Source of the DNA: Spongiibacter marinus
GTDB lineage: Bacteria; Pseudomonadota; Gammaproteobacteria; Pseudomonadales; Spongiibacteraceae
Assembly: GCF_016906995.1 (NCBI RefSeq)
Contig: NZ_JAFBBD010000008.1
Span: 1 to 64,000, forward strand
Direction: 5' to 3'
DNA length: 64,000 bases
In this document: positions 1-64,000 of the stretch, one piece after another
Position numbering within the stretch: position 1 is the stretch's first letter
How the letters are laid out: every line of letters starts with the position of its first letter
Made by a program: the position numbers and the translations under genes
Notes under the pieces: generated by a model
The model's database searches: none
What the model was told of the DNA's origin: nothing
Seen by the model: the letters and a program-made list of their open reading frames with translations, nothing else

Positions 1-63
1 GCTGTTGCAACTGAACCGGTGACTTACGAGAACGTCGTTGTGAGGAAGGCTAAGGAGGAATAA
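1..63 (+). CDS. 3' end of an unidentified CDS (partial)
   Basis: Frame 1 is open from the window edge to a TAA at 61-63 and reads out as a short charged tail ending in RKAKEE. It is followed directly by the next gene. This is consistent with the last 20 residues of a protein that starts outside the window, but so short a stretch could be open by chance. The codons for the last residues form an AAGGAGG sequence, a perfect Shine-Dalgarno match. No family can be named. Confidence 0.35.
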   Translation, partial: AVATEPVTYENVVVRKAKEE

Positions 64-169
64 ATGAGAGGTGGAGCTAAATGGATACCCCTTATGTATA
101 TACAGTATATCAACTGACTGGAAAGTCAATAAAGCCAACGCGTCGTTCTATGACAAATCAGGAGCTGGT

Positions 170-748
170 ATGCAATGCCCCCTCGCGTCACTCATCCACG
201 ATTACCGCCTAGCCTTGGCTGAAAGTGATACGGCGGCACGTTATTGCAGTGTGGCGACGGTAGATGGTCAGCAGGCGAGCACAAGAACGGTGGTACTGCG
301 TGATATCACCACTTTAGGGCCAATGATTTTTATCAACGATAGCTCGCCAAAGTGGCCGGTGCTGATGGCCGGTGGCAGCGAGGTATTGCTGTTCTGGCCC
401 TCGCAAATGTGCCAATACCGCCTGCGCGGTACATGGCAGGTGCTGGGTGAGGACGAGATGCTTGAGCATTGGCAGAACAAACCCGATGCGGCAAAGCTGT
501 TGGATCACCTGTACCAGCGCCTCCCGCAAAGCTCGACGCTAACCTCAGCTGCGCAGCTGCGAGAGGAGCTCGATGGCTTGCGACAACGCTTTGCTGGCGC
601 CGATATTCCCTTTGTCGGTAACGCGCGGGGAGTGGTTCTGGCAGTGGACTATCTGGAGTCCTGGTGCGCAGCAGCAGATGGGGTACACCAGCGCCGCCTG
701 TATCGACGGATCAATGGCGACTGGCTCAGCGAGCCTTTGGTTCCTTAG
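170..748 (+). CDS. PNPOx-like FMN-binding protein (Alr4036 type)
   Basis: A 192-residue protein of the pyridoxamine 5'-phosphate oxidase-like split-barrel fold. The N-terminal half carries the typical strand with STRTVVLRDI and later an INDSSPKW stretch where family members contact FMN. The C-terminal third (YLESW...HQRRLYRR) matches the end of the Alr4036 subfamily. True PdxH enzymes conserve a different PLP-binding tail, so this is likely a flavin-dependent reductase of unknown substrate. The ATG at 170 is preferred because GGAG lies at 161-164 and the residues before it do not resemble the family. The frame stays open upstream to a GTG at 71. The gene ends 8 bp from the stop of the convergent phosphatase gene. 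Confidence 0.72.
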   Translation: MQCPLASLIHDYRLALAESDTAARYCSVATVDGQQASTRTVVLRDITTLGPMIFINDSSPKWPVLMAGGSEVLLFWPSQMCQYRLRGTWQVLGEDEMLEHWQNKPDAAKLLDHLYQRLPQSSTLTSAAQLREELDGLRQRFAGADIPFVGNARGVVLAVDYLESWCAAADGVHQRRLYRRINGDWLSEPLVP

Positions 749-755
749 GGACTGG

Positions 756-2327
756 CTATTCCACGTACGCTGGTTGTGGCAAGAGGCCGCTGACATAGGC
801 CATTACATGGAAGAGAAAATTCTGCTCATTTGTGCCCGATAGCAGCGCTGCACCGGGGCCAATGGCGTAGACAGCAACATCCTCGCCGCCGTGAGTTTCA
901 CTACTGAGAGGAACGAGAGCGTCCTGTTGAAACCCTCTGTCCTGGGTGTCAACGCCGTGCAGATCGCGGCGACTGCCAGCCGCCGTCTGCTCTTGGGCGC
1001 TGAAATACTCAGAGCCGGGGCCGTTGGCATAAGCCAGGGTTGTGTAGGGCAGGCCATCTGCCGCGGTGCTTGGAGTATTGCTGCCCACGCTGACCACCTT
1101 ACCCAGTATCGGGTTGCCCCGCCGAGGATAGCCTGCAATCGTGAAAACATGGCTGTGATCCGCTGTGACGACAATGAGAGTGTCCTCGGGGCTGGTTTGC
1201 TCTACGGCAAGTGCCACCGCCTCAGATAAAGCAATGGTGTCATGCAAGGCCTTACTGGCATTGCCAGCGTGGTGGCCGTGGTCGATGCGTCCCGCTTCAA
1301 CCATAAGGAAAAAGCCCTGTTCATTTTTGCTGAGTAACGCGAGGGCCGCTTCGGTCATTTCCCTTAGCGATGGCTCGTTGTCAGGTTCGTCGCGGCGTTC
1401 TAGCTCATACTGCATGTGTGAGCCACTGAAAAGCGCGAACAGTTTTTCTGTGGCCGCTAAGTCGAGTGCATTCAGCGCTGCTTTACTATCGAGGTAGCGT
1501 GCTGCTGGGTATTGCTGCTGCCACTCAGCGAGTAAATTGCGCCCGTCAGTGCGCTGGCCCCCATCGATACCGGCGGGTAAAAAATGCCGTCGCCCGCCGC
1601 CCATAACCACGTCAATGCCGTCAACATCCACATTGGCAAAGCGGGCTTCCAGGTTTTTTTCAAAGCCGATTAGTTGACTGGCAATATCCTCACAGCCAGC
1701 TGAAATTGCCTGTTGTGGCAAGGTGCTGTTGTCTTCCCAGTTACGATCAGCCGATTTGGCATACGTCGCCGCGGGGGTGGCGTGGGTAACACGTGCGGTG
1801 GACACCAGACCTGTGGTCTTGCCGGCAATTTCTGCGAGTTCGAGCAGGCTAACTAGCGCATTTCCCGTGGCGCTGCTGCAATCGCCGCGGCGAGTATTTT
1901 CGTCAACGCCTAGCAAACCAATATTGGTTTTAACGCCCGAGACTATCGCGGTCATGGTGCCGGCCGAATCTGGGGTTTGAGCATCCACATTGTAGGTTTT
2001 TACCAGGCCGCTGAAAGGAAAACGGTCAAAGCTCAGGTTGTTTTCCTCCCCGGGCATTCCCTTCTGTTGGCCGTCGAGAATACGGGCGGCGGTAATAGTG
2101 GAAACCCCCATACCATCGCCGACAAACAGGATAATATTTTTGGCTTTGCCGTGAGCCTGGGCATAGGTTGTTTTGTCGAGTAGCTGGCGCTGCGCTTGCT
2201 GATACCAGGGGTTGGTTAGCGTATTTTCTAACAGTGGTGATGAGAGGTGCGGGGGTGGCGGTGTTTTGCTGCAGCCAACACCCGCAATAACGCCGAGAAG
2301 TAACCCAAACCGAAGATACAAGCGCAT
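756..2327 (-). CDS. phoA: alkaline phosphatase, PhoA type, probable lipoprotein
   Basis: A 523-residue phosphomonoesterase of the PhoA superfamily, expected to release phosphate from organic esters in the periplasm or at the outer membrane. It shows all metal and nucleophile signatures: FVGDGMG near residue 70 (Zn/Mg aspartate), TPDSAGTM with the catalytic Ser near 121, EAGRIDHGHHAGN, and TADHSH. The N-terminus is a signal peptide ending IAGVGCS, a plausible though imperfect lipobox, so it is probably lipid-anchored. The ATG at 2327 has an AGGGGG Shine-Dalgarno five bases upstream; the frame runs 10 codons further without a better start. It lies 66 bp downstream of the di-heme gene and is probably co-transcribed with it. 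Together with phoX it suggests a phosphate-starvation cluster. Confidence 0.88.
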   Translation of the reverse strand: MRLYLRFGLLLGVIAGVGCSKTPPPPHLSSPLLENTLTNPWYQQAQRQLLDKTTYAQAHGKAKNIILFVGDGMGVSTITAARILDGQQKGMPGEENNLSFDRFPFSGLVKTYNVDAQTPDSAGTMTAIVSGVKTNIGLLGVDENTRRGDCSSATGNALVSLLELAEIAGKTTGLVSTARVTHATPAATYAKSADRNWEDNSTLPQQAISAGCEDIASQLIGFEKNLEARFANVDVDGIDVVMGGGRRHFLPAGIDGGQRTDGRNLLAEWQQQYPAARYLDSKAALNALDLAATEKLFALFSGSHMQYELERRDEPDNEPSLREMTEAALALLSKNEQGFFLMVEAGRIDHGHHAGNASKALHDTIALSEAVALAVEQTSPEDTLIVVTADHSHVFTIAGYPRRGNPILGKVVSVGSNTPSTAADGLPYTTLAYANGPGSEYFSAQEQTAAGSRRDLHGVDTQDRGFQQDALVPLSSETHGGEDVAVYAIGPGAALLSGTNEQNFLFHVMAYVSGLLPQPAYVE

Positions 2328-2393
2328 AGCGCCCCCTGAGCAGCCGGTAGATAGCACCGAAGTATAGGGCTGCTTAGGGGGTAATCCCAGTGG

Positions 2394-4124
2394 CTAGGGT
2401 TCCGCTTGCCAGTTCAGGCGCAGGTCCCAATGCCGCACTTTGTCGGCGGGTAACACGCTGGCTGTTTCAGGGTCGATCTCCCGGTAGACATTCACCGCTG
2501 GCGCAATATTGGGGTCGCGCCCATACACAAAGTCTTGGTCGGCAACAATCGTCATATAGGCTTTATTCAAGTCCAGTGCTCGGCGCAGTGAGGGCGTAAT
2601 AAGTTGGTAAACATCTTTACCGGCCAGCGCAGCGGTATTTAAGCTGCCATCTTCATTGAGAAAGCGTTGACGAATTTCGGCGTTTTCTCGGAACTCATTG
2701 CCACCGCCCACTGTTGCCAGGTAGTCAGCGATTTCTCCGATCACTTCGCCATCGACCTTTTGTTGGCCAACGTAAGGTGCGTCTTGCATACCTTTCAGGT
2801 TGATATAGGACCAACCCTTGCTGCCAGTCACCTTGCGAGCAAAGGCGAAGGTTTGGTCAATGGTGGTGCCAACGGTTGTGTGGCAGCCCATGCAAAATAA
2901 GTTCTCTTCCTCGCTTTGCATTCGCAGGCTGCCTTGCTCATCTTCGATAAAGCCGAGCATCATCCAGCCAAAGCTGTTATCGGTTCCCTTGTCTCCGCGG
3001 TTGATATATTTGGGGATCAACTCATCGACTTTCTCCTGGCGCTCATTGCCATACATCGATACCAGGTGCTCCGGTGGATAGAACACAAACTTATTCATGT
3101 AGCGCAGCTCTTTCATACGAGGAGGCACGGTGATCTCGCCGCCTTCGTTGATACCGACATAGCGCACACTGTGCAGAAACTCCGTGCCCAGGGGGTATAG
3201 CATGGTTGCTACCACTTCATCGGCGGCGTCACCCACGTAGTGCTCAGGGCGTTTGATACGGTTGACTACGCTGAGTTCTTGGTCACCGTTTAGGTCGACG
3301 CAAAAGGCCCGCTCATCAATGTCCGGGGTCGAAATATCGTGTAGATCCTTAATAGCCATTTCCAGTATGGAGAGGTTTGCCAGATAGGCGTCTTTTGAAT
3401 ATTGGCCGTCACCGCCACAGCTGGCTTGGCGAAACTTAGCGGGCAGGCGAATCATGACATCGTCGGTTGCGCCATTGGTTGGCCAGAATGTGCTGGGCAG
3501 CGGTTTGTAATTGAAGGCCACCCAGTGGCTGCCATCTTTGGCAAAGCCGAGCTCATCGAAAGCCTTTGCCCCCAGTGCTAAATTTTTTAGCTCGGGAATG
3601 GGGCCCTGCCAGTCGCGGGTATTTTTAAGTTGTTCAATCAGCGGGCTGTAATTATCGGTATGGATATAGTCCAGCGCATGCTGGTCGCTGATTTTTTCAA
3701 TGCGTTCGCGGCGATCTTCAAAAAGGTTGGTCCAGTGGTTAACTTCGCCAATGTCAGAGAACAGGTACGCTACCTGCTGACTGCCATCGTCCATGGTGTT
3801 GGGCCTGCTGCGATAGGGGTAGGTTTGGTGGCAGGTCATGCAAGGGTTGTACTTGGCTTCGTGCTTGGTATAGCACTGGGGTGGGATAACCGCCTCTGCA
3901 TTGTAAATGGTTTCTGGTTTGGGCTGGCGCAGGGTCGGTGTTGGTGAAGCGGTGGCAATCTCGCCTGGAAACGAAAGACTGCTCAGCAGTTCCTGGTCTG
4001 CCGCCGGGAGCTTGTCCCCCGATTGCTCCGGCGCTTGCTGGCCAGGGGGCGCCGTTGTGTGGGCGTTGTCACCACTGCATGCATACAGCAAGGCACTGAG
4101 AAGAATCATCCAGGTTTTTTTCAT
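2394..4124 (-). CDS. di-heme c-type cytochrome lipoprotein of unknown function
   Basis: A 576-residue exported protein. Its signal peptide ends LLYACS (Cys16), a good lipobox, followed by a Pro/Thr-rich linker. Two CXXCH heme c sites are visible: CMTCH at about residues 95-99 and CMGCH at 411-415, about 310 residues apart. Between them lies a DLNGDQELS segment that resembles a calcium loop. I do not recognise a catalytic family. It sits between two phosphatase genes on the same strand, downstream of phoX and a hairpin, and upstream of phoA. A role in electron transfer or metal redox at the cell surface is inference. The TTG four codons upstream is a less likely start. Confidence 0.75.
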   Translation of the reverse strand: MKKTWMILLSALLYACSGDNAHTTAPPGQQAPEQSGDKLPAADQELLSSLSFPGEIATASPTPTLRQPKPETIYNAEAVIPPQCYTKHEAKYNPCMTCHQTYPYRSRPNTMDDGSQQVAYLFSDIGEVNHWTNLFEDRRERIEKISDQHALDYIHTDNYSPLIEQLKNTRDWQGPIPELKNLALGAKAFDELGFAKDGSHWVAFNYKPLPSTFWPTNGATDDVMIRLPAKFRQASCGGDGQYSKDAYLANLSILEMAIKDLHDISTPDIDERAFCVDLNGDQELSVVNRIKRPEHYVGDAADEVVATMLYPLGTEFLHSVRYVGINEGGEITVPPRMKELRYMNKFVFYPPEHLVSMYGNERQEKVDELIPKYINRGDKGTDNSFGWMMLGFIEDEQGSLRMQSEEENLFCMGCHTTVGTTIDQTFAFARKVTGSKGWSYINLKGMQDAPYVGQQKVDGEVIGEIADYLATVGGGNEFRENAEIRQRFLNEDGSLNTAALAGKDVYQLITPSLRRALDLNKAYMTIVADQDFVYGRDPNIAPAVNVYREIDPETASVLPADKVRHWDLRLNWQAEP

Positions 4125-4151
4125 TGCGGATACCAAAATGTTTACTAATAA

Positions 4152-4178
4152 AAAAGGGGCGAAGAATCCGCCCCTTTT
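4152..4178 (-). terminator. intrinsic terminator after phoX
   Basis: A perfect 10-bp stem (AAAAGGGGCG / CGCCCCTTTT) with a 7-nt loop lies between the phoX stop and the di-heme gene start. On the minus strand it is followed by a T-rich run, the hallmark of Rho-independent termination. It may be partial, letting some transcription reach the two downstream genes, for which no other strong promoter is obvious in the 90-bp gap. Confidence 0.75.
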
Positions 4179-4214
4179 GTTTACTGTTGCTTGGCCGATC
4201 GGCCGCGCGTCGTA

Positions 4215-6065
4215 CTACAGAGCAGGATCTTCAAACAGCCAGATCACATTGTTCTCGTGGTTGCCAGTGTCTTCGCCAATCAACACTCGTCCATCGTCCA
4301 AGATCACCAGATTGTCGGGGTTGGAGATGTTATTTGTGTTACAGCGGTTTGCTGCGCGATCGCCGTAGTAGGGGCCGCCGACAAGCGCTGGGGTGAGGGT
4401 GTTGATGTCCACCAGGCCATCCTTTTCAACGAGCTTCATGCGGTAGACCACACCACACTTGCCGTGAGTGCCGTCTAGCTGAATGTCTCCGGCGCCGTCA
4501 GCCATAGTGGCGTCGAACGAAGACATGGCCAGATACATGTAGGCTTGGGCACCATCTGCAGCGCCGTTATTCCACCATGTGTCGGCCAAGCCGAAGTTGA
4601 TGTTGATGCCTTCCATTTTGCGGAACTCAGCCGTTGCGCCCATTGCGGCAGCGAGTTTGCGGCTTTCAAGGAAGGCGACACGCTCGTCGGCAAAGGGGTT
4701 GGCGGCAACGCTACCGCTGTTGTCGAGGTCTTGCCCTGACTTGAATTCTGCGAAGGCCTGAATTTGCGCATCGCTAATGTGCTTGGCGTCGGCAAACGTG
4801 CCGTCGAAGCTCGCAATGGCGTTTTCGATATCGGCCTCATTGCCAGCACCGATCTCAATCCACTCCACAGCAAAGGCAGCTTCCGCTGGGTCAGTGATGC
4901 CATTGGACTGGGTGACTTTTGCGGCGTAGAGCTTGCCCGCGCTCATATCGTTAGCGGCGTTGGCCACAAACTTAAACAGCACTGTGCCGGTGCCATCGTC
5001 GCTGAGGAAGACGGTGCGGCGGTCTGGCATAACCACGGGGTTTTCGTGTGAGAAGCGCCCCATCAGCTCAAGTTTGTTCACTTCAACATCGGCAACATTG
5101 GCTGTTGCTGCAGTGTTGTTAGTGCCGATCTCGACAATGTAACCGTAGTCGTAAGGGTTGCCCCAGTTACCGCTGCGATCAAGCGGGTAGCCTTTGTATT
5201 CAGCAATCGCTTCGGCATTGGAGAAATAATTGGCATTGGCATTGAACCAGTCGGCTGTATTGTCAAAGTACAGTTCTTCTGCCGACAGTGGCGTGCCCCA
5301 GGGGCTTACGGTGCCAAAACAGTTAACCCAGGTGCCGTCGACACTGGAGAAGTCCAGCATACCTTCCTGGGTCGGGCTGTAGGTATCCGTTAAGCGAATA
5401 CGGCTCATGCTGCCTGGGCGGTCTTCCCAGTTGGTATACAGGTAGTAGCCGGTGCCACCATCGGAGACGGCGCCGTTAAAGTCGGGGTCGTTAGAGCTTT
5501 TGATTAAACTGCCGTTAGCGCTGAGGATGTCACCCATTTTGTTGCCATCGGCGAGGTTGTCACCCTGCTGTGCCAACACAATGTAGCTGCCAGCGGCGCT
5601 TTGTACGGTTTCTTTTTGTGCCGTGGTGATCGGGAAGTCCAGAGCGGCGATATCGCCCATGTTGTTAACGTCGGCGTTAAAGTAGCCAACGGTACCTACG
5701 TTAAAGACCTTGCCAGCCGAATCGGTGGTTGTGTTAGAGCTGCTTGGGTGCTGAATATTGGAGAACAGCTTGCCGTCTTCGTTAACGAATATCCCGGTAA
5801 ACTCAGCGCCGAGCGGAGCGGTAGCAAACCGTTTGAGGCCTTTAGGTGTCACCGTAGAGACGCCATCAGCACCATCTTGACCGTCTGCGCCATCCTGCCC
5901 ATCAGCGCCATTTGCACCATTGCTTCCATCTACGCCCGCAGGACCTTGTGGGCCTACCGCGCCGTCTTGGCCATCGCTACCATTTCGTCCGTCATCGCCG
6001 CCGCAGGCTGACAATGTTGCAGCCAGAATAGCGGCAATGGAAGCGCTCAATAACTTCTTGTTCAT
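4215..6065 (-). CDS. phoX: PhoX-type (DUF839) phosphatase lipoprotein with collagen-like linker
   Basis: A 616-residue protein of the PhoX/DUF839 family; PhoX enzymes are Ca/Fe-dependent alkaline phosphatases. The C-terminal part has the family's PDNLVILDDGRVLIGED run. The signal peptide ends TLSACGG (Cys21), a strong lipobox, and is followed by 14 uninterrupted Gly-X-Y triplets at about residues 26-67, rich in GQD/GAD. No Tat twin-arginine motif is visible, unlike many PhoX proteins, so export is probably Sec-dependent. AGGGAA lies just upstream of the ATG. A Pho-box-like repeat array lies about 90 bp upstream, supporting PhoB control. Some DUF839 proteins are not phosphatases, so activity is inferred from family and context. 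Confidence 0.78.
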   Translation of the reverse strand: MNKKLLSASIAAILAATLSACGGDDGRNGSDGQDGAVGPQGPAGVDGSNGANGADGQDGADGQDGADGVSTVTPKGLKRFATAPLGAEFTGIFVNEDGKLFSNIQHPSSSNTTTDSAGKVFNVGTVGYFNADVNNMGDIAALDFPITTAQKETVQSAAGSYIVLAQQGDNLADGNKMGDILSANGSLIKSSNDPDFNGAVSDGGTGYYLYTNWEDRPGSMSRIRLTDTYSPTQEGMLDFSSVDGTWVNCFGTVSPWGTPLSAEELYFDNTADWFNANANYFSNAEAIAEYKGYPLDRSGNWGNPYDYGYIVEIGTNNTAATANVADVEVNKLELMGRFSHENPVVMPDRRTVFLSDDGTGTVLFKFVANAANDMSAGKLYAAKVTQSNGITDPAEAAFAVEWIEIGAGNEADIENAIASFDGTFADAKHISDAQIQAFAEFKSGQDLDNSGSVAANPFADERVAFLESRKLAAAMGATAEFRKMEGININFGLADTWWNNGAADGAQAYMYLAMSSFDATMADGAGDIQLDGTHGKCGVVYRMKLVEKDGLVDINTLTPALVGGPYYGDRAANRCNTNNISNPDNLVILDDGRVLIGEDTGNHENNVIWLFEDPAL

Positions 6066-6151
6066 AACAGTTCCCTAGAAAGAGGTGGATTGGTCTAGTT
6101 ATAACGGGGGGCCAGTCTAGGGACGGACTATGACGGTTTAACAAAGAAAAC

Positions 6152-6180
6152 ATGTCGAAGTGTTGACGAATTTGTGACAA
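6152..6180 (-). promoter_or_regulatory. Pho-box-like PhoB site upstream of phoX
   Basis: Read on the minus strand, TTGTCAC-AAAT-TCGTCAA matches the Pho-box layout: two 7-bp direct repeats related to CTGTCAT, separated by four A/T bases, giving an 11-nt period. A third, weaker copy (TCGACAT) follows at the same 11-nt period. The array starts 87 bp upstream of the phoX start codon and points toward it, as expected for an activator site. Confidence 0.65.
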
Positions 6181-6387
6181 CCACCAGGCTGACTGAGTGC
6201 GACATATTTGTGCGTTAGAACATTTTACGCTTCATTGGAGGGCGGTAGTGGCGGCAGATTCGATCGCCGCGGCCGGCGAGTAGCGTGAATTGGCGGTGGA
6301 AGTAGTGTTGGCATGGATTCTGTATAGAACACGGTGTCCGCACTCTTGGTATCGCAGGACATGCTGTCAAAGCATCACAATTTGGTA

Positions 6388-6515
6388 ATGGAGAGCTAGG
6401 GTTCCGGTTGTGCACCTTGCACAACGTCTGGTCCGAGAGCTTTCGACCTCTTCCCCATCGATTGGATTCGCCACGGGATAGGTTACACGGCGGGACAAAA
6501 GCCCGGGAGACGATC
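6388..6515 (+). ncRNA. guanidine-I riboswitch (ykkC class)
   Basis: The conserved blocks of the class I guanidine aptamer occur in order: CTAGGGTTCCGG at 6396-6407, GTCTGGTCCGAGAGC at 6426-6440, and ACACGGCGGGAC followed by AAAAGCCCGGGAGA at 6485-6510. The GGG/CCC pairing of the last block is intact. No poly-U run follows; instead the transporter's GGAGG sits inside a TGCC-GGA-GGCA element at 6558-6568, so control is probably translational. Guanidine binding should turn on the downstream operon. Outer boundaries are approximate. Confidence 0.93.
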
Positions 6516-6571
6516 GGCAGCCAGTTGCCAGGAGTGCTCTATTTACCGCGTAACGATGCCGGAGGCAGGCA

Positions 6572-7612
6572 ATGAAACGAATAGCCGCATTACTACTTAC
6601 TCTCTCATGTTCCTCTTTTAGTCTCGCTTCAGACAGCTTCAAAGTATGTTGGTCAATTTATGTTGGCTGGATGCCGTGGGGCTATGGTGACGAGCAAAAA
6701 ATCGTCGATAAATGGGCGAAGAAATACGGCATTGAGATTGATGTCGTTCAGATCAACGACTACATCGAGTCAATAAACCAATACACCACCGGCGAGTTTG
6801 ACGCCTGCACCATGACGAACATGGATGCGCTGACAATTCCCGCTGCCGGTGGTGTGGACAGTACCGCGCTAATTGTCGGCGATTTTTCTAATGGCAATGA
6901 CGGGCTGGTACTGAAAAATACCGACTCACTTCAGGCTGTGAAGGGACAGCAAGTGAATTTAGTTGAGTTGAGTGTTTCCCACTATTTGCTGGCGCGCGCA
7001 CTGGATAGCGTCGGCATGAGCGAATCTGACGTTACCGTTGTGAATACCTCCGACGCCGATATGGTCGCTATCTACCCAACAGCGGGGGTAAGTTCTGTGG
7101 TGACCTGGAACCCATTACTCAGTGAAATTCTCACCATGCCCGGCGCAAACAAGGTATTCGACTCTTCTCAAATACCCGGCGAAATTATCGACCTGCTCGT
7201 GGTGAACACCGAGGTATTAAAGAAAAACCCTGCTCTGGGTAAGGCGTTAGTTGGCGCCTGGTATGAAATCATGGCGACCATGAGCGCCCCAGGAAAGGCA
7301 GGCCTCGCTGCTCGCACGGCGATGGCAATTGCGTCGGGGACGGACACTGCCGGCTACGATGCGCAGCTGGCCAGTACGAAAATGTTTTACACGCCCAGCG
7401 ACGCGGTCGCTTTCACCCGCAGCAGTGACCTGAAGTCAACCATGCAGAGTGTGGCTGAATTCTCGTTTAACCACGGTTTGCTGGGTGACGGCGCTCCCGA
7501 CGCCGGTTTCATCGGTATCGAAACGCCTGTCGGTGTCTATGGCAATCCGGCAAACATTAAACTGCGTTTTAACCCCAGCTATATGCAAATGGCGGCTGAC
7601 GGCAAATTGTAA
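6572..7612 (+). CDS. guanidine/urea-type ABC transporter substrate-binding protein
   Basis: A 346-residue periplasmic binding protein with a cleavable signal peptide (about residues 1-19, ending SLAS). It resembles the NMT1/SsuA-like family annotated as the putative urea transporter component of urea carboxylase loci (TIGR03427 type). Because the operon sits behind a guanidine riboswitch, the likely ligand is guanidine. This is inferred from context, not from visible binding residues. GGAGG at 6561-6565 gives a strong ribosome-binding site. A 7-bp hairpin follows the stop, then the permease gene. Confidence 0.88.
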   Translation: MKRIAALLLTLSCSSFSLASDSFKVCWSIYVGWMPWGYGDEQKIVDKWAKKYGIEIDVVQINDYIESINQYTTGEFDACTMTNMDALTIPAAGGVDSTALIVGDFSNGNDGLVLKNTDSLQAVKGQQVNLVELSVSHYLLARALDSVGMSESDVTVVNTSDADMVAIYPTAGVSSVVTWNPLLSEILTMPGANKVFDSSQIPGEIIDLLVVNTEVLKKNPALGKALVGAWYEIMATMSAPGKAGLAARTAMAIASGTDTAGYDAQLASTKMFYTPSDAVAFTRSSDLKSTMQSVAEFSFNHGLLGDGAPDAGFIGIETPVGVYGNPANIKLRFNPSYMQMAADGKL

Positions 7613-7623
7613 ACCGTGCCCGA

Positions 7624-7641
7624 GGGTGGCGCCTGCCACCC
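7624..7641 (+). repeat. hairpin between binding-protein and permease genes
   Basis: GGGTGGC-GCCT-GCCACCC forms a perfect 7-bp stem with a 4-nt loop just after the binding-protein stop codon, followed by a short broken T run. Such hairpins often protect the 3' end of the highly expressed binding-protein transcript or cause partial termination, giving more binding protein than permease. Confidence 0.55.
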
Positions 7642-7670
7642 TAACCATTTTTCTCAGCTGGGATGCTTCT

Positions 7671-8486
7671 ATGAAACGATTGATTAATCAGCAGCCGACG
7701 CGGGTATGGGGCATTGCCTTGTCATTACTGCCCTTTGTATTCCTGCTGGTGCTTTACGTCACGGCCTCTGATGCACGCTTGGCGGAAAACCCCCAAGACA
7801 AGCTTTTACCCAGTTTCTCTCAGATGGGCGAAGCGATGCAGCGCTTAGCGTTTGAGCCGAGTAAGCGCACCGGGGAGTACCTGTTTTGGCAGGACACTCT
7901 CAGCAGTTTGCAGCGCCTGGGTTTGGGTATGGCAATTGCCGCTGGCTTGGGGATGTTGCTCGGTTTGAGTACCGGCGCCTTTCCTGTTGCCTATTCCGGT
8001 GTTGCGCCACTGCTGACGGTGGCATCACTGATACCGCCAATGGCGATTTTGCCGATACTGTTTATTGTCTTTGGTTTGGGGGAGGTGTCTAAGGTCGCGC
8101 TTATTGCTATTGGCGTAACGCCCTTCGTCGCGCGCGATATCCAAAAGCGCTGTCTGGAAATTCCCCGGGAACAGCTGGTAAAAGCGCAAACACTGGGTGC
8201 CAATAGTGGGCAAATAGTCTTGCGGGTGCTGATCCCCCAATTGATGCCTCGGCTAATTGATTCCTTGCGACTGTCGTTGGGGAGCGCGTGGTTGTTCCTT
8301 ATCGCCGCAGAAGCCATCGCCTCTACCGATGGCCTCGGGTATCGGGTGTTTCTTGTTCGTCGTTACCTGTCGATGGATGTGATTCTGCCCTATGTTGCCT
8401 GGATCGCGTTGCTGGCATTTGTTATCGACTTTGCGCTGCGCAAGCTGAGTTTGTGGGCCTTTCCCTGGCAGGAGAATCGCTCATGA
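7671..8486 (+). CDS. ABC transporter permease (guanidine uptake)
   Basis: A 271-residue inner-membrane protein of the BPD_transp_1 family, related to SsuC/TauC. An N-terminal membrane segment (LSLLPFVFLLVLYV) is followed by five or so more helices. The EAA-like coupling motif is visible around EQLVKAQTLGA...GQIVLRVLIPQ, where the ATPase docks. The ATG at 7671 is chosen because the upstream in-frame sequence overlaps the binding-protein gene and is not conserved-looking. The stop overlaps the ATPase start as ATGA, implying translational coupling. One permease gene suggests a homodimeric channel. Confidence 0.88.
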   Translation: MKRLINQQPTRVWGIALSLLPFVFLLVLYVTASDARLAENPQDKLLPSFSQMGEAMQRLAFEPSKRTGEYLFWQDTLSSLQRLGLGMAIAAGLGMLLGLSTGAFPVAYSGVAPLLTVASLIPPMAILPILFIVFGLGEVSKVALIAIGVTPFVARDIQKRCLEIPREQLVKAQTLGANSGQIVLRVLIPQLMPRLIDSLRLSLGSAWLFLIAAEAIASTDGLGYRVFLVRRYLSMDVILPYVAWIALLAFVIDFALRKLSLWAFPWQENRS

Positions 8487-9259
8487 TCGAGATTCGCAAT
8501 GTATGGAAGCGCTACGGCGACAACGTCATTCTTGAAAATATTTCTGCCACGGTTGCTGAAGGCGAATTTATCACTTTGGTCGGGGCCTCGGGCTGTGGCA
8601 AGAGTACCTTCCTGCGCATGTTGTTGGGCACTGATGTGCCCAATCAGGGTGAGATTCTGCTGGACGGCAAAACCATTGCCGATGAGCCCGATGCCGAGCG
8701 CGGCGTGGTCTTTCAGCAGTACTCGGTGTTTCCCCACATGACCGTGTTGGAAAACGTCATTATCGCCCGTGCGTTTGAGAAGACCCACCTGGGCTTTCTC
8801 TGGGGCAAGCGTAAGCGCGCTGCCCGCGACGAAGCGATGGCAATGCTGGAAACGGTGGGGCTGTCACATATGGCGGCACGTTACCCGGATGAACTCTCCG
8901 GCGGTATGCGCCAGCGACTGGCGATTGCTCAGGCCTTGATTCTAAAACCTCGGATCTTATTGCTGGATGAGCCTTTCGGAGCGCTCGATCCCGGCATTCG
9001 CGCCGACATGCACGCGCTGGTGCTGTCGCTGTGGCGCCAGCACAAGCTCACCGTGTTCATGGTGACCCACGATCTGGCTGAGGGTTTTCATCTGGGCACC
9101 CGTCTGTGGGTGTTCGACAAGTTACGTCTCGACCCGCAAGCGCCCAATCGTTTCGGTGCAGGTATTACTTACGACCTACCCGTTGGGCAGTGCGAGCCTG
9201 AATTACTGCAAGAAATTGACAGTGGCCTGAGCAGCTCAGGCCAGGAGTTAGTCTCATGA
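8483..9259 (+). CDS. ABC transporter ATP-binding protein (guanidine uptake)
   Basis: A 258-residue ATPase of the nitrate/sulfonate/taurine group. It has Walker A GASGCGKST near residue 34, a Q-loop (VVFQQYSVF), the signature LSGGMRQR, Walker B ILLLDEPFGALD and the switch His in MVTHDLAEG. It overlaps the permease stop by four bases and its own stop overlaps the next gene in the same way, so the operon is tightly coupled. It powers uptake by the transporter encoded just upstream. Confidence 0.92.
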   Translation: MIEIRNVWKRYGDNVILENISATVAEGEFITLVGASGCGKSTFLRMLLGTDVPNQGEILLDGKTIADEPDAERGVVFQQYSVFPHMTVLENVIIARAFEKTHLGFLWGKRKRAARDEAMAMLETVGLSHMAARYPDELSGGMRQRLAIAQALILKPRILLLDEPFGALDPGIRADMHALVLSLWRQHKLTVFMVTHDLAEGFHLGTRLWVFDKLRLDPQAPNRFGAGITYDLPVGQCEPELLQEIDSGLSSSGQELVS

Positions 9260-9966
9260 ATCATTATGAAACCACCATCGCGCCGGGCGGCCACTGGTCG
9301 CTGGAGCTGCGTCGCGGCACCATCCTGCGGCTGCAGGATATCGACGGCAATGGTAATGCCGGGCTGTTGTTTTATAACCCGCGCAACCTGCTCGAGCGCT
9401 ACAACGCGCCGGACACGCTCAAGTGTCAGCACACCTTCAAACTCACTCGTGGCAACTGTCTGTACTCGGATATGGGGCGCATTTTTGCCTCGATCGTTGA
9501 CGATGATCTGGGCTGGCACGACACCGTGTGTGGCAATAGCCACGCCAGCCATATTGATGCGCGCTGGGGCCGTCGCGATTACCAACACGACCGCAACGAC
9601 TGGCACCAGAACGGTCACGACGCCTTTCTGGTTGAGCTGGCGAAATACGGTCTTGGCGCCGCAGACATGGCCGCCAACATCAATGTCTTCAGCAAGGTGG
9701 AAACTGACAACGAGGGCAATCTGCACTTGGCCACCGACCACAGTGCGCCGGGCAGCACGCTGACTCTGCGCATCGAGATGGATTGCCTGGTGCTGATTCA
9801 CGCCTGTCCTCACCCGCTGAACACTGCTGCCGACTACCCGCGCTGCCGCATTGGTGTGGAATTGAGCGTGGCCGAGCCGATGACCGAGGACGATATCTGC
9901 CTCAATCACTGCGACGAAAACCGCCGTGGCTTTGCCAACAACGCACTGTATTACCTGGGCGCCTGA
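9256..9966 (+). CDS. carboxyguanidine deiminase subunit (urea carboxylase-associated protein, first of pair)
   Basis: A 236-residue member of the DUF1989/urea-carboxylase-associated family. Paired proteins of this type have been shown to form a carboxyguanidine deiminase that converts carboxyguanidine to allophanate. Likely metal-ligand and active-site segments are visible: [21 protein letters not shown] and [14 protein letters not shown]. It is paired with a shorter paralogue immediately downstream, and the two probably act as a heteromer. I do not assign the cgdA/cgdB letter from sequence alone. The start overlaps the ATPase stop by four bases. Confidence 0.87.
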
Positions 9967-9976
9967 GGAGAGAAAC

Positions 9977-10618
9977 ATGATTAAACACAGTGAACGCCTC
10001 GCCGCTACCGCGCTGCGCCGCGAGCAGATCGACGCCGGGGATTACTACATTGCGAAATTGGGCGCCGGCGAAGTGTTGCGTATCCTCGATTTAGAGGGGA
10101 ATCAGGCGGCGGATACGCTGTTCTTTTGCGCCGACGATCCCGCCGAGCGCTACAGCGCCACCGACACCATTCGCGAACAGGGCAATGTCTATCTGAGCGC
10201 CGGTTCGGTGCTACGCAGTACCCTTAACCGCCCGATGCTGGAAATAGTGGCCGATACCTGTGGTCGTCACGACACCTTGGGTGGTGCCTGCGCCAGCGAA
10301 AGCAATACCGTGCGTTACGACCTGGAAAAACGCTGCATGCACGCCTGTCGCGACAGTTGGATGCTCGCTATTGCCGAGCACCCCGAGTACGGGCTGAGCA
10401 AGCGCGACATCGGCCACAACATCAACTTTTTTATGAATGTGCCGGTCACGGCCAATGGCGAACTGAGCTTTGCCGACGGCATTTCCGGCGCGGGGAAATA
10501 TGTGGAACTGAAAGCGCTGGTCGACACCATTGTGCTCATTTCCAATTGCCCGCAGCTCAACAATCCCTGCAATGCCTACAACCCGACCCCGGTCGAGTGC
10601 CTGATCTGGACGGCCTGA
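9977..10618 (+). CDS. carboxyguanidine deiminase subunit (urea carboxylase-associated protein, second of pair)
   Basis: A 213-residue DUF1989-family paralogue of the preceding gene. It shares the pattern of the pair: [14 protein letters not shown] in the middle and [22 protein letters not shown] near the C-terminus, with Cys and His residues likely to bind metal. It is preceded by GAGGAGAG, and the ATG at 9977 removes a run overlapping the upstream gene. With its partner it is expected to deiminate carboxyguanidine to allophanate, releasing ammonium between the carboxylase and hydrolase steps. Confidence 0.87.
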
Positions 10619-10693
10619 TTAACAAGCGATCCAACGACTTCAGTGGACGGCCACTGTCGTAGACACAAGCGGGACGGCCCGCAACGGACCAGC

Positions 10694-13600
10694 ATGTTCA
10701 AGAAAGTATTGATTGCCAACCGCGGTGCCATCGCCACCCGCATTATTCGCAGCTTGCGCGAAATGGGCATCACTTCTGTGGCGGTCTACGCCGACGTCGA
10801 TGCCCGCAGTCTGCATGTGCGTCAGGCCGACGAAGCCTACAGCCTCGGCGAGGGCGGCGCAGCCGACACCTATCTCAACAGCGACAAAGTCTTGGAAATT
10901 GCCCGCGCCTGTGGCGCCGAGGCCATCCACCCCGGCTACGGTTTCCTCAGCGAAAACGCGGCTTTCGTCACTGCCTGCGAGGCGGCGGGGATCGTCTTTA
11001 TCGGCCCCACTGCGGAGCAGATGCAAAGCTTTGGCTTGAAACACCGCGCGCGGGAGATTGCTGCGGCCGCGGGAGTGCCCCTGCCGCCGGGCTCGGGCTT
11101 GCTGGCGGATGTGGATACTGCCTGTGCCGAGGCCGCGAATATTGGCTACCCGGTCATGCTCAAAAGCACCGCCGGGGGCGGCGGTATCGGCATGCAGGTT
11201 TGCGATTCAGAGGCGGTGCTGCGCGAGGCCTTTAACAAGGTCAAGCAACTGGGTAAGAACAACTTTGCCGACGACGGCGTGTTTCTGGAGAAGTACATTG
11301 CCCGCGCCCGGCATATTGAAGTGCAAGCCTTTGGCGATGGTCAGGGCGGTGTGCTGGCCATCGGCGAGCGCGACTGCAGCGCCCAACGCCGCAACCAGAA
11401 AGTCATTGAAGAGTGCCCGGCGCCGAATTTGCCCGAGCCAGTGCGTCAGCGGCTTTACACGCTGGCCGAGGCGCTGCTGTCCAGTGTGAACTACCGCAAT
11501 GCCGCGACGGTGGAGTACATTTTTGATGCCGATACCGAGGAGTGCTATTTCCTCGAAGTGAACACCCGCTTACAAGTAGAGCACGGCGTCACCGAGATGG
11601 TCTGGTCGGTGGACCTGGTGCAGTGGATGTTGCAACAGGCGGCGGGGGAACTGCCGCCACTGGATGCGCTGCGTCAGGGGCTGTCTGCCAGCGGGCACGC
11701 GATTCAGTTGCGAGTGTATGCCGAAGATCCCTACCGGGATTTTCAGCCCTGCGCGGGGCTGCTCAGTCATGTGGCATTTCCCCAGCCTGATGAAGCGCTG
11801 CCGGGCCTGCGTATTGAGCACTGGCTGGAAAGCGGTATTGAGGTGTCACCGTACTTCGATCCGATGCTGGCGAAGATTCTCTACCGAGGGGAGGACCGCG
11901 ACGCCGCGATTCAAGGCCTGCGCGAGACGCTGGATCAGACGCAGTTGTACGGCATCGAAAGCAACTGTGCCTATCTGCGTTACTTGCTGGATGACGCCGT
12001 GGTGGCGAAGGGCGACGTCACAACTCGCTATCTTGCACAGGTAACTTGGCAGCCTGCGCGTATCGATGTGCTGCAGGGCGGTACCCAGACCACCATTCAG
12101 GATTTCCCCGGTCGCGGCGGCTACTGGGATGTCGGCGTGCCGCCCTCGGGGCCCTTCGACAATTATTCCTTCCGGCTCGCTAATGCCATGCTGCGCAACA
12201 TGCCCGACGCGGCCGCACTGGAAATCACCCTGCAGGGGCCGACCCTGCAATTCAGTGCACCGACCCGCATTGCGGTGGCGGGGGCGGCCATTCCACTGAG
12301 TCTGGATGGTGAGCCCGTGGCGATGCACACGCCGGTGGAGGTGGCCGCTGGGCAGACTCTGATCATGGGGCGTATCGAGCGCGGCGCGCGGGCGTATCTG
12401 GCCGTTGCAGGTGGCCTCGATTGCCCCGAGTACCTCGGCTCGCGCTCCACCTTTACCCTCGGCCAATTCGGCGGTCATAACGGCCGCGCGCTGCGCACCG
12501 GCGATGTATTGGCGCTGGCGCAGAGCGCATCCGCTGGGCTGGCGCTCAGCCCGGATCAGGCTGCTCTGCCGGACATCGGCTCGCGGTGGTCGCTGCGGGT
12601 GATTTATGGCCCCCACGGCGCGCCAGACTTTTTTACCGACGACGATATCCAGCAGTTCTTCAGCACCGACTGGGAAGTGCATTACAACTCCAGCCGCACC
12701 GGCGTGCGCCTGATCGGCCCTAAGCCGCAGTGGGCACGCCAGAGTGGCGGCGAAGCGGGCATGCATCCGTCCAATATTCACGACAACGCCTACGCCTTTG
12801 GCACGGTGGATTTCACCGGCGATATGCCGGTGATCCTCGGCCCGGACGGCCCCTCGCTGGGCGGCTTTGTCTGTCCCGCCACGGTGATTACCGCCGACCT
12901 GTGGAAACTCGGCCAGTTGCGCGCCGGGGACACGTTGCGCTTTGTGCCGGTCAGCGTTGACGCGGCGGTGGCGGCTGAGCGCTGCCAGCAGGCCTTTTTC
13001 GCCGGTGATGAGCTTGGCGATAGCGCCGCTGCTGCCGAATCCGTGGCGCCGGTCTCTGTCGAGGCTCTGCCGTCGCCCATCGTGCAACGCCTCAGTGTGG
13101 ACGAGGTGGGCGATGAGGTGGTTTATCGCGCAGCGGGCGATCACTTCCTACTGGTGGAATACGGCCCGCTGGAGCTGGATATTCGCCTGCGCTTTCGCGC
13201 CCATGCTTTGATGCAGGATTTGCAGCAGACACCATTGCCGGGGCTGCGTGAACTCACGCCGGGCATTCGCTCACTGCAACTGCATTATGACGCGCAGCAA
13301 TTACCGCTGCGTGAGCTGCTGGACGAGCTGGCGCGCCGCGAACGGCGTTTATCGCAGCGCTTGGATTCCCTGCACGTGCCATCGCGCACGGTGTGGCTAC
13401 CGCTGAGCTGGGACGACGAGGCCTGCCAGTTGGCAGTGGATAAATATCAGCAGTCAGTGCGTGCCAATGCGCCCTGGTGCCCGAGTAATCTGGAATTTAT
13501 CCGCCGCATCAACGGCCTCGACAGCATTGCCGAGGTCAAGGAGATCGTCTTCGACGCCGCCTATCTGGTGATGGGCCTGGGCGATGTGTATCTGGGCGCG

Positions 13601-14332
13601 CCGGTCGCCACGCCAGTCGATCCGCGTCACCGCTTGGTGACCACCAAATACAATCCGGCGCGTACCTGGACCGCAGAAAACTCGGTGGGTATCGGCGGCT
13701 CTTATCTTTGCGTGTACGGCATGGAAGGGCCGGGCGGTTACCAGTTTGTCGGTCGCACCCTGCAAATGTGGAATCGCTACCGCCGCACGGCCGCGTTTAC
13801 CGAGCCCTATCTGCTGCGCTTTTTTGATCAGATTCGCTTCTACGAAGTCAGCCACGATGAACTTACGCAAATTCGTCGTGATTTCCCGCTGGGCGACTAC
13901 CCGCTGCGCATCGAGGAGGGCGAGTTTTCGCTGGCGCAGTACGAAGCGTTTACTACCCAGCACGCGGCGGAAATCGATACCCATATTCGCCGCCGAGAGC
14001 AGGCTTTCGACGACGAGCTGGCGCGCTGGCATGCCGATGGCCAGTTCCACTACGAGGCACCGGAGGTCGAGGTCAGCGACGATACGCTGGTGATTGGCGA
14101 CGACGACATTGTGGTGGACAGCTCGGTGGCGGGCAGCGTTTGGCAGCTCAATGTTGCCGAGGGCGACGAGGTGCAAGCTGGCCAGTGCGTGATGTTGCTG
14201 GAGTCGATGAAGATGGAAGTGGCCGTGCTTGCCAGCCAGCCGGGCCGGGTGAAAACGGTGGTGGTGAAAGCCGGTAGCCGCGTTAGTGCCGGTCAGCCGC
14301 TGTTAATTCTGGACGGGGAGGACGCGCAATGA
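10694..14332 (+). CDS. biotin-dependent guanidine (urea-type) carboxylase
   Basis: A 1212-residue single-chain carboxylase. Domains in order: biotin carboxylase with ATP-grasp (about 1-445; GGGGIGMQV loop, EVNTRLQVEHGVTE), an AHS2/KipA-like domain from about 455 (TTIQDFPGRGGYWDVG), an AHS1/KipI-like domain from about 795, a C-terminal carboxyltransferase segment (SVGIGGSYLCVYGMEGPGG), and a biotinyl domain with ESMKMEV, where Lys1173 carries biotin. Databases label this family urea carboxylase. The riboswitch and the deiminase pair indicate guanidine as substrate. The gene ends in an ATGA overlap with allophanate hydrolase. The ATG at 10694 is preferred over an upstream ATG because FKKVLIANRG is the standard N-terminus. 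Confidence 0.92.
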   Translation: MFKKVLIANRGAIATRIIRSLREMGITSVAVYADVDARSLHVRQADEAYSLGEGGAADTYLNSDKVLEIARACGAEAIHPGYGFLSENAAFVTACEAAGIVFIGPTAEQMQSFGLKHRAREIAAAAGVPLPPGSGLLADVDTACAEAANIGYPVMLKSTAGGGGIGMQVCDSEAVLREAFNKVKQLGKNNFADDGVFLEKYIARARHIEVQAFGDGQGGVLAIGERDCSAQRRNQKVIEECPAPNLPEPVRQRLYTLAEALLSSVNYRNAATVEYIFDADTEECYFLEVNTRLQVEHGVTEMVWSVDLVQWMLQQAAGELPPLDALRQGLSASGHAIQLRVYAEDPYRDFQPCAGLLSHVAFPQPDEALPGLRIEHWLESGIEVSPYFDPMLAKILYRGEDRDAAIQGLRETLDQTQLYGIESNCAYLRYLLDDAVVAKGDVTTRYLAQVTWQPARIDVLQGGTQTTIQDFPGRGGYWDVGVPPSGPFDNYSFRLANAMLRNMPDAAALEITLQGPTLQFSAPTRIAVAGAAIPLSLDGEPVAMHTPVEVAAGQTLIMGRIERGARAYLAVAGGLDCPEYLGSRSTFTLGQFGGHNGRALRTGDVLALAQSASAGLALSPDQAALPDIGSRWSLRVIYGPHGAPDFFTDDDIQQFFSTDWEVHYNSSRTGVRLIGPKPQWARQSGGEAGMHPSNIHDNAYAFGTVDFTGDMPVILGPDGPSLGGFVCPATVITADLWKLGQLRAGDTLRFVPVSVDAAVAAERCQQAFFAGDELGDSAAAAESVAPVSVEALPSPIVQRLSVDEVGDEVVYRAAGDHFLLVEYGPLELDIRLRFRAHALMQDLQQTPLPGLRELTPGIRSLQLHYDAQQLPLRELLDELARRERRLSQRLDSLHVPSRTVWLPLSWDDEACQLAVDKYQQSVRANAPWCPSNLEFIRRINGLDSIAEVKEIVFDAAYLVMGLGDVYLGAPVATPVDPRHRLVTTKYNPARTWTAENSVGIGGSYLCVYGMEGPGGYQFVGRTLQMWNRYRRTAAFTEPYLLRFFDQIRFYEVSHDELTQIRRDFPLGDYPLRIEEGEFSLAQYEAFTTQHAAEIDTHIRRREQAFDDELARWHADGQFHYEAPEVEVSDDTLVIGDDDIVVDSSVAGSVWQLNVAEGDEVQAGQCVMLLESMKMEVAVLASQPGRVKTVVVKAGSRVSAGQPLLILDGEDAQ

Positions 14333-16140
14333 CATTGCCCGCACTGAGTCGCCGCAGCCTGCATCAGGCTTACCGCGATGCTAGCCTGACACCGCGCAAG
14401 CTGATGGCCGAGATTGCCGCGCGCTGCGACGCGCTCAACGATCACAATATCTGGATTTATCGCCTCAGCGCGGCGGAGCTGGAGCCGTATCTGCAAGCGT
14501 TGGACGGGCACAGTCCCGACAGCCTGCCGCTGTTTGGTCTGCCCTTTGCCATTAAAGACAATATCGATCTGGCGGGGGTGCCGACCACGGCGGCCTGCGA
14601 CGCCTTCAGCTATACCCCCTCGCAATCGGCGACGGTGGTGCAAGCGCTGATTGCCGCCGGGGCGATTCCGGTGGGCAAAAGTAACCTCGACCAGTTTGCC
14701 ACTGGGCTGGTGGGCACCCGCTCGCCCTGGGGCGCCTGTAAAAACAGTGTCGACCCCGACATGATCAGTGGCGGTTCCAGCTCTGGCTCGGCGGTGGCCG
14801 TGGCCAAGGGGCTGGCCTGTTTCAGCCTGGGCACTGACACGGCGGGCTCGGGTCGTGTGCCAGCCTGCTTTAATAATCTGGTGGGCCTCAAGCCCAGTAT
14901 CGGCCTGTTGTCGGCCACGGGGATGGTGCCCGCCTGCCGCTCGCTGGACTGCATGACAGTGTTTGCGTTGAATGTGGATGACGCCCACGCGGTGCTGTCG
15001 GTGGCTGAGGGTGAGGACGCCAGTGATGCCTACAGCCGCGCCAACCCCTTCGGCAACCGTTCTCGCCATTACGGACGACATGCCGGCAAATTGCGCCTGG
15101 GCGTGATGCCAGCGGAACAACTCGCCTTTTTCGGTCACGCGGGCTACGAGCAGGCCTATCAGCAGAGCCTCGCGGCGATTGCCGAGGATGATGAGATCGA
15201 GCTGATTGAGGTGGATATGTCGGCCTTTCTCGATGCCGCCAAACTCCTCTATGAAGGCCCCTGGGTGGCGGAGCGCTATCTGGCCTGCTCACCGCTGATT
15301 GAGGAGCAGCCCGACGCACTGCTGCCGGTCACCCGAACGATTATCAGCGGAGGTGCAGCGCCGTCAGCGCGGGATGCCTTCTTTTTTCAGTATCGATTAA
15401 AAGCCTTGCGCAAACTGGCGCAGGCCGCGCTGGATTCGGTGGATGCACTGCTCACACCCACCGCGCCGCGGCCCTATTCGATTGCCGAGCTGGACGCTGA
15501 CCCCATCGCCCTGAACAGCAATACCGGCTACTACACCAACTATATGAACCTGTTTGACCTCTGCGGTTTGGCGCTGCCTACGGCGTTTACCGACGACGGT
15601 TTCCCCTTTGGCCTGACGCTGGTTGCCGAGGCCTTTGGCGACCGCAAGCTGCTGTCGATTGGTAACCGTCTGCAACAGCGTTTTGCCCTGCCGCTGGGCG
15701 CGGAAAGGCGTGCTTTTGAAGCGCTTTCCGAGAATGCTTCGACAGCGGCCGAGCGGGTGGACGTGGTGGTTTGCGGTGCCCATCTGGACGGTCAGCCCCT
15801 TAACTGGCAGCTTCGTGAGCGTGGAGCCACCTTACAGCTGTGCACGCAGTCAGCCCCTGATTACCAGCTCTATGCCTTGCCTGGTGGGCCGCCGTTGCGT
15901 CCGGCCATGGTGCTGGCCGAGTCCGGCCAGGGGCAGGCGATCGAGGTGGAGGTCTGGTCGATGCCGCTCGCCGAACTTGGCAGTTTTGTGGCCGGGATTC
16001 CGGCGCCACTGGGCATTGGCAAAGTGCGGCTGGCCGACGGACGGCTGTGCCCGGGCTTTATCTGCGAGCAGTCGGGGATTCATGGTGCGACGGACATCAG
16101 CCATTTTGGCGGCTGGCGGGCCTACCTCTGCAGCTTATAA
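14329..16140 (+). CDS. atzF: allophanate hydrolase, AtzF type
   Basis: A 603-residue amidase-signature enzyme that hydrolyses allophanate to ammonium and CO2. The Ser-cisSer-Lys triad can be read directly: Lys76 (FAIKDN), Ser150 (GGSSSGS) and Ser174 (DTAGSGR). These have the same spacing as the AtzF triad. A C-terminal domain of about 140 residues (from about 465; VDVVVCGAHLDGQPLN) is the extra domain of AtzF-type enzymes. It is the last gene of the guanidine operon and overlaps the carboxylase stop by four bases. Confidence 0.92.
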   Translation: MTLPALSRRSLHQAYRDASLTPRKLMAEIAARCDALNDHNIWIYRLSAAELEPYLQALDGHSPDSLPLFGLPFAIKDNIDLAGVPTTAACDAFSYTPSQSATVVQALIAAGAIPVGKSNLDQFATGLVGTRSPWGACKNSVDPDMISGGSSSGSAVAVAKGLACFSLGTDTAGSGRVPACFNNLVGLKPSIGLLSATGMVPACRSLDCMTVFALNVDDAHAVLSVAEGEDASDAYSRANPFGNRSRHYGRHAGKLRLGVMPAEQLAFFGHAGYEQAYQQSLAAIAEDDEIELIEVDMSAFLDAAKLLYEGPWVAERYLACSPLIEEQPDALLPVTRTIISGGAAPSARDAFFFQYRLKALRKLAQAALDSVDALLTPTAPRPYSIAELDADPIALNSNTGYYTNYMNLFDLCGLALPTAFTDDGFPFGLTLVAEAFGDRKLLSIGNRLQQRFALPLGAERRAFEALSENASTAAERVDVVVCGAHLDGQPLNWQLRERGATLQLCTQSAPDYQLYALPGGPPLRPAMVLAESGQGQAIEVEVWSMPLAELGSFVAGIPAPLGIGKVRLADGRLCPGFICEQSGIHGATDISHFGGWRAYLCSL

Positions 16141-16177
16141 CATGTCAGCATGGTGGTTTTACTGTGATCGCTGAACC

Positions 16178-16426
16178 ATGTTGGAAAGCTGGAAAGATTA
16201 TTGCCCTTACTGCGGCGAGCGTATCGAACTGCTGATCGACCCGAGCCTGGCAGGGGAGCCGTACGTTGAAGACTGCGAGGTATGTTGCCGGCCCATGCGC
16301 GTCAGCGTGAGCGATGGCGACGCGCCACTGGGCGCTGATAGCTGGGCGCAGGCGATAGAGGAGCTGCCCGCGTTGGCGTCCGACTCCGGTTTGCAGGTTC
16401 AGCTTCAACGCGAAGATGAGGTGTAA
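16178..16426 (+). CDS. CPXCG-motif cysteine-rich protein
   Basis: An 82-residue protein with a zinc-ribbon-like layout: [14 protein letters not shown] near the N-terminus and DCEVCCRPM about 20 residues later. This matches the small Cys_rich_CPXCG family of unknown function, common in gammaproteobacteria. It starts 37 bp after the guanidine operon and ends 2 bp before the macrodomain gene, with which it is probably co-transcribed. Confidence 0.8.
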
Positions 16427-16428
16427 CG

Positions 16429-16941
16429 ATGCCCTGTGAACTGCGAGCTATAGAAGCAGATATCTGCCAGCTGAAGGTTGATGCCATCGTTAATGCCGCC
16501 AATAACAGCTTGCTCGGCGGGGGCGGTGTCGACGGCGCCATTCACCGGGCGGCGGGGCCGGCGTTGTTGGAATTCTGTCGCGGCTTGCAGGGTTGCGCGA
16601 CCGGCGATGCCAAAGTCAGCCCCGGTTTTGCACTGCCAGCTCAATACGTTCTTCATACGGTAGGGCCGGTGTGGCACGGCGGTGAACAGGGCGAGGCCGA
16701 TAAACTGGCGAGTTGCTATCGCCGCTGTATTGAAGAGGCCAAGGCACTGGAGCTTGCTACTCTGGCCTTTCCGGCCATTAGCTGCGGCGTATATGGCTAC
16801 CCTCACGACCAGGCTTGCGCTATTGCAGTGGCCAGTTTACGGGAGGCCTTGCTTGAGCCGCGCAGCCTCCGGCAGATCTCTCTGGTGGCGTTCAGCCCGG
16901 AAATGCTGGCCCACTGGCAGCGGGCTTTAGCGCACGGCTAG
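16429..16941 (+). CDS. macrodomain protein, O-acetyl-ADP-ribose deacetylase type
   Basis: A 170-residue single macrodomain similar to YmdB/MacroD. The ligand-binding core DAIVNAANNSLLGGGGVDGAIHRAAG and the second loop FPAISCGVYGYP are intact. Family members remove acetyl from O-acetyl-ADP-ribose or mono-ADP-ribose from proteins. It follows the CPXCG gene by two bases. No toxin partner (DarT-like) is seen next to it, so a housekeeping role is more likely than antitoxin function. Confidence 0.88.
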   Translation: MPCELRAIEADICQLKVDAIVNAANNSLLGGGGVDGAIHRAAGPALLEFCRGLQGCATGDAKVSPGFALPAQYVLHTVGPVWHGGEQGEADKLASCYRRCIEEAKALELATLAFPAISCGVYGYPHDQACAIAVASLREALLEPRSLRQISLVAFSPEMLAHWQRALAHG

Positions 16942-16944
16942 GGT

Positions 16945-17373
16945 TTACTGGCGGCCTAAAGCCTTGAGCAAACTGGCTTCCGTTTGTGGCCCCGTGAGTA
17001 CACTGTGCAGTTCACCTTGTGGGCTGAGGATATAGGTGGTCGGTAATACTTTGGGGCGTTCTTGCCCGAGCAATTGGGCAGGGTCGGCGAGCATACTTTC
17101 AAATTGAATATCCAACTCGGTAATGGCCTCGTCTAGCGCCGGGCCCTGCAGGCGGTCGTAGTTTGCGCCGTAAACGTCGATGTCGCTGTGTTCGGCATCA
17201 AGTTTATTGAGTTCGGGAATTTCATCGCGACAGGGGCCGCACCATGTCGCCCAATAATTAATCAGTACCCAGTTGCCGGTATCTGGCAAGCCCGCTGCGC
17301 TGGTTTCGCTGCGGCTGCAGGCGATTAATAAAGAGCAGGTAAGCAGTAGCAAGATTGATCGCAGTTGTATCAT
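16945..17373 (-). CDS. TlpA-like thioredoxin-fold lipoprotein
   Basis: A 142-residue exported thioredoxin-like protein. The signal peptide ends LLIACS, a good lipobox. The redox motif WCGPC follows at about residues 45-49, and the cis-proline loop LPTTY lies near 113. It probably reduces disulfides in periplasmic proteins or cytochrome apoproteins. The gene converges on the macrodomain gene and diverges from arsC. Confidence 0.85.
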   Translation of the reverse strand: MIQLRSILLLLTCSLLIACSRSETSAAGLPDTGNWVLINYWATWCGPCRDEIPELNKLDAEHSDIDVYGANYDRLQGPALDEAITELDIQFESMLADPAQLLGQERPKVLPTTYILSPQGELHSVLTGPQTEASLLKALGRQ

Positions 17374-17408
17374 TTCCTATTCCAAATGGTGGCCAGCAAT
17401 GCGCTGTG

Positions 17409-17414
17409 TATAAT
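17409..17414 (+). promoter_or_regulatory. candidate -10 element for arsC
   Basis: A perfect TATAAT lies 32 bp upstream of the arsC start codon. No good -35 hexamer is visible at 16-18 bp, so this is a candidate only. Confidence 0.35.
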
Positions 17415-17445
17415 GTCGCTCATCGTTTACTACGCTGGATGAGCC

Positions 17446-18406
<961 letters not shown>

Positions 18407-18429
18407 TTCTACATAAGGAAACTTCAGGT

Positions 18430-18807
18430 ATGACAAGTTTGGAAAAGCGCGCGGCCGTCACGGCGGCTTTGATGAAGTTTTCCTACGTCGGTTTGTTAAT
18501 TTCATTGAGTTTGAGTACGTGGGTGTGGGTGCAAGAAGGACGCCAGCCCAGCGTTACCATCTGGCTGATTCGCGTGTTGCCACTGCTGATTTTTGTGCTG
18601 CCGGTTTTTCGCCAGCAGCTCAAAGGCATTGCCTGGATGTGTTTTGTAAGCCTGTTGTATTTTGCCTCGGCAGTTACCGAGGCCATGTCGCCCTTTGTTA
18701 TTTGGATCAATTATATTGAGCTGGCGCTGGTAGTCATTTTGTTCTGCAGCGCGACGGCGTTTATTCGCTGGCATGCGCAGGCGATGCGCGCCGCACAAGA
18801 AGTATGA
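18430..18807 (+). CDS. DUF2069 inner-membrane protein
   Basis: A 125-residue protein with about four hydrophobic segments (near 18-36, 44-60, 65-88 and 92-112). It is recognisable as DUF2069 from its position after arsC-wrbA and its WVWVQEGRQPS...RVLPLLIFVLPV pattern. The function of the family is unknown. Confidence 0.75.
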   Translation: MTSLEKRAAVTAALMKFSYVGLLISLSLSTWVWVQEGRQPSVTIWLIRVLPLLIFVLPVFRQQLKGIAWMCFVSLLYFASAVTEAMSPFVIWINYIELALVVILFCSATAFIRWHAQAMRAAQEV

Positions 18808-18823
18808 GGAGTAAGGATACAGT

Positions 18824-20638
18824 ATGAGCGATGCAAATAAGCGCGGTTTTTTTAGCCGTTTGGGCAATGTGCTGGACGGTGTGCGCCGCTGGACCTTAAA
18901 CCTGTTCTTCTTGTTGTTTATCGGCTTGCTGCTGTTCAATATTGTGAATGCCTTCCGTGTTGAAGTGCCAAACGGTGGCGTTCTGGTACTGGCTCCTGAG
19001 GGGGTGGTGGTTGAGCAATACACCGCCGTTGACGCATTCACGCAAATCAGCGGCAGTGGTCTGCCGATAGAAACCCTGTTGCAAGACCTGATCGATAGTG
19101 TGGATTACGCCCGCGAGGACAGCAGCATCCAGGTACTGTTGTTATTGCTTGATGATATGCAGCACATCGGTATGGCCCGCTCATTGGAATTGTCAGCTGC
19201 ACTGCGGCGTTTTCGCGAGTCGGGCAAGCAAATTGTCGCGATGTCGGGACACTACGATCAGGACAAGTATTTGTTGGCGAGCGAGGCTGACCAAATACTG
19301 CTGCACAATATGGGTGGCGTCAGCCTGGAAGGCTTTGCCGTGGTACGCAACTACCTGAGTGAGGCGATTGATAAATTAAAGGTGAACTTCCACGTATTTA
19401 AAGTGGGAAGCTACAAGTCGGCGCTCGAGCCATTTATTCGCAATGATATGTCGCCGGAAGCGCGTGAAGCGAACCGAGGCTGGCTGGAACCGCTGTGGGA
19501 TCTATACCGCGACCGCGTCGTTGAGCGCCGCAATATTGCTGTTAAAGACTTTAATTACTACGTGAACCATATCGATCGCGTGCTGGCTGGTAGTGGTGGC
19601 GATGCCGCACAAGCTGCCCTGGATTATGGCTTGGTCGACGGTATTGTCAGTCGGCCAAGGCTCAGCGAAATGATGGCTGAGCAGGTCGGTTGGGATAAAG
19701 ATGGCTATTTTAACCAGGTTTATTACAAGCACTATCTGCGCTTTAAGCGGGGTATAACCTTACCCGACGATACTGCGGGTGTGGCGTTAATCGTTGCGAG
19801 CGGCAATATTGTGGATGGTGAGCGGCCTGCGGGCAGCATTGGCGGCGATAGCCTTGCGCGTCTGGTTCGTACCGCGCGGCTGGATGAGAGTGTTAAGGCG
19901 CTGGTGTTGCGCATCGACAGCGGCGGGGGCTCCGCTTTTGCATCGGAAATTATTCGCGCCGAACTTGAGGCCCTGCAACAGGCGGGCAAGCCCTATGTGG
20001 TGTCAATGAGCAGCTTGGCGGCATCAGGTGGATACTGGATAGCGGCAGGTGCCGATGAGATCTGGGCGAGCCCCGCTACGTTGACAGGCTCTATTGGCAT
20101 CTTTGGTGCTTTTCCCACCGTTGAGGAATTACTGGCTGATCTGGGTGTAAACACCGACGGTGTCGGCACATCGGCAGTTGCCGGTAAGCTGCGTGTTGAC
20201 CGCCCGCTAGACCCTATTGTGGCGAGATCCATTCAAAGCAGTATCGATAATGGCTATCGCCGATTTATTAATGTGGTTGCCGAGGGCCGCGGCAAGCTGC
20301 CAGAACAAGTCGAGCCGATTGCCGAAGGGCGAGTATGGAGTGGTATGGATGCTCATGAACTCGGCTTGGTAGATAAGCTGGGCACCTTAGAACAAGCCAT
20401 TCAGTCGGCCGCGAAACTAGCCGGGCTGAGTGACAGCCGACACCGCGAATTGCGCTTGCCGATGAGCCCGGAAGAAGAGCTGATGCGCTGGATACTAAGC
20501 TCGGGGGTCGCAGCGCCTTTGCTCCCCCAGTCTCTCTCTGCGTTAATTCAGCAGTGGCTGCCTGCGACCGCAGCGCTCCCCACGCTGAACGACCCGCGTG
20601 GTATGTATGCCTACTGTCCGGTGTGTGTGAGCCCGTAG
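18824..20638 (+). CDS. sppA: signal peptide peptidase SppA, 67K type
   Basis: A 604-residue membrane-bound serine protease of the long SppA class, with tandem S49 domains. An N-terminal transmembrane helix (about 23-42) anchors it. The catalytic dyad can be placed: Lys198 in VGSYKSALEP of the first domain and Ser401 in SLAASGGYW of the second. This matches the E. coli arrangement, where the active site is shared between domains. It degrades cleaved signal peptides. It starts 16 bp after the DUF2069 gene. A perfect 9-bp hairpin follows the stop. Confidence 0.92.
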   Translation: MSDANKRGFFSRLGNVLDGVRRWTLNLFFLLFIGLLLFNIVNAFRVEVPNGGVLVLAPEGVVVEQYTAVDAFTQISGSGLPIETLLQDLIDSVDYAREDSSIQVLLLLLDDMQHIGMARSLELSAALRRFRESGKQIVAMSGHYDQDKYLLASEADQILLHNMGGVSLEGFAVVRNYLSEAIDKLKVNFHVFKVGSYKSALEPFIRNDMSPEAREANRGWLEPLWDLYRDRVVERRNIAVKDFNYYVNHIDRVLAGSGGDAAQAALDYGLVDGIVSRPRLSEMMAEQVGWDKDGYFNQVYYKHYLRFKRGITLPDDTAGVALIVASGNIVDGERPAGSIGGDSLARLVRTARLDESVKALVLRIDSGGGSAFASEIIRAELEALQQAGKPYVVSMSSLAASGGYWIAAGADEIWASPATLTGSIGIFGAFPTVEELLADLGVNTDGVGTSAVAGKLRVDRPLDPIVARSIQSSIDNGYRRFINVVAEGRGKLPEQVEPIAEGRVWSGMDAHELGLVDKLGTLEQAIQSAAKLAGLSDSRHRELRLPMSPEEELMRWILSSGVAAPLLPQSLSALIQQWLPATAALPTLNDPRGMYAYCPVCVSP

Positions 20639-20676
20639 CCGCAAATACAGGCATTGACACCCTCTTGCATTGGCGC

Positions 20677-20713
20677 CGGAGTAACAGCGAAACGCCGTTA
20701 CTCCGCGCTGGTT
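20677..20713 (+). terminator. hairpin after sppA
   Basis: CGGAGTAAC and GTTACTCCG form a perfect 9-bp stem around an 11-nt loop, followed after CGCTGG by five T residues. The right arm contains the stop codon of the convergent LLM gene. It is a plausible terminator for sppA, although the T run is offset from the stem. Confidence 0.5.
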
Positions 20714-21714
20714 TTTAGCTCCTGAATAATCGATGCCCACATAGCATCTGGCGCGGCGTAGGGAGCATAAATAGCCAACCGGTCTGCATAGCCAGCATAT
20801 TTCTTTTTCAGCAAACCGGCGATCTCTTCAGGTTTGCCGCGAGTGCAGAACGCGTCGAGAAAATCATCGTCCACATAGCTGCCCAGCTCATCCCATTTGC
20901 CTTCCTTGGAGAGGCGATTCATTATCGGCTGTAAGTCGCCCAGGCCTACCGCCTCCATCGGCGGGGCATAGGCTGGCGTCGAGGCATAGAACCCCAACAA
21001 GCTCTTCACGCTATTCTCCGCCGCAACATATTCCTCTTCGGTTTCTCCGGTGATGATGATGGCATTAACCTGTAAGGTGAAGTCATCCAGTGAGCGCGCC
21101 GATTTCTCTAAGCCCTTTTTCACGGCAGGTAGGGCTTTCTCTTCCAGAAAGGGCATGCTGTTGAAGGGGTGGACGATCAAACCGTCGGCAACCTCGCCGG
21201 CGACTTCGGTCATTTTTGGTCCCAGTGCGCCCAGCATGATTGGTGGAATTCCATAAGGATTTGGCCCGGGATTGAACATCGGCGTCATCAATGTGTGGCG
21301 ATAATACTTCCCCTGGAAGTCGAGTTTGTTGCCATGTTGCCAACAGTCGAAAAACGCTTTGACCGCTAAGATATACTCTCGCATTCTCGCCGCGGGTGGA
21401 TTGAAGTCTATACCGAAGCGCTTTTCTATGTGCGCTTTAATCTGTGAGCCGATCCCCAGGCTGAATTTGCCCTTTGAAAACGTTTGTAGGTCCCACGCCT
21501 GGTAGGCAATGTGAGAGGGGTTTCTGGGGAAGGCCACGGCAATGCCGGTGGCAATATCGAGTTCGGGGGCATGCTCTGAGGCGAGCGCTAAAGGGAAGAA
21601 CGGATCCCAGCTACCCTCCAGTGAATACACGCCGTCATAGCCGATTGCTGCCAGGCGTTTGGCTTCCGCCGCTGCGCCACTCATTTGCGCATAAAAGGGG
21701 CCGTCAATTTTCAT
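20698..21714 (-). CDS. luciferase-like (LLM) oxidoreductase, TIGR03617-like
   Basis: A 338-residue TIM-barrel enzyme of the bacterial luciferase-like family. The closest recognisable subgroup is TIGR03617, annotated as F420-dependent in actinobacteria (GYDGVYSLEGSWDPFFP; FSLGIGSQIKAHIEKRFG). Whether this organism makes F420 cannot be judged here; FMN is the alternative cofactor. It is the last gene of a minus-strand trio with the DUF7064-like and PEP-utilising genes, 15 bp after the former. The substrate is unknown. Confidence 0.8.
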   Translation of the reverse strand: MKIDGPFYAQMSGAAAEAKRLAAIGYDGVYSLEGSWDPFFPLALASEHAPELDIATGIAVAFPRNPSHIAYQAWDLQTFSKGKFSLGIGSQIKAHIEKRFGIDFNPPAARMREYILAVKAFFDCWQHGNKLDFQGKYYRHTLMTPMFNPGPNPYGIPPIMLGALGPKMTEVAGEVADGLIVHPFNSMPFLEEKALPAVKKGLEKSARSLDDFTLQVNAIIITGETEEEYVAAENSVKSLLGFYASTPAYAPPMEAVGLGDLQPIMNRLSKEGKWDELGSYVDDDFLDAFCTRGKPEEIAGLLKKKYAGYADRLAIYAPYAAPDAMWASIIQELKTSAE

Positions 21715-21729
21715 TATTTTTACCTTGTT

Positions 21730-22731
21730 CTATTTACTTGGATTGCTGTCGCGATTGCATTCAAACCAGCCGATGACGGGCGCCTCATCGTCGATATAGC
21801 AGCGTACTAAAGAGCGTCGATACTCGGTGCGCTTGGGCGGTGAGAAGGTGTGGGTAATATCGATTTCCACACCGGAGATCGTTTCAATACGACCGCTGAT
21901 CAGCCTACCACTACTGCAGGCGAGGTCGAAGTGCCCGGCAACGGAGCGATGTGGGGAGGTCGCGTCAAAAGAGAGGTCGAATTCAACGCCCTCCAGATTT
22001 TCCATCTCGCCGTCGTTTTCCTGGAAGTAACCAACCTTGATTTCCGGCCACTCCGGAATATTCACCACGGTGGACTGCAAACTGAATTTCTCCGTATTAA
22101 TGACCAGAAACTGCCACTGCATATCCCAGGGGCGGGGGCCCCATGAGTGGTCGCGTTCGCCCCTAACGGTAACGTCCTGTGTGTGCTTATCGATGCTCAC
22201 CGTCAAGGCGCCGGCGATTGGCTGTTCATAGCGATTGGTGCTAAAGCCCTCCGCTTGATGATCTTCAACGGTGCCACCGCCGCGAGAGTGGGCAGGGCCT
22301 AGGGCATTCATGGTTAGCTGGACGGCGACCGGTAGCACCAGGCCTTGGCGTTGCCCCGACAGGACTCTTGCAAAGCCTGATACGCTCAGCGTTCCGGTTT
22401 GCAGGGCCTCACCGGCCTGATAACTAAATGCTAAGCCCCAGCCCTCATACGCAAACACCTGCTTGTCGCTGTGTAATGTCAACGCCGAGAAGGGGAGGCG
22501 ATACTCTTCGATCGCTAACCATTCTTCACCATCGAGCAGATATAGCCAAAATAGCACGCGTTGTTGTACGGGGTGCCAACCGACTCGACAGTGCCCGGCA
22601 ATGCGGCCATTGGCGTCATACCAATCGAAAAAATACGATTCATTCCAGTCAGGGTGATCGCTGCTAAAAGGGTGTGGAAACTCGTCGTCGAGTTGAATAC
22701 CAAATTGCGTCAGCGTTTTATTATCTAGCAT
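21730..22731 (-). CDS. DUF7064/7065-like protein of unknown function
   Basis: A 333-residue, soluble, beta-rich protein without a signal peptide. The most distinctive segment is RGERDHSWGPRPWD near the middle, a motif shared with the DUF7064/7065 group, which resembles lipocalin-like hydratases of the CrtC type. I cannot name a reaction. The ATG at 22731 is preferred over an in-frame upstream start 14 codons earlier, because the extra residues would overlap the next gene's end. Genes of this group often lie near catabolic enzymes. Confidence 0.6.
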   Translation of the reverse strand: MLDNKTLTQFGIQLDDEFPHPFSSDHPDWNESYFFDWYDANGRIAGHCRVGWHPVQQRVLFWLYLLDGEEWLAIEEYRLPFSALTLHSDKQVFAYEGWGLAFSYQAGEALQTGTLSVSGFARVLSGQRQGLVLPVAVQLTMNALGPAHSRGGGTVEDHQAEGFSTNRYEQPIAGALTVSIDKHTQDVTVRGERDHSWGPRPWDMQWQFLVINTEKFSLQSTVVNIPEWPEIKVGYFQENDGEMENLEGVEFDLSFDATSPHRSVAGHFDLACSSGRLISGRIETISGVEIDITHTFSPPKRTEYRRSLVRCYIDDEAPVIGWFECNRDSNPSK

Positions 22732-22781
22732 TGTGCTCTGCTCTCGGTAGTGTTTGGTTGTGGCAATCAGCAAGGCCGCAC

Positions 22782-25166
22782 TTACAGAAGTGATACCACG
22801 CCGGTATCAGCGTTGAGGCGGATACTGTCGCCGGTTTTTATTCGTTGGGTGGCAACGCGGGTATTTACGATTGCCGGCAGGCCGTACTCTCTGGCAATGA
22901 CCGCGCCATGGGAGACTGAGCTTCCCACGTCGGTAATGAGTCCGGCTATTGAACTGAAGTACGGGGTCCAGCCTACATCGGTGATCGGCGCCACGAGAAT
23001 TTCACCGGGCTGAAGCCCAGCGGCATCGCTAACGCTAAACGCCACCCTGGCCTTGCCCTCGACCAGGCCAGAGGAAACCGGCCGCCCGAGAATGTCGCCA
23101 CCGCTGTCCGCGCTCTGCAGTCGACGGTCGAGTGGTTGTGGAGGGCCCACGCAGATTTCATTGAAATCGAGTTTATTTTGAAAGGCGAGGGCGGTTCGAC
23201 GATTGCTGGCTTTTTCTTTCTCCAGCGCTGTGTCAGCGGAGCGGACGACGCTCATGAGTTCATCGTGGGTGAAAAAGAAAACCTGATCGGCGTCGTCCAG
23301 CTCTCCTTCGCGGTGAAGTTGCTCACCTAGCGCCCGGTAGCTGCGCTTGAAACGGTTGGCGATGTCGACCAGTAGTGATTTCGTTGCCTCTCGTCGGCGA
23401 ATAGCCGCGTGCGCCTTGGGCAATATCCAGCGTACGCCTCGACTCAGTTGGCTAGTGTCGACTGCCTGAGGCTTTGGGTTCACCGCCTTGCCTGAACGGC
23501 GCGCGCTTACCGAGGCCTGCAATGTGGTGACCAGTGTCTCGGGCGCATCTGCCCAGCAGGCTTCTCGCATGCAGAGTTCCCGATAGCCACGGTGACCGTG
23601 GCGATGTAAAAATGCCTTGAAGTCGTCAGACACTATTGTGCTGCTGGCTAGCCACTCGACAGCGTCAGTTGGCGAGGCATCGACGAAAGCCTGAGCGTCG
23701 TGCTCATGTTGAGCGATCTTCTCGACAATGGCATCTAACTGCTCGACGAGGATGGCGCTTTCTACGCCGCTTGCGCCAGCCATTAAGTTTGCCGCCTGTG
23801 CTTGTTCTGCCGCGTTGCTTTCCTGCCCCCCGGAGATCATGGATTGGAGGATATTGCTGGCCACTCCTGAGGTTGTGGAAGATTGGAGGTGGACGGCCAT
23901 TGCCTCGGAATAGAAGGGCAAGGCCGTGTCCAGCGCGTGAGCGATTTCCACGCTATTGCCAGAAATTGGTAGGTCGAAGTCGTTGGCCTTTTTGCTGAAT
24001 CTTGCGATGACGTCATCGGCTTTTTGCAGATATCGGAGCATTTTTACGGTGCCGATTAGGCGTATCCACCAGGGACGCTTGGGGGGCTCTTGAAGCTCTT
24101 CCACCACTCCACCGCACAGGCTGTAGCCCATCGATTTTGCGTCCACCCCGAGTACGTTGGCAGCGGCAGCGATTGATCCGCTGAGGTTGATGAAGAGCTT
24201 GCCGTGACTCATTGCTATTTGAGTCCAGTCATCGGTTACGGCTTTGCGATCGGCATAACTCACATGCATGTGTTGCATGCCATTTTCTATGCTTCGCCCC
24301 GTGGTTGAAAAGGTTAGGGGGCAGACGGCGCCCGGCATCATTTCGCCGACGTTGCAGCGCGTGACAACGTCAGTGGCGTTGATTGGTGTATCTAACTCGT
24401 TCAGGTCAGTCCCGATGGTGGTAATCGGCCGAGCTTGCAGCCAGAAGATGCGGCCCTGGCTGTCAGCGGCCCACTCCAGGTCAAGCGGGATACCGGCCTG
24501 TTGGCTAGCGTGCTTGGCCTGAGCAACGAGGGCGTCGAGTAGCGCGTCGGAGAGTATCGGCGTATCGCCGATAAGCTCAGAGTAGCTTAGCTGGCCACTG
24601 CGGTTAAATTCGTAGTGATCGGGTGTCGCTTCCCCGCTGACGAGTGATTCGCCGAGCCCCTCCACGGCGTCCACGACAAGCCGGTCGTGGCGGCCCGATA
24701 CCGGGTCGACCGTGAATACCACGCCGGCGGCGCTGGCATCTACCATGGTTTGCACAACAACGTTCATTTGCACGCCATGAATATTGTTCTTGCCTTGGTA
24801 AGCACTGGCCCGTTGGCTGTGTAGCGATGTGACGCAGCGGTCTATTGCGGCTTTTAGGTCGTCGAGTCCCTCGACGTTGAGGATACTTTCATACTGGCCG
24901 GCGAAGGAGCTCTCCGCACCGTCTTCTCCCATTGCCGATGATCGAACGGCGACCTTAGCGCCACCGAGCTTCTGGTAATAGTCGGCCAATGCTTCAGGGT
25001 GCTTACCACATTGCGCATTAACGATAACAAAGCCATTGGGCACCTTAAGCCCCCAGCGCATCAGTTGGTTGAGGCCGCTGGCTTTACCGCCCATGGCAAG
25101 CAATGCATCTTGGCTTGTATCGGTATCGTTTAGCCAGTGAATAGTCGTCACGCTGTCGGTGATCAT
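22782..25166 (-). CDS. PEP-utilising enzyme, PEP synthase/rifampin phosphotransferase-like
   Basis: A 794-residue three-part enzyme. The N-terminal ATP-grasp domain of the PPDK type spans about 1-310 (GGKASGLNQL; KVAVRSSAMGED; SSFAGQYES). A large middle region covers about 310-690. The C-terminal swivelling domain carries the catalytic His753 in GSSVSHGAVIAREYG. The PEP/pyruvate-binding TIM barrel of true PEP synthase is absent, so the middle domain probably binds an acceptor, as in rifampin phosphotransferase or phenylphosphate synthase. The natural acceptor is unknown. It is the first gene of the trio and diverges from a TetR regulator. Confidence 0.78.
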   Translation of the reverse strand: MITDSVTTIHWLNDTDTSQDALLAMGGKASGLNQLMRWGLKVPNGFVIVNAQCGKHPEALADYYQKLGGAKVAVRSSAMGEDGAESSFAGQYESILNVEGLDDLKAAIDRCVTSLHSQRASAYQGKNNIHGVQMNVVVQTMVDASAAGVVFTVDPVSGRHDRLVVDAVEGLGESLVSGEATPDHYEFNRSGQLSYSELIGDTPILSDALLDALVAQAKHASQQAGIPLDLEWAADSQGRIFWLQARPITTIGTDLNELDTPINATDVVTRCNVGEMMPGAVCPLTFSTTGRSIENGMQHMHVSYADRKAVTDDWTQIAMSHGKLFINLSGSIAAAANVLGVDAKSMGYSLCGGVVEELQEPPKRPWWIRLIGTVKMLRYLQKADDVIARFSKKANDFDLPISGNSVEIAHALDTALPFYSEAMAVHLQSSTTSGVASNILQSMISGGQESNAAEQAQAANLMAGASGVESAILVEQLDAIVEKIAQHEHDAQAFVDASPTDAVEWLASSTIVSDDFKAFLHRHGHRGYRELCMREACWADAPETLVTTLQASVSARRSGKAVNPKPQAVDTSQLSRGVRWILPKAHAAIRRREATKSLLVDIANRFKRSYRALGEQLHREGELDDADQVFFFTHDELMSVVRSADTALEKEKASNRRTALAFQNKLDFNEICVGPPQPLDRRLQSADSGGDILGRPVSSGLVEGKARVAFSVSDAAGLQPGEILVAPITDVGWTPYFSSIAGLITDVGSSVSHGAVIAREYGLPAIVNTRVATQRIKTGDSIRLNADTGVVSLL

Positions 25167-25236
25167 CGTTTTTCTCAGCTCATTATTGTTATGTGTGGTG
25201 TTGCTTCTACCGGTGATGGCGTCAAGCTTATTTTTG

Positions 25237-25252
25237 CTATACGATCGTATAG
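25237..25252. promoter_or_regulatory. palindromic operator, probable TetR site
   Basis: CTATACGATCGTATAG is a perfect 16-bp palindrome in the 167-bp gap between the divergent PEP-enzyme and TetR genes. It overlaps TATA-rich sequences usable as -10 elements in both directions, and a minus-strand TTGACA lies 25258-25272. This is the expected place and symmetry for autoregulated TetR control. Confidence 0.7.
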
Positions 25253-25333
25253 TGTTGGCTTTGTGTCAAGGGCAGTGCTAACTTCCTAAAATTGAAAGCA
25301 TTTTTCTAATGAATTGGGGTAAGTTAAATTCCG

Positions 25334-25966
25334 ATGAAGGCCGGTAGCGGAGCGCCGAAAACGAATGAGCGCCGGGAGCGGGTACTCCGGGCAGCCGCGC
25401 AGTTATTTGGACAACTCGGTTTTGACGGGACGTCGTTTGCGTTGGTGGCAGAGAAAGCGGGTGAACAGAAAACCTTTGTTCAATACCATTTCCAAAATAA
25501 AGACGTACTCTGGCGGGCGGCTGTGTCGCATGTTTGGTTGCAGCGAAATAATGCCTTACCGCGCTACATTGAAGATATTTCCTTGCAGCGTGCGCCCGAC
25601 GACAGGGAAAAAATGATTCGTGACTTGTGCCGAAAAATACTGCACTTCACGTTTGCTCACCCCGAGTGGGTAAAAATAATGTTTCAGGAAGCATCTGCGC
25701 CGGGACCGCGCTTGGATTGGCTCGTCAAAGAATTTATCGGCACGGACTTTATTGAAGGGCGCGCAATGATAGAGCTGGGCCAGCATCACGGTTTACTGCC
25801 AAAAGTGGATGCGATGGACCTTTTGCACATTCTGTCCGGCGCGTTGCTGTATTTGGTCAGCGTTGCACCGATAACTGAGCGAGTGTTGGGGCTGCGGCCG
25901 GATTCCAATGACTACATTGACCACCATGTTGATACGCTGACACGCATCCTTCGGCAGCACGCCTAA
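25334..25966 (+). CDS. TetR-family transcriptional regulator
   Basis: A 210-residue regulator. The N-terminal helix-turn-helix is clear at about residues 14-60 (RVLRAAAQLFGQLGFDGTSF...KTFVQYHFQNKDVLW). The C-terminal ligand-binding domain resembles the CerR/YbiH-like group with a LHILSGALLYLVS helix. It is divergent from the PEP-enzyme operon across a palindrome, so it probably represses that operon and itself until an effector binds. The effector is unknown but is likely the substrate of the neighbouring pathway. Confidence 0.86.
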   Translation: MKAGSGAPKTNERRERVLRAAAQLFGQLGFDGTSFALVAEKAGEQKTFVQYHFQNKDVLWRAAVSHVWLQRNNALPRYIEDISLQRAPDDREKMIRDLCRKILHFTFAHPEWVKIMFQEASAPGPRLDWLVKEFIGTDFIEGRAMIELGQHHGLLPKVDAMDLLHILSGALLYLVSVAPITERVLGLRPDSNDYIDHHVDTLTRILRQHA

Positions 25967-25998
25967 GGCCCGGGCATCCGCGTGGGCTTCAGGCCTTA
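25964..25998. terminator. weak hairpin between convergent tetR and glpE
   Basis: TAAGGCC and GGCCTTA form a 7-bp stem spanning the gap between the convergent genes, with an inner GGGC/GCCC pairing possible. No good T run is present, so it is a weak candidate for a bidirectional terminator. Confidence 0.3.
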
Positions 25999-26316
25999 TT
26001 ACTCGCCACTTTGATGGGGGTAGTGCTGCCGCCATTCTTCAAACCCGCCGTCCATGCTGTAGACCTCGGTAAAGTCTTTCTCAACGAAAAACTGTGCGGC
26101 GCTCTGGCTGCTATTGCCGTGGTAGCAGTAGATGATCAGCGGCGCGTCCGGGTCGGCGTCTTCAATAAACTGCTGTAGGTTGTGGTTGTCCAAATGGCTG
26201 GCGCCCTTGATGTGCCCCAGCTGGTAGGACTGCTCGTCGCGAATGTCGGCGAGTTGTGTCGAGGGCTGGCGCAGCAGCTGTTCGGCGTCTGAGATCGAGA
26301 TGCGTTTAAAGGACAT
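25999..26316 (-). CDS. glpE: thiosulfate sulfurtransferase GlpE (single-domain rhodanese)
   Basis: A 105-residue single rhodanese domain with the active-site loop CYHGNSSQ, catalytic Cys64. This loop and the length match E. coli GlpE. It transfers sulfane sulfur from thiosulfate to cyanide or thioredoxin in vitro. It stands alone after the RND pump genes on the same strand, 63 bp downstream of the pump. Confidence 0.9.
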   Translation of the reverse strand: MSFKRISISDAEQLLRQPSTQLADIRDEQSYQLGHIKGASHLDNHNLQQFIEDADPDAPLIIYCYHGNSSQSAAQFFVEKDFTEVYSMDGGFEEWRQHYPHQSGE

Positions 26317-26379
26317 AGGCGTTCTTATCAGGTCAGTCGGTAAATTACTGGTGAAATAACGGAGCGAGAGCGCGGGGCG

Positions 26380-29300
26380 CTACTCGCTCAGCGCCGGTTC
26401 GAGCTCGCGAGCAGACTTACTGCCAAACAGCACTTTCACGTCTTCAAGCACGATATACAGGCAGGGTATTAATATCAATGTGATGACCGTAGCGAAGATG
26501 ATGCCGAAGCCGAGTGACACCGCCATGGGAATCACGAACTGGGCTTGCAAGCTGTCTTCCATCAACATGGGTAACAGACCAAAGAAGGTGGTTAGCGACG
26601 TCAGCAGTATGGCTCTAAAGCGCTGACAGCCCGAGTCGACAACGGCGTCGATCAGGCGCTCGCCGCGGTCGATCGCCGAGTTAATGAAGTCCACCATAAT
26701 CAGGCTGTCGTTGACGACAACGCCGGATAGCGCGATAACGCCGAAGAACGACATCATACTGAAGGACAGGTCCGTCACAATGTGGCCGAACACCGCGCCG
26801 ATAATGCCAAACGGGATTACCCCCATAATGATTAGCGGCTGCAGATACGAGCGCAGGGGGATCGCCAATAAACCGTAAATGCCAAACAAGGCGAGGGCAA
26901 AGCCGATCAGTAGGCTGACCATCAGCGTGCCCACTTCCTCACTTTCGCCACTGAGCTTGATGTCCAGACCGGGGTAGCGCTGTTGCAAACTGGGCAGCAG
27001 GTTTTTAAGGATGCTGGAGGTGACTTTATCCGGCTCAACACGAGACTTATCGGCTTGGGCGGTCACACTGATCGAGCGCTCGCCGTCGATACGCGTCATG
27101 GTTGTGTAGGCGGGCTGGATGGTGATTTTCGCCACGTTAGAGAGCGGCACAAAGGCTCCCTCGGCAGAGCGAATAAACATGTTTTGCAGGTCGGACACCG
27201 CCGCACGCTCATCGCGCGGGTAGCGAACCATCACCTTCACTTCGTCGTTGCCACGCTGAACGCGCTGGGCTTCCGCGCCATAGAAGGCATCGCGAATCTG
27301 CTGTCCTAGTGCGGCTGAGCTGAGACCCAGGGTTTCCGCTTCGGGGAGAATTTCCAGGACAATTTCGTCGCGAAGCGCGCTGGCACCATTGCGAATATCG
27401 TAGACGCCCTCATAGCGGCGCAGGGCATTTTCCACTTGTGCTGCGGCAGCGGTAAGGTCTTCCGGGTGGGGGCTGCTGATCTTTAGGGAGATCGACGGGC
27501 CCATCTGTTGGTCGGCAATACTCACTGCCAGCACCTTGGCGCCGGGGATATCACCAATTTCTTCGCGCCAGCGCCGCGCAATTTCCGCACCGTCGATATC
27601 GCGCATGTCATTCTTGGTGAGCTCGGCCATAAACGTCACGTGACGTCCGCCGCGACCAAAGGCGGCAACGTGGCTGATTAGGGCGCGGTTGTCGTCGTTG
27701 GCATGGGCCGCGGAATAGGCCTCATTGACCTTGCGGAGGCTGCTGTCCATATGTTCGAAGGCGCGGCGCGTTTCTTCCTCGGGGGTGCCTTCAACCATTT
27801 CCAGATTTGCCTGAACGAAGTCGCCAGGCACCTCGGGGATCATGACGAAATGCACCACTCCGCCGGCAACCAGCCCCACTGTGACGATGAGCATGGCGGT
27901 GAAGCTCGCGCCGGTGATATAACGCTGGGCAATGGCCCGCTTAATAAAAGGCCGGTAGGTGTTTTCGACAAAATTACTGAGTATTGCATTGGACTTTGCC
28001 GGAATGCGATCGAGCTTTTGCCAAATGGGCCCAGTGCCGGGCGAACTGTGTGCCAGGTGAGCGGGGAGAATCCACTTCGACTCCACCAGTGAAAATGCCA
28101 GACACAGGATAACAACCCAACCGACGGACTCCGGGAACGGCGCGAAGGTACCGCTGGCGAACAGGGTTGGCGAGAACGCCATAATGGTGGTGAGTACGCC
28201 AAAGGTGGCGGGGGTGGCTACGCGCAAGGCACCTTTAATAACGGTGTCGACGGAGTGGCCGCTTTTTTCTGCTTCCGCGTAGGCGCTTTCACCAATGATG
28301 ATCGCGTCATCAACCACGATACCCAGTACCAAAATAAAGCCAAACAGGCTGAGCATATTCAGGCTGATATCGACCATTGGCATCAGCGCGAAGGTGCCGA
28401 GGAAGCAGATCGGCAAGCCGACCATTACCCAGAACGCCAGCTTGATATTCAGGAACAGACTCAACACCACAAATACCAGTAAGGCACCCATACTGAGGTT
28501 GTCGAGCATCATGCTCATACGGCCTTTCAGGTAGTAGCTGATGTCGGCAAACTGCGCAATTTCAACGCCCTCCGGCAATTGCTCGCGCTTGTTTTCGACA
28601 TAGCGGCTTACCGCCTCGGCAACGCGGATTAAATCCTGGCTACCTACTGAGAAGACTTGCAGGCCGAGGCTGGGTTTGCCGTCGAAGTATGCAAAGCCGT
28701 CAACTTCCTCAAAGCCGTCGTTAATCGTCGCAATGTCGGCCAGCGTTAAGCGGGTACCGTCGGGGAAGCTTTTTACAACCAGGCGTTCAAACTCCTGCTG
28801 CTGGCGCGCCTGGCCTTGGGTTCGCAGGGAGATATTGCCGTTGCTGGTTTTAATGGTGCCGCCGGGCAGGTCAAGCGACGAGCGACGAATGGCATCGGCG
28901 ACATCGCTGAGGGTCAGCTGGTACTCAAGCAAGCGGTGCTCGGGAATTTCGATGCTGATCTCAAAGTCGCGGGCGCCGTTGATCTGAACAAAGGCGATGT
29001 CGGGGTCCTGCAGCATCTCCTGTTTGACCTGCTCGCCCAGCGATTTCAGGCTGCGCTCATCCAGGTCGCCGTAAAGCTCAACGTTGACGGTGTGCTTCTG
29101 AAACTCCAAGCGCTTTACGATGGGGCGCTCAGCCTGTTCGGGAAAACTGACAATGCCATCTACCGCGCTTTTGATCTCGTCCATCACGGCCAAGATGTCA
29201 TAGTCTTTGTAGATGTCGGCGCTGATCGTTGCCAGTGATTCGTCGGCAGTGGACTCTATGCTCTCAATCGCATCAATGTCCTGCAGCGCTTCCTCAATTT

Positions 29301-29526
29301 TGAGAATGACACCGTCTTCAACTTCCTCCGGCGTTGCGCCGGGGTAGGGAACCGTGATGCGGATGATGTTGATTTCGAAGTCGGGTTGCAGGGTGCGCTG
29401 AATATTCAGTGCCGAGCCAATCCCCACGCACAAGATGACGATCATCAACAGGTTGGCGGCAACGCTGTTTCGTGCGAACCACGGAATGATGCCGCGGCGA
29501 GTGTCTAGGTGCTCGGGAATAGTCAT
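26380..29526 (-). CDS. RND efflux pump, inner-membrane permease (AcrB/HAE family)
   Basis: A 1048-residue RND transporter with the expected 12-helix layout: a single helix near residue 24-44, a large periplasmic loop, a cluster of helices at about 335-490, a second loop and a C-terminal cluster ending around 1030. The charged residues for proton relay lie in LGIVVDDAIIIGES (helix 4). It belongs to the branch with divergent N-terminus (WFARNSVAANLLM) often annotated simply as efflux RND permease. The start overlaps the adaptor stop (ATGA). No outer-membrane factor is encoded nearby. Confidence 0.9.
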   Translation of the reverse strand: MTIPEHLDTRRGIIPWFARNSVAANLLMIVILCVGIGSALNIQRTLQPDFEINIIRITVPYPGATPEEVEDGVILKIEEALQDIDAIESIESTADESLATISADIYKDYDILAVMDEIKSAVDGIVSFPEQAERPIVKRLEFQKHTVNVELYGDLDERSLKSLGEQVKQEMLQDPDIAFVQINGARDFEISIEIPEHRLLEYQLTLSDVADAIRRSSLDLPGGTIKTSNGNISLRTQGQARQQQEFERLVVKSFPDGTRLTLADIATINDGFEEVDGFAYFDGKPSLGLQVFSVGSQDLIRVAEAVSRYVENKREQLPEGVEIAQFADISYYLKGRMSMMLDNLSMGALLVFVVLSLFLNIKLAFWVMVGLPICFLGTFALMPMVDISLNMLSLFGFILVLGIVVDDAIIIGESAYAEAEKSGHSVDTVIKGALRVATPATFGVLTTIMAFSPTLFASGTFAPFPESVGWVVILCLAFSLVESKWILPAHLAHSSPGTGPIWQKLDRIPAKSNAILSNFVENTYRPFIKRAIAQRYITGASFTAMLIVTVGLVAGGVVHFVMIPEVPGDFVQANLEMVEGTPEEETRRAFEHMDSSLRKVNEAYSAAHANDDNRALISHVAAFGRGGRHVTFMAELTKNDMRDIDGAEIARRWREEIGDIPGAKVLAVSIADQQMGPSISLKISSPHPEDLTAAAAQVENALRRYEGVYDIRNGASALRDEIVLEILPEAETLGLSSAALGQQIRDAFYGAEAQRVQRGNDEVKVMVRYPRDERAAVSDLQNMFIRSAEGAFVPLSNVAKITIQPAYTTMTRIDGERSISVTAQADKSRVEPDKVTSSILKNLLPSLQQRYPGLDIKLSGESEEVGTLMVSLLIGFALALFGIYGLLAIPLRSYLQPLIIMGVIPFGIIGAVFGHIVTDLSFSMMSFFGVIALSGVVVNDSLIMVDFINSAIDRGERLIDAVVDSGCQRFRAILLTSLTTFFGLLPMLMEDSLQAQFVIPMAVSLGFGIIFATVITLILIPCLYIVLEDVKVLFGSKSARELEPALSE

Positions 29527-30749
29527 TGGACGCTGCTAAGCTCGGTAAAGGTAGCCATGCCTGATTCGCTCTGGGGCTTAACCAGTTCGGCGGTCGACAT
29601 GCTGCTGTTGACTTTAACGGGGGTGCCGCTGATGGCGCTGGGCACCGATGACAGGCAGATCCGATCACCTTCCTCAAGGCCTTCATACACGTAGACCAGC
29701 TTGCCTTCTGTGCGCAATGCTTTGATATCGCGGTTGCGCAGGGTCTGCTTGTCGTCGACCACCCACAGCTGATTGCCGGTGCGCAGGATATGCCGAGGAA
29801 CGGCGATCAACCCATCTATTTTTTTGCCCTCTATATCGGCTTTTACAAAGCTGCCATTGAGTAGGGGCTTGCCCGGGTTCTCCAAGCGGTAGGGGTCATT
29901 CACGCGGGCGACAACAAATAACACGCGGCTGCGTTCATCGAGCACGCCTTCGCTGCGCACGACCTCGGCGGGCCAGCGATCGCCAATATCATTCTCCAGA
30001 ATGACTCGGGGGTAGGTGTCGTCCTGGCTATTATTAGGTAGCTCCAGATAAGCGAGCCGGTCCGTTGGCACAGGTAGCCGTACTTCGGCAGTGTCAACGG
30101 AGAACATTTGGCCGACCGGCGTACCGGTACTAACAAATTGCCCGAGGTCGACCTGACGCATTTTAATCAAGCCGCGATAAGGGGCTTTGATTTGCGTCCT
30201 GTCCAGGTTGATCTTGGCCTGGCGGCGGTCCGCGAGTGCGGAGTTCAGTCTGGCTTTGGCTTCGTTTAACTGCGGCAGCCTAAGTGCCAGCGCGCGCGCT
30301 TCTTTACTGGCGTGACGGCGGGGGTATTTGCGTAGGTCTTCCTTCGCGACTGCCGCGCGCCCTTTTTCCTGGAGCAGGTTGCTGTGGGCGGTGGCCACGG
30401 CGGCCTCAGCGCGTTTGAGTTCAGCGCGGTAATTGCGATCGTCAATGCGCAACAGCACTTCGCCTTGTTCTACCAAGCCGCCATTTTCGAACTTGGGAGA
30501 AACGTCCATGACCTGCCCCGATACTTCGGTGACCAGGCTGGTTTCTGTGCGCGGCTGCACGGTGCCCTGACTACTCACGTTTATCGTCAGCGCCTGTTTG
30601 GTCGCAATGGCGACGTCAATGATCAGTGAATGCTGCTCAACGTCCTGCTGTTCGGGGGCTGGGCGCAGCGCGAAAAGGATCACGGCAACGACAATGGAAA
30701 GGCCGATGATTGACGCGACGGCAATGGCCTGCTTGGGCAAATTAGGCAA
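29523..30749 (-). CDS. RND efflux periplasmic adaptor (membrane fusion protein)
   Basis: A 408-residue HlyD/AcrA-type adaptor. A signal anchor (about 8-27) is followed by the lipoyl half-motif (TSLVTEVSGQVMDVSPKFENGGLVEQGEVLLRIDD), a short helical hairpin (about 105-165), the second lipoyl half (IKAPYRGLIKMRQVDLGQFVSTGTPV) and beta-barrel domains. No lipobox Cys is present. It links the RND permease encoded immediately downstream to an outer-membrane channel. It is the first gene of a two-gene operon. Confidence 0.88.
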   Translation of the reverse strand: MPNLPKQAIAVASIIGLSIVVAVILFALRPAPEQQDVEQHSLIIDVAIATKQALTINVSSQGTVQPRTETSLVTEVSGQVMDVSPKFENGGLVEQGEVLLRIDDRNYRAELKRAEAAVATAHSNLLQEKGRAAVAKEDLRKYPRRHASKEARALALRLPQLNEAKARLNSALADRRQAKINLDRTQIKAPYRGLIKMRQVDLGQFVSTGTPVGQMFSVDTAEVRLPVPTDRLAYLELPNNSQDDTYPRVILENDIGDRWPAEVVRSEGVLDERSRVLFVVARVNDPYRLENPGKPLLNGSFVKADIEGKKIDGLIAVPRHILRTGNQLWVVDDKQTLRNRDIKALRTEGKLVYVYEGLEEGDRICLSSVPSAISGTPVKVNSSMSTAELVKPQSESGMATFTELSSVQ

Positions 30750-30880
30750 AACAACGTTCTCTTTTTGTCGGTGGCGGCAATGCCGCCGGCGAGTCGATGG
30801 TTTATTGGGGCGCTATTCTAGCCTTATCTGCCATCTAACAGTGTGAAATCTTGGTAAGAGCGGCGTCTTTGTCACACTTT

Positions 30881-30899
30881 GGGCGACTATTCGTCGCCC
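30881..30899 (-). repeat. hairpin overlapping the stop of the MCE gene
   Basis: GGGCGAC-TATTC-GTCGCCC is a perfect 7-bp stem that includes the stop codon of the MCE gene. No T run follows on the minus strand, so it is probably a transcript-end stabiliser rather than a classical terminator. Confidence 0.4.
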
Positions 30900-33187
30900 A
30901 GCGGGATAGCGGGCGCCCAGCGCAACCAGCTCGGTTCCACGTCGGCGTGCAGCGGAAAGTGCTGGCTGGCTTCTGCCGGGGGTGCCAAACCGTCCTCGCC
31001 CCGCCCTTCTGGGGTAGCGAAGGCGATGCCGCCTTCAAGCAGCGATTCGACCGACTTACTGCGGATGGTCGTGCCGCTGAATAGGCCAAAATTAATGGCG
31101 ACGCCGCTGGAATTCCAAAAGCGGGTGTTGCGCCGCACCAGCGTGGCGTAGCGGGGCTCAATATTAATATGGATTAAGGTACGGCGTGCATCGCTAGACA
31201 GTTCAAAGCCGTAGACTTCACCAACAGGAATGTCGCGATAAAAGACCTTCACGCCCTCTTTGAGTGAGCCGCGCTGATCAGCACTCAATATTACATTCAG
31301 CCCTTTGGCAGGCGCCCGCAGCGGTGGCGCGCGCTCCAAGCCGATAAACTCTGTGAGCACGCCGCCGCTGCCCGGTAGCACACTAATATAGGCGCCGGTT
31401 ACCAGGGTTTCGAGATTGCGCGTACCTACTAAGCCCAGTTGCGGCTTCACCACCCAAAAGCGGCTACCTTCGCGGGCGATAGCTTTTGCCGAAGGCGCCA
31501 GGCGGGCACTGACCACAACGCCTTGCATGCTCTGGTCCAGCTCAACGGCGGTCACTTCGCCGACTTTGATTCCCTCGTATTTAATTTCGGTTCCCTTGCT
31601 TAGACTGGCGCCGCTGGAGAAGTACAGGCGAATTTCTCTGCCCTTATCGGCAAAGCTGCTTTCGTAGTCCTCGTGCAGGGTATAACGCAGCCCCTCCCAG
31701 GCGGCTTGCGGGCGAGCCACTTCAGGGGTGTGAAAGGCAATGCCGCCACTGACAATGGTCGCCAGCGACTCGGTTTTTACGTCGAGGCCACCGAGGCCAC
31801 CGCTGATACTAATGCCGCTGGCGTTCCAGAACAGCGATTCGCGGTGCAATAGGTGGGCGTAGCGCTGATGAATAAATACGCCGATTTCAACGCCTTTGCG
31901 CTGTAGCGACACGCTTTCCACTTGTCCGACAGCGATCTTGCGAAAATACACCTTGCTGCCAATTTTCACCGAGCCCAGTTCGTCGGCCTCGAGCACCACC
32001 CTGATCCCAGGCGCACTGATCCGCTGGCTGGGGGCGTCGCGCAGTGCCGTATAGCGTTCCGGCAGCTCGCCGTCTTCGCCGTCGACATTCACGGCGATAT
32101 ACGGCCCTCCCAGCAGGGTGTCGAGTCCCTCAACACCTGAACCCGACACTTTGGGGCTGACTAGCCAAAACTGGCTATTTTCATTGAGGTAGTCGTAATA
32201 GGGGGCGTTGATGCGCAGCTCGGCCTCGGCACCGGCGGTAGGGCCAGCCTCATTAAAGCGCAAGTTCTCGACGCTGCCGATGCGAATACCTTGCAGGCGA
32301 AGGTCCGCACCCTGGCTCAGGCCCTCGGCGCTGTCGAAGGCCACCACAATGCGCTTGCCGCCTTCGGCGTGCGCGCGGTTTTGATGCAGCGTAAATCGGT
32401 GACCGCTGTCGACAGCGTCGCCGTCTTCGGGACTGTCGAAGGCCACACCGCCCGCAAGAATGCTCGCCAATGAGCCGGTTTCAAGCTGGACGCCTTGCAG
32501 CCCCGCTGTGACTTTAACGCCGCTGTGGTTCCAAAATCGGCTGCGATGGTTAATGAGATGGGTGTAGCGTGGGTCGATGTGGGCAGTAATCTCCACACCG
32601 TCGTCAAGCAGTGTATAACCCTCAATATCACCGACGTCGATTTGCTGATAGAGCACGGGGGCGCCAACAGATAGCGAGCCCAGCTCTTTGGCGTGCAAGG
32701 TGATTTGTAGCCCCGAGTCGCTGCGAGGCGTGGCCGGGGGTTCGAGTAGCGCGGTAAAACTGCGCGCCGCTTGACCGTCGCCGGGTTGAAAGCTGATGTA
32801 GTTGCCGGCGACCAGGGTGTCGAGCCCCGACACGCCAGAGAGCGAGATTTGCGGTTTAACCAGCCAGAACTTGGTGTTCTCGTTAATCAGTGGCTCGATC
32901 TGTGTTTGCAGGTCCAGCGTGGCATTTACCCCTTTTAGTGCGTCGTCGAGTTGAAGTTGACTGACGCTACCCACGGTAATTCCTTGGTATACCACGGGCG
33001 TTTTGCCAGCGGTAATGCCGCTGCCATTGTCAAAGTGTACGGTCACCTGCAGGGCATTGCTGCTCAGGTTCTCGTAGAGCAGCCACATTGCAATGGCTGC
33101 GGCCACCACAGGAAGTAACCACACTGCCGACAGCCGTTTTTTGGTTTTTAATTCGGCTTGGGGATAGTTTTGTTCAGTGTTTGTCAT
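30887..33187 (-). CDS. MCE (PqiB/LetB-like) intermembrane lipid transport protein with six MCE domains
   Basis: A 766-residue protein with one N-terminal membrane helix (about 20-40) and six MCE domains starting near residues 45, 159, 279, 394, 517 and 629. Odd domains share SGxxxGxxVxYQGIxVGxV followed by NTKFWLVKPQ and GLDTL segments. Even domains share ADELGSxxxGxxVxYRxIxVGxV followed by RFWNxSGV and a GGIAFxTPE end. The protein is therefore three copies of an A-B pair. E. coli PqiB has three MCE domains and LetB seven. MCE rings stack into a periplasm-spanning tunnel for lipids. Its start overlaps the upstream PqiA-like gene by 14 bp, tying it to that partner. Confidence 0.9.
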   Translation of the reverse strand: MTNTEQNYPQAELKTKKRLSAVWLLPVVAAAIAMWLLYENLSSNALQVTVHFDNGSGITAGKTPVVYQGITVGSVSQLQLDDALKGVNATLDLQTQIEPLINENTKFWLVKPQISLSGVSGLDTLVAGNYISFQPGDGQAARSFTALLEPPATPRSDSGLQITLHAKELGSLSVGAPVLYQQIDVGDIEGYTLLDDGVEITAHIDPRYTHLINHRSRFWNHSGVKVTAGLQGVQLETGSLASILAGGVAFDSPEDGDAVDSGHRFTLHQNRAHAEGGKRIVVAFDSAEGLSQGADLRLQGIRIGSVENLRFNEAGPTAGAEAELRINAPYYDYLNENSQFWLVSPKVSGSGVEGLDTLLGGPYIAVNVDGEDGELPERYTALRDAPSQRISAPGIRVVLEADELGSVKIGSKVYFRKIAVGQVESVSLQRKGVEIGVFIHQRYAHLLHRESLFWNASGISISGGLGGLDVKTESLATIVSGGIAFHTPEVARPQAAWEGLRYTLHEDYESSFADKGREIRLYFSSGASLSKGTEIKYEGIKVGEVTAVELDQSMQGVVVSARLAPSAKAIAREGSRFWVVKPQLGLVGTRNLETLVTGAYISVLPGSGGVLTEFIGLERAPPLRAPAKGLNVILSADQRGSLKEGVKVFYRDIPVGEVYGFELSSDARRTLIHINIEPRYATLVRRNTRFWNSSGVAINFGLFSGTTIRSKSVESLLEGGIAFATPEGRGEDGLAPPAEASQHFPLHADVEPSWLRWAPAIPLGDE

Positions 33188-33806
33188 GGTGTTCCAAATC
33201 CCAAATCAGTCTCGGGTCAAAGCTGTTGGCAGCAAGCATGGTCAATACCACCGCACCAGCAAAGGCAGTGGCGGCGGGGCCGGTATCGACGGTGGCGATA
33301 TTACCAAGGCTGACAACAGTAACCAGTATCGAAATCATGAATAGGTCCAGCATCGACCAGCGGCCGATAAGGTGCACAAAACGGTAGAGTGCTGTGCATT
33401 GCTGCTTGCTCAGCGAAAGGCGAAACTGCACCACCATCATCAGTAATAGCAGTGCAACGATTTTAATAATTGGCACAACGATGCTGGCAATAAAGACAAC
33501 GGCGGCGATCGCTCGCAGATCTGCCTGCCACAGGCGAATGATCCCCGACATAATGGTGTCGGGCACGCCCTGTCCTAGATTGACAACCGTCATAATGGTT
33601 AAGACATTCGCCGGTATCAGCAGCACGGCGGCGGCGAGGCACAGCGCCAGTGAACGCTGCAGACTGTGATGGCGGCGGAAGTAGAGGTGGGCATGACAGC
33701 GCGGGCAGCGTGCCAGGTGATGTTGGTCGCGCGCAGGCATGGCGCTGAGTAAGCCGCAGTGCTGGCAGCGGGCGAGCCCGTGTTGCTTGGCCGTTGCTGC
33801 GTTCAT
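33174..33806 (-). CDS. PqiA-domain membrane protein (second half-size copy)
   Basis: A 210-residue protein with one PqiA domain: a Cys-rich N-terminus (CQHCGLLS and CPRCHAHL, zinc-ribbon-like) and four membrane helices, with the family segment SMLDLFMISILVTVV in the third. E. coli PqiA and LetA carry two such domains in one chain; here they are split over two genes. The ATG at 33806 overlaps the stop of the first copy. It likely forms, with that copy, the inner-membrane partner of the MCE protein. Confidence 0.86.
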   Translation of the reverse strand: MNAATAKQHGLARCQHCGLLSAMPARDQHHLARCPRCHAHLYFRRHHSLQRSLALCLAAAVLLIPANVLTIMTVVNLGQGVPDTIMSGIIRLWQADLRAIAAVVFIASIVVPIIKIVALLLLMMVVQFRLSLSKQQCTALYRFVHLIGRWSMLDLFMISILVTVVSLGNIATVDTGPAATAFAGAVVLTMLAANSFDPRLIWDLEHHDKH

Positions 33807-34417
33807 GTCTGCCTCCGCTGCCAAAACTGCCAGGCTTGCTCGGCATTAAAGCTCTGCGCGCAAAGGATAAGGCTGATCATTAAACCGGCCAGGCAGTAGC
33901 TTCCGCTGAGAATGTGTATCTCACCGTCGTCCATCATCTTCACGTAGGCCACTAAAATTCCGATCGCATATACCTCCAACATGCTCCACTCCTGCATAAA
34001 GTTGCCGAGCTTGATGCTTCGAGAAAAGCTTGGCGGGCAGTAGTTAAGGTGCTGGCAAAGGGCGATAAAGGTATTGAGGAGTAAGTGCATTAGCGGCGCT
34101 AACAGCGAGCAGAGTAATACAATCAGAGACAGCAGTTTGAAGTCCTGTTGCCACAGCCTGAGTACGCCTTCTGCAAGGGTATTGCTGCCGGTTTGCCCGG
34201 CCAGGGTAAATTGTAAAAGTGGCAGGCAGGTGGCGGGAATGAATAAAATCAGGCCACACAAACCGGCGGCCAAACTGAGCTGTGGCAGGCGTGGCGGCGC
34301 TTCAGCTAAGACCGCATTGCAGCGCGTGCAGTGGGCGCGCTTTTTACTTTCGAGCCGTGGCAGCGTTTGCAACAAATCGCAGTCGGGGCAGGCGTGAAGG
34401 TGGGGTTGTTGCGTCAT
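33803..34417 (-). CDS. PqiA-domain membrane protein (first half-size copy)
   Basis: A 204-residue protein with the same plan as its downstream neighbour: CPDCDLLQ and CTRCNAVL at the N-terminus, then four membrane helices, with WSMLEVYAIGILVAYVKM in the third. It overlaps the second copy by four bases, so the two are translationally coupled and probably assemble as a heterodimer equal to one full-length PqiA. It begins 10 bp after the cardiolipin synthase stop, placing lipid synthesis and lipid transport in one transcript. Confidence 0.86.
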   Translation of the reverse strand: MTQQPHLHACPDCDLLQTLPRLESKKRAHCTRCNAVLAEAPPRLPQLSLAAGLCGLILFIPATCLPLLQFTLAGQTGSNTLAEGVLRLWQQDFKLLSLIVLLCSLLAPLMHLLLNTFIALCQHLNYCPPSFSRSIKLGNFMQEWSMLEVYAIGILVAYVKMMDDGEIHILSGSYCLAGLMISLILCAQSFNAEQAWQFWQRRQT

Positions 34418-34427
34418 TGTCTGGCGT

Positions 34428-35915
34428 TTACTGCAGTGGCGCGAATAAGTAGGCGCAGCGGCTAGCCAGGCGGCGGATCAGCGACCAGCTGGCAACCTCT
34501 CTTGGCAGCAGCTGTCGACACTGCTTGAAGTCATTTTCGAGCATGTGAGTGAGTTCCCCCGCAAAACCCTGATCATAGACCAGTGCACTTATTTCAAAGT
34601 TCAGCCGGAAGGAGCGGTTATCCAGGTTTGCCGTTCCCACGACGGAAATCTCATCATCCACCAGCATGACTTTTTGATGCAAGAAGCCACATTGGTAGTA
34701 ATAAAACTGCACGCCGTGGGGCAAGGTTTCTCGAATTGCTGAGAAAGACGACAATTTGATGATCAGTTTGTCGGGCTGCTCGGGAAGCATAATGCGTACA
34801 TCCACGCCGCGCATCGCGGCCAGTTGCAAGGCGTGAATAATGGGGGTGTCGGGAACAAAGTAGGGGCTGACGATCCACAGGCGCTCTCGGGCTTGGTGAA
34901 TGAGCGTTTCAAAAAACAATGCGCAGCTTTCAATGCTGTCGGCGGGGCCGGTGCCAATAATCAACATTTGTTGGTCGCTATGGTTACCGGGGGCGGCGTC
35001 ACAGGGTGTAGGTGTCCAGTTCAGAGGTGGTAGTGACTCCTGTGCCCAGTACCAGTCTTCGACAAAACTCAATTGTACGGCTTGCACCGCTGGCCCTGTT
35101 ATTGCCAGGCCGGTATCGCGCCAAGGTGTAAGGACGGGGTGTTGATGACGGTATTCATCGCCAATGTTCATACCGCTAATGGCGGCGTAGTTACCATCGC
35201 AAATGACAATTTTTCGGTGGTTGCGAAAGTTCAACTGTAGGCGATTGCCTGCGCCCTTGGTGCTATTGAAGGGGACAATTTGTACGCCGGCAGCGCGAAG
35301 TCTCTGCACATATTGGCGCGGCAATTTTAGACTGCCGATTTCGTCGTAAATAAAGTAAACCGACACGCCTTCTTCGGCTTTTTTTATCAGTATCTCTGCC
35401 AGTTCATTACCGATACGGTCGTTGCGCAGAATGTAGAACTCAAGCAGTACATAGTGTTTGGCAGCGCGGATATGCGCAAACATATCCGCGAAGGCCTGTT
35501 CACCATCAATCAACAGGCGAGCGTGATTACCGCGAGTGAATGGCAGGGTGCTGAGGCGGTTGAGACCGAGCAGCCGCGAGTCTTGGCGGCTCGGATAGGT
35601 CTCGATATTTGAGAGCTGCGGCGCAAGCTCGCGGATCAAGTCTTCGATCGCTCGTGTATCGCCGCGTTTGGCGATCGCGTAGCCGCGAAATTTGCGCCGG
35701 CCGAATATCCAGTAGAGCGGCACAAAGAGCGGGGGGAGAACAATTAGAACAATGGCCCATGCCACCGCACCCTGAGCGGTGCGGGTTTTAAGAATGGCTT
35801 CCAGGGCCGAGAGTATACCGAGCAGCGCAATAAACGCAGCCACAGCGGCTGCCAGCCCTGACTGGTTCGCCACTACCCAGGCTGTGCTGCTCGAAAAAAA
35901 GTCACTGATTCCCAT
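34428..35915 (-). CDS. cls: cardiolipin synthase, phospholipase D family
   Basis: A 495-residue enzyme with two N-terminal membrane helices (about 12-30 and 45-70, the latter with LPPLFVPLYWIFGRRK) and two HKD motifs: NHRKIVICDGN near residue 230 and HQKVMLVDD near 415, followed by GTANLDNRSF. It condenses phosphatidylglycerol or related lipids into cardiolipin at the inner membrane. It is the first gene of an operon with the split PqiA pair and the MCE protein. Confidence 0.92.
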   Translation of the reverse strand: MGISDFFSSSTAWVVANQSGLAAAVAAFIALLGILSALEAILKTRTAQGAVAWAIVLIVLPPLFVPLYWIFGRRKFRGYAIAKRGDTRAIEDLIRELAPQLSNIETYPSRQDSRLLGLNRLSTLPFTRGNHARLLIDGEQAFADMFAHIRAAKHYVLLEFYILRNDRIGNELAEILIKKAEEGVSVYFIYDEIGSLKLPRQYVQRLRAAGVQIVPFNSTKGAGNRLQLNFRNHRKIVICDGNYAAISGMNIGDEYRHQHPVLTPWRDTGLAITGPAVQAVQLSFVEDWYWAQESLPPLNWTPTPCDAAPGNHSDQQMLIIGTGPADSIESCALFFETLIHQARERLWIVSPYFVPDTPIIHALQLAAMRGVDVRIMLPEQPDKLIIKLSSFSAIRETLPHGVQFYYYQCGFLHQKVMLVDDEISVVGTANLDNRSFRLNFEISALVYDQGFAGELTHMLENDFKQCRQLLPREVASWSLIRRLASRCAYLFAPLQ

Positions 35916-36059
35916 GTGCCCTCATGCAAGTAGTCGCGACGCCGTGGCCTTCACCCGCATAGACGATGCCGAGTGTTGCGTAGCCGATGGTAAAGTGATT
36001 GCCATGAGAATACGACTGTGCGTGTTGCTTTCACAGTTTTGCAGAATGGGAATGTCATT

Positions 36060-36518
36060 ATGAGTAGAGTTTTTGCCACACCCTCGGCCCTGTTGGACGC
36101 AGTGGGTGAACATTTGGGGGCCAGTGAATGGCTGGAGGTTGACCAGCAGCGTATCAACCTTTTTGCCGATGCCACCGGCGATCATCAGTGGATTCACACT
36201 GACCCAGAGCGCGCGAAGGATGGGCCTTTTGGCAAGTGTATTGCCCATGGCTATTTGACCTTGTCACTGGTGAATTTATTCCTGCCACAAATTATCGATG
36301 TGCAGGGCATTTCAATGGGCGTGAATGTCGGCTGCGAGCGTATTCGTTTCCCGGCGCCGGTGCCGGTTGGCTCGCGAGTGCGCGGGGTGGGCGAGTTGCT
36401 CTCTGCAGAAGAGTTGAAGGGCGGCGTACAGTCGGTGGTACGGGTGACCATTGAGATTGAGGGCGGCGATCGCCCAGCCTGTGTGGTAGACACCATTAGC
36501 CGCTATTTCCCAGAGTAA
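36060..36518 (+). CDS. MaoC-family (R)-specific enoyl-CoA hydratase
   Basis: A 152-residue hotdog-fold protein with the hydratase-2 signature FADATGDHQWIHTDPERA, whose Asp and His are catalytic in the family, and CIAHGYLTLSL. It hydrates trans-enoyl-CoA to (R)-3-hydroxyacyl-CoA, linking beta-oxidation to PHA or fatty-acid metabolism. The ATG at 36060 is preferred over an in-frame start 14 codons earlier, since SRVFATPSAL begins the domain. Confidence 0.87.
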   Translation: MSRVFATPSALLDAVGEHLGASEWLEVDQQRINLFADATGDHQWIHTDPERAKDGPFGKCIAHGYLTLSLVNLFLPQIIDVQGISMGVNVGCERIRFPAPVPVGSRVRGVGELLSAEELKGGVQSVVRVTIEIEGGDRPACVVDTISRYFPE

Positions 36519-36550
36519 TTGCTCGTCTGCTGGGATCAGCAAAGTGAATA

Positions 36551-36567
36551 TTAACGGCGGCCGTTAA
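36551..36567. repeat. perfect inverted repeat TTAACGGC-G-GCCGTTAA
   Basis: Two perfect 8-bp arms around a single central base lie between the maoC stop and the next gene. Only three bases lie between it and an A run, and no T run follows on the plus strand. It could be an operator for the downstream small gene or a transcript-end hairpin. Confidence 0.45.
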
Positions 36568-36674
36568 AAACCTTTGATATAAGGAAGTGATAGGTCGGTC
36601 AGGGCCGCCGTGGTATAACAAAAGTGTTGCTATAAAGCGATACGAGATAGTCCCTATCCGCATGGAGGTTGTCA

Positions 36675-36956
36675 ATGGATTTGACCCACGGCGATGTGCT
36701 TGACGGCGGTAAAGAGCTGCTGAGTAATGTGCCCATGTATATTTCGGCCGACGACGGCTATGCACAGTGGGGCGGCTGCTTGCACCTCAAGCGCCAGAAT
36801 GGCGATTTGCTGCGCTCTGGGGAGTATCGAATTCGTTTGCGCGATGGTCGGCTCGGCAATATTGTCGTTCGTAAAGTGATCTCTACCAACGGTGCCCATC
36901 ACCTGGAGGTGCTCTTTGAAGGGCGCGGCGAGCTAGCGCAACGGCGCGCAGGGTAA
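36675..36956 (+). CDS. small hypothetical protein
   Basis: A 93-residue protein that I do not recognise. It is soluble, has no signal peptide, and its alternating pattern (LHLKRQNGDLLRSGEYRIRLRDGRLGNIVVRKV) suggests a small beta-barrel. GGAGG at 36664-36668, six bases before the ATG, is a strong ribosome-binding site and supports real expression. Confidence 0.6.
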   Translation: MDLTHGDVLDGGKELLSNVPMYISADDGYAQWGGCLHLKRQNGDLLRSGEYRIRLRDGRLGNIVVRKVISTNGAHHLEVLFEGRGELAQRRAG

Positions 36957-37211
36957 GCGCTTCGGTTTCTGAGTGGTCATCGCACCGCCATCGAATGCGT
37001 ATCCCCCCTTTTTTTCATTTCTCAGCGCGCTGTTGGCGCCTTTCTTGTTATTTGTCCTATCACTCTTCGGCAGAATCCCCTATTTTGTGGGCATCGTATG
37101 CAATGTGTGTGGCTAAATGCGGCCAGTTTTCTTGCGGTGTTTGGCGTGTATGGGCGGCGATGGGCGAGGTCGGTATTGGATGTTGCCTGGCCCAGGGTTT
37201 GGAGAGTGTTA

Positions 37212-37502
37212 ATGAAGGCGATGTCAGTAGTGGTGGCAAAATGCATCGGGGTGTCGGGTCTGGCCAGCGCGGCCCTGGTAATTGTGCACCCGATGAGTTT
37301 TGCGGGGCTTGAGTATTCCTGGAAAAGCGCCTCTTTGCTGCTGGCCCTGCAGGTTTTGTTGTCATGTCTGCTATTGTATGCCGCCGAGCAGCGCCGTCAG
37401 GGCAGCGAGATAGCAGAGAAGGCCTTTCCTGCAGCAGTTATGGCGGTGGTGCTTTGGGTTTGTATGTTTGCTTACTGGTTACAGCAAGCCGTTATAAACT
37501 AA
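37212..37502 (+). CDS. small membrane protein of unknown function
   Basis: A 96-residue protein with three hydrophobic segments (about 5-25, 35-55 and 70-90), probably an inner-membrane protein. The ATG at 37212 has GGAGAG upstream; the frame is open to an earlier start, but those residues are Arg/Trp-rich and lack a ribosome-binding site. It lies 10 bp before a thioesterase gene and may share its transcript. I see no family signature. Confidence 0.5.
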   Translation: MKAMSVVVAKCIGVSGLASAALVIVHPMSFAGLEYSWKSASLLLALQVLLSCLLLYAAEQRRQGSEIAEKAFPAAVMAVVLWVCMFAYWLQQAVIN

Positions 37503-37512
37503 GGAGTCATGA

Positions 37513-37908
37513 ATGCTGCGCTGCGAATTATTGCCTCGCTTCTACGAAACCGATGGCCTGGGGCATATCAACAACACTGTCGTGCCCAAGTGGTTTGAAA
37601 CGGCGCGCACGCCGATATTTAAGATCTTTAATCCCGAGCTCAGCCTTGATCAATGGAACCTGATTCTGCGCAAGATTGACGTGGAATTTATTGCGCAAAC
37701 CTACCACGAGTATCCGGTAGAGGTACGCAGCTGGGTCAGTCATGTTGGCAACACCTCATTCACCGTGAGCCACGAGCTATGGCAGCGCGGTGAAATGACA
37801 GCAAGTGGCACGGCAGTGCTCGTGTACTTTGACTATAACGCCCAGCAGAAGGGTGTTATTCCTGAGCATTGCCGCAGCGCGCTTAAGGAGATAGTAAAAG
37901 ACGATTGA
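37513..37908 (+). CDS. acyl-CoA thioesterase, 4HBT/YbgC-like
   Basis: A 131-residue hotdog thioesterase. The catalytic loop RFYETDGLGHINNTVVPKWFE at the N-terminus carries the Asp expected for 4-hydroxybenzoyl-CoA thioesterase-like enzymes. Substrate is unknown; acyl-CoA hydrolysis is expected. It ends 163 bp before the helicase gene. Confidence 0.87.
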   Translation: MLRCELLPRFYETDGLGHINNTVVPKWFETARTPIFKIFNPELSLDQWNLILRKIDVEFIAQTYHEYPVEVRSWVSHVGNTSFTVSHELWQRGEMTASGTAVLVYFDYNAQQKGVIPEHCRSALKEIVKDD

Positions 37909-37984
37909 GTCGTAGTGGGCAGGGGCTGCGCATAAATACCGCAATGAGCATCGATTAGCTCGGGCATTTATTGGTGCTAACGCG

Positions 37985-37990
37985 TATAAT
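37985..37990 (+). promoter_or_regulatory. candidate -10 element for deaD
   Basis: A perfect TATAAT lies 82 bp upstream of the helicase start codon, implying a leader of about 75 nt. DEAD-box helicase genes of this type often have long leaders. No consensus -35 is seen. Confidence 0.4.
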
Positions 37991-38071
37991 TTGCGCCCCC
38001 GCCGGTACTGTGTTCGTCTGACGCCGAATTTAACCGAGCGTCACCCTCGACCACCAGATCAGGTCCACATT

Positions 38072-39889
38072 ATGAGCAACACTGTAACCGCAGACGCGGA
38101 GCTTCCCTTATTTACTGAACTTGGCCTGCTGCCTGCCGTGGAAACGGCAGTTTCAGAGCTGGGCTACGAGCGCCCCTCGGCGATTCAGGCGGCGACCATT
38201 CCGCTGTTGCTGGAAGGGCGCGACGTCCTGGGGCAGGCGCAAACCGGCACGGGAAAAACCGCGGCGTTTTCACTACCCATGCTGTCGATGCTGGATGTGA
38301 AGAGCAAATCCACACAAGCGCTGATTTTGGCACCGACGCGTGAATTGGCCATTCAGGTTGCCGAGGCAATCCAAAGCTATGCCAAGCATTTGAAAGGCTT
38401 GCGCGTGCTGTCGATCTACGGTGGTCAAGGCTATCGGGAACAACTCGATGCATTGAAACGCGGCGTGCAAGTTGTTGTCGGAACGCCTGGCCGGGTTATG
38501 GATCATATCCGTCGCGGTACGCTCAAGCTGGATGGTTTGACCCACCTCGTGCTCGATGAAGCCGACGAAATGCTACGTATGGGCTTCATTGACGACGTCG
38601 AATGGATCATGTCGCAAACGCCTGAAAGCCGGCAGATAGCCCTGTTCTCGGCGACAATGCCCGCCGCCGTTCGACGCATTGCCAATACCTACCTGAATGA
38701 CCCCGAACAAGTAACGATCAAAACCGCCACAAGCACCGCGGTCAGCATTCGTCAGCGCTATTGGTTGGCGCGTGGTGCGAGCAAGTTTGATGCCCTGTGC
38801 CGCGTCTTGGAAGCAGAAGACTTCGACGGCATTATTATTTTCGTGCGCACCAAACTGGCCACCACTGAGTTGGCAGAGAAGCTCCAGGGCCGCGGTTATG
38901 CGGCGGCAGAATTGCACGGCGATATCGCCCAGGCGCAGCGTGAGCGCACCGTTGAAATGCTCAAGGGTTCGCGCTTGGATATTTTGGTTGCGACCGACGT
39001 GGTTGCGCGGGGCTTGGATGTCGATCGCATCAGCCACGTGATTAACTACGACATTCCCTACGACACCGAAGCGTATGTGCATCGCATTGGCCGTACTGGT
39101 CGGGCGGGGCGCAGCGGCGATGCTATTTTGTTTGTTGCGCCGCGCGAGCGCCGGATGCTGCAATCAATCGAGCGTGCCACACGTCAGCGTATCGAAGAAA
39201 TGGGCCTGCCCGGTGCCGCCGAAATTAATGCCCTGCGTATACAGCGTTTTCAGGCAAAATTGTTGGCGACACTCGAAGCGGGGCGGGACAAAGACCTGTA
39301 TCGCGAAATGCTTCAGGGTTTTTGTGAAGAGCACAGTGTCGACCCCCTGGATGTTGCGGCGGCACTGGCCCGCTTGGCTCAGGGCGATAAAGACCTGCTG
39401 CTTAAAGGCGACCCGAAACCCAGTAAAGCACTGGCGGATAAACCCGCCCGTGGCAAGGCCACGCGCACTGAGCGCCGCAGCCCTCGCGGTGCCGGACCAG
39501 AGTCGGGGATGGAGCGTTTCCGCATAGAAGTGGGCCGCAAGCACGGCGTTGGTGTGGGCAACATTGTCGGCGCAATCGCGAACGAAGCGGGTATCGATAG
39601 TGATTATATTGGCCGTATCCAGCTCTTCGACAACTTCAGCACCGTCGACCTACCTGCGGAAATGCCGGACGATGTGTTGAGCTCATTGCAGTCTCCTCGC
39701 GTAGCGGGGCAGCCAATGACCATGTCTCGATTCAGCGGAGAGCTGCCGGATACCCCTGTGCGCAAGCACCGCAAGGGGCCTTCTCCGTCGGGCAAAAAAC
39801 CGCGCAAAGCCGACAAGTCTGGCGCCAAGGCGAAAGCCTCGGGAAAGGCGCCTAGCAAACGGCCGATCAAACTCCGCAATAAAGACTAG
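38072..39889 (+). CDS. deaD: DEAD-box RNA helicase DeaD/CsdA
   Basis: A 605-residue ATP-dependent RNA helicase. Its core has the Q motif (YERPSAIQ), motif I AQTGTGKTAA, Ia PTRELA, II DEAD (VLDEADEML), III SAT, and VI HRIGRTGRAG. After the core (about 1-370) come a dimerisation-like segment, a DbpA-type RNA-binding domain at about 490-560 (MERFRIEVGRKHGVGVGNIVGAI) and a Lys/Arg-rich tail. This is the layout of DeaD, which acts in ribosome assembly and mRNA decay at low temperature. The ATG at 38072 is preferred to an upstream start whose residues are not family-like. Confidence 0.92.
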   Translation: MSNTVTADAELPLFTELGLLPAVETAVSELGYERPSAIQAATIPLLLEGRDVLGQAQTGTGKTAAFSLPMLSMLDVKSKSTQALILAPTRELAIQVAEAIQSYAKHLKGLRVLSIYGGQGYREQLDALKRGVQVVVGTPGRVMDHIRRGTLKLDGLTHLVLDEADEMLRMGFIDDVEWIMSQTPESRQIALFSATMPAAVRRIANTYLNDPEQVTIKTATSTAVSIRQRYWLARGASKFDALCRVLEAEDFDGIIIFVRTKLATTELAEKLQGRGYAAAELHGDIAQAQRERTVEMLKGSRLDILVATDVVARGLDVDRISHVINYDIPYDTEAYVHRIGRTGRAGRSGDAILFVAPRERRMLQSIERATRQRIEEMGLPGAAEINALRIQRFQAKLLATLEAGRDKDLYREMLQGFCEEHSVDPLDVAAALARLAQGDKDLLLKGDPKPSKALADKPARGKATRTERRSPRGAGPESGMERFRIEVGRKHGVGVGNIVGAIANEAGIDSDYIGRIQLFDNFSTVDLPAEMPDDVLSSLQSPRVAGQPMTMSRFSGELPDTPVRKHRKGPSPSGKKPRKADKSGAKAKASGKAPSKRPIKLRNKD

Positions 39890-39951
39890 GGGCTAGGCCC
39901 TGCCGCCCGGCTCACGTACACTCTCCGCGAGTTTTTTTGAGAGGGTGTGCT

Positions 39952-41073
39952 GTGAGCGCGCGGATTTTTCTGCACTTTCTTCTGTTGGGCTGCGTCAGCT
40001 TTGGTGGGCCTACGGCGCATATCGCCTACTTCCGCAAAGTATTTGTTGAGCAGCGCCAGTGGCTCACTGACGAAGACTTCGCCCGCCAGCTGGCGCTGTG
40101 TCAATTTCTACCGGGGCCGGCATCGAGCCAGCTCGGCTTTGCCATAGCCCTTCAGCGCGGCGGCATTCCCGCGGCTTTCGCCGCTTTCATCGGCTTTACA
40201 CTGCCATCGTTTCTATTGATGTACGGCCTTGCTGTGTTCAGCTTAGCGCAGACACCGGTGTGGATGCAGAGCCTTGTGGCAGGGATGAAGTTATTAGCAT
40301 TGGTGGTGGTCGCTGATGCGCTAATCAATATGGCCAGACAATTTTGTTCAGGGCCCTGGCTTTGGGCCACCGCATCGCTAAGTGCGCTGGCGCTGCTGTT
40401 TATGATGCACCCTGCCTTGCAGTTGTCGCTAATGCTTGGCGCGGCGCTGGTGGCCTATTTTCGATCGCCGAAGATTGAGTGTGACCCACTACCCTCGGCG
40501 CGGCCGGCGCGCATTCCCTTGCTGTTATTTGTTGTCTTGTTGGCCGTGGCAGCGCTGATTCCCGACGCCGTGTTCAGCGAATTCTATCTCGTTGGCAGCA
40601 TGGTCTTTGGCGGTGGTCACGTCGCGCTACCGCTGCTCAACGCCTTTGTGGGTAACGCGTTGAGTAGCGAGCAGTTTATTTTGGGGTATGCGGCGGCGCA
40701 GGCCGTTCCGGGCCCGATGTTTTCTATGTCGGCATACCTGGGGGCGATGTTGAGCCCAGCGCAACCGCTCGTTGGTGCATTGGCTGCCTGTACGGCAATT
40801 TTTTTGCCCGGTTTCCTGTTGGTGCTGGGTTTGTCGCGGGCCTGGCATACGCTGGCAGCCCGGCCGCGGGTGCGCGCCGCTGTGGCCGGCGTCAATGCGG
40901 TGGCGGTGGGCATGTTGGCCGCGGCCTGGGTTGACCCCTTACTGTTAGAGTTGCCTCGAGAGGCGGCCAGCATTGGGATGGCGATTGCGCTGTTCGCAGC
41001 GCTGCGTAGCGGCAAAGTGCCATTGCTGGCGCTGATCGGGGTTGTGGTCGTCTACTCGCTGTTTTTTCTCTAA
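39952..41073 (+). CDS. chrA: chromate transporter ChrA (two-domain)
   Basis: A 373-residue inner-membrane protein with two CHR domains: LHFLLLGCVSFGGPTAHIAYFR with QLALCQFLPGPASSQLG in the first, and VGSMVFGGGHVALPLL with AAQAVPGPMFSMSAYLG in the second. It exports chromate, or handles sulfate or another oxyanion in some relatives. A GTG start at 39952 fits the ribosome-binding site GAGGG and the family N-terminus better than the TTG five codons earlier. No chrB regulator is adjacent. Confidence 0.86.
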   Translation: MSARIFLHFLLLGCVSFGGPTAHIAYFRKVFVEQRQWLTDEDFARQLALCQFLPGPASSQLGFAIALQRGGIPAAFAAFIGFTLPSFLLMYGLAVFSLAQTPVWMQSLVAGMKLLALVVVADALINMARQFCSGPWLWATASLSALALLFMMHPALQLSLMLGAALVAYFRSPKIECDPLPSARPARIPLLLFVVLLAVAALIPDAVFSEFYLVGSMVFGGGHVALPLLNAFVGNALSSEQFILGYAAAQAVPGPMFSMSAYLGAMLSPAQPLVGALAACTAIFLPGFLLVLGLSRAWHTLAARPRVRAAVAGVNAVAVGMLAAAWVDPLLLELPREAASIGMAIALFAALRSGKVPLLALIGVVVVYSLFFL

Positions 41074-41100
41074 GCCCCCATTTCCAAGGAGCGTCCATTC

Positions 41101-41505
41101 ATGGCAAGTCAGGAAGCAATAAGTCAGTTTCTGATACAGGAATTCCCCCAGTGCAGCGCAGTTATCGAAGACCTGAGCGACGGCCGAGCGGTGGTGCGGC
41201 AGGCGGTTGACCACAGCTCGTTGCGCCCGGGTGGCACGGTTTCCGGGCCAACATTGATGGCGCTGGCCGACCTTGCTGTCTATGTGGCGGTGTTGTCGCG
41301 TATCGGCATTGTGCCGCTGGCCGTGACGACCAACCTCAATATTCACTTCTTAAAGAAGCCCGCCGCCGGAAAAGACTTACTGGCGCACTGTCGGCTAATT
41401 AAATGCGGGCGCAGCATTGCGGTTGCCGACGTTGAAATTTTCTCTGAGGGTGACGAACACCCGGTGGCCTATGCATCGGCCAGCTACGCGATTCCCAGGG
41501 GCTAA
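41101..41505 (+). CDS. PaaI-family thioesterase
   Basis: A 134-residue hotdog thioesterase of the PaaI group, with the central segment [24 protein letters not shown] that forms the substrate pocket and [20 protein letters not shown] in the later strands. Substrate is unknown. It follows chrA by 27 bp and its end overlaps the convergent LLM gene by four bases. Confidence 0.85.
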
Positions 41506-42491
41506 ACGCAATCGGCGAGTGCGTTAGCCAGTATTTCATAGCTGCGCACTCTGGCGTAGTGGTTGTGCATTTGGCAGCTGATAATCAGCTCATCGACATT
41601 ATTTTCCTCAATGAACTGCCGGGTCTGCAGGGCAATAGTCTGGGCATCGCCAATTGCGGAGCAATTCATCACTGACTGAATCAGCGCGCGCTCAGGGGCG
41701 GCGAGCTGATTCAGGTAGTTGGGTTTTGGTGGCGGCAATTGGCCAGGTGTACCGCGACGCAGGTTGACGAAGGCTTGCTGCATCGAGCTGGCAAGGTACT
41801 CTGCTTCAGACTGCTCCGGGGCGGCAAACACATTGAAACCGGCCATCGCGTAGGGCGCATCGAGGTACTTTGATGGTGTGAACTGCTGGCGGTACAGCGC
41901 AATAGCCTGTTGCAGTTGCCCAGGCGCAAAGTGCGAGGCAAAGGCGTAGGGTAGGCCGAGTTTCGCAGCGAGTTGCGCGCCGAAAAGCGAAGAGCCCAGA
42001 ACCCACACAGGAATATCCAGCCCGACACCGGGAATGGCTCGCACCATTGCTTGGGGGTCGCCGTCGAAGTAATTAAGCAGCTCGACAACATCCTGCGGAA
42101 ACTGCTCAACATCAGCATGTAAGTTGCGTCGCAGCGCACGAGCCGTGGCGGGGTCGGTGCCGGGCGCGCGGCCCACACCGAGGTCAATGCGCCCTGGATA
42201 CAGTGATGCCAACGTGCCGAATTGCTCGGCGATAATAAGCGGTGCGTGATTGGGTAGCATAATACCGCCCGCGCCTACCCGAATGCGCGAGGTGGCTGCG
42301 GCCACGTGCTGAATGACCAAGGCAGTGGCGGCGGAGGCGATACCGGGCATATTGTGATGCTCGGCGATCCAGTAGCGTTGATAGCCGAGGGATTCGCAGC
42401 GCTGGGCCAGTTCTACGCTGCGCGCTAGTGTTTCACCGACATCGCTGCCTTGCGCGACAGGTGCCAGATCGAGTACGGAGAGCTTGGTCAC
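41502..42491 (-). CDS. LLM class flavin-dependent oxidoreductase (MsnO8/YhbW-like)
   Basis: A 329-residue luciferase-like protein. [25 protein letters not shown] and [33 protein letters not shown] are typical of the MsnO8/YhbW branch, which is usually FMN-dependent. The physiological substrate is unknown. The start overlaps the stop of the DUF457 gene by four bases, so the two are coupled. It is from a different LLM branch than the protein at 20698-21714. Confidence 0.87.
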
Positions 42492-43558
42492 AGTGCTTTG
42501 TTTTCCTCAGCGTTTTCATTACCACTTGCTGCCAGCGAGTGCCCCGGGGCAGAGGGAAGGTCTTCACCGCGAAGCATTGCCCAGAACAGAGCGGTTTTTT
42601 CTCGACTATTTCGGTGCGCCTGATACTCAACGCCGCGTTGTGGCTCATCGGGGAAGAGTTGGATGCTCCACAGGGCATCGAGTTCGTGGGGTAGTATCGA
42701 GTAGCGAATATCGATGATCTTGCTTGGATTACCGGGTTGCAGGGCGGTATAGCCCTTGGAAAACCAGTCGAAGCGCTTTACGTCATTCGCCTGACGCGAG
42801 ACTGACGGCAGCCAGGGCAGGTCGCTCGGAATATTTAGCGCGGCAATCGAGTCGCCGGGGTAGATACGGATATCCCGGGCCACGCGCACGGCATCCACAT
42901 AAAAGCGGTCGTGACTGCGGTACACCGTTTTCCACAGTATTAAGTTGGCGAAAGAGGGTTTGGCCTCCAGTGATTCGACCTCGTGGCCGCGACTTGCTGC
43001 CAGCCGATAGCCCTCGGCCTCTGCGCGTTCGCGCTGCACAACACCCAGCAATGGGTAGGTGAGTATCCAGGCCAGAGCCAGGCGCGCAGCCCAGCGGCGA
43101 TTGCCCTTCCATGCCAGCGCGACCAGCGCGGCGATGGGCAGGGTGTATAGGGGGTCAATAATCGACAGGATATTCCACGCAATGCGGGTGTCGCTAAATG
43201 GCCAGAGTAGCTGCGTACCATAGGTCGTGCAGGCGTCGAGGAGTGCATGGGTGGCGTAGCCGGCACCACAGAATAGTGCGCTGCGGCCGAAGGACATTGG
43301 CCACCGGCGCCGGAAGAATAGCCTCAGCACTGCGGCACAGAGTAGGGCGCCCACGGGAATGAAGACCAGCGAGTGGGTGAATTGGCGGTGAAATTCCAAA
43401 AACAGCAGCGAGTCGTGAGGAGAGCGAATCAGTACGTCTAGATCTGCCGCCATACCAGACAGGAAGCCCAGCGTGGCGGCGGCAACGGCATAGCGCCGCG
43501 GTGGCGACAGGTTTTGCGCGGCGCTGGCGCCAAGTAACCCTTGTGTGAGTGGATCCAT
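42488..43558 (-). CDS. DUF457 (YdjM-like) membrane-bound metal-dependent hydrolase
   Basis: A 356-residue membrane protein. The N-terminus [15 protein letters not shown] and the motif [10 protein letters not shown]...[11 protein letters not shown], with conserved Asp and His residues, identify the YdjM/DUF457 family, a predicted metal-dependent hydrolase related to phospholipase C folds. Several hydrophobic helices lie between about 60 and 190, then a soluble C-terminal domain. It is the first gene of a two-gene operon with the LLM protein. Confidence 0.82.
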
Positions 43559-43635
43559 ATCAGGCTCAGGGAAGCAAAGCCCTCAGTGTAACGCGATTTC
43601 CGCTAGTGTGGTCGCCAGTGAGTGAATTGTTACAC

Positions 43636-43893
43636 CTAGTGCAGCGACGCGCTTTCCATATGGGTACCCAAGACCGTTGTCAGGCTATCCAGGTGACGCA
43701 TAAGCTCAATGCCGGCGTCGGTGAGATAACCGCCGTCTATGCGGCTGATGATGCCTTTGCTAAACAAGCGTTCGGTCGCGGCAATCAGCGCGGGGTCGGC
43801 ATCGTGATGGACCTTGATGCCCTCCAGGCCCGAGGCGGGATTGAACTGGGAAAGCACACGAATTTCTTGCAAGATACTGTCCGACATTCTCAT
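43636..43893 (-). CDS. TIGR02647-family small protein, predicted DNA-binding
   Basis: An 85-residue protein. The core ILSQFN-like LSQFNPASGLEGIKVHHDADP...GGYLTDAGIE matches the small TIGR02647 family found in pseudomonads and vibrios, which has a winged-helix-like look but no known function. The frame extends 32 codons upstream, but GGAG nine bases before the ATG at 43893 and the family length favour the shorter form. It diverges from the amidase gene. Confidence 0.7.
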   Translation of the reverse strand: MRMSDSILQEIRVLSQFNPASGLEGIKVHHDADPALIAATERLFSKGIISRIDGGYLTDAGIELMRHLDSLTTVLGTHMESASLH

Positions 43894-44006
43894 GGGCGAA
43901 GGCTCCAAATTAACAAAAACTGGCAGGCCTGAATCAATGTAGCCAGCATCGAGCAACTTTTCCATTGTTCGGCGTTCGGGCCGCGACACTAACTAGGATA
44001 ACGATC

Positions 44007-45485
44007 ATGTTCAGCGAATACTCTCAGTTCGACGCGATGGAATTGGCGGCTCTGGCGCGCCGTGGAGAGGTGTCGGCACAGGAATTATTGGATGCGGCAC
44101 TGGCCAGGGCCGCCGCCTGTAACCCGCAGTTAAATGTGCTGATCCACAGTTTTGCCGATCGCGCCAGACAGCAGATTACTGATGGTCTGCCAGAGGGGCC
44201 CTTTCAAGGTGTGCCCTTTGTGCTGAAGGATCTAATGGCGATGTTCGCCGGTGAACCGATTTGTATGGGGAGTCGCGCGTTGTCCTATACCCCCCGTTAT
44301 GACAGCGAGCTGGTAAAGCGCTATAAAGCGGCCGGACTGAATATTTTTGCGAAGTCGAATACGCCGGAATTTGGGCTGATTATCACCACCGAGCCCAAGC
44401 GTTTTGGCCCGTCTCACAACCCGCATCGGCAGGGTTACAGCACGGGTGGCTCCTCAGGGGGGAGTGCAGCAGCTGTGGCGGCGGGCATTGTACCCATTGC
44501 CCACGGTGGCGATGGTGGCGGCTCGATTCGCTTCCCTGCGAGCTGGTGTGGTGTGTTTGGTTTAAAACCGTCACGAGGCCGCAACCCAATGGGCCCCGAT
44601 CTGGGGGAGGATTGGCAGGGGGCGGTGGCAGAGCATGTGTTGAGTAGAACCGTTCGCGATAGTGCCGCCATGCTAGACTGCACAGCCGGGCCGGAGCTGG
44701 GGGCGCCCTACAATATTCGGCCGCCTGAGGGCAGTTTCCTTGCGGCTGCTGTGCGGGATCCAAAGCCTTTGCGCATTGCCCTGTGCCGAGAGCCGCTGGT
44801 GCCGACCGATGTTGACCCCGAGGTACTGACCGGGCTGGAACAAACCGCTGAGCAACTGGCGGCGCTGGGACACCGGGTGGAGGAAGCTGAGCTGTCGGTA
44901 GATCGAGACCAAATGTGGCGCGACTTTCTGGTTATTGTCGGGGCAGAGGTAGCCGGTTTGCTGCGCCGTATTCAACGAGATTACCCCGGCAGTGACATCC
45001 GCCGCTGTGAACCCTCAACCAAAAATCTGGCAATGATGGGGCGCTCCTTTTCCGCGGCAGACCTCGTGGAGGCGCGCTACGGCTGGCACAAAGTGCAACG
45101 TGCCGCGGGTGAGTTGATGGCCGATTACGATGTCCTACTTTGCCCGACAACGCCCACCGCTGCTGTGCCACACGGTCAGTTACCGCCGTCACCCTGGGAG
45201 GCTGCACAAATGCTGGCGTCTCACCGTATGAATATAGGCCGAGCGTTAATGCGTAGCGGATTGGTGGAAAAAATGGCCTTGCCGGTGCTCGGGAAAATGG
45301 CCTACACCCTGCTTGGCAATATTACGGGCCTGCCTTGCATGTCGGTGCCGCTGCATAAAACCAGCACCGGGCTGCCGTTTGGTATGCAATTTATCGCCGG
45401 TATGTGTGAAGAAGAGTTGTTGTTTAGCTTGGCAGGGCAGCTAGAGCGAGAAGTGGGCTTTACCGACCTCCCGCTGCTGGCCTAG
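44007..45485 (+). CDS. amidase (amidase-signature family)
   Basis: A 492-residue amidase. The triad is readable: Lys74 (FVLKDL), Ser149 (GGSSGGS) and Ser173 (GGGSIRFP). It resembles the broad group that includes 6-aminohexanoate-cyclic-dimer hydrolase and GatA-like amidases, so the substrate cannot be set. It is unrelated in context to the allophanate hydrolase earlier in the window. The ATG at 44007 has AGGA upstream. Confidence 0.88.
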
Positions 45486-45494
45486 CGCGCGGCG

Positions 45495-46937
45495 TTATTC
45501 CGGGTGCTCGTCTATCTCGCGGTGTTGGGCGTCTTCAGGCAATGACGCCGCATCGGGAGCGAGGTGGTCACCCGCTTTGGGTTTGGCGGGCTTCTCCTCC
45601 AGCAGGCGGCCAGCGTCCTTGGCGGCTTCTTTCACCGCCTCGCGGGCAGCATCGCTAACCGTTTTCGGGTCATCGCTGCGCTCGGCGGCAGACTTCGCCG
45701 CCTCACGCGCTGCTTCTTTCATATTTTCGGCAACCGGTTCCAGCGCTTCGGCTACCACGGAGTCGGCGACCTTTTCCGCCGTGACGCGCTTCTCGTCGGC
45801 AGCGATGCCCACATGGTAGGCGGCAAAGCCCGGCATGACCATTTGATTGAGCGCCATACCGATGATCTGGCCGTCCACGCTGCTGCGGATCACGCTGGAC
45901 CGGTTGGTGATTGGGTCGGTAACGGTGCCAAGGATATCGCCCTTTTTCACGTTTTCGCCCAACTTGCTCTCCGACAGAAAAACGCCGCTTTGCTCGGCGC
46001 GTAGCCAGAGTGATTTATAAAAGACTTTCTGTTTGGGAGCGCGAACGGGTTTGTCGTCGATCATCTTCATGTAGTGCATAACGGCTTTAATACCGTTGAC
46101 GCTCTGCTTCACCTCTTTAAGCTGCATTCGCAACGGCTCACCGGCTTCGAGCGTAACGGCTGGAATGCCTGCGTCGACCGCGGCGCGGCGAAGGGTGCCC
46201 TTGGCACCGGCGCCATCTAATACCGTGACATCGTGAAACATTTTGCTAAATTGCTGCACGCTCTCTTTGCCCAGGTCACTGCGCAGCTGAGTGAGGTTGG
46301 TGCGATGGAAGGAACCGGTATGAATATCGATAAGGCGGTCGCAGTGGGAAATCACCTCATTGAAAAAGCTGTGGGCAATGCGGCCAGCGGAGCTGCCCTG
46401 TGCATCGCCGGGGAAATAGCGGTTGAGATCGCGGCGATCAGGCAGGTAGCGAGAGGTGCGCAGAAAACCGTGCATGTTGACGATCGGTACGCCAATGACG
46501 GTGCCATTTAGCTTGTCGCTTTCCAGGCTGAACATCACGCGGCGAATAGTTTCCACGCCGTTGAGTTCATCGCCGTGCACCGCCGCCGTAAGGCACAGTG
46601 TGGGCCCGGGGTTCACGCCAGCGGCAACCAAAACCGGGGTGGGCATGGCGAGCCCGGCTACGGCTTGCCCCGCGGTCCAATAGAGGCGTTGAAAACTGCC
46701 GCGCAGAATATCGTGGCCGAGTATGTTTAAGGCGATATTGGGGTCGGCTTCGGGTACTTCAGCGCGAGCGATGATCGCCGCGGAGCGCTTTTGCCGTGGC
46801 GTTTGCAGGCCGTTGCTGGGCTTGGCGGCGGCTTCTTCCAATGACTTGCTCTGTTGCTCGTTAGCCAAGGCACTGCTAGTCACAGTAGGCAGTGCAAGCA
46901 GTGCTATGAGGCTTATCGTCAATGGCAGTGCACGCAT
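45495..46937 (-). CDS. exported succinylglutamate desuccinylase/aspartoacylase-like protein with Ala-rich tail
   Basis: A 480-residue exported member of the M14-like AstE/AspA family. A signal peptide ends SSALAN (about residue 25). Zinc-binding features are visible: AVHGDELNGVETIRRV and DIHTGSFHR. After the catalytic and beta-sandwich parts (to about 400) comes an unusual tail rich in Ala, Lys and Glu (AREAAKSAAERS, AREAVKEAAKDA), predicted helical, and an acidic end. The substrate is unknown; periplasmic location argues against a role in arginine catabolism. It converges on the amidase gene. Confidence 0.83.
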   Translation of the reverse strand: MRALPLTISLIALLALPTVTSSALANEQQSKSLEEAAAKPSNGLQTPRQKRSAAIIARAEVPEADPNIALNILGHDILRGSFQRLYWTAGQAVAGLAMPTPVLVAAGVNPGPTLCLTAAVHGDELNGVETIRRVMFSLESDKLNGTVIGVPIVNMHGFLRTSRYLPDRRDLNRYFPGDAQGSSAGRIAHSFFNEVISHCDRLIDIHTGSFHRTNLTQLRSDLGKESVQQFSKMFHDVTVLDGAGAKGTLRRAAVDAGIPAVTLEAGEPLRMQLKEVKQSVNGIKAVMHYMKMIDDKPVRAPKQKVFYKSLWLRAEQSGVFLSESKLGENVKKGDILGTVTDPITNRSSVIRSSVDGQIIGMALNQMVMPGFAAYHVGIAADEKRVTAEKVADSVVAEALEPVAENMKEAAREAAKSAAERSDDPKTVSDAAREAVKEAAKDAGRLLEEKPAKPKAGDHLAPDAASLPEDAQHREIDEHPE

Positions 46938-47111
46938 AATTGAACAGCTCCGACGGTCGATTCGAGGTTTAAAAGGCTACTTAGCCGTGCCCGGCGGCGC
47001 AGGTCAAGTGCACGACAGGCTTATGTGCATGTTTGATGTCGATACGCCGACAAGTTCCGCAGAGCGCGCGGCGAGTGTTAAATTGGGGGCGCGGTAATGG
47101 TCCACAAAGTC

Positions 47112-47117
47112 TATAAT
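47112..47117 (+). promoter_or_regulatory. candidate -10 element for leuA
   Basis: A TATAAT lies 46 bp upstream of the GTG start, with no good -35 at the standard distance. No leader peptide rich in leucine codons was seen between it and the gene. Confidence 0.35.
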
Positions 47118-47157
47118 TGGGCCATTCTCATCAGTGCAGTGGCAGAAGGAGCACGGA

Positions 47158-48705
47158 GTGGCACAAGACAGGCTGGTAATTTTTGATACAACCTTGCGAG
47201 ACGGCGAGCAAAGTCCCGGTGCGTCAATGACGCGAGAGGAGAAGGTTCGCATTGCCAAGATGCTGGAGCGCATGGGTGTGGATGTTATCGAGGCGGGTTT
47301 TGCAATTGCCAGTGTCGGAGATTTTGAGTCGGTAAAAGCCGTTGCAGAGGCCGTGAGTGAGAGTACGGTATGTAGCTTATCACGGGCGGGCGCGCAGGAT
47401 ATTGATCGCGCTGCCGAGGCATTGAAGCCGGCCAAGCAGGGTCGTATCCACACGTTCATAGCAACCTCGCCTATCCACATGCAGTATAAGTTGCGGATGC
47501 AGCCAGATGACGTGGTCGAGCGCGCTGTATCGGCGGTTAAGCACGCACGCAATCTCGTTGGCGATGTGGAGTTTTCCTGCGAGGATGCGTCTCGCTCCGA
47601 GTTTGATTTTTTATGCCGAATTATCGAGCAGGTCATCGACGCCGGAGCGTCAACGATCAATCTGCCGGATACCGTGGGTTATGGTGAGCCCGGTGAATAT
47701 GGCGAGCTGATTCGGCGCTTAATAACCACCATTCCCAACGCCGACAAAGCCATATTTTCTGTGCACTGCCACAACGACTTGGGCCTGGCAGTGGCCAACT
47801 CATTATCGGCAGTGATGAATGGTGCTCGCCAGGTGGAGTGCACCATCAACGGCTTGGGTGAGCGCGCGGGTAACGCCTCTCTTGAAGAAATCGTTATGGC
47901 TGTTCGCACCCGGCGCGATGTGTTCCCGGTTGATGTGGGAATAGACACTACGCAAATTGTGCCGACATCGCGGTTAGTCTCGTCGATTACGGGCTTTCCT
48001 GTGCAGCCTAATAAGGCGATTGTCGGTGCCAATGCGTTTGCCCACGAGTCGGGTATTCACCAAGATGGCGTGCTGAAGCATCGCGAAACCTATGAAATTA
48101 TGCGCGCTCAGGATGTGGGTTGGCACACCAACAAGCTGGTCCTGGGTAAGCATTCGGGCCGCGCTGCCTTTAAAGCGCGGCTTGAAGCGCTGGGCATAGA
48201 AGTCGCTCATCAAGGTGCGCTCGATCTCGCCTTCACCCGTTTTAAAGAACTGGCGGACAAGAAACACGAGATCTTCGACGAGGACCTGCAGGCGTTAATG
48301 AGCGATGTGCAGCCGGGTGATAAACCGCAGCGCTACCAGCTGCAAACCCTGGAGGCGGTGTCGCGCAGTGGTTTTAAGCCGCGCTCCGATATTTTATTGA
48401 GCATCGATGGTGAATCTCACAGTGTCAGTGCAGAGGGTGACGGACCTGTCGACGCGGCGTTTAAAGCGCTTGAGTCGGCGGTAAACTCCGGCGCAAAACT
48501 GGAACTTTACTCAGTTAATGCCATTACTCAGGGCACCGACTCGCAAGGCGAGGTGCAGGTGCGTCTCGCCAAGAATGGCCGTATCGTCAATGGCAATGGT
48601 GCGGATACCGATATCATTGTCGCTTCGGTCAAAGCGTATCTGGACGCATTGAACCTGCTGGAGCTGGACAGCGCCCGTGCTCATCCCCAGCGCGAGGGCG
48701 TGTAG
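47158..48705 (+). CDS. leuA: 2-isopropylmalate synthase
   Basis: A 515-residue enzyme for the first step of leucine synthesis, condensing acetyl-CoA with 2-oxoisovalerate. It shows [16 protein letters not shown] at the N-terminus, the metal site [26 protein letters not shown], and a C-terminal regulatory domain (about 390-505) for leucine feedback. The GTG at 47158 is chosen because AAGGAG lies six bases upstream. The stop overlaps the next start (TAGTG). The other leucine genes are not in the window. Confidence 0.93.
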
Positions 48706-49454
48706 TGAGCGCTGAGCTTCAGCATGCTTACCTAAAGGCCATGGGGCTACCGCTCTATGTGCCGCGTTTTTGCCTGCCTGGCGCCAAGCCCAGTGTTCGC
48801 GCTGAATACGCGCAGGCGCCTGAGCCGCCGCGCGATGCCGTAGTTGAATTAGAGCAGCCACTTGAAACCGGGGCGCCGAATATCGATACGGCGTCTGCGC
48901 GCCGTGCGCTGGGAGAGCTGACCGGAAGTAAAGATTCGCCTGCAGAGAAGCCGGTTGGGAAACGCTCCGCCACGGCGGCGACTGCCGAGACGGAGCGCAG
49001 CACCGCGCTGCGTTTTACTGCTAGCCTGGTCGATAGTGGCATCGGTATACGGTTCTTGGCCGACTGCAGCAATTCAGACCTATCACCGGCCAGTAAACGG
49101 CTTGTAGCCAATATTGCCCGAGCGATGGCGCGGCACTGGCAGCGTGAGCAGCAACTGTCGTTATCGGCCACCGTGTTTGATTGGCCTATTGTGAAAGTGC
49201 CGGGCTTGCTAACGGGCGAAGAAGAAGCGCGCGAGGCGCTGAGTGCCTACCTTATTGCGCAGCGTGGCAGCACTGTCACGGCGAACGTGGTTGTTGTGTT
49301 TGGGGATTCATTGCGCCCCTATGTCGATGGCGACTATCTGGCCGCGCATTCTGCGAAGCTGATTCAGGCACCCAGTGTCGAGGTTTTACAGACGCGCCTC
49401 GGCGCGAAAGCCGAGTTATGGGCGGCATTACGGGCTGTTCAGGCAAGTGTCTAA
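48705..49454 (+). CDS. holD: DNA polymerase III psi subunit, pseudomonad type (probable)
   Basis: A 249-residue protein. The N-terminal peptide AYLKAMGLPLYVPR resembles the chi-binding motif of psi subunits, and the gene lies immediately upstream of rimI, the holD-rimI order of E. coli and the cryptic psi of Pseudomonas. A low-complexity Pro/Ala/Glu-rich linker (about 35-95) separates this from a uracil-glycosylase-like or Rossmann-like C-terminal half (TVFDWPIVKVP; VVVVFGDSLRPYVDGD). The long form fits the pseudomonad psi rather than the short E. coli protein. The identification rests mostly on context and the N-terminal motif. It starts with GTG overlapping the leuA stop. Confidence 0.65.
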   Translation: MSAELQHAYLKAMGLPLYVPRFCLPGAKPSVRAEYAQAPEPPRDAVVELEQPLETGAPNIDTASARRALGELTGSKDSPAEKPVGKRSATAATAETERSTALRFTASLVDSGIGIRFLADCSNSDLSPASKRLVANIARAMARHWQREQQLSLSATVFDWPIVKVPGLLTGEEEAREALSAYLIAQRGSTVTANVVVVFGDSLRPYVDGDYLAAHSAKLIQAPSVEVLQTRLGAKAELWAALRAVQASV

Positions 49455-49908
49455 GACGCTCGACTTCGTTGAACTACGCAGTGTCGATTTGCCGGCCTGC
49501 CTAATGCTTAGTCGCCACAGTGACCCCTATCCCTGGCGAGATGAAAATTGGCGGCGCAGCCTGCGAGACGATTACTGCTTCGCGCTGCGCGAGGGTAGCG
49601 GGTTGATCGCGATTGCGGCGTTTTCCCTGGTTTTAGACGAACTCAGTCTGCTCAATATTATCGTTAGCGATAAACAGCGCGGTCGCGGTCTAGGACGACA
49701 GCTCCTCTGTGACGGGTTGGAGTGGATGCAGCAAATAGGCGCCCAACGCTGCTTGTTGGAGGTGCGTGAATCCAACGTTCCGGCGCGTGCCTTGTATCGG
49801 GCTTTGGGTTTTACCGAAGACGGTATCCGAAAAAACTATTACCCCTCGGCCAACGGTCGCGAAGATGCCATCCTCATGTCGACGCCGTTGCCCTTGTATA
49901 CAGGATAA
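49447..49908 (+). CDS. rimI: ribosomal protein S18 alanine N-acetyltransferase RimI
   Basis: A 153-residue GNAT acetyltransferase. It has the acetyl-CoA loop QRGRGLGRQLL, then LEVRESNVPARALYRALGF and the RimI-typical end RKNYYPSANGREDAILM. It acetylates the N-terminal alanine of S18. The GTG start at 49447 overlaps the psi gene by eight bases; an earlier in-frame start would add residues unlike the family. Confidence 0.88.
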   Translation: MSKTLDFVELRSVDLPACLMLSRHSDPYPWRDENWRRSLRDDYCFALREGSGLIAIAAFSLVLDELSLLNIIVSDKQRGRGLGRQLLCDGLEWMQQIGAQRCLLEVRESNVPARALYRALGFTEDGIRKNYYPSANGREDAILMSTPLPLYTG

Positions 49909-49913
49909 TTCCC

Positions 49914-50312
49914 ATGCGTGAAGTCGAAAGTGATTTTTGGTTTATTGCGTTGCCTGAACAGTGGCACAGCGAACGTGATGACGACAGTATTTTAATCTTC
50001 GATGAAGACGAGCTGGGTTGTATCTGCCTCAGCAACCTGCAATCCGATGACGGCAGGGTCGACCCACAGGGGCTTGAGCGACTGATCGCGGAAATGGGGC
50101 ACTCGCTGAGTGATGGCGAGCGAGTCGAGGTTGGTGAAGCGTGGCGCGGTTGGGAGTTTGTTGGCGAAGACCAAGGCGACTTTATACGTGAATGGTATCT
50201 GATGGCGGAGGATCATTTGCTGCTTGTCACCTATACCTGCGCCATGGAGGATCGAGACATGGATCGCGGCGCCGTAGACGAGATTCTGGACAGTCTTCGT
50301 TTGAAAGCATAA
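49914..50312 (+). CDS. hypothetical protein, 132 residues
   Basis: A small, acidic, soluble protein that I cannot assign. The sequence has a repeated aromatic/acidic pattern (WFIALPEQWHSERDDD; AWRGWEFVGEDQGDFIREWYLM) resembling the compact alpha/beta proteins often annotated as DUF or immunity-like. It begins 6 bp after rimI and is probably translated from the same transcript. Confidence 0.6.
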   Translation: MREVESDFWFIALPEQWHSERDDDSILIFDEDELGCICLSNLQSDDGRVDPQGLERLIAEMGHSLSDGERVEVGEAWRGWEFVGEDQGDFIREWYLMAEDHLLLVTYTCAMEDRDMDRGAVDEILDSLRLKA

Positions 50313-50448
50313 CTATACCAATGGTTTAAAATCACTTGGCGAAGTTGTTGTAACCTAGCGTTTGTGTTAAGAAAGGCGACAGCGCGCACAGTTGCGGCCC
50401 CTGAGCTGTGCTAATGTCTGGCTAAATAAAAACGTTAGGGCAAAGTCT

Positions 50449-51357
50449 ATGAGAAGTTTGAGTTCTCTCATCACCGCCATACTTATTATATTCAGCGGTA
50501 GTGTTTTTGCTGGGAACACGCAGGAACGATTAAAGCTGGCGTCCGTTAGCGCATTGGCAATGGATGCGGAAAGCGGCGAGCTCTTGTTCCAAAAGCACGC
50601 TAATCTTCGCATGCCGATCGCATCGCTGACCAAGGTGATGACGGCGATGGTCATCCTTGATAGTGCCCAGCCCCTAAATGAAAAAATTCGCTTCAGCGAC
50701 GTAGATCGCCGGGCGATCAATTACTACTTCTCCCGTATTCGCGTTGGCTCAGAGCTCCCCAGAGGTGAACTGCTGAGGCTTGCCCTAATGTCCTCCGAAA
50801 ACCTTGCTGCAGCGGCGTTGGCGAATAATTATCCGGGCGGGGAGCGGCAATTCGTAGCGGCGATGAACGCTAAGGCCGCCGAATTGGGGATGAAGAACAC
50901 ACGGTTCGTCGACAGTAGCGGCCTGTCGCCTAAAAATACCTCGACGGCGCTTGATCTCGCAAAAATGGTGGCTGCTGCTGCCGAGTATCCCGAAATCAAA
51001 GAATATTCCACAACGCCCGTTCACACGGCAAATTTTAGCCGTCCGCAATACCGTCTGGCTTACGTCAACACGAACCCTTTGCTGCGCTATGAGCGCTGGC
51101 AGGCCGAAGTGAGTAAGACCGGTTACTTAGATCTGGCGGGACGCTGTCTGGTAATGAAAACCGAAGTGGATGATCGCCCGGTCGTCATGGTAATGCTGGA
51201 TTCATTCGGTAAGAGTAGCCCGGTGGGGGATGCAGGCCGGATCAAGCGCTGGATTGAAAGTGGTGAGAGTGGCCGCGTGGCATCGTCAGCGCTGAGCTAT
51301 CAGCGTAATAAACTGGCGGGCTATATGGCTAAGCAAGCAACGGCAAGTCTGCGTTAG
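50449..51357 (+). CDS. pbpG: D-alanyl-D-alanine endopeptidase PbpG (PBP7)
   Basis: A 302-residue exported serine peptidase of the S11 family. A signal peptide ends SVFAG (about residue 21). The three motifs are present: SLTK with Ser59 and Lys62, SSENLAA (SxN), and KTGYLD. The length and motif spacing match PBP7, which cleaves DD-cross-links in peptidoglycan, rather than the longer DacA-type carboxypeptidases. It ends 28 bp from the convergent response regulator gene. Confidence 0.88.
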   Translation: MRSLSSLITAILIIFSGSVFAGNTQERLKLASVSALAMDAESGELLFQKHANLRMPIASLTKVMTAMVILDSAQPLNEKIRFSDVDRRAINYYFSRIRVGSELPRGELLRLALMSSENLAAAALANNYPGGERQFVAAMNAKAAELGMKNTRFVDSSGLSPKNTSTALDLAKMVAAAAEYPEIKEYSTTPVHTANFSRPQYRLAYVNTNPLLRYERWQAEVSKTGYLDLAGRCLVMKTEVDDRPVVMVMLDSFGKSSPVGDAGRIKRWIESGESGRVASSALSYQRNKLAGYMAKQATASLR

Positions 51358-51385
51358 GGCTGGCGCTTCGGTGATTTCTCGGTAA

Positions 51386-51796
51386 TTAGGACGGTTCGAG
51401 CTGCTGAGTGAGGCCGTCCAACCAATCTTTTTGTAGCGGTTTGCTGATGTAGCCTTCAATCAGCGGGTGCGCTTCTGCACGCTCACGGTCTTTCGGGTCG
51501 GTCGACGTTGACAGCATGTAAATATCCGCTGTTCGCTGCTCCTTGGTCAGACAGCGGCTGTAGTGATTGAGAAATTCCCAGCCGTCGACCGAGGGGATGT
51601 TGATATCCAGGAAGATGATGTCCGGCATGGGGTGCTCGCCATCCAAGGCGGCAATCAGGTAGTCGAGGGCGCTTAATGCCGAGGTGCAAGCGGTGATCTG
51701 CGTCGCTATACCGGCCTGCTCCAGTAATAACTGGTGGTAGTAATTGTCGGCGTCGCTGTCATCGATCAACAGTATGGAATTCACACTCGGACTCAT
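51386..51796 (-). CDS. single-domain response regulator (CheY-like)
   Basis: A 136-residue receiver domain with no output domain. The phosphoacceptor is Asp64 in FLDINIPSVDG; the acidic pair is DD at 12-13, and Lys appears in the C-terminal KPLQ. It resembles Rcp1-type receivers that act by protein interaction. It overlaps the kinase gene by one base, so it is the likely partner of that kinase. Confidence 0.88.
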   Translation of the reverse strand: MSPSVNSILLIDDSDADNYYHQLLLEQAGIATQITACTSALSALDYLIAALDGEHPMPDIIFLDINIPSVDGWEFLNHYSRCLTKEQRTADIYMLSTSTDPKDRERAEAHPLIEGYISKPLQKDWLDGLTQQLEPS

Positions 51797-53577
51797 TATT
51801 TTTCGCCCTTTGGTACGGTGAAATAGAAACAGCTACCTTTTCCGACCTCGCTTTCCACCCAAATTTCGCCACCCATCAGTTTTGAAAGTTTTTTGCAGCT
51901 GGCCAAGCCTATGCCGCTGCCGGGGATATCTTCGTGTCGGTGTAGTCGTTTGAATACATCAAAGATAGCATTCTGATGCGCGCTGTCTATACCAATACCG
52001 TTATCGCAAACACTGAATAACCATGTACTCTCTTTTTCGGTGCACTCGATCTCTACTTGTGCGGCCCTGTCGTTTGCGCGGAATTTTATCGCATTAGTAA
52101 TCAGGTTTTGTAAAAGCTGGCGGATCTCATTGCGCCCGACCTGAATGGTCGGCATTGCTCCAACGCGAATATCCACTTGACCGTCCGCTAGTTGCCGGCC
52201 GAGATCATCGCGCAATTCGGCGAGTAATTCAGTGCAATCTACCGTTTCAACTTGGTAGCTGAAGTCTATGCGGCTGTAGTTGAGTAGGGCGGTGAGAAGC
52301 TCTTCCATGCGCGTAGCAGCTGCCTGTATAAAGCCGATGGCCTTGCCGCGCTGCTCGTCTGTCATACTGCCATCATCATTTTTGAGCAGCTCGCTGTAAT
52401 TTCCCAGGCTTCTCAGCGGCTCACGCAGGTCGTGTGAGGCAATAAACGCAAAGCGCTCCAACTGGTGGTTGCTTTGCTCCAGCTTATCAATGGTCTGGGT
52501 CAGGGCGGCGGCGTTTTTCTCTGAGCTGGCCAACATGCGCTGCGCAAAATTAAAACTGCGGCGGTGAGCGCGGCTCAGACTGATAAACAGCAGCAGGAGC
52601 ATGGCATCAATAACCAGGGCGCAGACCAGGATGATCTTGGGCTGCGAATCGTCAGTATTACGCCAGAAACTTGGGCTGCTGGCCGTCGCGATCTGCCATT
52701 CACGGCCGTAGATATTCAGCTTGTATTCGGCGAACAGGCCCTGTGCCTCATGGTTGTCAGGGAACTCATCGTACAGCACGGTATCGCCATCAGAAATGCG
52801 CAAAAATATATCCCGTTGTTGCTGTTCCAGTGTTCCGCGCATCAGTTCAGCGACCACAAAAGGCGCATAGACCATGCCTGCGAAATTGGCGCGGCGCTCC
52901 TCTAATGTTTCACTGTGTTGGCGATAAAATGGCGCGTAGAAAAGAAACCCCGGCGTTTTGTTAGCGTCCTGTACCAGTACGATCGGGCCGGTAATTTGTG
53001 CCTTGCCGCTGTCTCGGGCGTTAAGCGCGGCGCGCAATCGGTTCGCCTCATGGGCGACATCGAGACCAATGGCTGCGGCATTTTTATCTTCCGGCATGAT
53101 AAAGGTGATGGGCAGCAAAAAGGGTAGTGTGTGCTGCGGGTGCACCTTATATGCCGGGCGGTCCCGTCGGTGCGTAGCAAGGTAGTCGTCTAACTGCTGC
53201 CGAGGCACATAGTCGATAACACCAATGCCGTTAATGCCGGGGTATTTATCGCTAATGTGTAAGGCCGAGGAGAAGCGCCGCCACGTTGCCAGGTCGACCG
53301 CTTGACTATGGGAGTGCTTAGCGGCCACGCCAGCCCAGAGGGCATCTTCGTACTTGTGGAGCCGTTCCTGAATCAGGCCAACAACCTGGGAGCTGTAGCG
53401 TTGGAAGCGGCTTTCGCGCTTGTCCTGTGCTTGGCGCTCAGCGTATTGCCAAACAAAAAAAGTGAGTACGAGCGAAAGTGCCAGCACACTCCAGTGCGCG
53501 CCGTGTAAGCGACCTGAGCGTTCGATACTGCGCCGTTCGTCGGCTAGCTCTTGTTGTTCAGTTGTCGTGCTGGACAT
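51796..53577 (-). CDS. CHASE-domain sensor histidine kinase
   Basis: A 593-residue membrane kinase. Two transmembrane helices (about 30-48 and 320-343) flank a periplasmic CHASE domain (about 75-300, with GINGIGVIDYVPR). The HisKA domain has His382 in FIASHDLREPLRSLGNYSELL, and the ATPase domain has LQNLITNAIKFR (N box) and DNGIGID and GSGIGLASCKKL (G boxes). The form resembles kinases paired with Rcp-like single receivers. CHASE ligands are usually small molecules; the ligand here is unknown. Confidence 0.88.
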   Translation of the reverse strand: MSSTTTEQQELADERRSIERSGRLHGAHWSVLALSLVLTFFVWQYAERQAQDKRESRFQRYSSQVVGLIQERLHKYEDALWAGVAAKHSHSQAVDLATWRRFSSALHISDKYPGINGIGVIDYVPRQQLDDYLATHRRDRPAYKVHPQHTLPFLLPITFIMPEDKNAAAIGLDVAHEANRLRAALNARDSGKAQITGPIVLVQDANKTPGFLFYAPFYRQHSETLEERRANFAGMVYAPFVVAELMRGTLEQQQRDIFLRISDGDTVLYDEFPDNHEAQGLFAEYKLNIYGREWQIATASSPSFWRNTDDSQPKIILVCALVIDAMLLLLFISLSRAHRRSFNFAQRMLASSEKNAAALTQTIDKLEQSNHQLERFAFIASHDLREPLRSLGNYSELLKNDDGSMTDEQRGKAIGFIQAAATRMEELLTALLNYSRIDFSYQVETVDCTELLAELRDDLGRQLADGQVDIRVGAMPTIQVGRNEIRQLLQNLITNAIKFRANDRAAQVEIECTEKESTWLFSVCDNGIGIDSAHQNAIFDVFKRLHRHEDIPGSGIGLASCKKLSKLMGGEIWVESEVGKGSCFYFTVPKGEK

Positions 53578-53630
53578 AGCAAACGTGTAATTATGTTTAG
53601 TTGCTACGCTAACACAAATGGTGTGGCAGG

Positions 53631-53665
53631 CCTGCCTCGAAAACGTAGGTAGTTTCCGAGGCAGG
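53631..53665. repeat. long hairpin between FAD oxidoreductase and kinase genes
   Basis: CCTGCCTCG and CGAGGCAGG form a perfect 9-bp stem, extended inside by AAAC/GTTT after one mismatch, around a 7-nt loop. It lies downstream of the flavoprotein gene. No T run follows on either strand, so it may act as an attenuator or RNA stabiliser. The outer arm also forms part of a 12-bp palindrome GGCAGGCCTGCC at 53626-53637. Confidence 0.5.
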
Positions 53666-53688
53666 TGTTCGTGGTTTTGCCGCTGAAT

Positions 53689-55179
53689 TTAACGAAGAGC
53701 GGCTTGCTTGCCGGCCATGCGACCAAAGAACGTTGCGTCACCCACTGACATGCCACTGGCGTAACCCGCCGCTGTTCGTGGAATACCCGCAGTGGTGCGG
53801 CCGGCAGCATAAAGGCCGGGAATGACCTCTTTGTCGCCGTTCAGCACTTCTCCGGTCGGTAAGCTCTCCAGTCCACCGAGTGTGAAGAATGGGTAGAAGG
53901 GGCCGCGCCCCAGAGTGCAGTCCAGGGCAACGTAAGGCGCTTGAATTGGCCGCAGCCAGGCCTCTGATTTATGGAATAGGGGGTCTTCTCCGCGCTCTGC
54001 ATTTTGATTGTAGGTATCCAGGCTGTGCTGCAAGCTGCCCTCGGGCAATTCCAGTTCCTGTTCAAGCTCGGCAATGCTTTCACCGGTGCCGGCAACTTGG
54101 GCACCGAGGTAGCTCATCTTTTCGTAGTCGCCGTAGCCGTCAACGTCGGTGATCAGGTAGATACGCTTTGAATTTTGCTGCTGAAGCAAGGCGTTATAGC
54201 CAACGCGGCCGTGATAGCAGTCTTCGTTGATAAAGCGCTGGCCCTTATCGTTGACCAAAATGCCGTAAGTCAGTGACGACGGTGGGTAGTATGGGAGGCT
54301 GACAAAGCACTCGTGCATATTGGTGACCGCTGCACCTGCACCCATGCCCATACGGATGCCGCTGCCGGTGTCACCGGGATTGCCGATTGGTGTCAGGCCG
54401 CAGTCAAACTGGGGAGCATATTGGCGCAGCATGTCTTCATTCATGCAGAACCCGCCGGCACAGAGGATTACGCCTTTAGTCGCTCGCACGTACTGCTCTT
54501 TTTGGTTGATACGCACCACGATGCCAACGACTTCGCCTTCATCGCTTTGAATCAAGGTCAATGCCCGGGCTTCGTAATGAACGTTAATCGCCGGGCGCTG
54601 TTCCACCGCGTCAGTGAGAATTCTCATCAGCAGCGGACCGCCGTTGTCGCCCTCTACTTCAAGGTTGTGTCCGCGGGGCACGGGCTTTGCCTGCTCGTAG
54701 AAGGGGTAGGCTTTTTCATTGCCGGTAAACAGCAGGCAGTCATCGGTCAGGGCCATAATGGCGCGCTCCTTTAGCTCGCTCATTTTGAAGGGAACGCCCA
54801 TGCCGGTAAGCCATTCATAGTGCTTGATGCTATTTTCACAGTAGTGCTGCAATTTCGCGTCATCGGCCTGATTGCCAAAGCATGCGCGCAGATAGCTGAG
54901 CATATTGTCAGTGTCGTCTTCGTAGCCACAGGCTTTCTGAACCGGCGTACCGCCATTGCCACCCATGTAAATTTCAGCGCTTGAGAGTGCCGTGGAGCCA
55001 CCGCTGGCACTGGCTAACTCAAACAGTGCGACCGAGGCGCCTGCATCGGCTGCTTCAATCGCCGCGCAAGCACCTGCGCCGCCGAAGCCGACAATGGCTA
55101 CATCTGTTTCAATATCCCAGTTGCTCACATCGCTGGCGCGGAGGGGTTTGCTGGGGCTGCTTTTATCTTTATCGCTCAT
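53689..55179 (-). CDS. FAD-binding oxidoreductase, fumarate-reductase/3-ketosteroid dehydrogenase-like
   Basis: A 496-residue flavoprotein of the FAD_binding_2 family. The N-terminal dinucleotide motif DVAIVGFGGAGACAA and the C-terminal FAD loop YAAGRTTAGIPRTAAGYASGMSVG are clear. The family includes fumarate reductase flavoproteins and 3-ketosteroid delta-1-dehydrogenases. The closest look is to the uncharacterised FAD-binding dehydrogenases of steroid or terpenoid degraders, so substrate is uncertain. No signal peptide is seen. A perfect 8-bp inverted repeat sits 12 bp upstream of the start. A TonB receptor lies upstream on the same strand, behind a terminator. Confidence 0.82.
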   Translation of the reverse strand: MSDKDKSSPSKPLRASDVSNWDIETDVAIVGFGGAGACAAIEAADAGASVALFELASASGGSTALSSAEIYMGGNGGTPVQKACGYEDDTDNMLSYLRACFGNQADDAKLQHYCENSIKHYEWLTGMGVPFKMSELKERAIMALTDDCLLFTGNEKAYPFYEQAKPVPRGHNLEVEGDNGGPLLMRILTDAVEQRPAINVHYEARALTLIQSDEGEVVGIVVRINQKEQYVRATKGVILCAGGFCMNEDMLRQYAPQFDCGLTPIGNPGDTGSGIRMGMGAGAAVTNMHECFVSLPYYPPSSLTYGILVNDKGQRFINEDCYHGRVGYNALLQQQNSKRIYLITDVDGYGDYEKMSYLGAQVAGTGESIAELEQELELPEGSLQHSLDTYNQNAERGEDPLFHKSEAWLRPIQAPYVALDCTLGRGPFYPFFTLGGLESLPTGEVLNGDKEVIPGLYAAGRTTAGIPRTAAGYASGMSVGDATFFGRMAGKQAALR

Positions 55180-55190
55180 AGTGGTGACTC

Positions 55191-55212
55191 TTTTAATATG
55201 TCTGTATTAAAA
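55191..55212. promoter_or_regulatory. inverted repeat, probable operator of the FAD oxidoreductase gene
   Basis: TTTTAATA and TATTAAAA form perfect 8-bp arms separated by six bases, ending 12 bp upstream of the flavoprotein start codon. The symmetry and location fit a repressor binding site. No regulator gene is adjacent to suggest which protein binds it. Confidence 0.55.
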
Positions 55213-55315
55213 ACTGCGTCTAATCTACTGTTTTTCGCCTTTTTCGGCAACTGCCTAGTGCTTGCGTTTCCAGGGTTTAATGTTGCTGGCGATGACTTTT
55301 CTGCATGTTGCAGGC

Positions 55316-55341
55316 AAAAAAAAGGGCTGCATAAGCAGCCC
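55316..55341 (-). terminator. intrinsic terminator after the TonB receptor gene
   Basis: A perfect 7-bp stem GGGCTGC/GCAGCCC with a 4-nt loop is followed on the minus strand by a run of eight T residues. It lies 16 bp after the receptor stop and separates its transcript from the flavoprotein gene. Confidence 0.85.
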
Positions 55342-55357
55342 AAATAAGACCAATTAC

Positions 55358-57829
55358 TTAGTACTCATAGAAGATGTCGATGCCGTAGGTACGGGGCTCA
55401 CCCCAAATTACCGAGCGGTCTGCCTGAGGCAGGTTATCGACCGCTGTCAGCTCGTACTCTTCATCCAGCAGGTTCTTCGCCCACAGGCCCGCAGCGAGGC
55501 GGCCGCCAGCAAAGGGAACGTCGGTCAGGCTAAGGCGAGCGTTAACCAGCTCGTACTGACGCAGCTGCGTGTTTTTAACGTTTTCAGCACGCGAGCCGCC
55601 GTTGCGCTCGTCCATGTAGTTCACGCTGACGTTCAGGCTGGTGCGGCCCCAGTCGGCTTGCAGCAGAGTGTAGTCAGCCGAGGCAGTGAAGCTGTGCTCC
55701 GGTGCTGAGAAGAACACGAACTGGTCAGAGGCGTCGTTGCCATTGATGTCGGTGGCCTTGGTAACCTCGGTGTCGAGGTAGGCGTAGTTCAACATCATCA
55801 ACAAGTTTTCTGTGGCCAGGAAGGTCACGTCAGCTTCAAAGCCGAACATCTCTGCTTCACCGGCGTTAGTGACCTTAGTATCTGCCACTGTGCCCGCCAG
55901 GATGAAGTTCAGCTGCATGTCCTCGTATTCACTGAAGAATACATCCGCGTTGATACGCAGGCGGCGATCCATCAGCTCGCTCTTAATACCCAGCTCGTAG
56001 GAGGTCACGTACTCAGCGTCGAAGCCATCAGCGTAGCCAAAACCGTAATCGATGCCGTCAGCCGCGGGGCCTTGGTCGCCGTCTTGCTGCGGGTCGCGGG
56101 TGTTAAAACCACCAGACTTGTAGGCCTCTACACGTTTGGCGTAGATGTTGATGTCGTCAGTCAGATCGTACTCGGCAACAAAGCTGAATGAGTCGTTACT
56201 GAAGTCTTGAGAGGCTGCGATGTTGTCGAAGTCGCGGCATGTGCCATTGGTAGGGTCGCCGCCACACTGTGCAAACGAAACATCGATGGGGCCGACGGGG
56301 GTTTCTGCGTAAGTGCGGTCGATCTGGAATTTAACGGTAGAGCGCTTGTCCTCGGAGCGGCGTGCGCCGAAGGTCAAGTGCAGACGGTCGTCCAGAATAT
56401 TCGGTGTCCAGGTGAATTGGCCAAACAGCGCCGCCGCTTCGTTTTCAATATCGTAAACCTGGCTAAGCATGTTTACTGCGCGAGTGCTGCTAAGCAGGCC
56501 GCCGATGACCGGGATGTCGATATTGATTGGGCCACTCAGCTGGTGGTGAAGTGGGCCATTGTCTTCGGTGGCTTCTTCTTTGAAATAGTACGCACCGACA
56601 ATGTAGTTCACACGGCTTTCAAACAGGTCGCCGCTGATCTGCAATTCGTGAGAGTACTGCTCCTGGTTTACCTTGGGGTAGACCAGTGGCAAGCATTGGC
56701 CTGCTCCCATTACCGCTTCTGCGGCCGCGCCGCAGTACTCGTTCGAGTCCAGGCGGAAGATATCTTTACTTTCAGAATTGTCGCCATGTGGGCTTTCACC
56801 TGGCTCCAGGGGTACACCGCCACCGAGGTCGGCATAGGACTTATCGAACAGCTCGCGGTAGGCGCCGATGTACTTCACTTGGGTGTTTTCAAAGTCTTTA
56901 GTCAGCGTGAAAGCGAAGCCTTCAATATCGGTGGTTGAAGGCTCGAAAGGCATTACCGTACCGACGCGCTTCTGACGAGAGTCCGAATAGCTCGCTTTTT
57001 GGCCTGCCGATACTAAGTCAGCCTGGCTGCCTGGGATCGGTGTACGCGGACGAACGTGCTGATACTGCGTGTTGTAGTAGTCGAAATCCGACTTGTCGTA
57101 GGCAAAGTCCATTGCCAATGAGTCAGTGATATCCCAACGCAGATCGACGCGGTAGCCCTCTACGTCGCGGTCACCAAAGTCGCCGCCGGGGCCGGTGTTT
57201 TCAATGTGGCCATCCTGCATCGTGCGCATCGCCGCCAACTTCACGGCGATGGTATCGCTAAGTGGCAGGTTCAGGGTGCTCTTTGATGTAAACAGGTTGC
57301 GGTTACCTGCGGTGAATTTCTGCTTAAACTCGATGCCTTCAGTGGTGGGCTTCTTGGTCACCAGGTTGATCGCGCCACCTGTGGTGTTGCGGCCATAAAG
57401 AGTGCCCTGCGGGCCGCGCAGAATTTCGATACGTTGCAGATCTGCTACATCCAGTGCGGTACCTGTTGAGCGGGCGATATAGACGCCGTCTACATAAATA
57501 CCAACCGGTGGATCCTGGGTGATTTGCGCGTCTGAAATACCAATACCGCGAATAAAGATACGCAGTGTGGCATTATTGATTGGGAAGGGTTCAATGGTCA
57601 GGCTTGGAACCTTAGAGCCGATGTCGCCCAGGCTGCTGATGCCTTCAACTTCGAGGCGGTCTTCGCTGAACGCGGTCAATGAGATAGGCGTGTCCTGCAG
57701 TGACTCAGCTTTCTTTTGAGCCGTTACAATAACTTCCTCAAGCGCGGCTTGTGCGTATAGCGATGGCGCAAACGCCGACAAGCCCAGCCCGCCCAGTGCA
57801 GCGAGGGATTTAAGCTTACTGACTTTCAT
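55358..57829 (-). CDS. TonB-dependent outer-membrane receptor
   Basis: An 823-residue receptor. The signal peptide ends YAQA (about residue 27), followed by a TonB-box-like EEVIVTA and the plug domain with IFIRGIG, PPVGIYVDGVYIARS and RIEILRGPQGTLYGRNTTGGAINLVTKKP. The rest is a 22-stranded barrel ending in aromatic Tyr. It belongs to the large group of receptors in proteobacteria that live on complex organics, not the siderophore type with a signalling domain. The substrate is unknown; nearby genes suggest a lipophilic compound. An inverted repeat lies in the leader. Confidence 0.87.
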   Translation of the reverse strand: MKVSKLKSLAALGGLGLSAFAPSLYAQAALEEVIVTAQKKAESLQDTPISLTAFSEDRLEVEGISSLGDIGSKVPSLTIEPFPINNATLRIFIRGIGISDAQITQDPPVGIYVDGVYIARSTGTALDVADLQRIEILRGPQGTLYGRNTTGGAINLVTKKPTTEGIEFKQKFTAGNRNLFTSKSTLNLPLSDTIAVKLAAMRTMQDGHIENTGPGGDFGDRDVEGYRVDLRWDITDSLAMDFAYDKSDFDYYNTQYQHVRPRTPIPGSQADLVSAGQKASYSDSRQKRVGTVMPFEPSTTDIEGFAFTLTKDFENTQVKYIGAYRELFDKSYADLGGGVPLEPGESPHGDNSESKDIFRLDSNEYCGAAAEAVMGAGQCLPLVYPKVNQEQYSHELQISGDLFESRVNYIVGAYYFKEEATEDNGPLHHQLSGPINIDIPVIGGLLSSTRAVNMLSQVYDIENEAAALFGQFTWTPNILDDRLHLTFGARRSEDKRSTVKFQIDRTYAETPVGPIDVSFAQCGGDPTNGTCRDFDNIAASQDFSNDSFSFVAEYDLTDDINIYAKRVEAYKSGGFNTRDPQQDGDQGPAADGIDYGFGYADGFDAEYVTSYELGIKSELMDRRLRINADVFFSEYEDMQLNFILAGTVADTKVTNAGEAEMFGFEADVTFLATENLLMMLNYAYLDTEVTKATDINGNDASDQFVFFSAPEHSFTASADYTLLQADWGRTSLNVSVNYMDERNGGSRAENVKNTQLRQYELVNARLSLTDVPFAGGRLAAGLWAKNLLDEEYELTAVDNLPQADRSVIWGEPRTYGIDIFYEY

Positions 57830-57850
57830 ATATCACCCTTTTTTTGTAAG

Positions 57851-57867
57851 ACGCAATGCGATTGCGT
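57851..57867. promoter_or_regulatory. inverted repeat in the TonB receptor leader
   Basis: ACGCAAT-GCG-ATTGCGT has perfect 7-bp arms and lies 22 bp upstream of the receptor's start codon. It could be an operator or an RNA hairpin near the ribosome-binding site. Confidence 0.45.
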
Positions 57868-58074
57868 AGTTTCCCTTGATTATTCGGAATTATGGTTGTT
57901 TCTTATTGCGCATAAAGCAGATTTTGTGCAATTAGTTACACTATTGTTACTTTTATGAGAGGGATCATAGCACAGCGTTTCCCGGTAGCTGGGTAGTCTG
58001 AAACGATTATGTGCCGCGGTCATTGGCTAGAAAAATTGTGCTCGTTGTCGCCTTAGCCAGTGGGGCTTTCAAAG

Positions 58075-58117
58075 TTGACAGTGCATATTAGTCGCCGACT
58101 AAAGCAGGCCGTATAAT
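58075..58117 (+). promoter_or_regulatory. candidate promoter elements of fabV
   Basis: A TTGACA at 58075-58080 and a perfect TATAAT at 58112-58117 both precede fabV, but they are 31 bp apart and cannot form one promoter. The TATAAT alone would give a leader of about 36 nt; the TTGACA would need the weak ACTAAA at 58098. Confidence 0.35.
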
Positions 58118-58159
58118 GCCCCACAATTCAGGGCTAATAACGATGGAGCAGGACAGCGA

Positions 58160-59350
58160 ATGATCATTAAACCCCGTGTGCGCGGCTTTATGTGTGTAAC
58201 CACTCACCCCGTAGGCTGTGAGGCTAATGTTCGCGAACAAATTGACTATGTGAAGGCGCAGGGGGCTATCGAAAATGGCCCTAAAAAAGTGCTGGTGATC
58301 GGTTCTTCCACTGGCTACGGCCTGGCCTCGCGGATCAGTGCCGCCTTTGGTAGTGGGGCGGCCACGCTGGGTATCTTTTTCGAGAAAGAGGGCACGGAGA
58401 AGAAGCCGGGCACCGCAGGCTGGTATAACTCGGCGGCGTTTCACAAGTTTGCCGAGGCCGAGGGGCTGTATGCCAAGAGCATCAATGGCGACGCTTTCTC
58501 CGATGAAATAAAGCAAAAAACCATCGCGCAAATAAAGGAAGACCTGGGGCAGGTTGACCTCGTGGTGTACAGCTTGGCGGCGCCGCGTCGTCAGCACCCC
58601 AAAACCGGTGAGGTCTATAATTCGACCTTGAAGCCCATCGGCAAGGCGGTCAGCCAGCGCGGCGTGAACACCGATAAAGAAGTTATCGAAACAGTCACGC
58701 TGCCAGAGGCTTCACAGGAAGACATCGACAACACGGTGGCTGTGATGGGCGGTGAAGATTGGCAGATGTGGATCGATGCCCTCGATGAGGCCGGTGTGCT
58801 TGCTGATGGCGCCAAGACGACTGCCTACACCTACCTCGGTGAGCGCATCACCTGGGATATCTATTGGCATGGCACCATCGGTCAGGCGAAAAAAGACCTG
58901 GATAAACGCGTGGTCGACATTCGCCAGCGCTTGGCGGCCAAGGGCGGCGACGCGAGAGTCTCGGTGTTGAAGGCGGTGGTGACTCAGGCGAGCTCAGCGA
59001 TTCCGATTATGCCTTTGTACTTGTCGCTGTTGTTCAAGGTGATGAAAGCCGACGGCAGTCACGAAGGCTGTATCGAGCAGGTATACGGGCTGTTTCGCAA
59101 CAGCCTCTACAGCGATGCGCCGGTGCTGGACGACGAGGGCCGGCTGCGCGCCGATGGTCTGGAGCTGCGTGAAGAGATTCAGCAAGCCGTGGCTGAGGCC
59201 TGGGATCAGGTTACGACAGAAAACCTCCACGACCTCACCGATTTTGCGGGCTACAAGCACGAGTTTTTGAAGTTGTTTGGCTTTGATATCGACGGCGTGG
59301 ATTACGACGCCGATGTCGACCCCGTGGTGGCGATAAAAAACATGGTGTAA
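58160..59350 (+). CDS. fabV: enoyl-[acyl-carrier-protein] reductase FabV
   Basis: A 396-residue NADH-dependent reductase for the last step of fatty acid elongation. The N-terminus [20 protein letters not shown] and the extended Rossmann loop [14 protein letters not shown] are FabV hallmarks. The catalytic Tyr235 and Lys244 (Y-x8-K, in [11 protein letters not shown]) fall at the positions known for FabV. FabV enzymes are insensitive to triclosan in several gammaproteobacteria. A strong terminator follows. Confidence 0.95.
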
Positions 59351-59370
59351 GCCGCTGAATTAGCCGTGCA

Positions 59371-59399
59371 ACGGGAGCATTAGCTCCCGTTTTTATTTG
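59371..59399 (+). terminator. intrinsic terminator after fabV
   Basis: ACGGGAGC and GCTCCCGT form a perfect 8-bp stem with a 4-nt ATTA loop, followed by TTTTATTTG, 20 bp after the fabV stop. It is a textbook Rho-independent terminator. Confidence 0.9.
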
Positions 59400-59484
59400 T
59401 ACAGAAAAAATTGATTCGGGCGGTTTGCGGCGCCGCGTTGGCTGCGTTAGAGTGCAGGCCGAATCTGTCCCACCGAGAGTCTCA

Positions 59485-60867
59485 ATGTCGTCCTCCCAGC
59501 AACAGGAATTGCGCAGCCAGCTGCGTATTGCTCTGCCTATTTTTGGTGGTCAGTTGGCCCAGTCTGCCAACGGATTTGTAGACACCGTCATGGCCGGCCG
59601 CGTCTCGGCACTGGACTTGGCCGCTGTGGCAGTTGGCGCCAGTATCTGGGTGCCGGTATTTCTGTTTCTGACCGGCTTGCTAATGAGCACGACCTCGGTG
59701 CTGGCCCGCCATATGGGTGCAGGCCAGCACCACCGGGTGAGCCCGATTATGCAGCAGGCGGTGATGCTGGGTTTGCTATTTGGGGTACTGGCCTTTTTCC
59801 TGTTGCGAAACACGGCCCCTGTGCTGGCCTGGATGGATGTTGATGAGACGATGCGTCCAATGGTGCGAGAGTACCTGCGGGGCCTGAGTTGGGGCTTGCC
59901 GGCCATTGCCGTGGTATTGGCGCTGCGCAGTTACACCGAGGCGAGGGGAGACACCCGGCCCGTATTGTGGATTAGCGTGATAGGGTTGCTCGTCAATATC
60001 CCGGTGAACTACGTGCTGATCTACGGCAAATTGGGTTTTCCCGCAATGGGCGGCGTTGGCTGCGGGTGGGCCACGGCGGTGGTGATGTGGCTGATGGCGG
60101 CGCTGATGATTTTTTACGTATTGCGCCATCCCAGTTATGCAAACTCCGATGACCGCTTCAAACTGAGCCCGTGGCGGCTGGAACCGGCGACCCTGAGGTA
60201 CTTATTTGGCTTGGGCTTGCCTGTGGCCTTGGCGATATTTTTTGAAGTCAGCATTTTTGCGGTGATAGCCTTGTTGCTCAGCCAGTCCGGCCCCATCATC
60301 GTGGCGGGCCATCAACTGACCCTGAATTTCACCTCGCTGGTCTTTATGCTGCCGCTCAGTTTTGCCCTGGCGGCAACGGCGCGCATCGGCCATGCGCGCG
60401 GTCGCGAGGACGAACAAGCGCTGCGCACCGCGATAAACGTCGCCTTTCGCATTACGCTGTTTATCGGTTTTGCGGCGGCGAGCTTGCTGGTGCTGACGCG
60501 GCAGTGGATTCCCCGCATCTACACCGACAACGCAGAGGTTATTGCGCTGGCCAGTTATCTGCTGCTGTTCGCCGCGCTCTATCAAGTTTCAGACGCTCTA
60601 CAAGTGACTGCCAATGGCTGCCTGCGCGGTTTTGAAGATACCCGTGTGCCGATGTTACTCACGCTATTTGCCTATTGGGGAGTGGGTTTGCCGGTGGGCT
60701 ATGTGCTGGCAACCGGGCAGTGGCAGCTGTCGCCGATGGGGCCAAGCGGCTACTGGTTGGGCTTGTGTGCCGGGCTGAGTTGCTCAGCGCTGTTGCTGGG
60801 TGCTCGGTTGCTATGGCGCTTGCGCAGTCCACTGCAGGCGGCGCACAACAAGGCGCCTCTGCTTTGA
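59485..60867 (+). CDS. MATE-family multidrug efflux transporter (NorM-like)
   Basis: A 460-residue inner-membrane transporter with about 12 helices and the MATE signatures LPIFGGQLAQSANGFVDTVMAGRVSALDLAAVAVG in helix 1-2 and the matching second half (HQLTLNFTSLVFMLPLSFALAATARIG). It likely exports cationic drugs with Na+ or H+ exchange. The ATG at 59485 is preferred over an upstream start with an Arg-rich extension. It ends 52 bp before the MBL hydrolase gene. Confidence 0.88.
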   Translation: MSSSQQQELRSQLRIALPIFGGQLAQSANGFVDTVMAGRVSALDLAAVAVGASIWVPVFLFLTGLLMSTTSVLARHMGAGQHHRVSPIMQQAVMLGLLFGVLAFFLLRNTAPVLAWMDVDETMRPMVREYLRGLSWGLPAIAVVLALRSYTEARGDTRPVLWISVIGLLVNIPVNYVLIYGKLGFPAMGGVGCGWATAVVMWLMAALMIFYVLRHPSYANSDDRFKLSPWRLEPATLRYLFGLGLPVALAIFFEVSIFAVIALLLSQSGPIIVAGHQLTLNFTSLVFMLPLSFALAATARIGHARGREDEQALRTAINVAFRITLFIGFAAASLLVLTRQWIPRIYTDNAEVIALASYLLLFAALYQVSDALQVTANGCLRGFEDTRVPMLLTLFAYWGVGLPVGYVLATGQWQLSPMGPSGYWLGLCAGLSCSALLLGARLLWRLRSPLQAAHNKAPLL

Positions 60868-60919
60868 CGGCCCGCTGCGAAATCGACACACTTGTAGCGT
60901 GAAAAGCGGAGCACAGACA

Positions 60920-61753
60920 ATGCAAAGTGGAATTCTCGAACAATTGCGACCGACGGTGCACCGAGTGATCGCGCCAAACCCCGGCGTAATGACTGGCCCC
61001 GGCACCAATAGTTACTTACTTGGTCGCCGCCGTATAACCCTGCTCGATCCGGGGCCGCCAATGGCCGAACATGTGGAGGCTCTGGAGGCCGCTTTGCGCC
61101 AAATTGGCGGCGAGCTTACGCAAATTGTTGTGACCCACACCCATCCGGACCACTCTCCCGCGGCGGCCATGCTGGCAGAGCGTTACGATGTGCCGCTGCT
61201 TGGGCGGGCCATTGCTGATGATGGTCATCAGGACACAAGCTTTTCGCCACACATTGAGCTGCAGCACGAGCATGATATTGATGTCGATGGCGAGCGCTTA
61301 ATCGCCGTGCATACCCCCGGGCATGTCGACAATCACTTTTGCTTTCTCCATGAAGCCAGCGGCCTGCTGTTTACCGGCGACCATATTATGGAGGGGTCGA
61401 CGGTGGTGATCATCCCTCCCGCTGGCGATATGGCCGATTACATTGCGTCGCTCGAACGCATGCTGGAATACCCGCTCCAGGCCCTGGCGCCGGGGCACGG
61501 CCGTCTTATTGACGAGCCCCGCGCGGAAATCGAGGCGCTGATAAAACACCGCCTGGGGCGAGAGCACAAAGTGCGCCAAACACTTGAGTCCCAGCAGCGC
61601 CCCCAGGCGCTGGATGGCCTGGTGGTACACGCCTACGACGATGTTGACCCTGCCCTGCACCCCATAGCCCAGCTCTCGCTGTGGGCCCATCTGTTGAAAT
61701 TGCAAAAAGACGGCGAAGCGATAGAGCGCGACGGTCTATGGCAGCGCGTGTAA
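60920..61753 (+). CDS. MBL-fold metallo-hydrolase (LACTB2-like)
   Basis: A 277-residue metallo-beta-lactamase-fold enzyme with the zinc motif THTHPDH at residues 72-78, TPGHVDNHFCF, TGDHIM and APGHGRLID. The C-terminal winged segment is present as in LACTB2/glyoxalase-II-like proteins. Substrates range from thioesters to RNA, so none can be set. GGAG at 60908 supports the start at 60920; the frame is open into the MATE gene. Confidence 0.87.
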   Translation: MQSGILEQLRPTVHRVIAPNPGVMTGPGTNSYLLGRRRITLLDPGPPMAEHVEALEAALRQIGGELTQIVVTHTHPDHSPAAAMLAERYDVPLLGRAIADDGHQDTSFSPHIELQHEHDIDVDGERLIAVHTPGHVDNHFCFLHEASGLLFTGDHIMEGSTVVIIPPAGDMADYIASLERMLEYPLQALAPGHGRLIDEPRAEIEALIKHRLGREHKVRQTLESQQRPQALDGLVVHAYDDVDPALHPIAQLSLWAHLLKLQKDGEAIERDGLWQRV

Positions 61754-61866
61754 ATCCGTAAGCCGCGATAAGGCCGTTGCCCTTTCGCCAAATTGGTAAT
61801 CTTGTAGATATCAGCCATATTTCCTGTGAGAAAGCTGCCCTTTGTGCGGTGTAACGGGAGATCGAT

Positions 61867-62976
61867 ATGCGTATCGGCGTGCCAAAAGAGCAAAAAGCGC
61901 AGGAATATCGTGTGGGTTTGACGCCCAGCGCGGTGCGTCAGCTCACTGAGCAGGGTCACCAAGTCGTCGTTGAAGAGGGCGCAGGTCAGGGATCGGGCTA
62001 TCTGGATGACGAATATCGGCAAGCCGGTGCTAACGTGTTGTCAGGCGCTGAAGAGGTCTACGCGCAAGCGGCGCTTATCGTCAAAGTGAAAGAGCCCCAG
62101 CCTGGGGAAATTGACCTGCTGCGCGCGGGTCAGCACTTGTTCTGTTATCTCCACCTCGCCCCCGACATTGCGCTATGTGGTGACCTGCTTGCCAGCGGCG
62201 TGACGGCTATCGCTTATGAAACGATTACCGACGACGCGGGCCGACTGCCCCTGCTAAAGCCCATGAGTGAAATTGCGGGGCGGCTTTCAGTGCAGGCCGG
62301 GGCGCACTGTTTGGAAACTGCGCAGGGTGGTCGGGGTGTGTTGCTGGGTGCTGTTGCCGGGCTGCCGCCGGCAAAAGTGCTGGTGCTCGGTGGGGGCGTT
62401 GTGGGCAGTCAGGCCATCGACGTGGCGCTGGGAATGGGCGCAACGGTCGCGGTGGTTGAAAAGCAGCGACAGCGCCGGGATCAGTTGGCCGCTCATTACA
62501 ACAGCGCGCACCTGGCGGTACTGGCCGAGCTCGATTGCGAGGCCGTGTTGCCCAATGTCGATATGGTGGTTGGAGCGGCCTTGGTGCCGGGCGCGCGAGC
62601 GCCGCAGCTACTTAAGCGAAGCCATCTCCCACTGCTGAATGCCGGTGCGGTATTGGTCGACGTTGCGGTCGATCAGGGCGGCTGTTTTGAAAGCAGTCGT
62701 CCGACCAGTCACCAGCAGCCCACATTTATTGATCAGGGTATTGTCCATTACTGCGTCGCCAATATTCCCAGTGCAGTATCGCGAACGGCGAGCCTGGCAT
62801 TGAGTCAGGCAACGCTGCCCTACGTGCAGCGCATCGCCAGCAGTGACTTGCCCAGCATTGCGGCAACGCCGGGGATACGCGACGGTATCAATATTGCCGG
62901 TGGTGCCGTTTACTGCCCGGCGGTGGCCGAGGCGCAGCAGCGTCCGCTGGCCGATCTGGCGTCACTCACAGCCTAG
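61867..62976 (+). CDS. ald: alanine dehydrogenase
   Basis: A 369-residue NAD-dependent enzyme that interconverts alanine and pyruvate plus ammonium. The N-terminus MRIGVPKEQKAQEYRVGLTP, the YLHLAPD region and the Rossmann loop VLGGGVVGSQAIDVALGMGA match Ald, as does the length. The gene stands alone, with a stem-forming repeat about 35 bp after its stop. Confidence 0.93.
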   Translation: MRIGVPKEQKAQEYRVGLTPSAVRQLTEQGHQVVVEEGAGQGSGYLDDEYRQAGANVLSGAEEVYAQAALIVKVKEPQPGEIDLLRAGQHLFCYLHLAPDIALCGDLLASGVTAIAYETITDDAGRLPLLKPMSEIAGRLSVQAGAHCLETAQGGRGVLLGAVAGLPPAKVLVLGGGVVGSQAIDVALGMGATVAVVEKQRQRRDQLAAHYNSAHLAVLAELDCEAVLPNVDMVVGAALVPGARAPQLLKRSHLPLLNAGAVLVDVAVDQGGCFESSRPTSHQQPTFIDQGIVHYCVANIPSAVSRTASLALSQATLPYVQRIASSDLPSIAATPGIRDGINIAGGAVYCPAVAEAQQRPLADLASLTA

Positions 62977-63012
62977 GTTAACGTCATCCGAAGGGATTAG
63001 TTATCAGTGTTA

Positions 63013-63042
63013 TGCGTAGTATTTAATAGATAATGCTACGCA
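63013..63042. repeat. 11-bp inverted repeat between ald and the acyl-CoA ligase gene
   Basis: TGCGTAGTATT and AATGCTACGCA form an 11-bp stem with one G-T pair around an 8-nt A/T-rich loop. No T run follows, so it is either a regulator site for the ligase gene, 67 bp downstream, or a weak ald terminator. Confidence 0.5.
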
Positions 63043-63108
63043 AAGTCTTGTTGTGTTGCGATTCTGCTTCTAGACTCTATGTTTTCGCCGATGTTTAGGG
63101 GCTTGAAC

Positions 63109-64000
63109 ATGCCATCGTCTAAATCGCCTTCTTCCAATGCTTCTGGCCGCGCTGATCAGCTTGCTGACCTCAACTTGCCGCCGCTGACTGTCCCCCGTTT
63201 GATGGGGTGGGCCGCTCAGCAGTACGGTGCAAAAACGGCAATACAGGCAGAAGACGAGGTGCTCAGTTATCGGCAACTCAATGACCTTCGCCGCAGCGCC
63301 GGTCGCGCGTTCATGGCGCTGGGGGTTCAGTCGGGTGACCGGGTGGCTATTTGGGCGCCGAATAGTGCGCGCTGGATTATTGCCGCGCTGGGCTTGCAGT
63401 CAGTGGGCGCCGTGTTGGTGCCTCTTAATACTCGTCTGCAGGGCCCTGAGGCTGCCGATATTCTCGCGCGGGCCGGAGTGAGTGTGTTGCTGACTGTCGG
63501 TGCGCTGGAGGGGGCGGTTCCCGCCGAGGTGGTGAAAAGCGAAAGCCTACCGGCCTTGCGCCACAGTGTTCGACTGGACAGCGACGGCGACAGCGCGGAT
63601 CAGTTGGGGTGGGCGGCATTTATGGCGAAGGCCAGCGAAGCCGACGACGCTGCCTTCATTGCGCTGGAGCGCGCGATCAATCCCGAAGACAGTGCCGATA
63701 TGCTTTTTACCTCGGGTACCACCGGCAAGCCCAAGGGGGTGCTGTGTAGCCACGAACAAAACATTCGCGTATTTGCCACCTGGAGCGACACTGTTGGCCT
63801 GCGCGCCGACGACAACTACCTGATTATCAATCCCTTCTTCCACTCCTTTGGCTACAAGGCGGGGTGGTTGGCAGCCTTGATTAGCGGGTGCACGATTTTC
63901 CCCATGGCGCAGTTTGATCGCCGCCTGGTTATGGAGGCAATTTCTCGCCACCGCATCAGCATGTTGCCCGGCGCGCCCTCGCTTTACGAAATGCTACTGG
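63109..64000 (+). CDS. AMP-binding acyl-CoA ligase, FadD3-like (5' part only)
   Basis: The first 297 residues of an ANL-superfamily ligase; the frame is open to the window end. It has the P-loop LFTSGTTGKPKGVL and the segment INPFFHSFGYKAGWLAALISGCTIFP, which looks like the FadD3 branch (CoA ligation of steroid-ring or similar carboxylic acids). A hydrophilic Ser-rich N-terminus of about 20 residues precedes the domain. The catalytic C-terminal part lies outside the window, so substrate assignment is tentative. Confidence 0.82.
   Translation, partial: MPSSKSPSSNASGRADQLADLNLPPLTVPRLMGWAAQQYGAKTAIQAEDEVLSYRQLNDLRRSAGRAFMALGVQSGDRVAIWAPNSARWIIAALGLQSVGAVLVPLNTRLQGPEAADILARAGVSVLLTVGALEGAVPAEVVKSESLPALRHSVRLDSDGDSADQLGWAAFMAKASEADDAAFIALERAINPEDSADMLFTSGTTGKPKGVLCSHEQNIRVFATWSDTVGLRADDNYLIINPFFHSFGYKAGWLAALISGCTIFPMAQFDRRLVMEAISRHRISMLPGAPSLYEMLL

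Follow-up and report, generated by a model that had tools for sequence, protein, structure and literature searches.

The guanidine carboxylase pathway is already known elsewhere. According to the rule set out in the available part of PMC11410670, Asp at the position of residue 1330 of the Kluyveromyces lactis enzyme goes with guanidine carboxylase and Asn with urea carboxylase, and the CgdA/CgdB pair is described there and in PMC12186494 as required for carboxyguanidine and not for urea. These two proteins, UAAP1 and UAAP2, are the ones now named CgdA and CgdB. In Alcanivorax, as far as the accessible portion of PMC9788540 goes, a guanidine-I riboswitch ahead of a 'urea' binding-protein gene was interpreted in terms of guanidine export, and guanidine-II was reported only ahead of a SugE-like gene.

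Here we describe a locus in a 64,000-nt stretch of DNA from the marine bacterium Spongiibacter marinus (the window), which we read as a guanidine assimilation operon of this known pathway with a probability of about 0.93, a figure that covers the operon reading and not the translational strand exchange that we propose for its first riboswitch. What had been overlooked at this locus is an internal second sensor, together with possible unusual translational control by the first.

A seven-gene operon behind a guanidine-I aptamer

The Rfam Guanidine-I model (RF00442, model positions 1–107) matches the leader with 86.8 bits (E = 3.9e-14; gathering score 63), so that the ykkC-class aptamer claimed in an earlier note on this DNA passes the covariance search. 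This is the sole match in the 3.57-Mb genome at E up to 0.001. All 80 of the relatives' loci that are named have the aptamer motif upstream of the binding-protein gene, and 17 of 18 Spongiibacter genomes, this one counted, carry a guanidine-I riboswitch, 16 of the 17 above the cut-off.

Behind the aptamer, seven genes span 6572–16140, each with a family match (Table 1). The transporter, deiminase pair, biotin carboxylase and allophanate hydrolase that the earlier note had named are all in place, and its end point at 16140 is exact. Its picture of genes joined by ATGA overlaps holds for permease/ATPase (8483–8486), ATPase/cgdA (9256–9259) and carboxylase/allophanate hydrolase (14329–14332) but not for the other three junctions, where the binding-protein and permease genes are separated by 58 nt with a hairpin, cgdA and cgdB by 10 nt, and cgdB and the carboxylase gene by 75 nt containing a guanidine-II-like element. 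The total number of terminator-like sites in the scan is not above that in shuffles. CgdA (UAAP1) and CgdB (UAAP2) are DUF1989 proteins of adjoining genes, both above their TIGR cut-offs, and theirs are the only two DUF1989 genes in the genome. The carboxylase matches TIGR02712 over its full length (positions 1–1200 of 1201) with BC, CT and BCCP domains (Pfam), and the allophanate hydrolase combines an amidase with an AH_C domain and exceeds the TIGR02713 cut-off. A search of the genome found no other full-length carboxylase and no match for urease alpha. The operon is complete at this locus, as had been claimed, with all seven genes present; among the 67 relatives' loci (of 80) with at least 9 kb of downstream sequence, genes 1–6 are collinear in all 67 but the linked allophanate hydrolase is missing in 21.

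Table 1. Features of the guanidine operon and its leader (positions in the window)
Feature	Position	Strand	Evidence
Guanidine-I riboswitch aptamer	6385..6511	+	RF00442; ligand binding predicted
P2 5' arm and loop of aptamer, proposed anti-Shine-Dalgarno strand	6443..6461	+	duplex energy
GGTTACACGG, P2 3' strand and P3 5' strand, proposed switching strand	6481..6490	+	predicted pairing
Expression platform: hairpin, GAGTGCTC, CCGCGTAAC (6546–6554), Shine-Dalgarno GGAGG (6561–6565)	6512..6571	+	sequence
ABC transporter substrate-binding protein, predicted guanidine binder	6572..7612	+	TIGR03427, 562.9 bits, cut-off 333.9
Terminator-like hairpin between binding-protein and permease genes, then AACCATTTTT	7623..7642	+	scan, 8 pairs
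ABC transporter permease	7671..8486	+	PF00528, 64.2 bits
ABC transporter ATPase	8483..9259	+	PF00005, 126.3 bits
cgdA, carboxyguanidine deiminase subunit (UAAP1, DUF1989)	9256..9966	+	TIGR03425, 310.2 bits, cut-off 205.95
cgdB, carboxyguanidine deiminase subunit (UAAP2, DUF1989)	9977..10618	+	TIGR03424, 316.2 bits, cut-off 284.7
Guanidine-II-like riboswitch, two hairpins with ACGG loops (10641–10656, 10669–10682)	10641..10682	+	RF01068, hairpin scan
Guanidine carboxylase, biotin-dependent, annotated urea carboxylase, 1212 aa	10694..14332	+	TIGR02712, 1789.5 bits, cut-off 1303.85
Allophanate hydrolase	14329..16140	+	TIGR02713, 767 bits, cut-off 511.05; PF01425 + PF21986

Carboxylase signature and substrate

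Among solved structures, the carboxylase best matches a urea carboxylase-type protein and a urea amidolyase. Both structures (PDB 3va7, 5i8i) we take to be of the K. lactis urea carboxylase/urea amidolyase, a species also implied by the residue numbering of PMC11410670. In the alignment to 5i8i, Asp706 (codon 12809–12811) stands opposite K. lactis Asn1330, a correspondence counted by eye in the printed alignment. Asp964 is the equivalent of residue 1584, an identical Asp in GLGDV on the match line with 3va7 and 5i8i; its place was fixed by counting, the printed 5i8i alignment ending short of the 1584 site. The carboxylase thus carries Asp at both positions of the guanidine carboxylase rule, as given in the available part of PMC11410670. 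A motif scan covered 108 sequences, namely the window, 80 named loci (site found in 70) and 27 short loci (site found in none). Asp occupies the 1330 equivalent in all 71 sequences yielding the site, the window among them, and all 70 matches covering the place of residue 1584 have Asp there as well.

That databases would attach urea names to such genes had been foreseen, and the NCBIfam names are indeed urea names. Taken at face value, they make the locus a urea carboxylase/allophanate hydrolase (urea amidolyase) operon for urea, a reading that also fits the solved-structure matches and the need of a cell without urease alpha for a different urea route. However, the leader holds a guanidine-I aptamer scoring above its cut-off, the 1330 equivalent is Asp, not Asn, and CgdAB has no role in urea cleavage in the established pathway (available parts of PMC11410670 and PMC12186494). 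Urea use as the main role, which we consider very improbable, was rejected on the Asp signature, the aptamer and CgdAB. An operon serving mainly methylguanidine or some other guanidino compound would find a parallel in Vreelandella (Halomonas) boliviensis, whose operon of like kind also has methylguanidine enzymes and whose guanidine-II switch does not discriminate methylguanidine, according to the accessible text of PMC12508155. In that organism, however, mgdH/mgdL sit between the carboxylase and hydrolase genes, whereas at this locus they are absent there and those two genes overlap by ATGA; we give this alternative only a very small chance. Guanidine, which the earlier note had preferred to urea, is the probable nitrogen source in view of the aptamer, the Asp signature, CgdAB and the absence of a match for urease alpha, and we found no evidence contradicting the guanidine pathway in this analysis.

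We infer the substrate, ligand binding, and the direction and level of control as follows. The ABC importer would bring guanidine in, and the biotin- and ATP-dependent carboxylase would convert it to carboxyguanidine, which CgdAB would deiminate to allophanate and ammonia; allophanate hydrolase would then release two further ammonia and CO2. In response to guanidine, the guanidine-I riboswitch in front of the binding-protein gene would turn on expression of the operon.

A guanidine-II-like element ahead of the carboxylase gene

The RF01068 match at 10641–10681 scores 28.0 bits, below the gathering score of 32 (E = 0.022 in 10.5 kb), and we therefore call the element guanidine-II-like. Its structure is that by which guanidine-II is recognized, two hairpins with ACGR loops upstream of a guanidine gene. 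Of 72 loci, 68 have at least two ACGR hairpins in the cgdB/carboxylase gap, as against none of the shuffles. Fold stability of the region is unremarkable (z = −1.42, 17 of 200 shuffles as good). The earlier note had passed over this element within the operon. Judged from its sequence, it may provide a second guanidine-dependent control step, ahead of the carboxylase gene.

Expression platform of the guanidine-I leader

Neither the sequence nor a terminator scan reveals an intrinsic terminator (a hairpin with its T run) downstream of the aptamer, between 6512 and 6571, which places this leader outside the guanidine-I switches with an intrinsic terminator platform; the platform layout is alike in relatives' leaders. 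The ligand-free fold predicts that GGTTACACGG (6481–6490) pairs with CCGCGTAAC (6546–6554). Across 50 representative leaders, pairing between aptamer tail and platform exceeds that in dinucleotide shuffles, both for the outer strand (0.71 versus 0.47, Wilcoxon p = 2e-10; p = 0.10 for the window alone) and for GGGAGA (0.74 versus 0.49, Wilcoxon p = 4e-11). Anchored pairing is 0.658 versus 0.548 (p = 0.0005, n = 30).

The P2 arm of the window is predicted to pair with its own Shine-Dalgarno (SD) region at −15.4 kcal/mol and with those of other leaders at a mean of −9.5 (rank 0.02 among 44). Over all 44 leaders the energies are −11.98 kcal/mol for the own SD region and −9.30 for swapped ones (permutation p = 0.0002), or −2.58 versus −0.92 for the flank only (p = 0.0002). 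Controls were also weakly positive, with smaller effects (p = 0.065 with the arm reversed, 0.15 with the SD reversed, 0.028 for the early ORF and 0.024 with the flank reversed). The own SD region is among the best 10% in only 15 of 44 leaders, and one near relative (L034) has no own-SD preference (rank 0.5).

At this locus SD accessibility goes up only from 0.42 to 0.48 when the aptamer fold is forced, at a cost of 16.5 kcal/mol in stability relative to the free fold. The stability of the whole window leader is not unusual (z = −1.17, 21 of 200), and ungapped complementarity to the P2/P3 strand in the window extends over at most 5 nt, no better than in its shuffles (0.76 of 50). Sequestration of the SD by the aptamer tail alone was rejected (accessibility 0.39 versus 0.36, p = 0.92, 50 leaders); it is the full leader that lowers accessibility, to 0.16 (50 leaders; a descriptive figure). 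Applied to 78 leaders aligned with MAFFT, RNAalifold recovered the P3 hairpin only, and because this alignment appeared misregistered at short hairpins we chose per-sequence folding with shuffles. Many same-genus leaders have an upstream AUG that shares the reading frame of the binding-protein start; we set it aside, as it is missing from the window.

The conserved alternative fold and the co-adaptation of the P2 arm to the SD region across relatives suggest translational strand exchange, the signal being weak for this locus alone. We put the chance that the first riboswitch works in this way at about even. Without guanidine, the P2 3' strand would pair with the downstream strand, and the P2 5' arm, thereby freed, would pair with the SD region; guanidine would stabilize P2 and P3 and so release the SD. 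Transcription might instead be the level at which the leader acts, through Rho or a weak terminator, and this we regard as quite possible, if short of probable. An intrinsic terminator is the usual guanidine-I target in the available text of PMC12186494, and in 5 of 31 other printed loci (L110, L112, L118, L129 and L132) a GC hairpin and T run can be seen by eye downstream of the aptamer. The authors of PMC12508155, in the part accessible, presume such a terminator for the V. boliviensis guanidine-I switch, whereas none is seen at this locus, and a run of five T occurs in the platform of only 3 of 50 representative leaders.

Extended to relatives, the strand-exchange model leads to a tentative proposal, to which we give somewhat less than even odds: many marine gammaproteobacteria may have a terminator-free guanidine-I switch with two-step translational strand exchange, in which the SD region mimics the P2 3' strand. 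Each operon would then contain two serial guanidine-sensing translational switches, one for uptake and deiminase and the other for carboxylase and hydrolase. We found no earlier report of translational control of guanidine-I in the accessible portions of the literature searched (PMC12186494, PMC7736828, PMC6031431, PMC7266159, PMC10907184, PMC12508155 and PMC9788540). If the leader model is true, guanidine-I would be counted among the riboswitch classes that act on translation, and the double use of an aptamer helix strand as anti-Shine-Dalgarno would be directly testable in many relatives.

Comparison with known systems

With good support, this operon joins the cases where 'urea' in the annotation ought to be replaced by 'guanidine'. 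The K. lactis urea carboxylase (3va7, 5i8i) is homologous over the full length (carboxylase residues 3–1204), but 5i8i holds hydrolase and carboxylase in one chain, whereas they are separate genes at this locus. Raoultella terrigena, Klebsiella michiganensis and Erwinia rhapontici, enterobacterial hosts likened here by the description in the available part of PMC12186494, have guanidine-I with importer and deiminase genes and guanidine-II upstream of those for carboxylase and hydrolase, as here. V. boliviensis, in the accessible text of PMC12508155, shares guanidine-I at the operon start, the ABC importer, cgdA/cgdB, carboxylase and allophanate hydrolase, and places guanidine-II between cgdB and the carboxylase gene, as at this locus. 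The operons of Neomelitea, Spongiibacter, Zhongshania and Gilvimarinus relatives (L027–L035) have the same seven genes in the same order behind the same leader layout at 66–99% protein identity, sequence drift being the only difference seen.

Results

Our analysis finds the earlier note correct in reading this region as a riboswitch-controlled guanidine operon, and the operon is of a known kind. In a cmscan search of the whole window, the sole match over a gathering score was a full-length guanidine-I element, so the aptamer passed its covariance-model check. The transporter, deiminase pair, carboxylase and allophanate hydrolase proposed to follow it are all present, with family matches, among seven genes on one strand. 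The carboxylase translation that we label P0006 begins at 10691 and has one more leading residue than that from the ATG.

Features of the operon and its flanks
Feature	Position (strand)	Family or model	Remark
PhoX-type protein with collagen-like repeat	4215-6065 (-)		upstream of operon
Guanidine-I aptamer	6385-6511 (+)	RF00442	86.8 bits
P2 5' arm and loop	6443-6461
Platform (aptamer end to binding-protein start)	6512-6571
Shine-Dalgarno	6561-6565
Seven-gene operon	6572-16140 (+)		3' of aptamer
Binding protein	from 6572 (+)	TIGR03427
Terminator-like hairpin	7623-7642		then AACCATTTTT
Permease	(+)	PF00528
ATPase	(+)	PF00005
DUF1989 protein UAAP1 (CgdA)	(+)	TIGR03425
DUF1989 protein UAAP2 (CgdB)	(+)	TIGR03424
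Guanidine-II-like element	10641-10681	RF01068	28.0 bits
Carboxylase	ATG at 10694 (+)	TIGR02712	1212 residues
Allophanate hydrolase	(+)	TIGR02713
CPXCG cysteine-rich and macro-domain proteins	16178-16941 (+)		downstream side of operon

The terminator-like hairpin between the binding-protein and permease genes could yield more binding protein than permease; such sites are no more numerous than in shuffles. Across the genome (99.99% complete), urease alpha has no match, TIGR02712 has one match over cut-off, both DUF1989 genes lie in this operon and the one SMR transporter gene lies outside it.

According to passages of PMC11410670, an Asp at Kluyveromyces lactis position 1330 tells guanidine from urea carboxylases, and an Asp at 1584 is also needed. 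In our carboxylase, Asp706 lies opposite N1330 of PDB 5i8i (alignment counted by eye), and Asp964, read from the match line only, is an identical Asp at the place counting to 1584. A motif scan of 108 sequences (the window, 80 named loci and 27 short loci), a sample biased because loci were picked through a linked binding protein, located the first site in 71, all with Asp, and the second in 70, again all with Asp. The 10 named loci lacking a site match extend no more than ~6.3 kb past the start of the binding-protein gene and stop short of the site or at it. On sequence grounds the guanidine pathway assignment is firm; the actual substrate and ligand are still predictions.

RF00442 matches occur in 17 of 18 genomes of the genus, this one included (16 over cut-off), and the aptamer motif is present in all 80 named loci, the best 80 of 269 located through the binding protein. 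In one same-genus genome (loci L024/L026) the aptamer appears as two weak RF00442 matches with a stretch of ~100 nt within P2. Gene order could be judged in the 67 loci that extend 9 kb or more past the beginning of the binding-protein gene, the other 13 being too short: genes 1-6 are collinear in all 67, and allophanate hydrolase follows in 46. The remaining 21 lack a linked hydrolase (tblastn, 1e-20; L041, L043, L048, L054, L060, L061, L063-L067, L069, L071, L074, L079, L081, L083, L085, L094, L100, L105), so their last pathway step may be encoded elsewhere or achieved another way; in the two inspected, L085 and L065, other genes lie behind the carboxylase.

A second riboswitch probably precedes the carboxylase gene. 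Searched at a permissive threshold, the cgdB-carboxylase gap holds a guanidine-II-like element formally under its gathering score of 32 (E 0.022 when 10.5 kb is searched, 4e-4 for a stretch of 201 bases), the only RF01068 match at E <= 1 in the genome among the 150 of 289 first-look candidates scored. Across 72 such gaps, the window's included, 68 contain at least two ACGR-loop hairpins of at least four pairs, two contain one and two none; no shuffled gap (20 letter shuffles each) contained two. The folding energy of this region is unexceptional (z -1.42).

Predicted regulation by the guanidine-I aptamer

The usual target of guanidine-I action is a terminator, per passages of a review (PMC12186494). 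Our sequence and terminator-like site scan listed no intrinsic terminator between 6512 and 6571. By eye, a GC hairpin and T run soon 3' of the aptamer occur in 5 of 31 other loci (L110, L112, L118, L129, L132), and the class seems to have both platform types. In many relatives the platform, ~60 nt long, is laid out similarly: its hairpin is followed by blocks resembling GAGTGCTC and GTGTAA and then by the Shine-Dalgarno. Some same-genus or near leaders also show, by eye, AGGAG and a few bases on an ATG, which is in frame with the binding-protein gene and lies 5' of its start (L006, L007, L009, L010, L012-L016, L018, L019, L028-L033, L035).

The leader pattern fits translational control by a switch whose Shine-Dalgarno imitates the 3' strand of P2. 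We reduced 92 distinct leaders to 84 (ATG start, platform <= 100 nt) and then to 50 representatives, lessening kinship by clustering without a tree model. In these, mean pairing probability with the platform was 0.71 for aptamer strand GGTTACACGG (dinucleotide shuffles 0.47, p 2e-10) and 0.74 for GGGAGA (0.49, p 4e-11); the window alone gave 0.80 versus 0.47 (p 0.10) and 0.79 versus 0.32 (p 0.03). The ungapped complement run averaged 6.7 over all 92 leaders versus 5.2 in letter shuffles, and only 5 in the window. The mean unpaired value of the Shine-Dalgarno was 0.16 in the full leader, 0.39 in the platform alone and 0.36 with the aptamer tail added (n=50); the tail had no effect (0.39 versus 0.36, p 0.92, the sole pair tested). 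Counted from the values, 35 of 50 full-leader folds have at least five expected pairs between the Shine-Dalgarno region and the region of the P2 arm and loop, with 6.8 in the window and about none in several leaders.

Among 44 representatives drawn from 85 leaders, the P2 arm also pairs better with its own Shine-Dalgarno region (-11.98 kcal/mol) than with those of other leaders (-9.30; p 0.0002 by permutation). Controls gave p 0.065 (arm reversed), 0.15 (Shine-Dalgarno reversed) and 0.028 (early ORF, -3.59 versus -3.13). Without the ACCU core the values were -2.58 own versus -0.92 swapped (p 0.0002; reversed control -1.26 versus -0.78, p 0.024), and an anchored count gave 65.8% versus 54.8% pairing (p 0.0005; 30 representatives of anchor-fitting leaders). 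For the window the duplex energy is -15.4, where the mean is -9.5 (rank 0.02); for a near relative, L034, the two values are -7.4 and -7.8. Two results count against a translational switch: with the aptamer fold imposed on the window leader, the Shine-Dalgarno becomes barely more accessible (0.48, up from 0.42) at a cost of 16.5 kcal/mol, and the whole leader is not unusually stable. The translational model at this locus thus draws on the relatives, and would require kinetic rather than equilibrium folding.

Comparison with known operons

To the known picture we add the second riboswitch and, for the guanidine-I switch, a platform that may act on translation. The second element sits just where passages of the sources place guanidine-II switches, in the cgdB-carboxylase position of the V. 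boliviensis operon (PMC12508155) and at the equivalent place in enterobacterial operons (PMC12186494). In Alcanivorax, by contrast, passages of PMC9788540 report guanidine-II only before a SugE-like gene, whereas our Alcanivorax-type loci (L060, L061, L063-L067, L071, L074, L081) carry the guanidine-II-like ACGR hairpin pair before the carboxylase gene.
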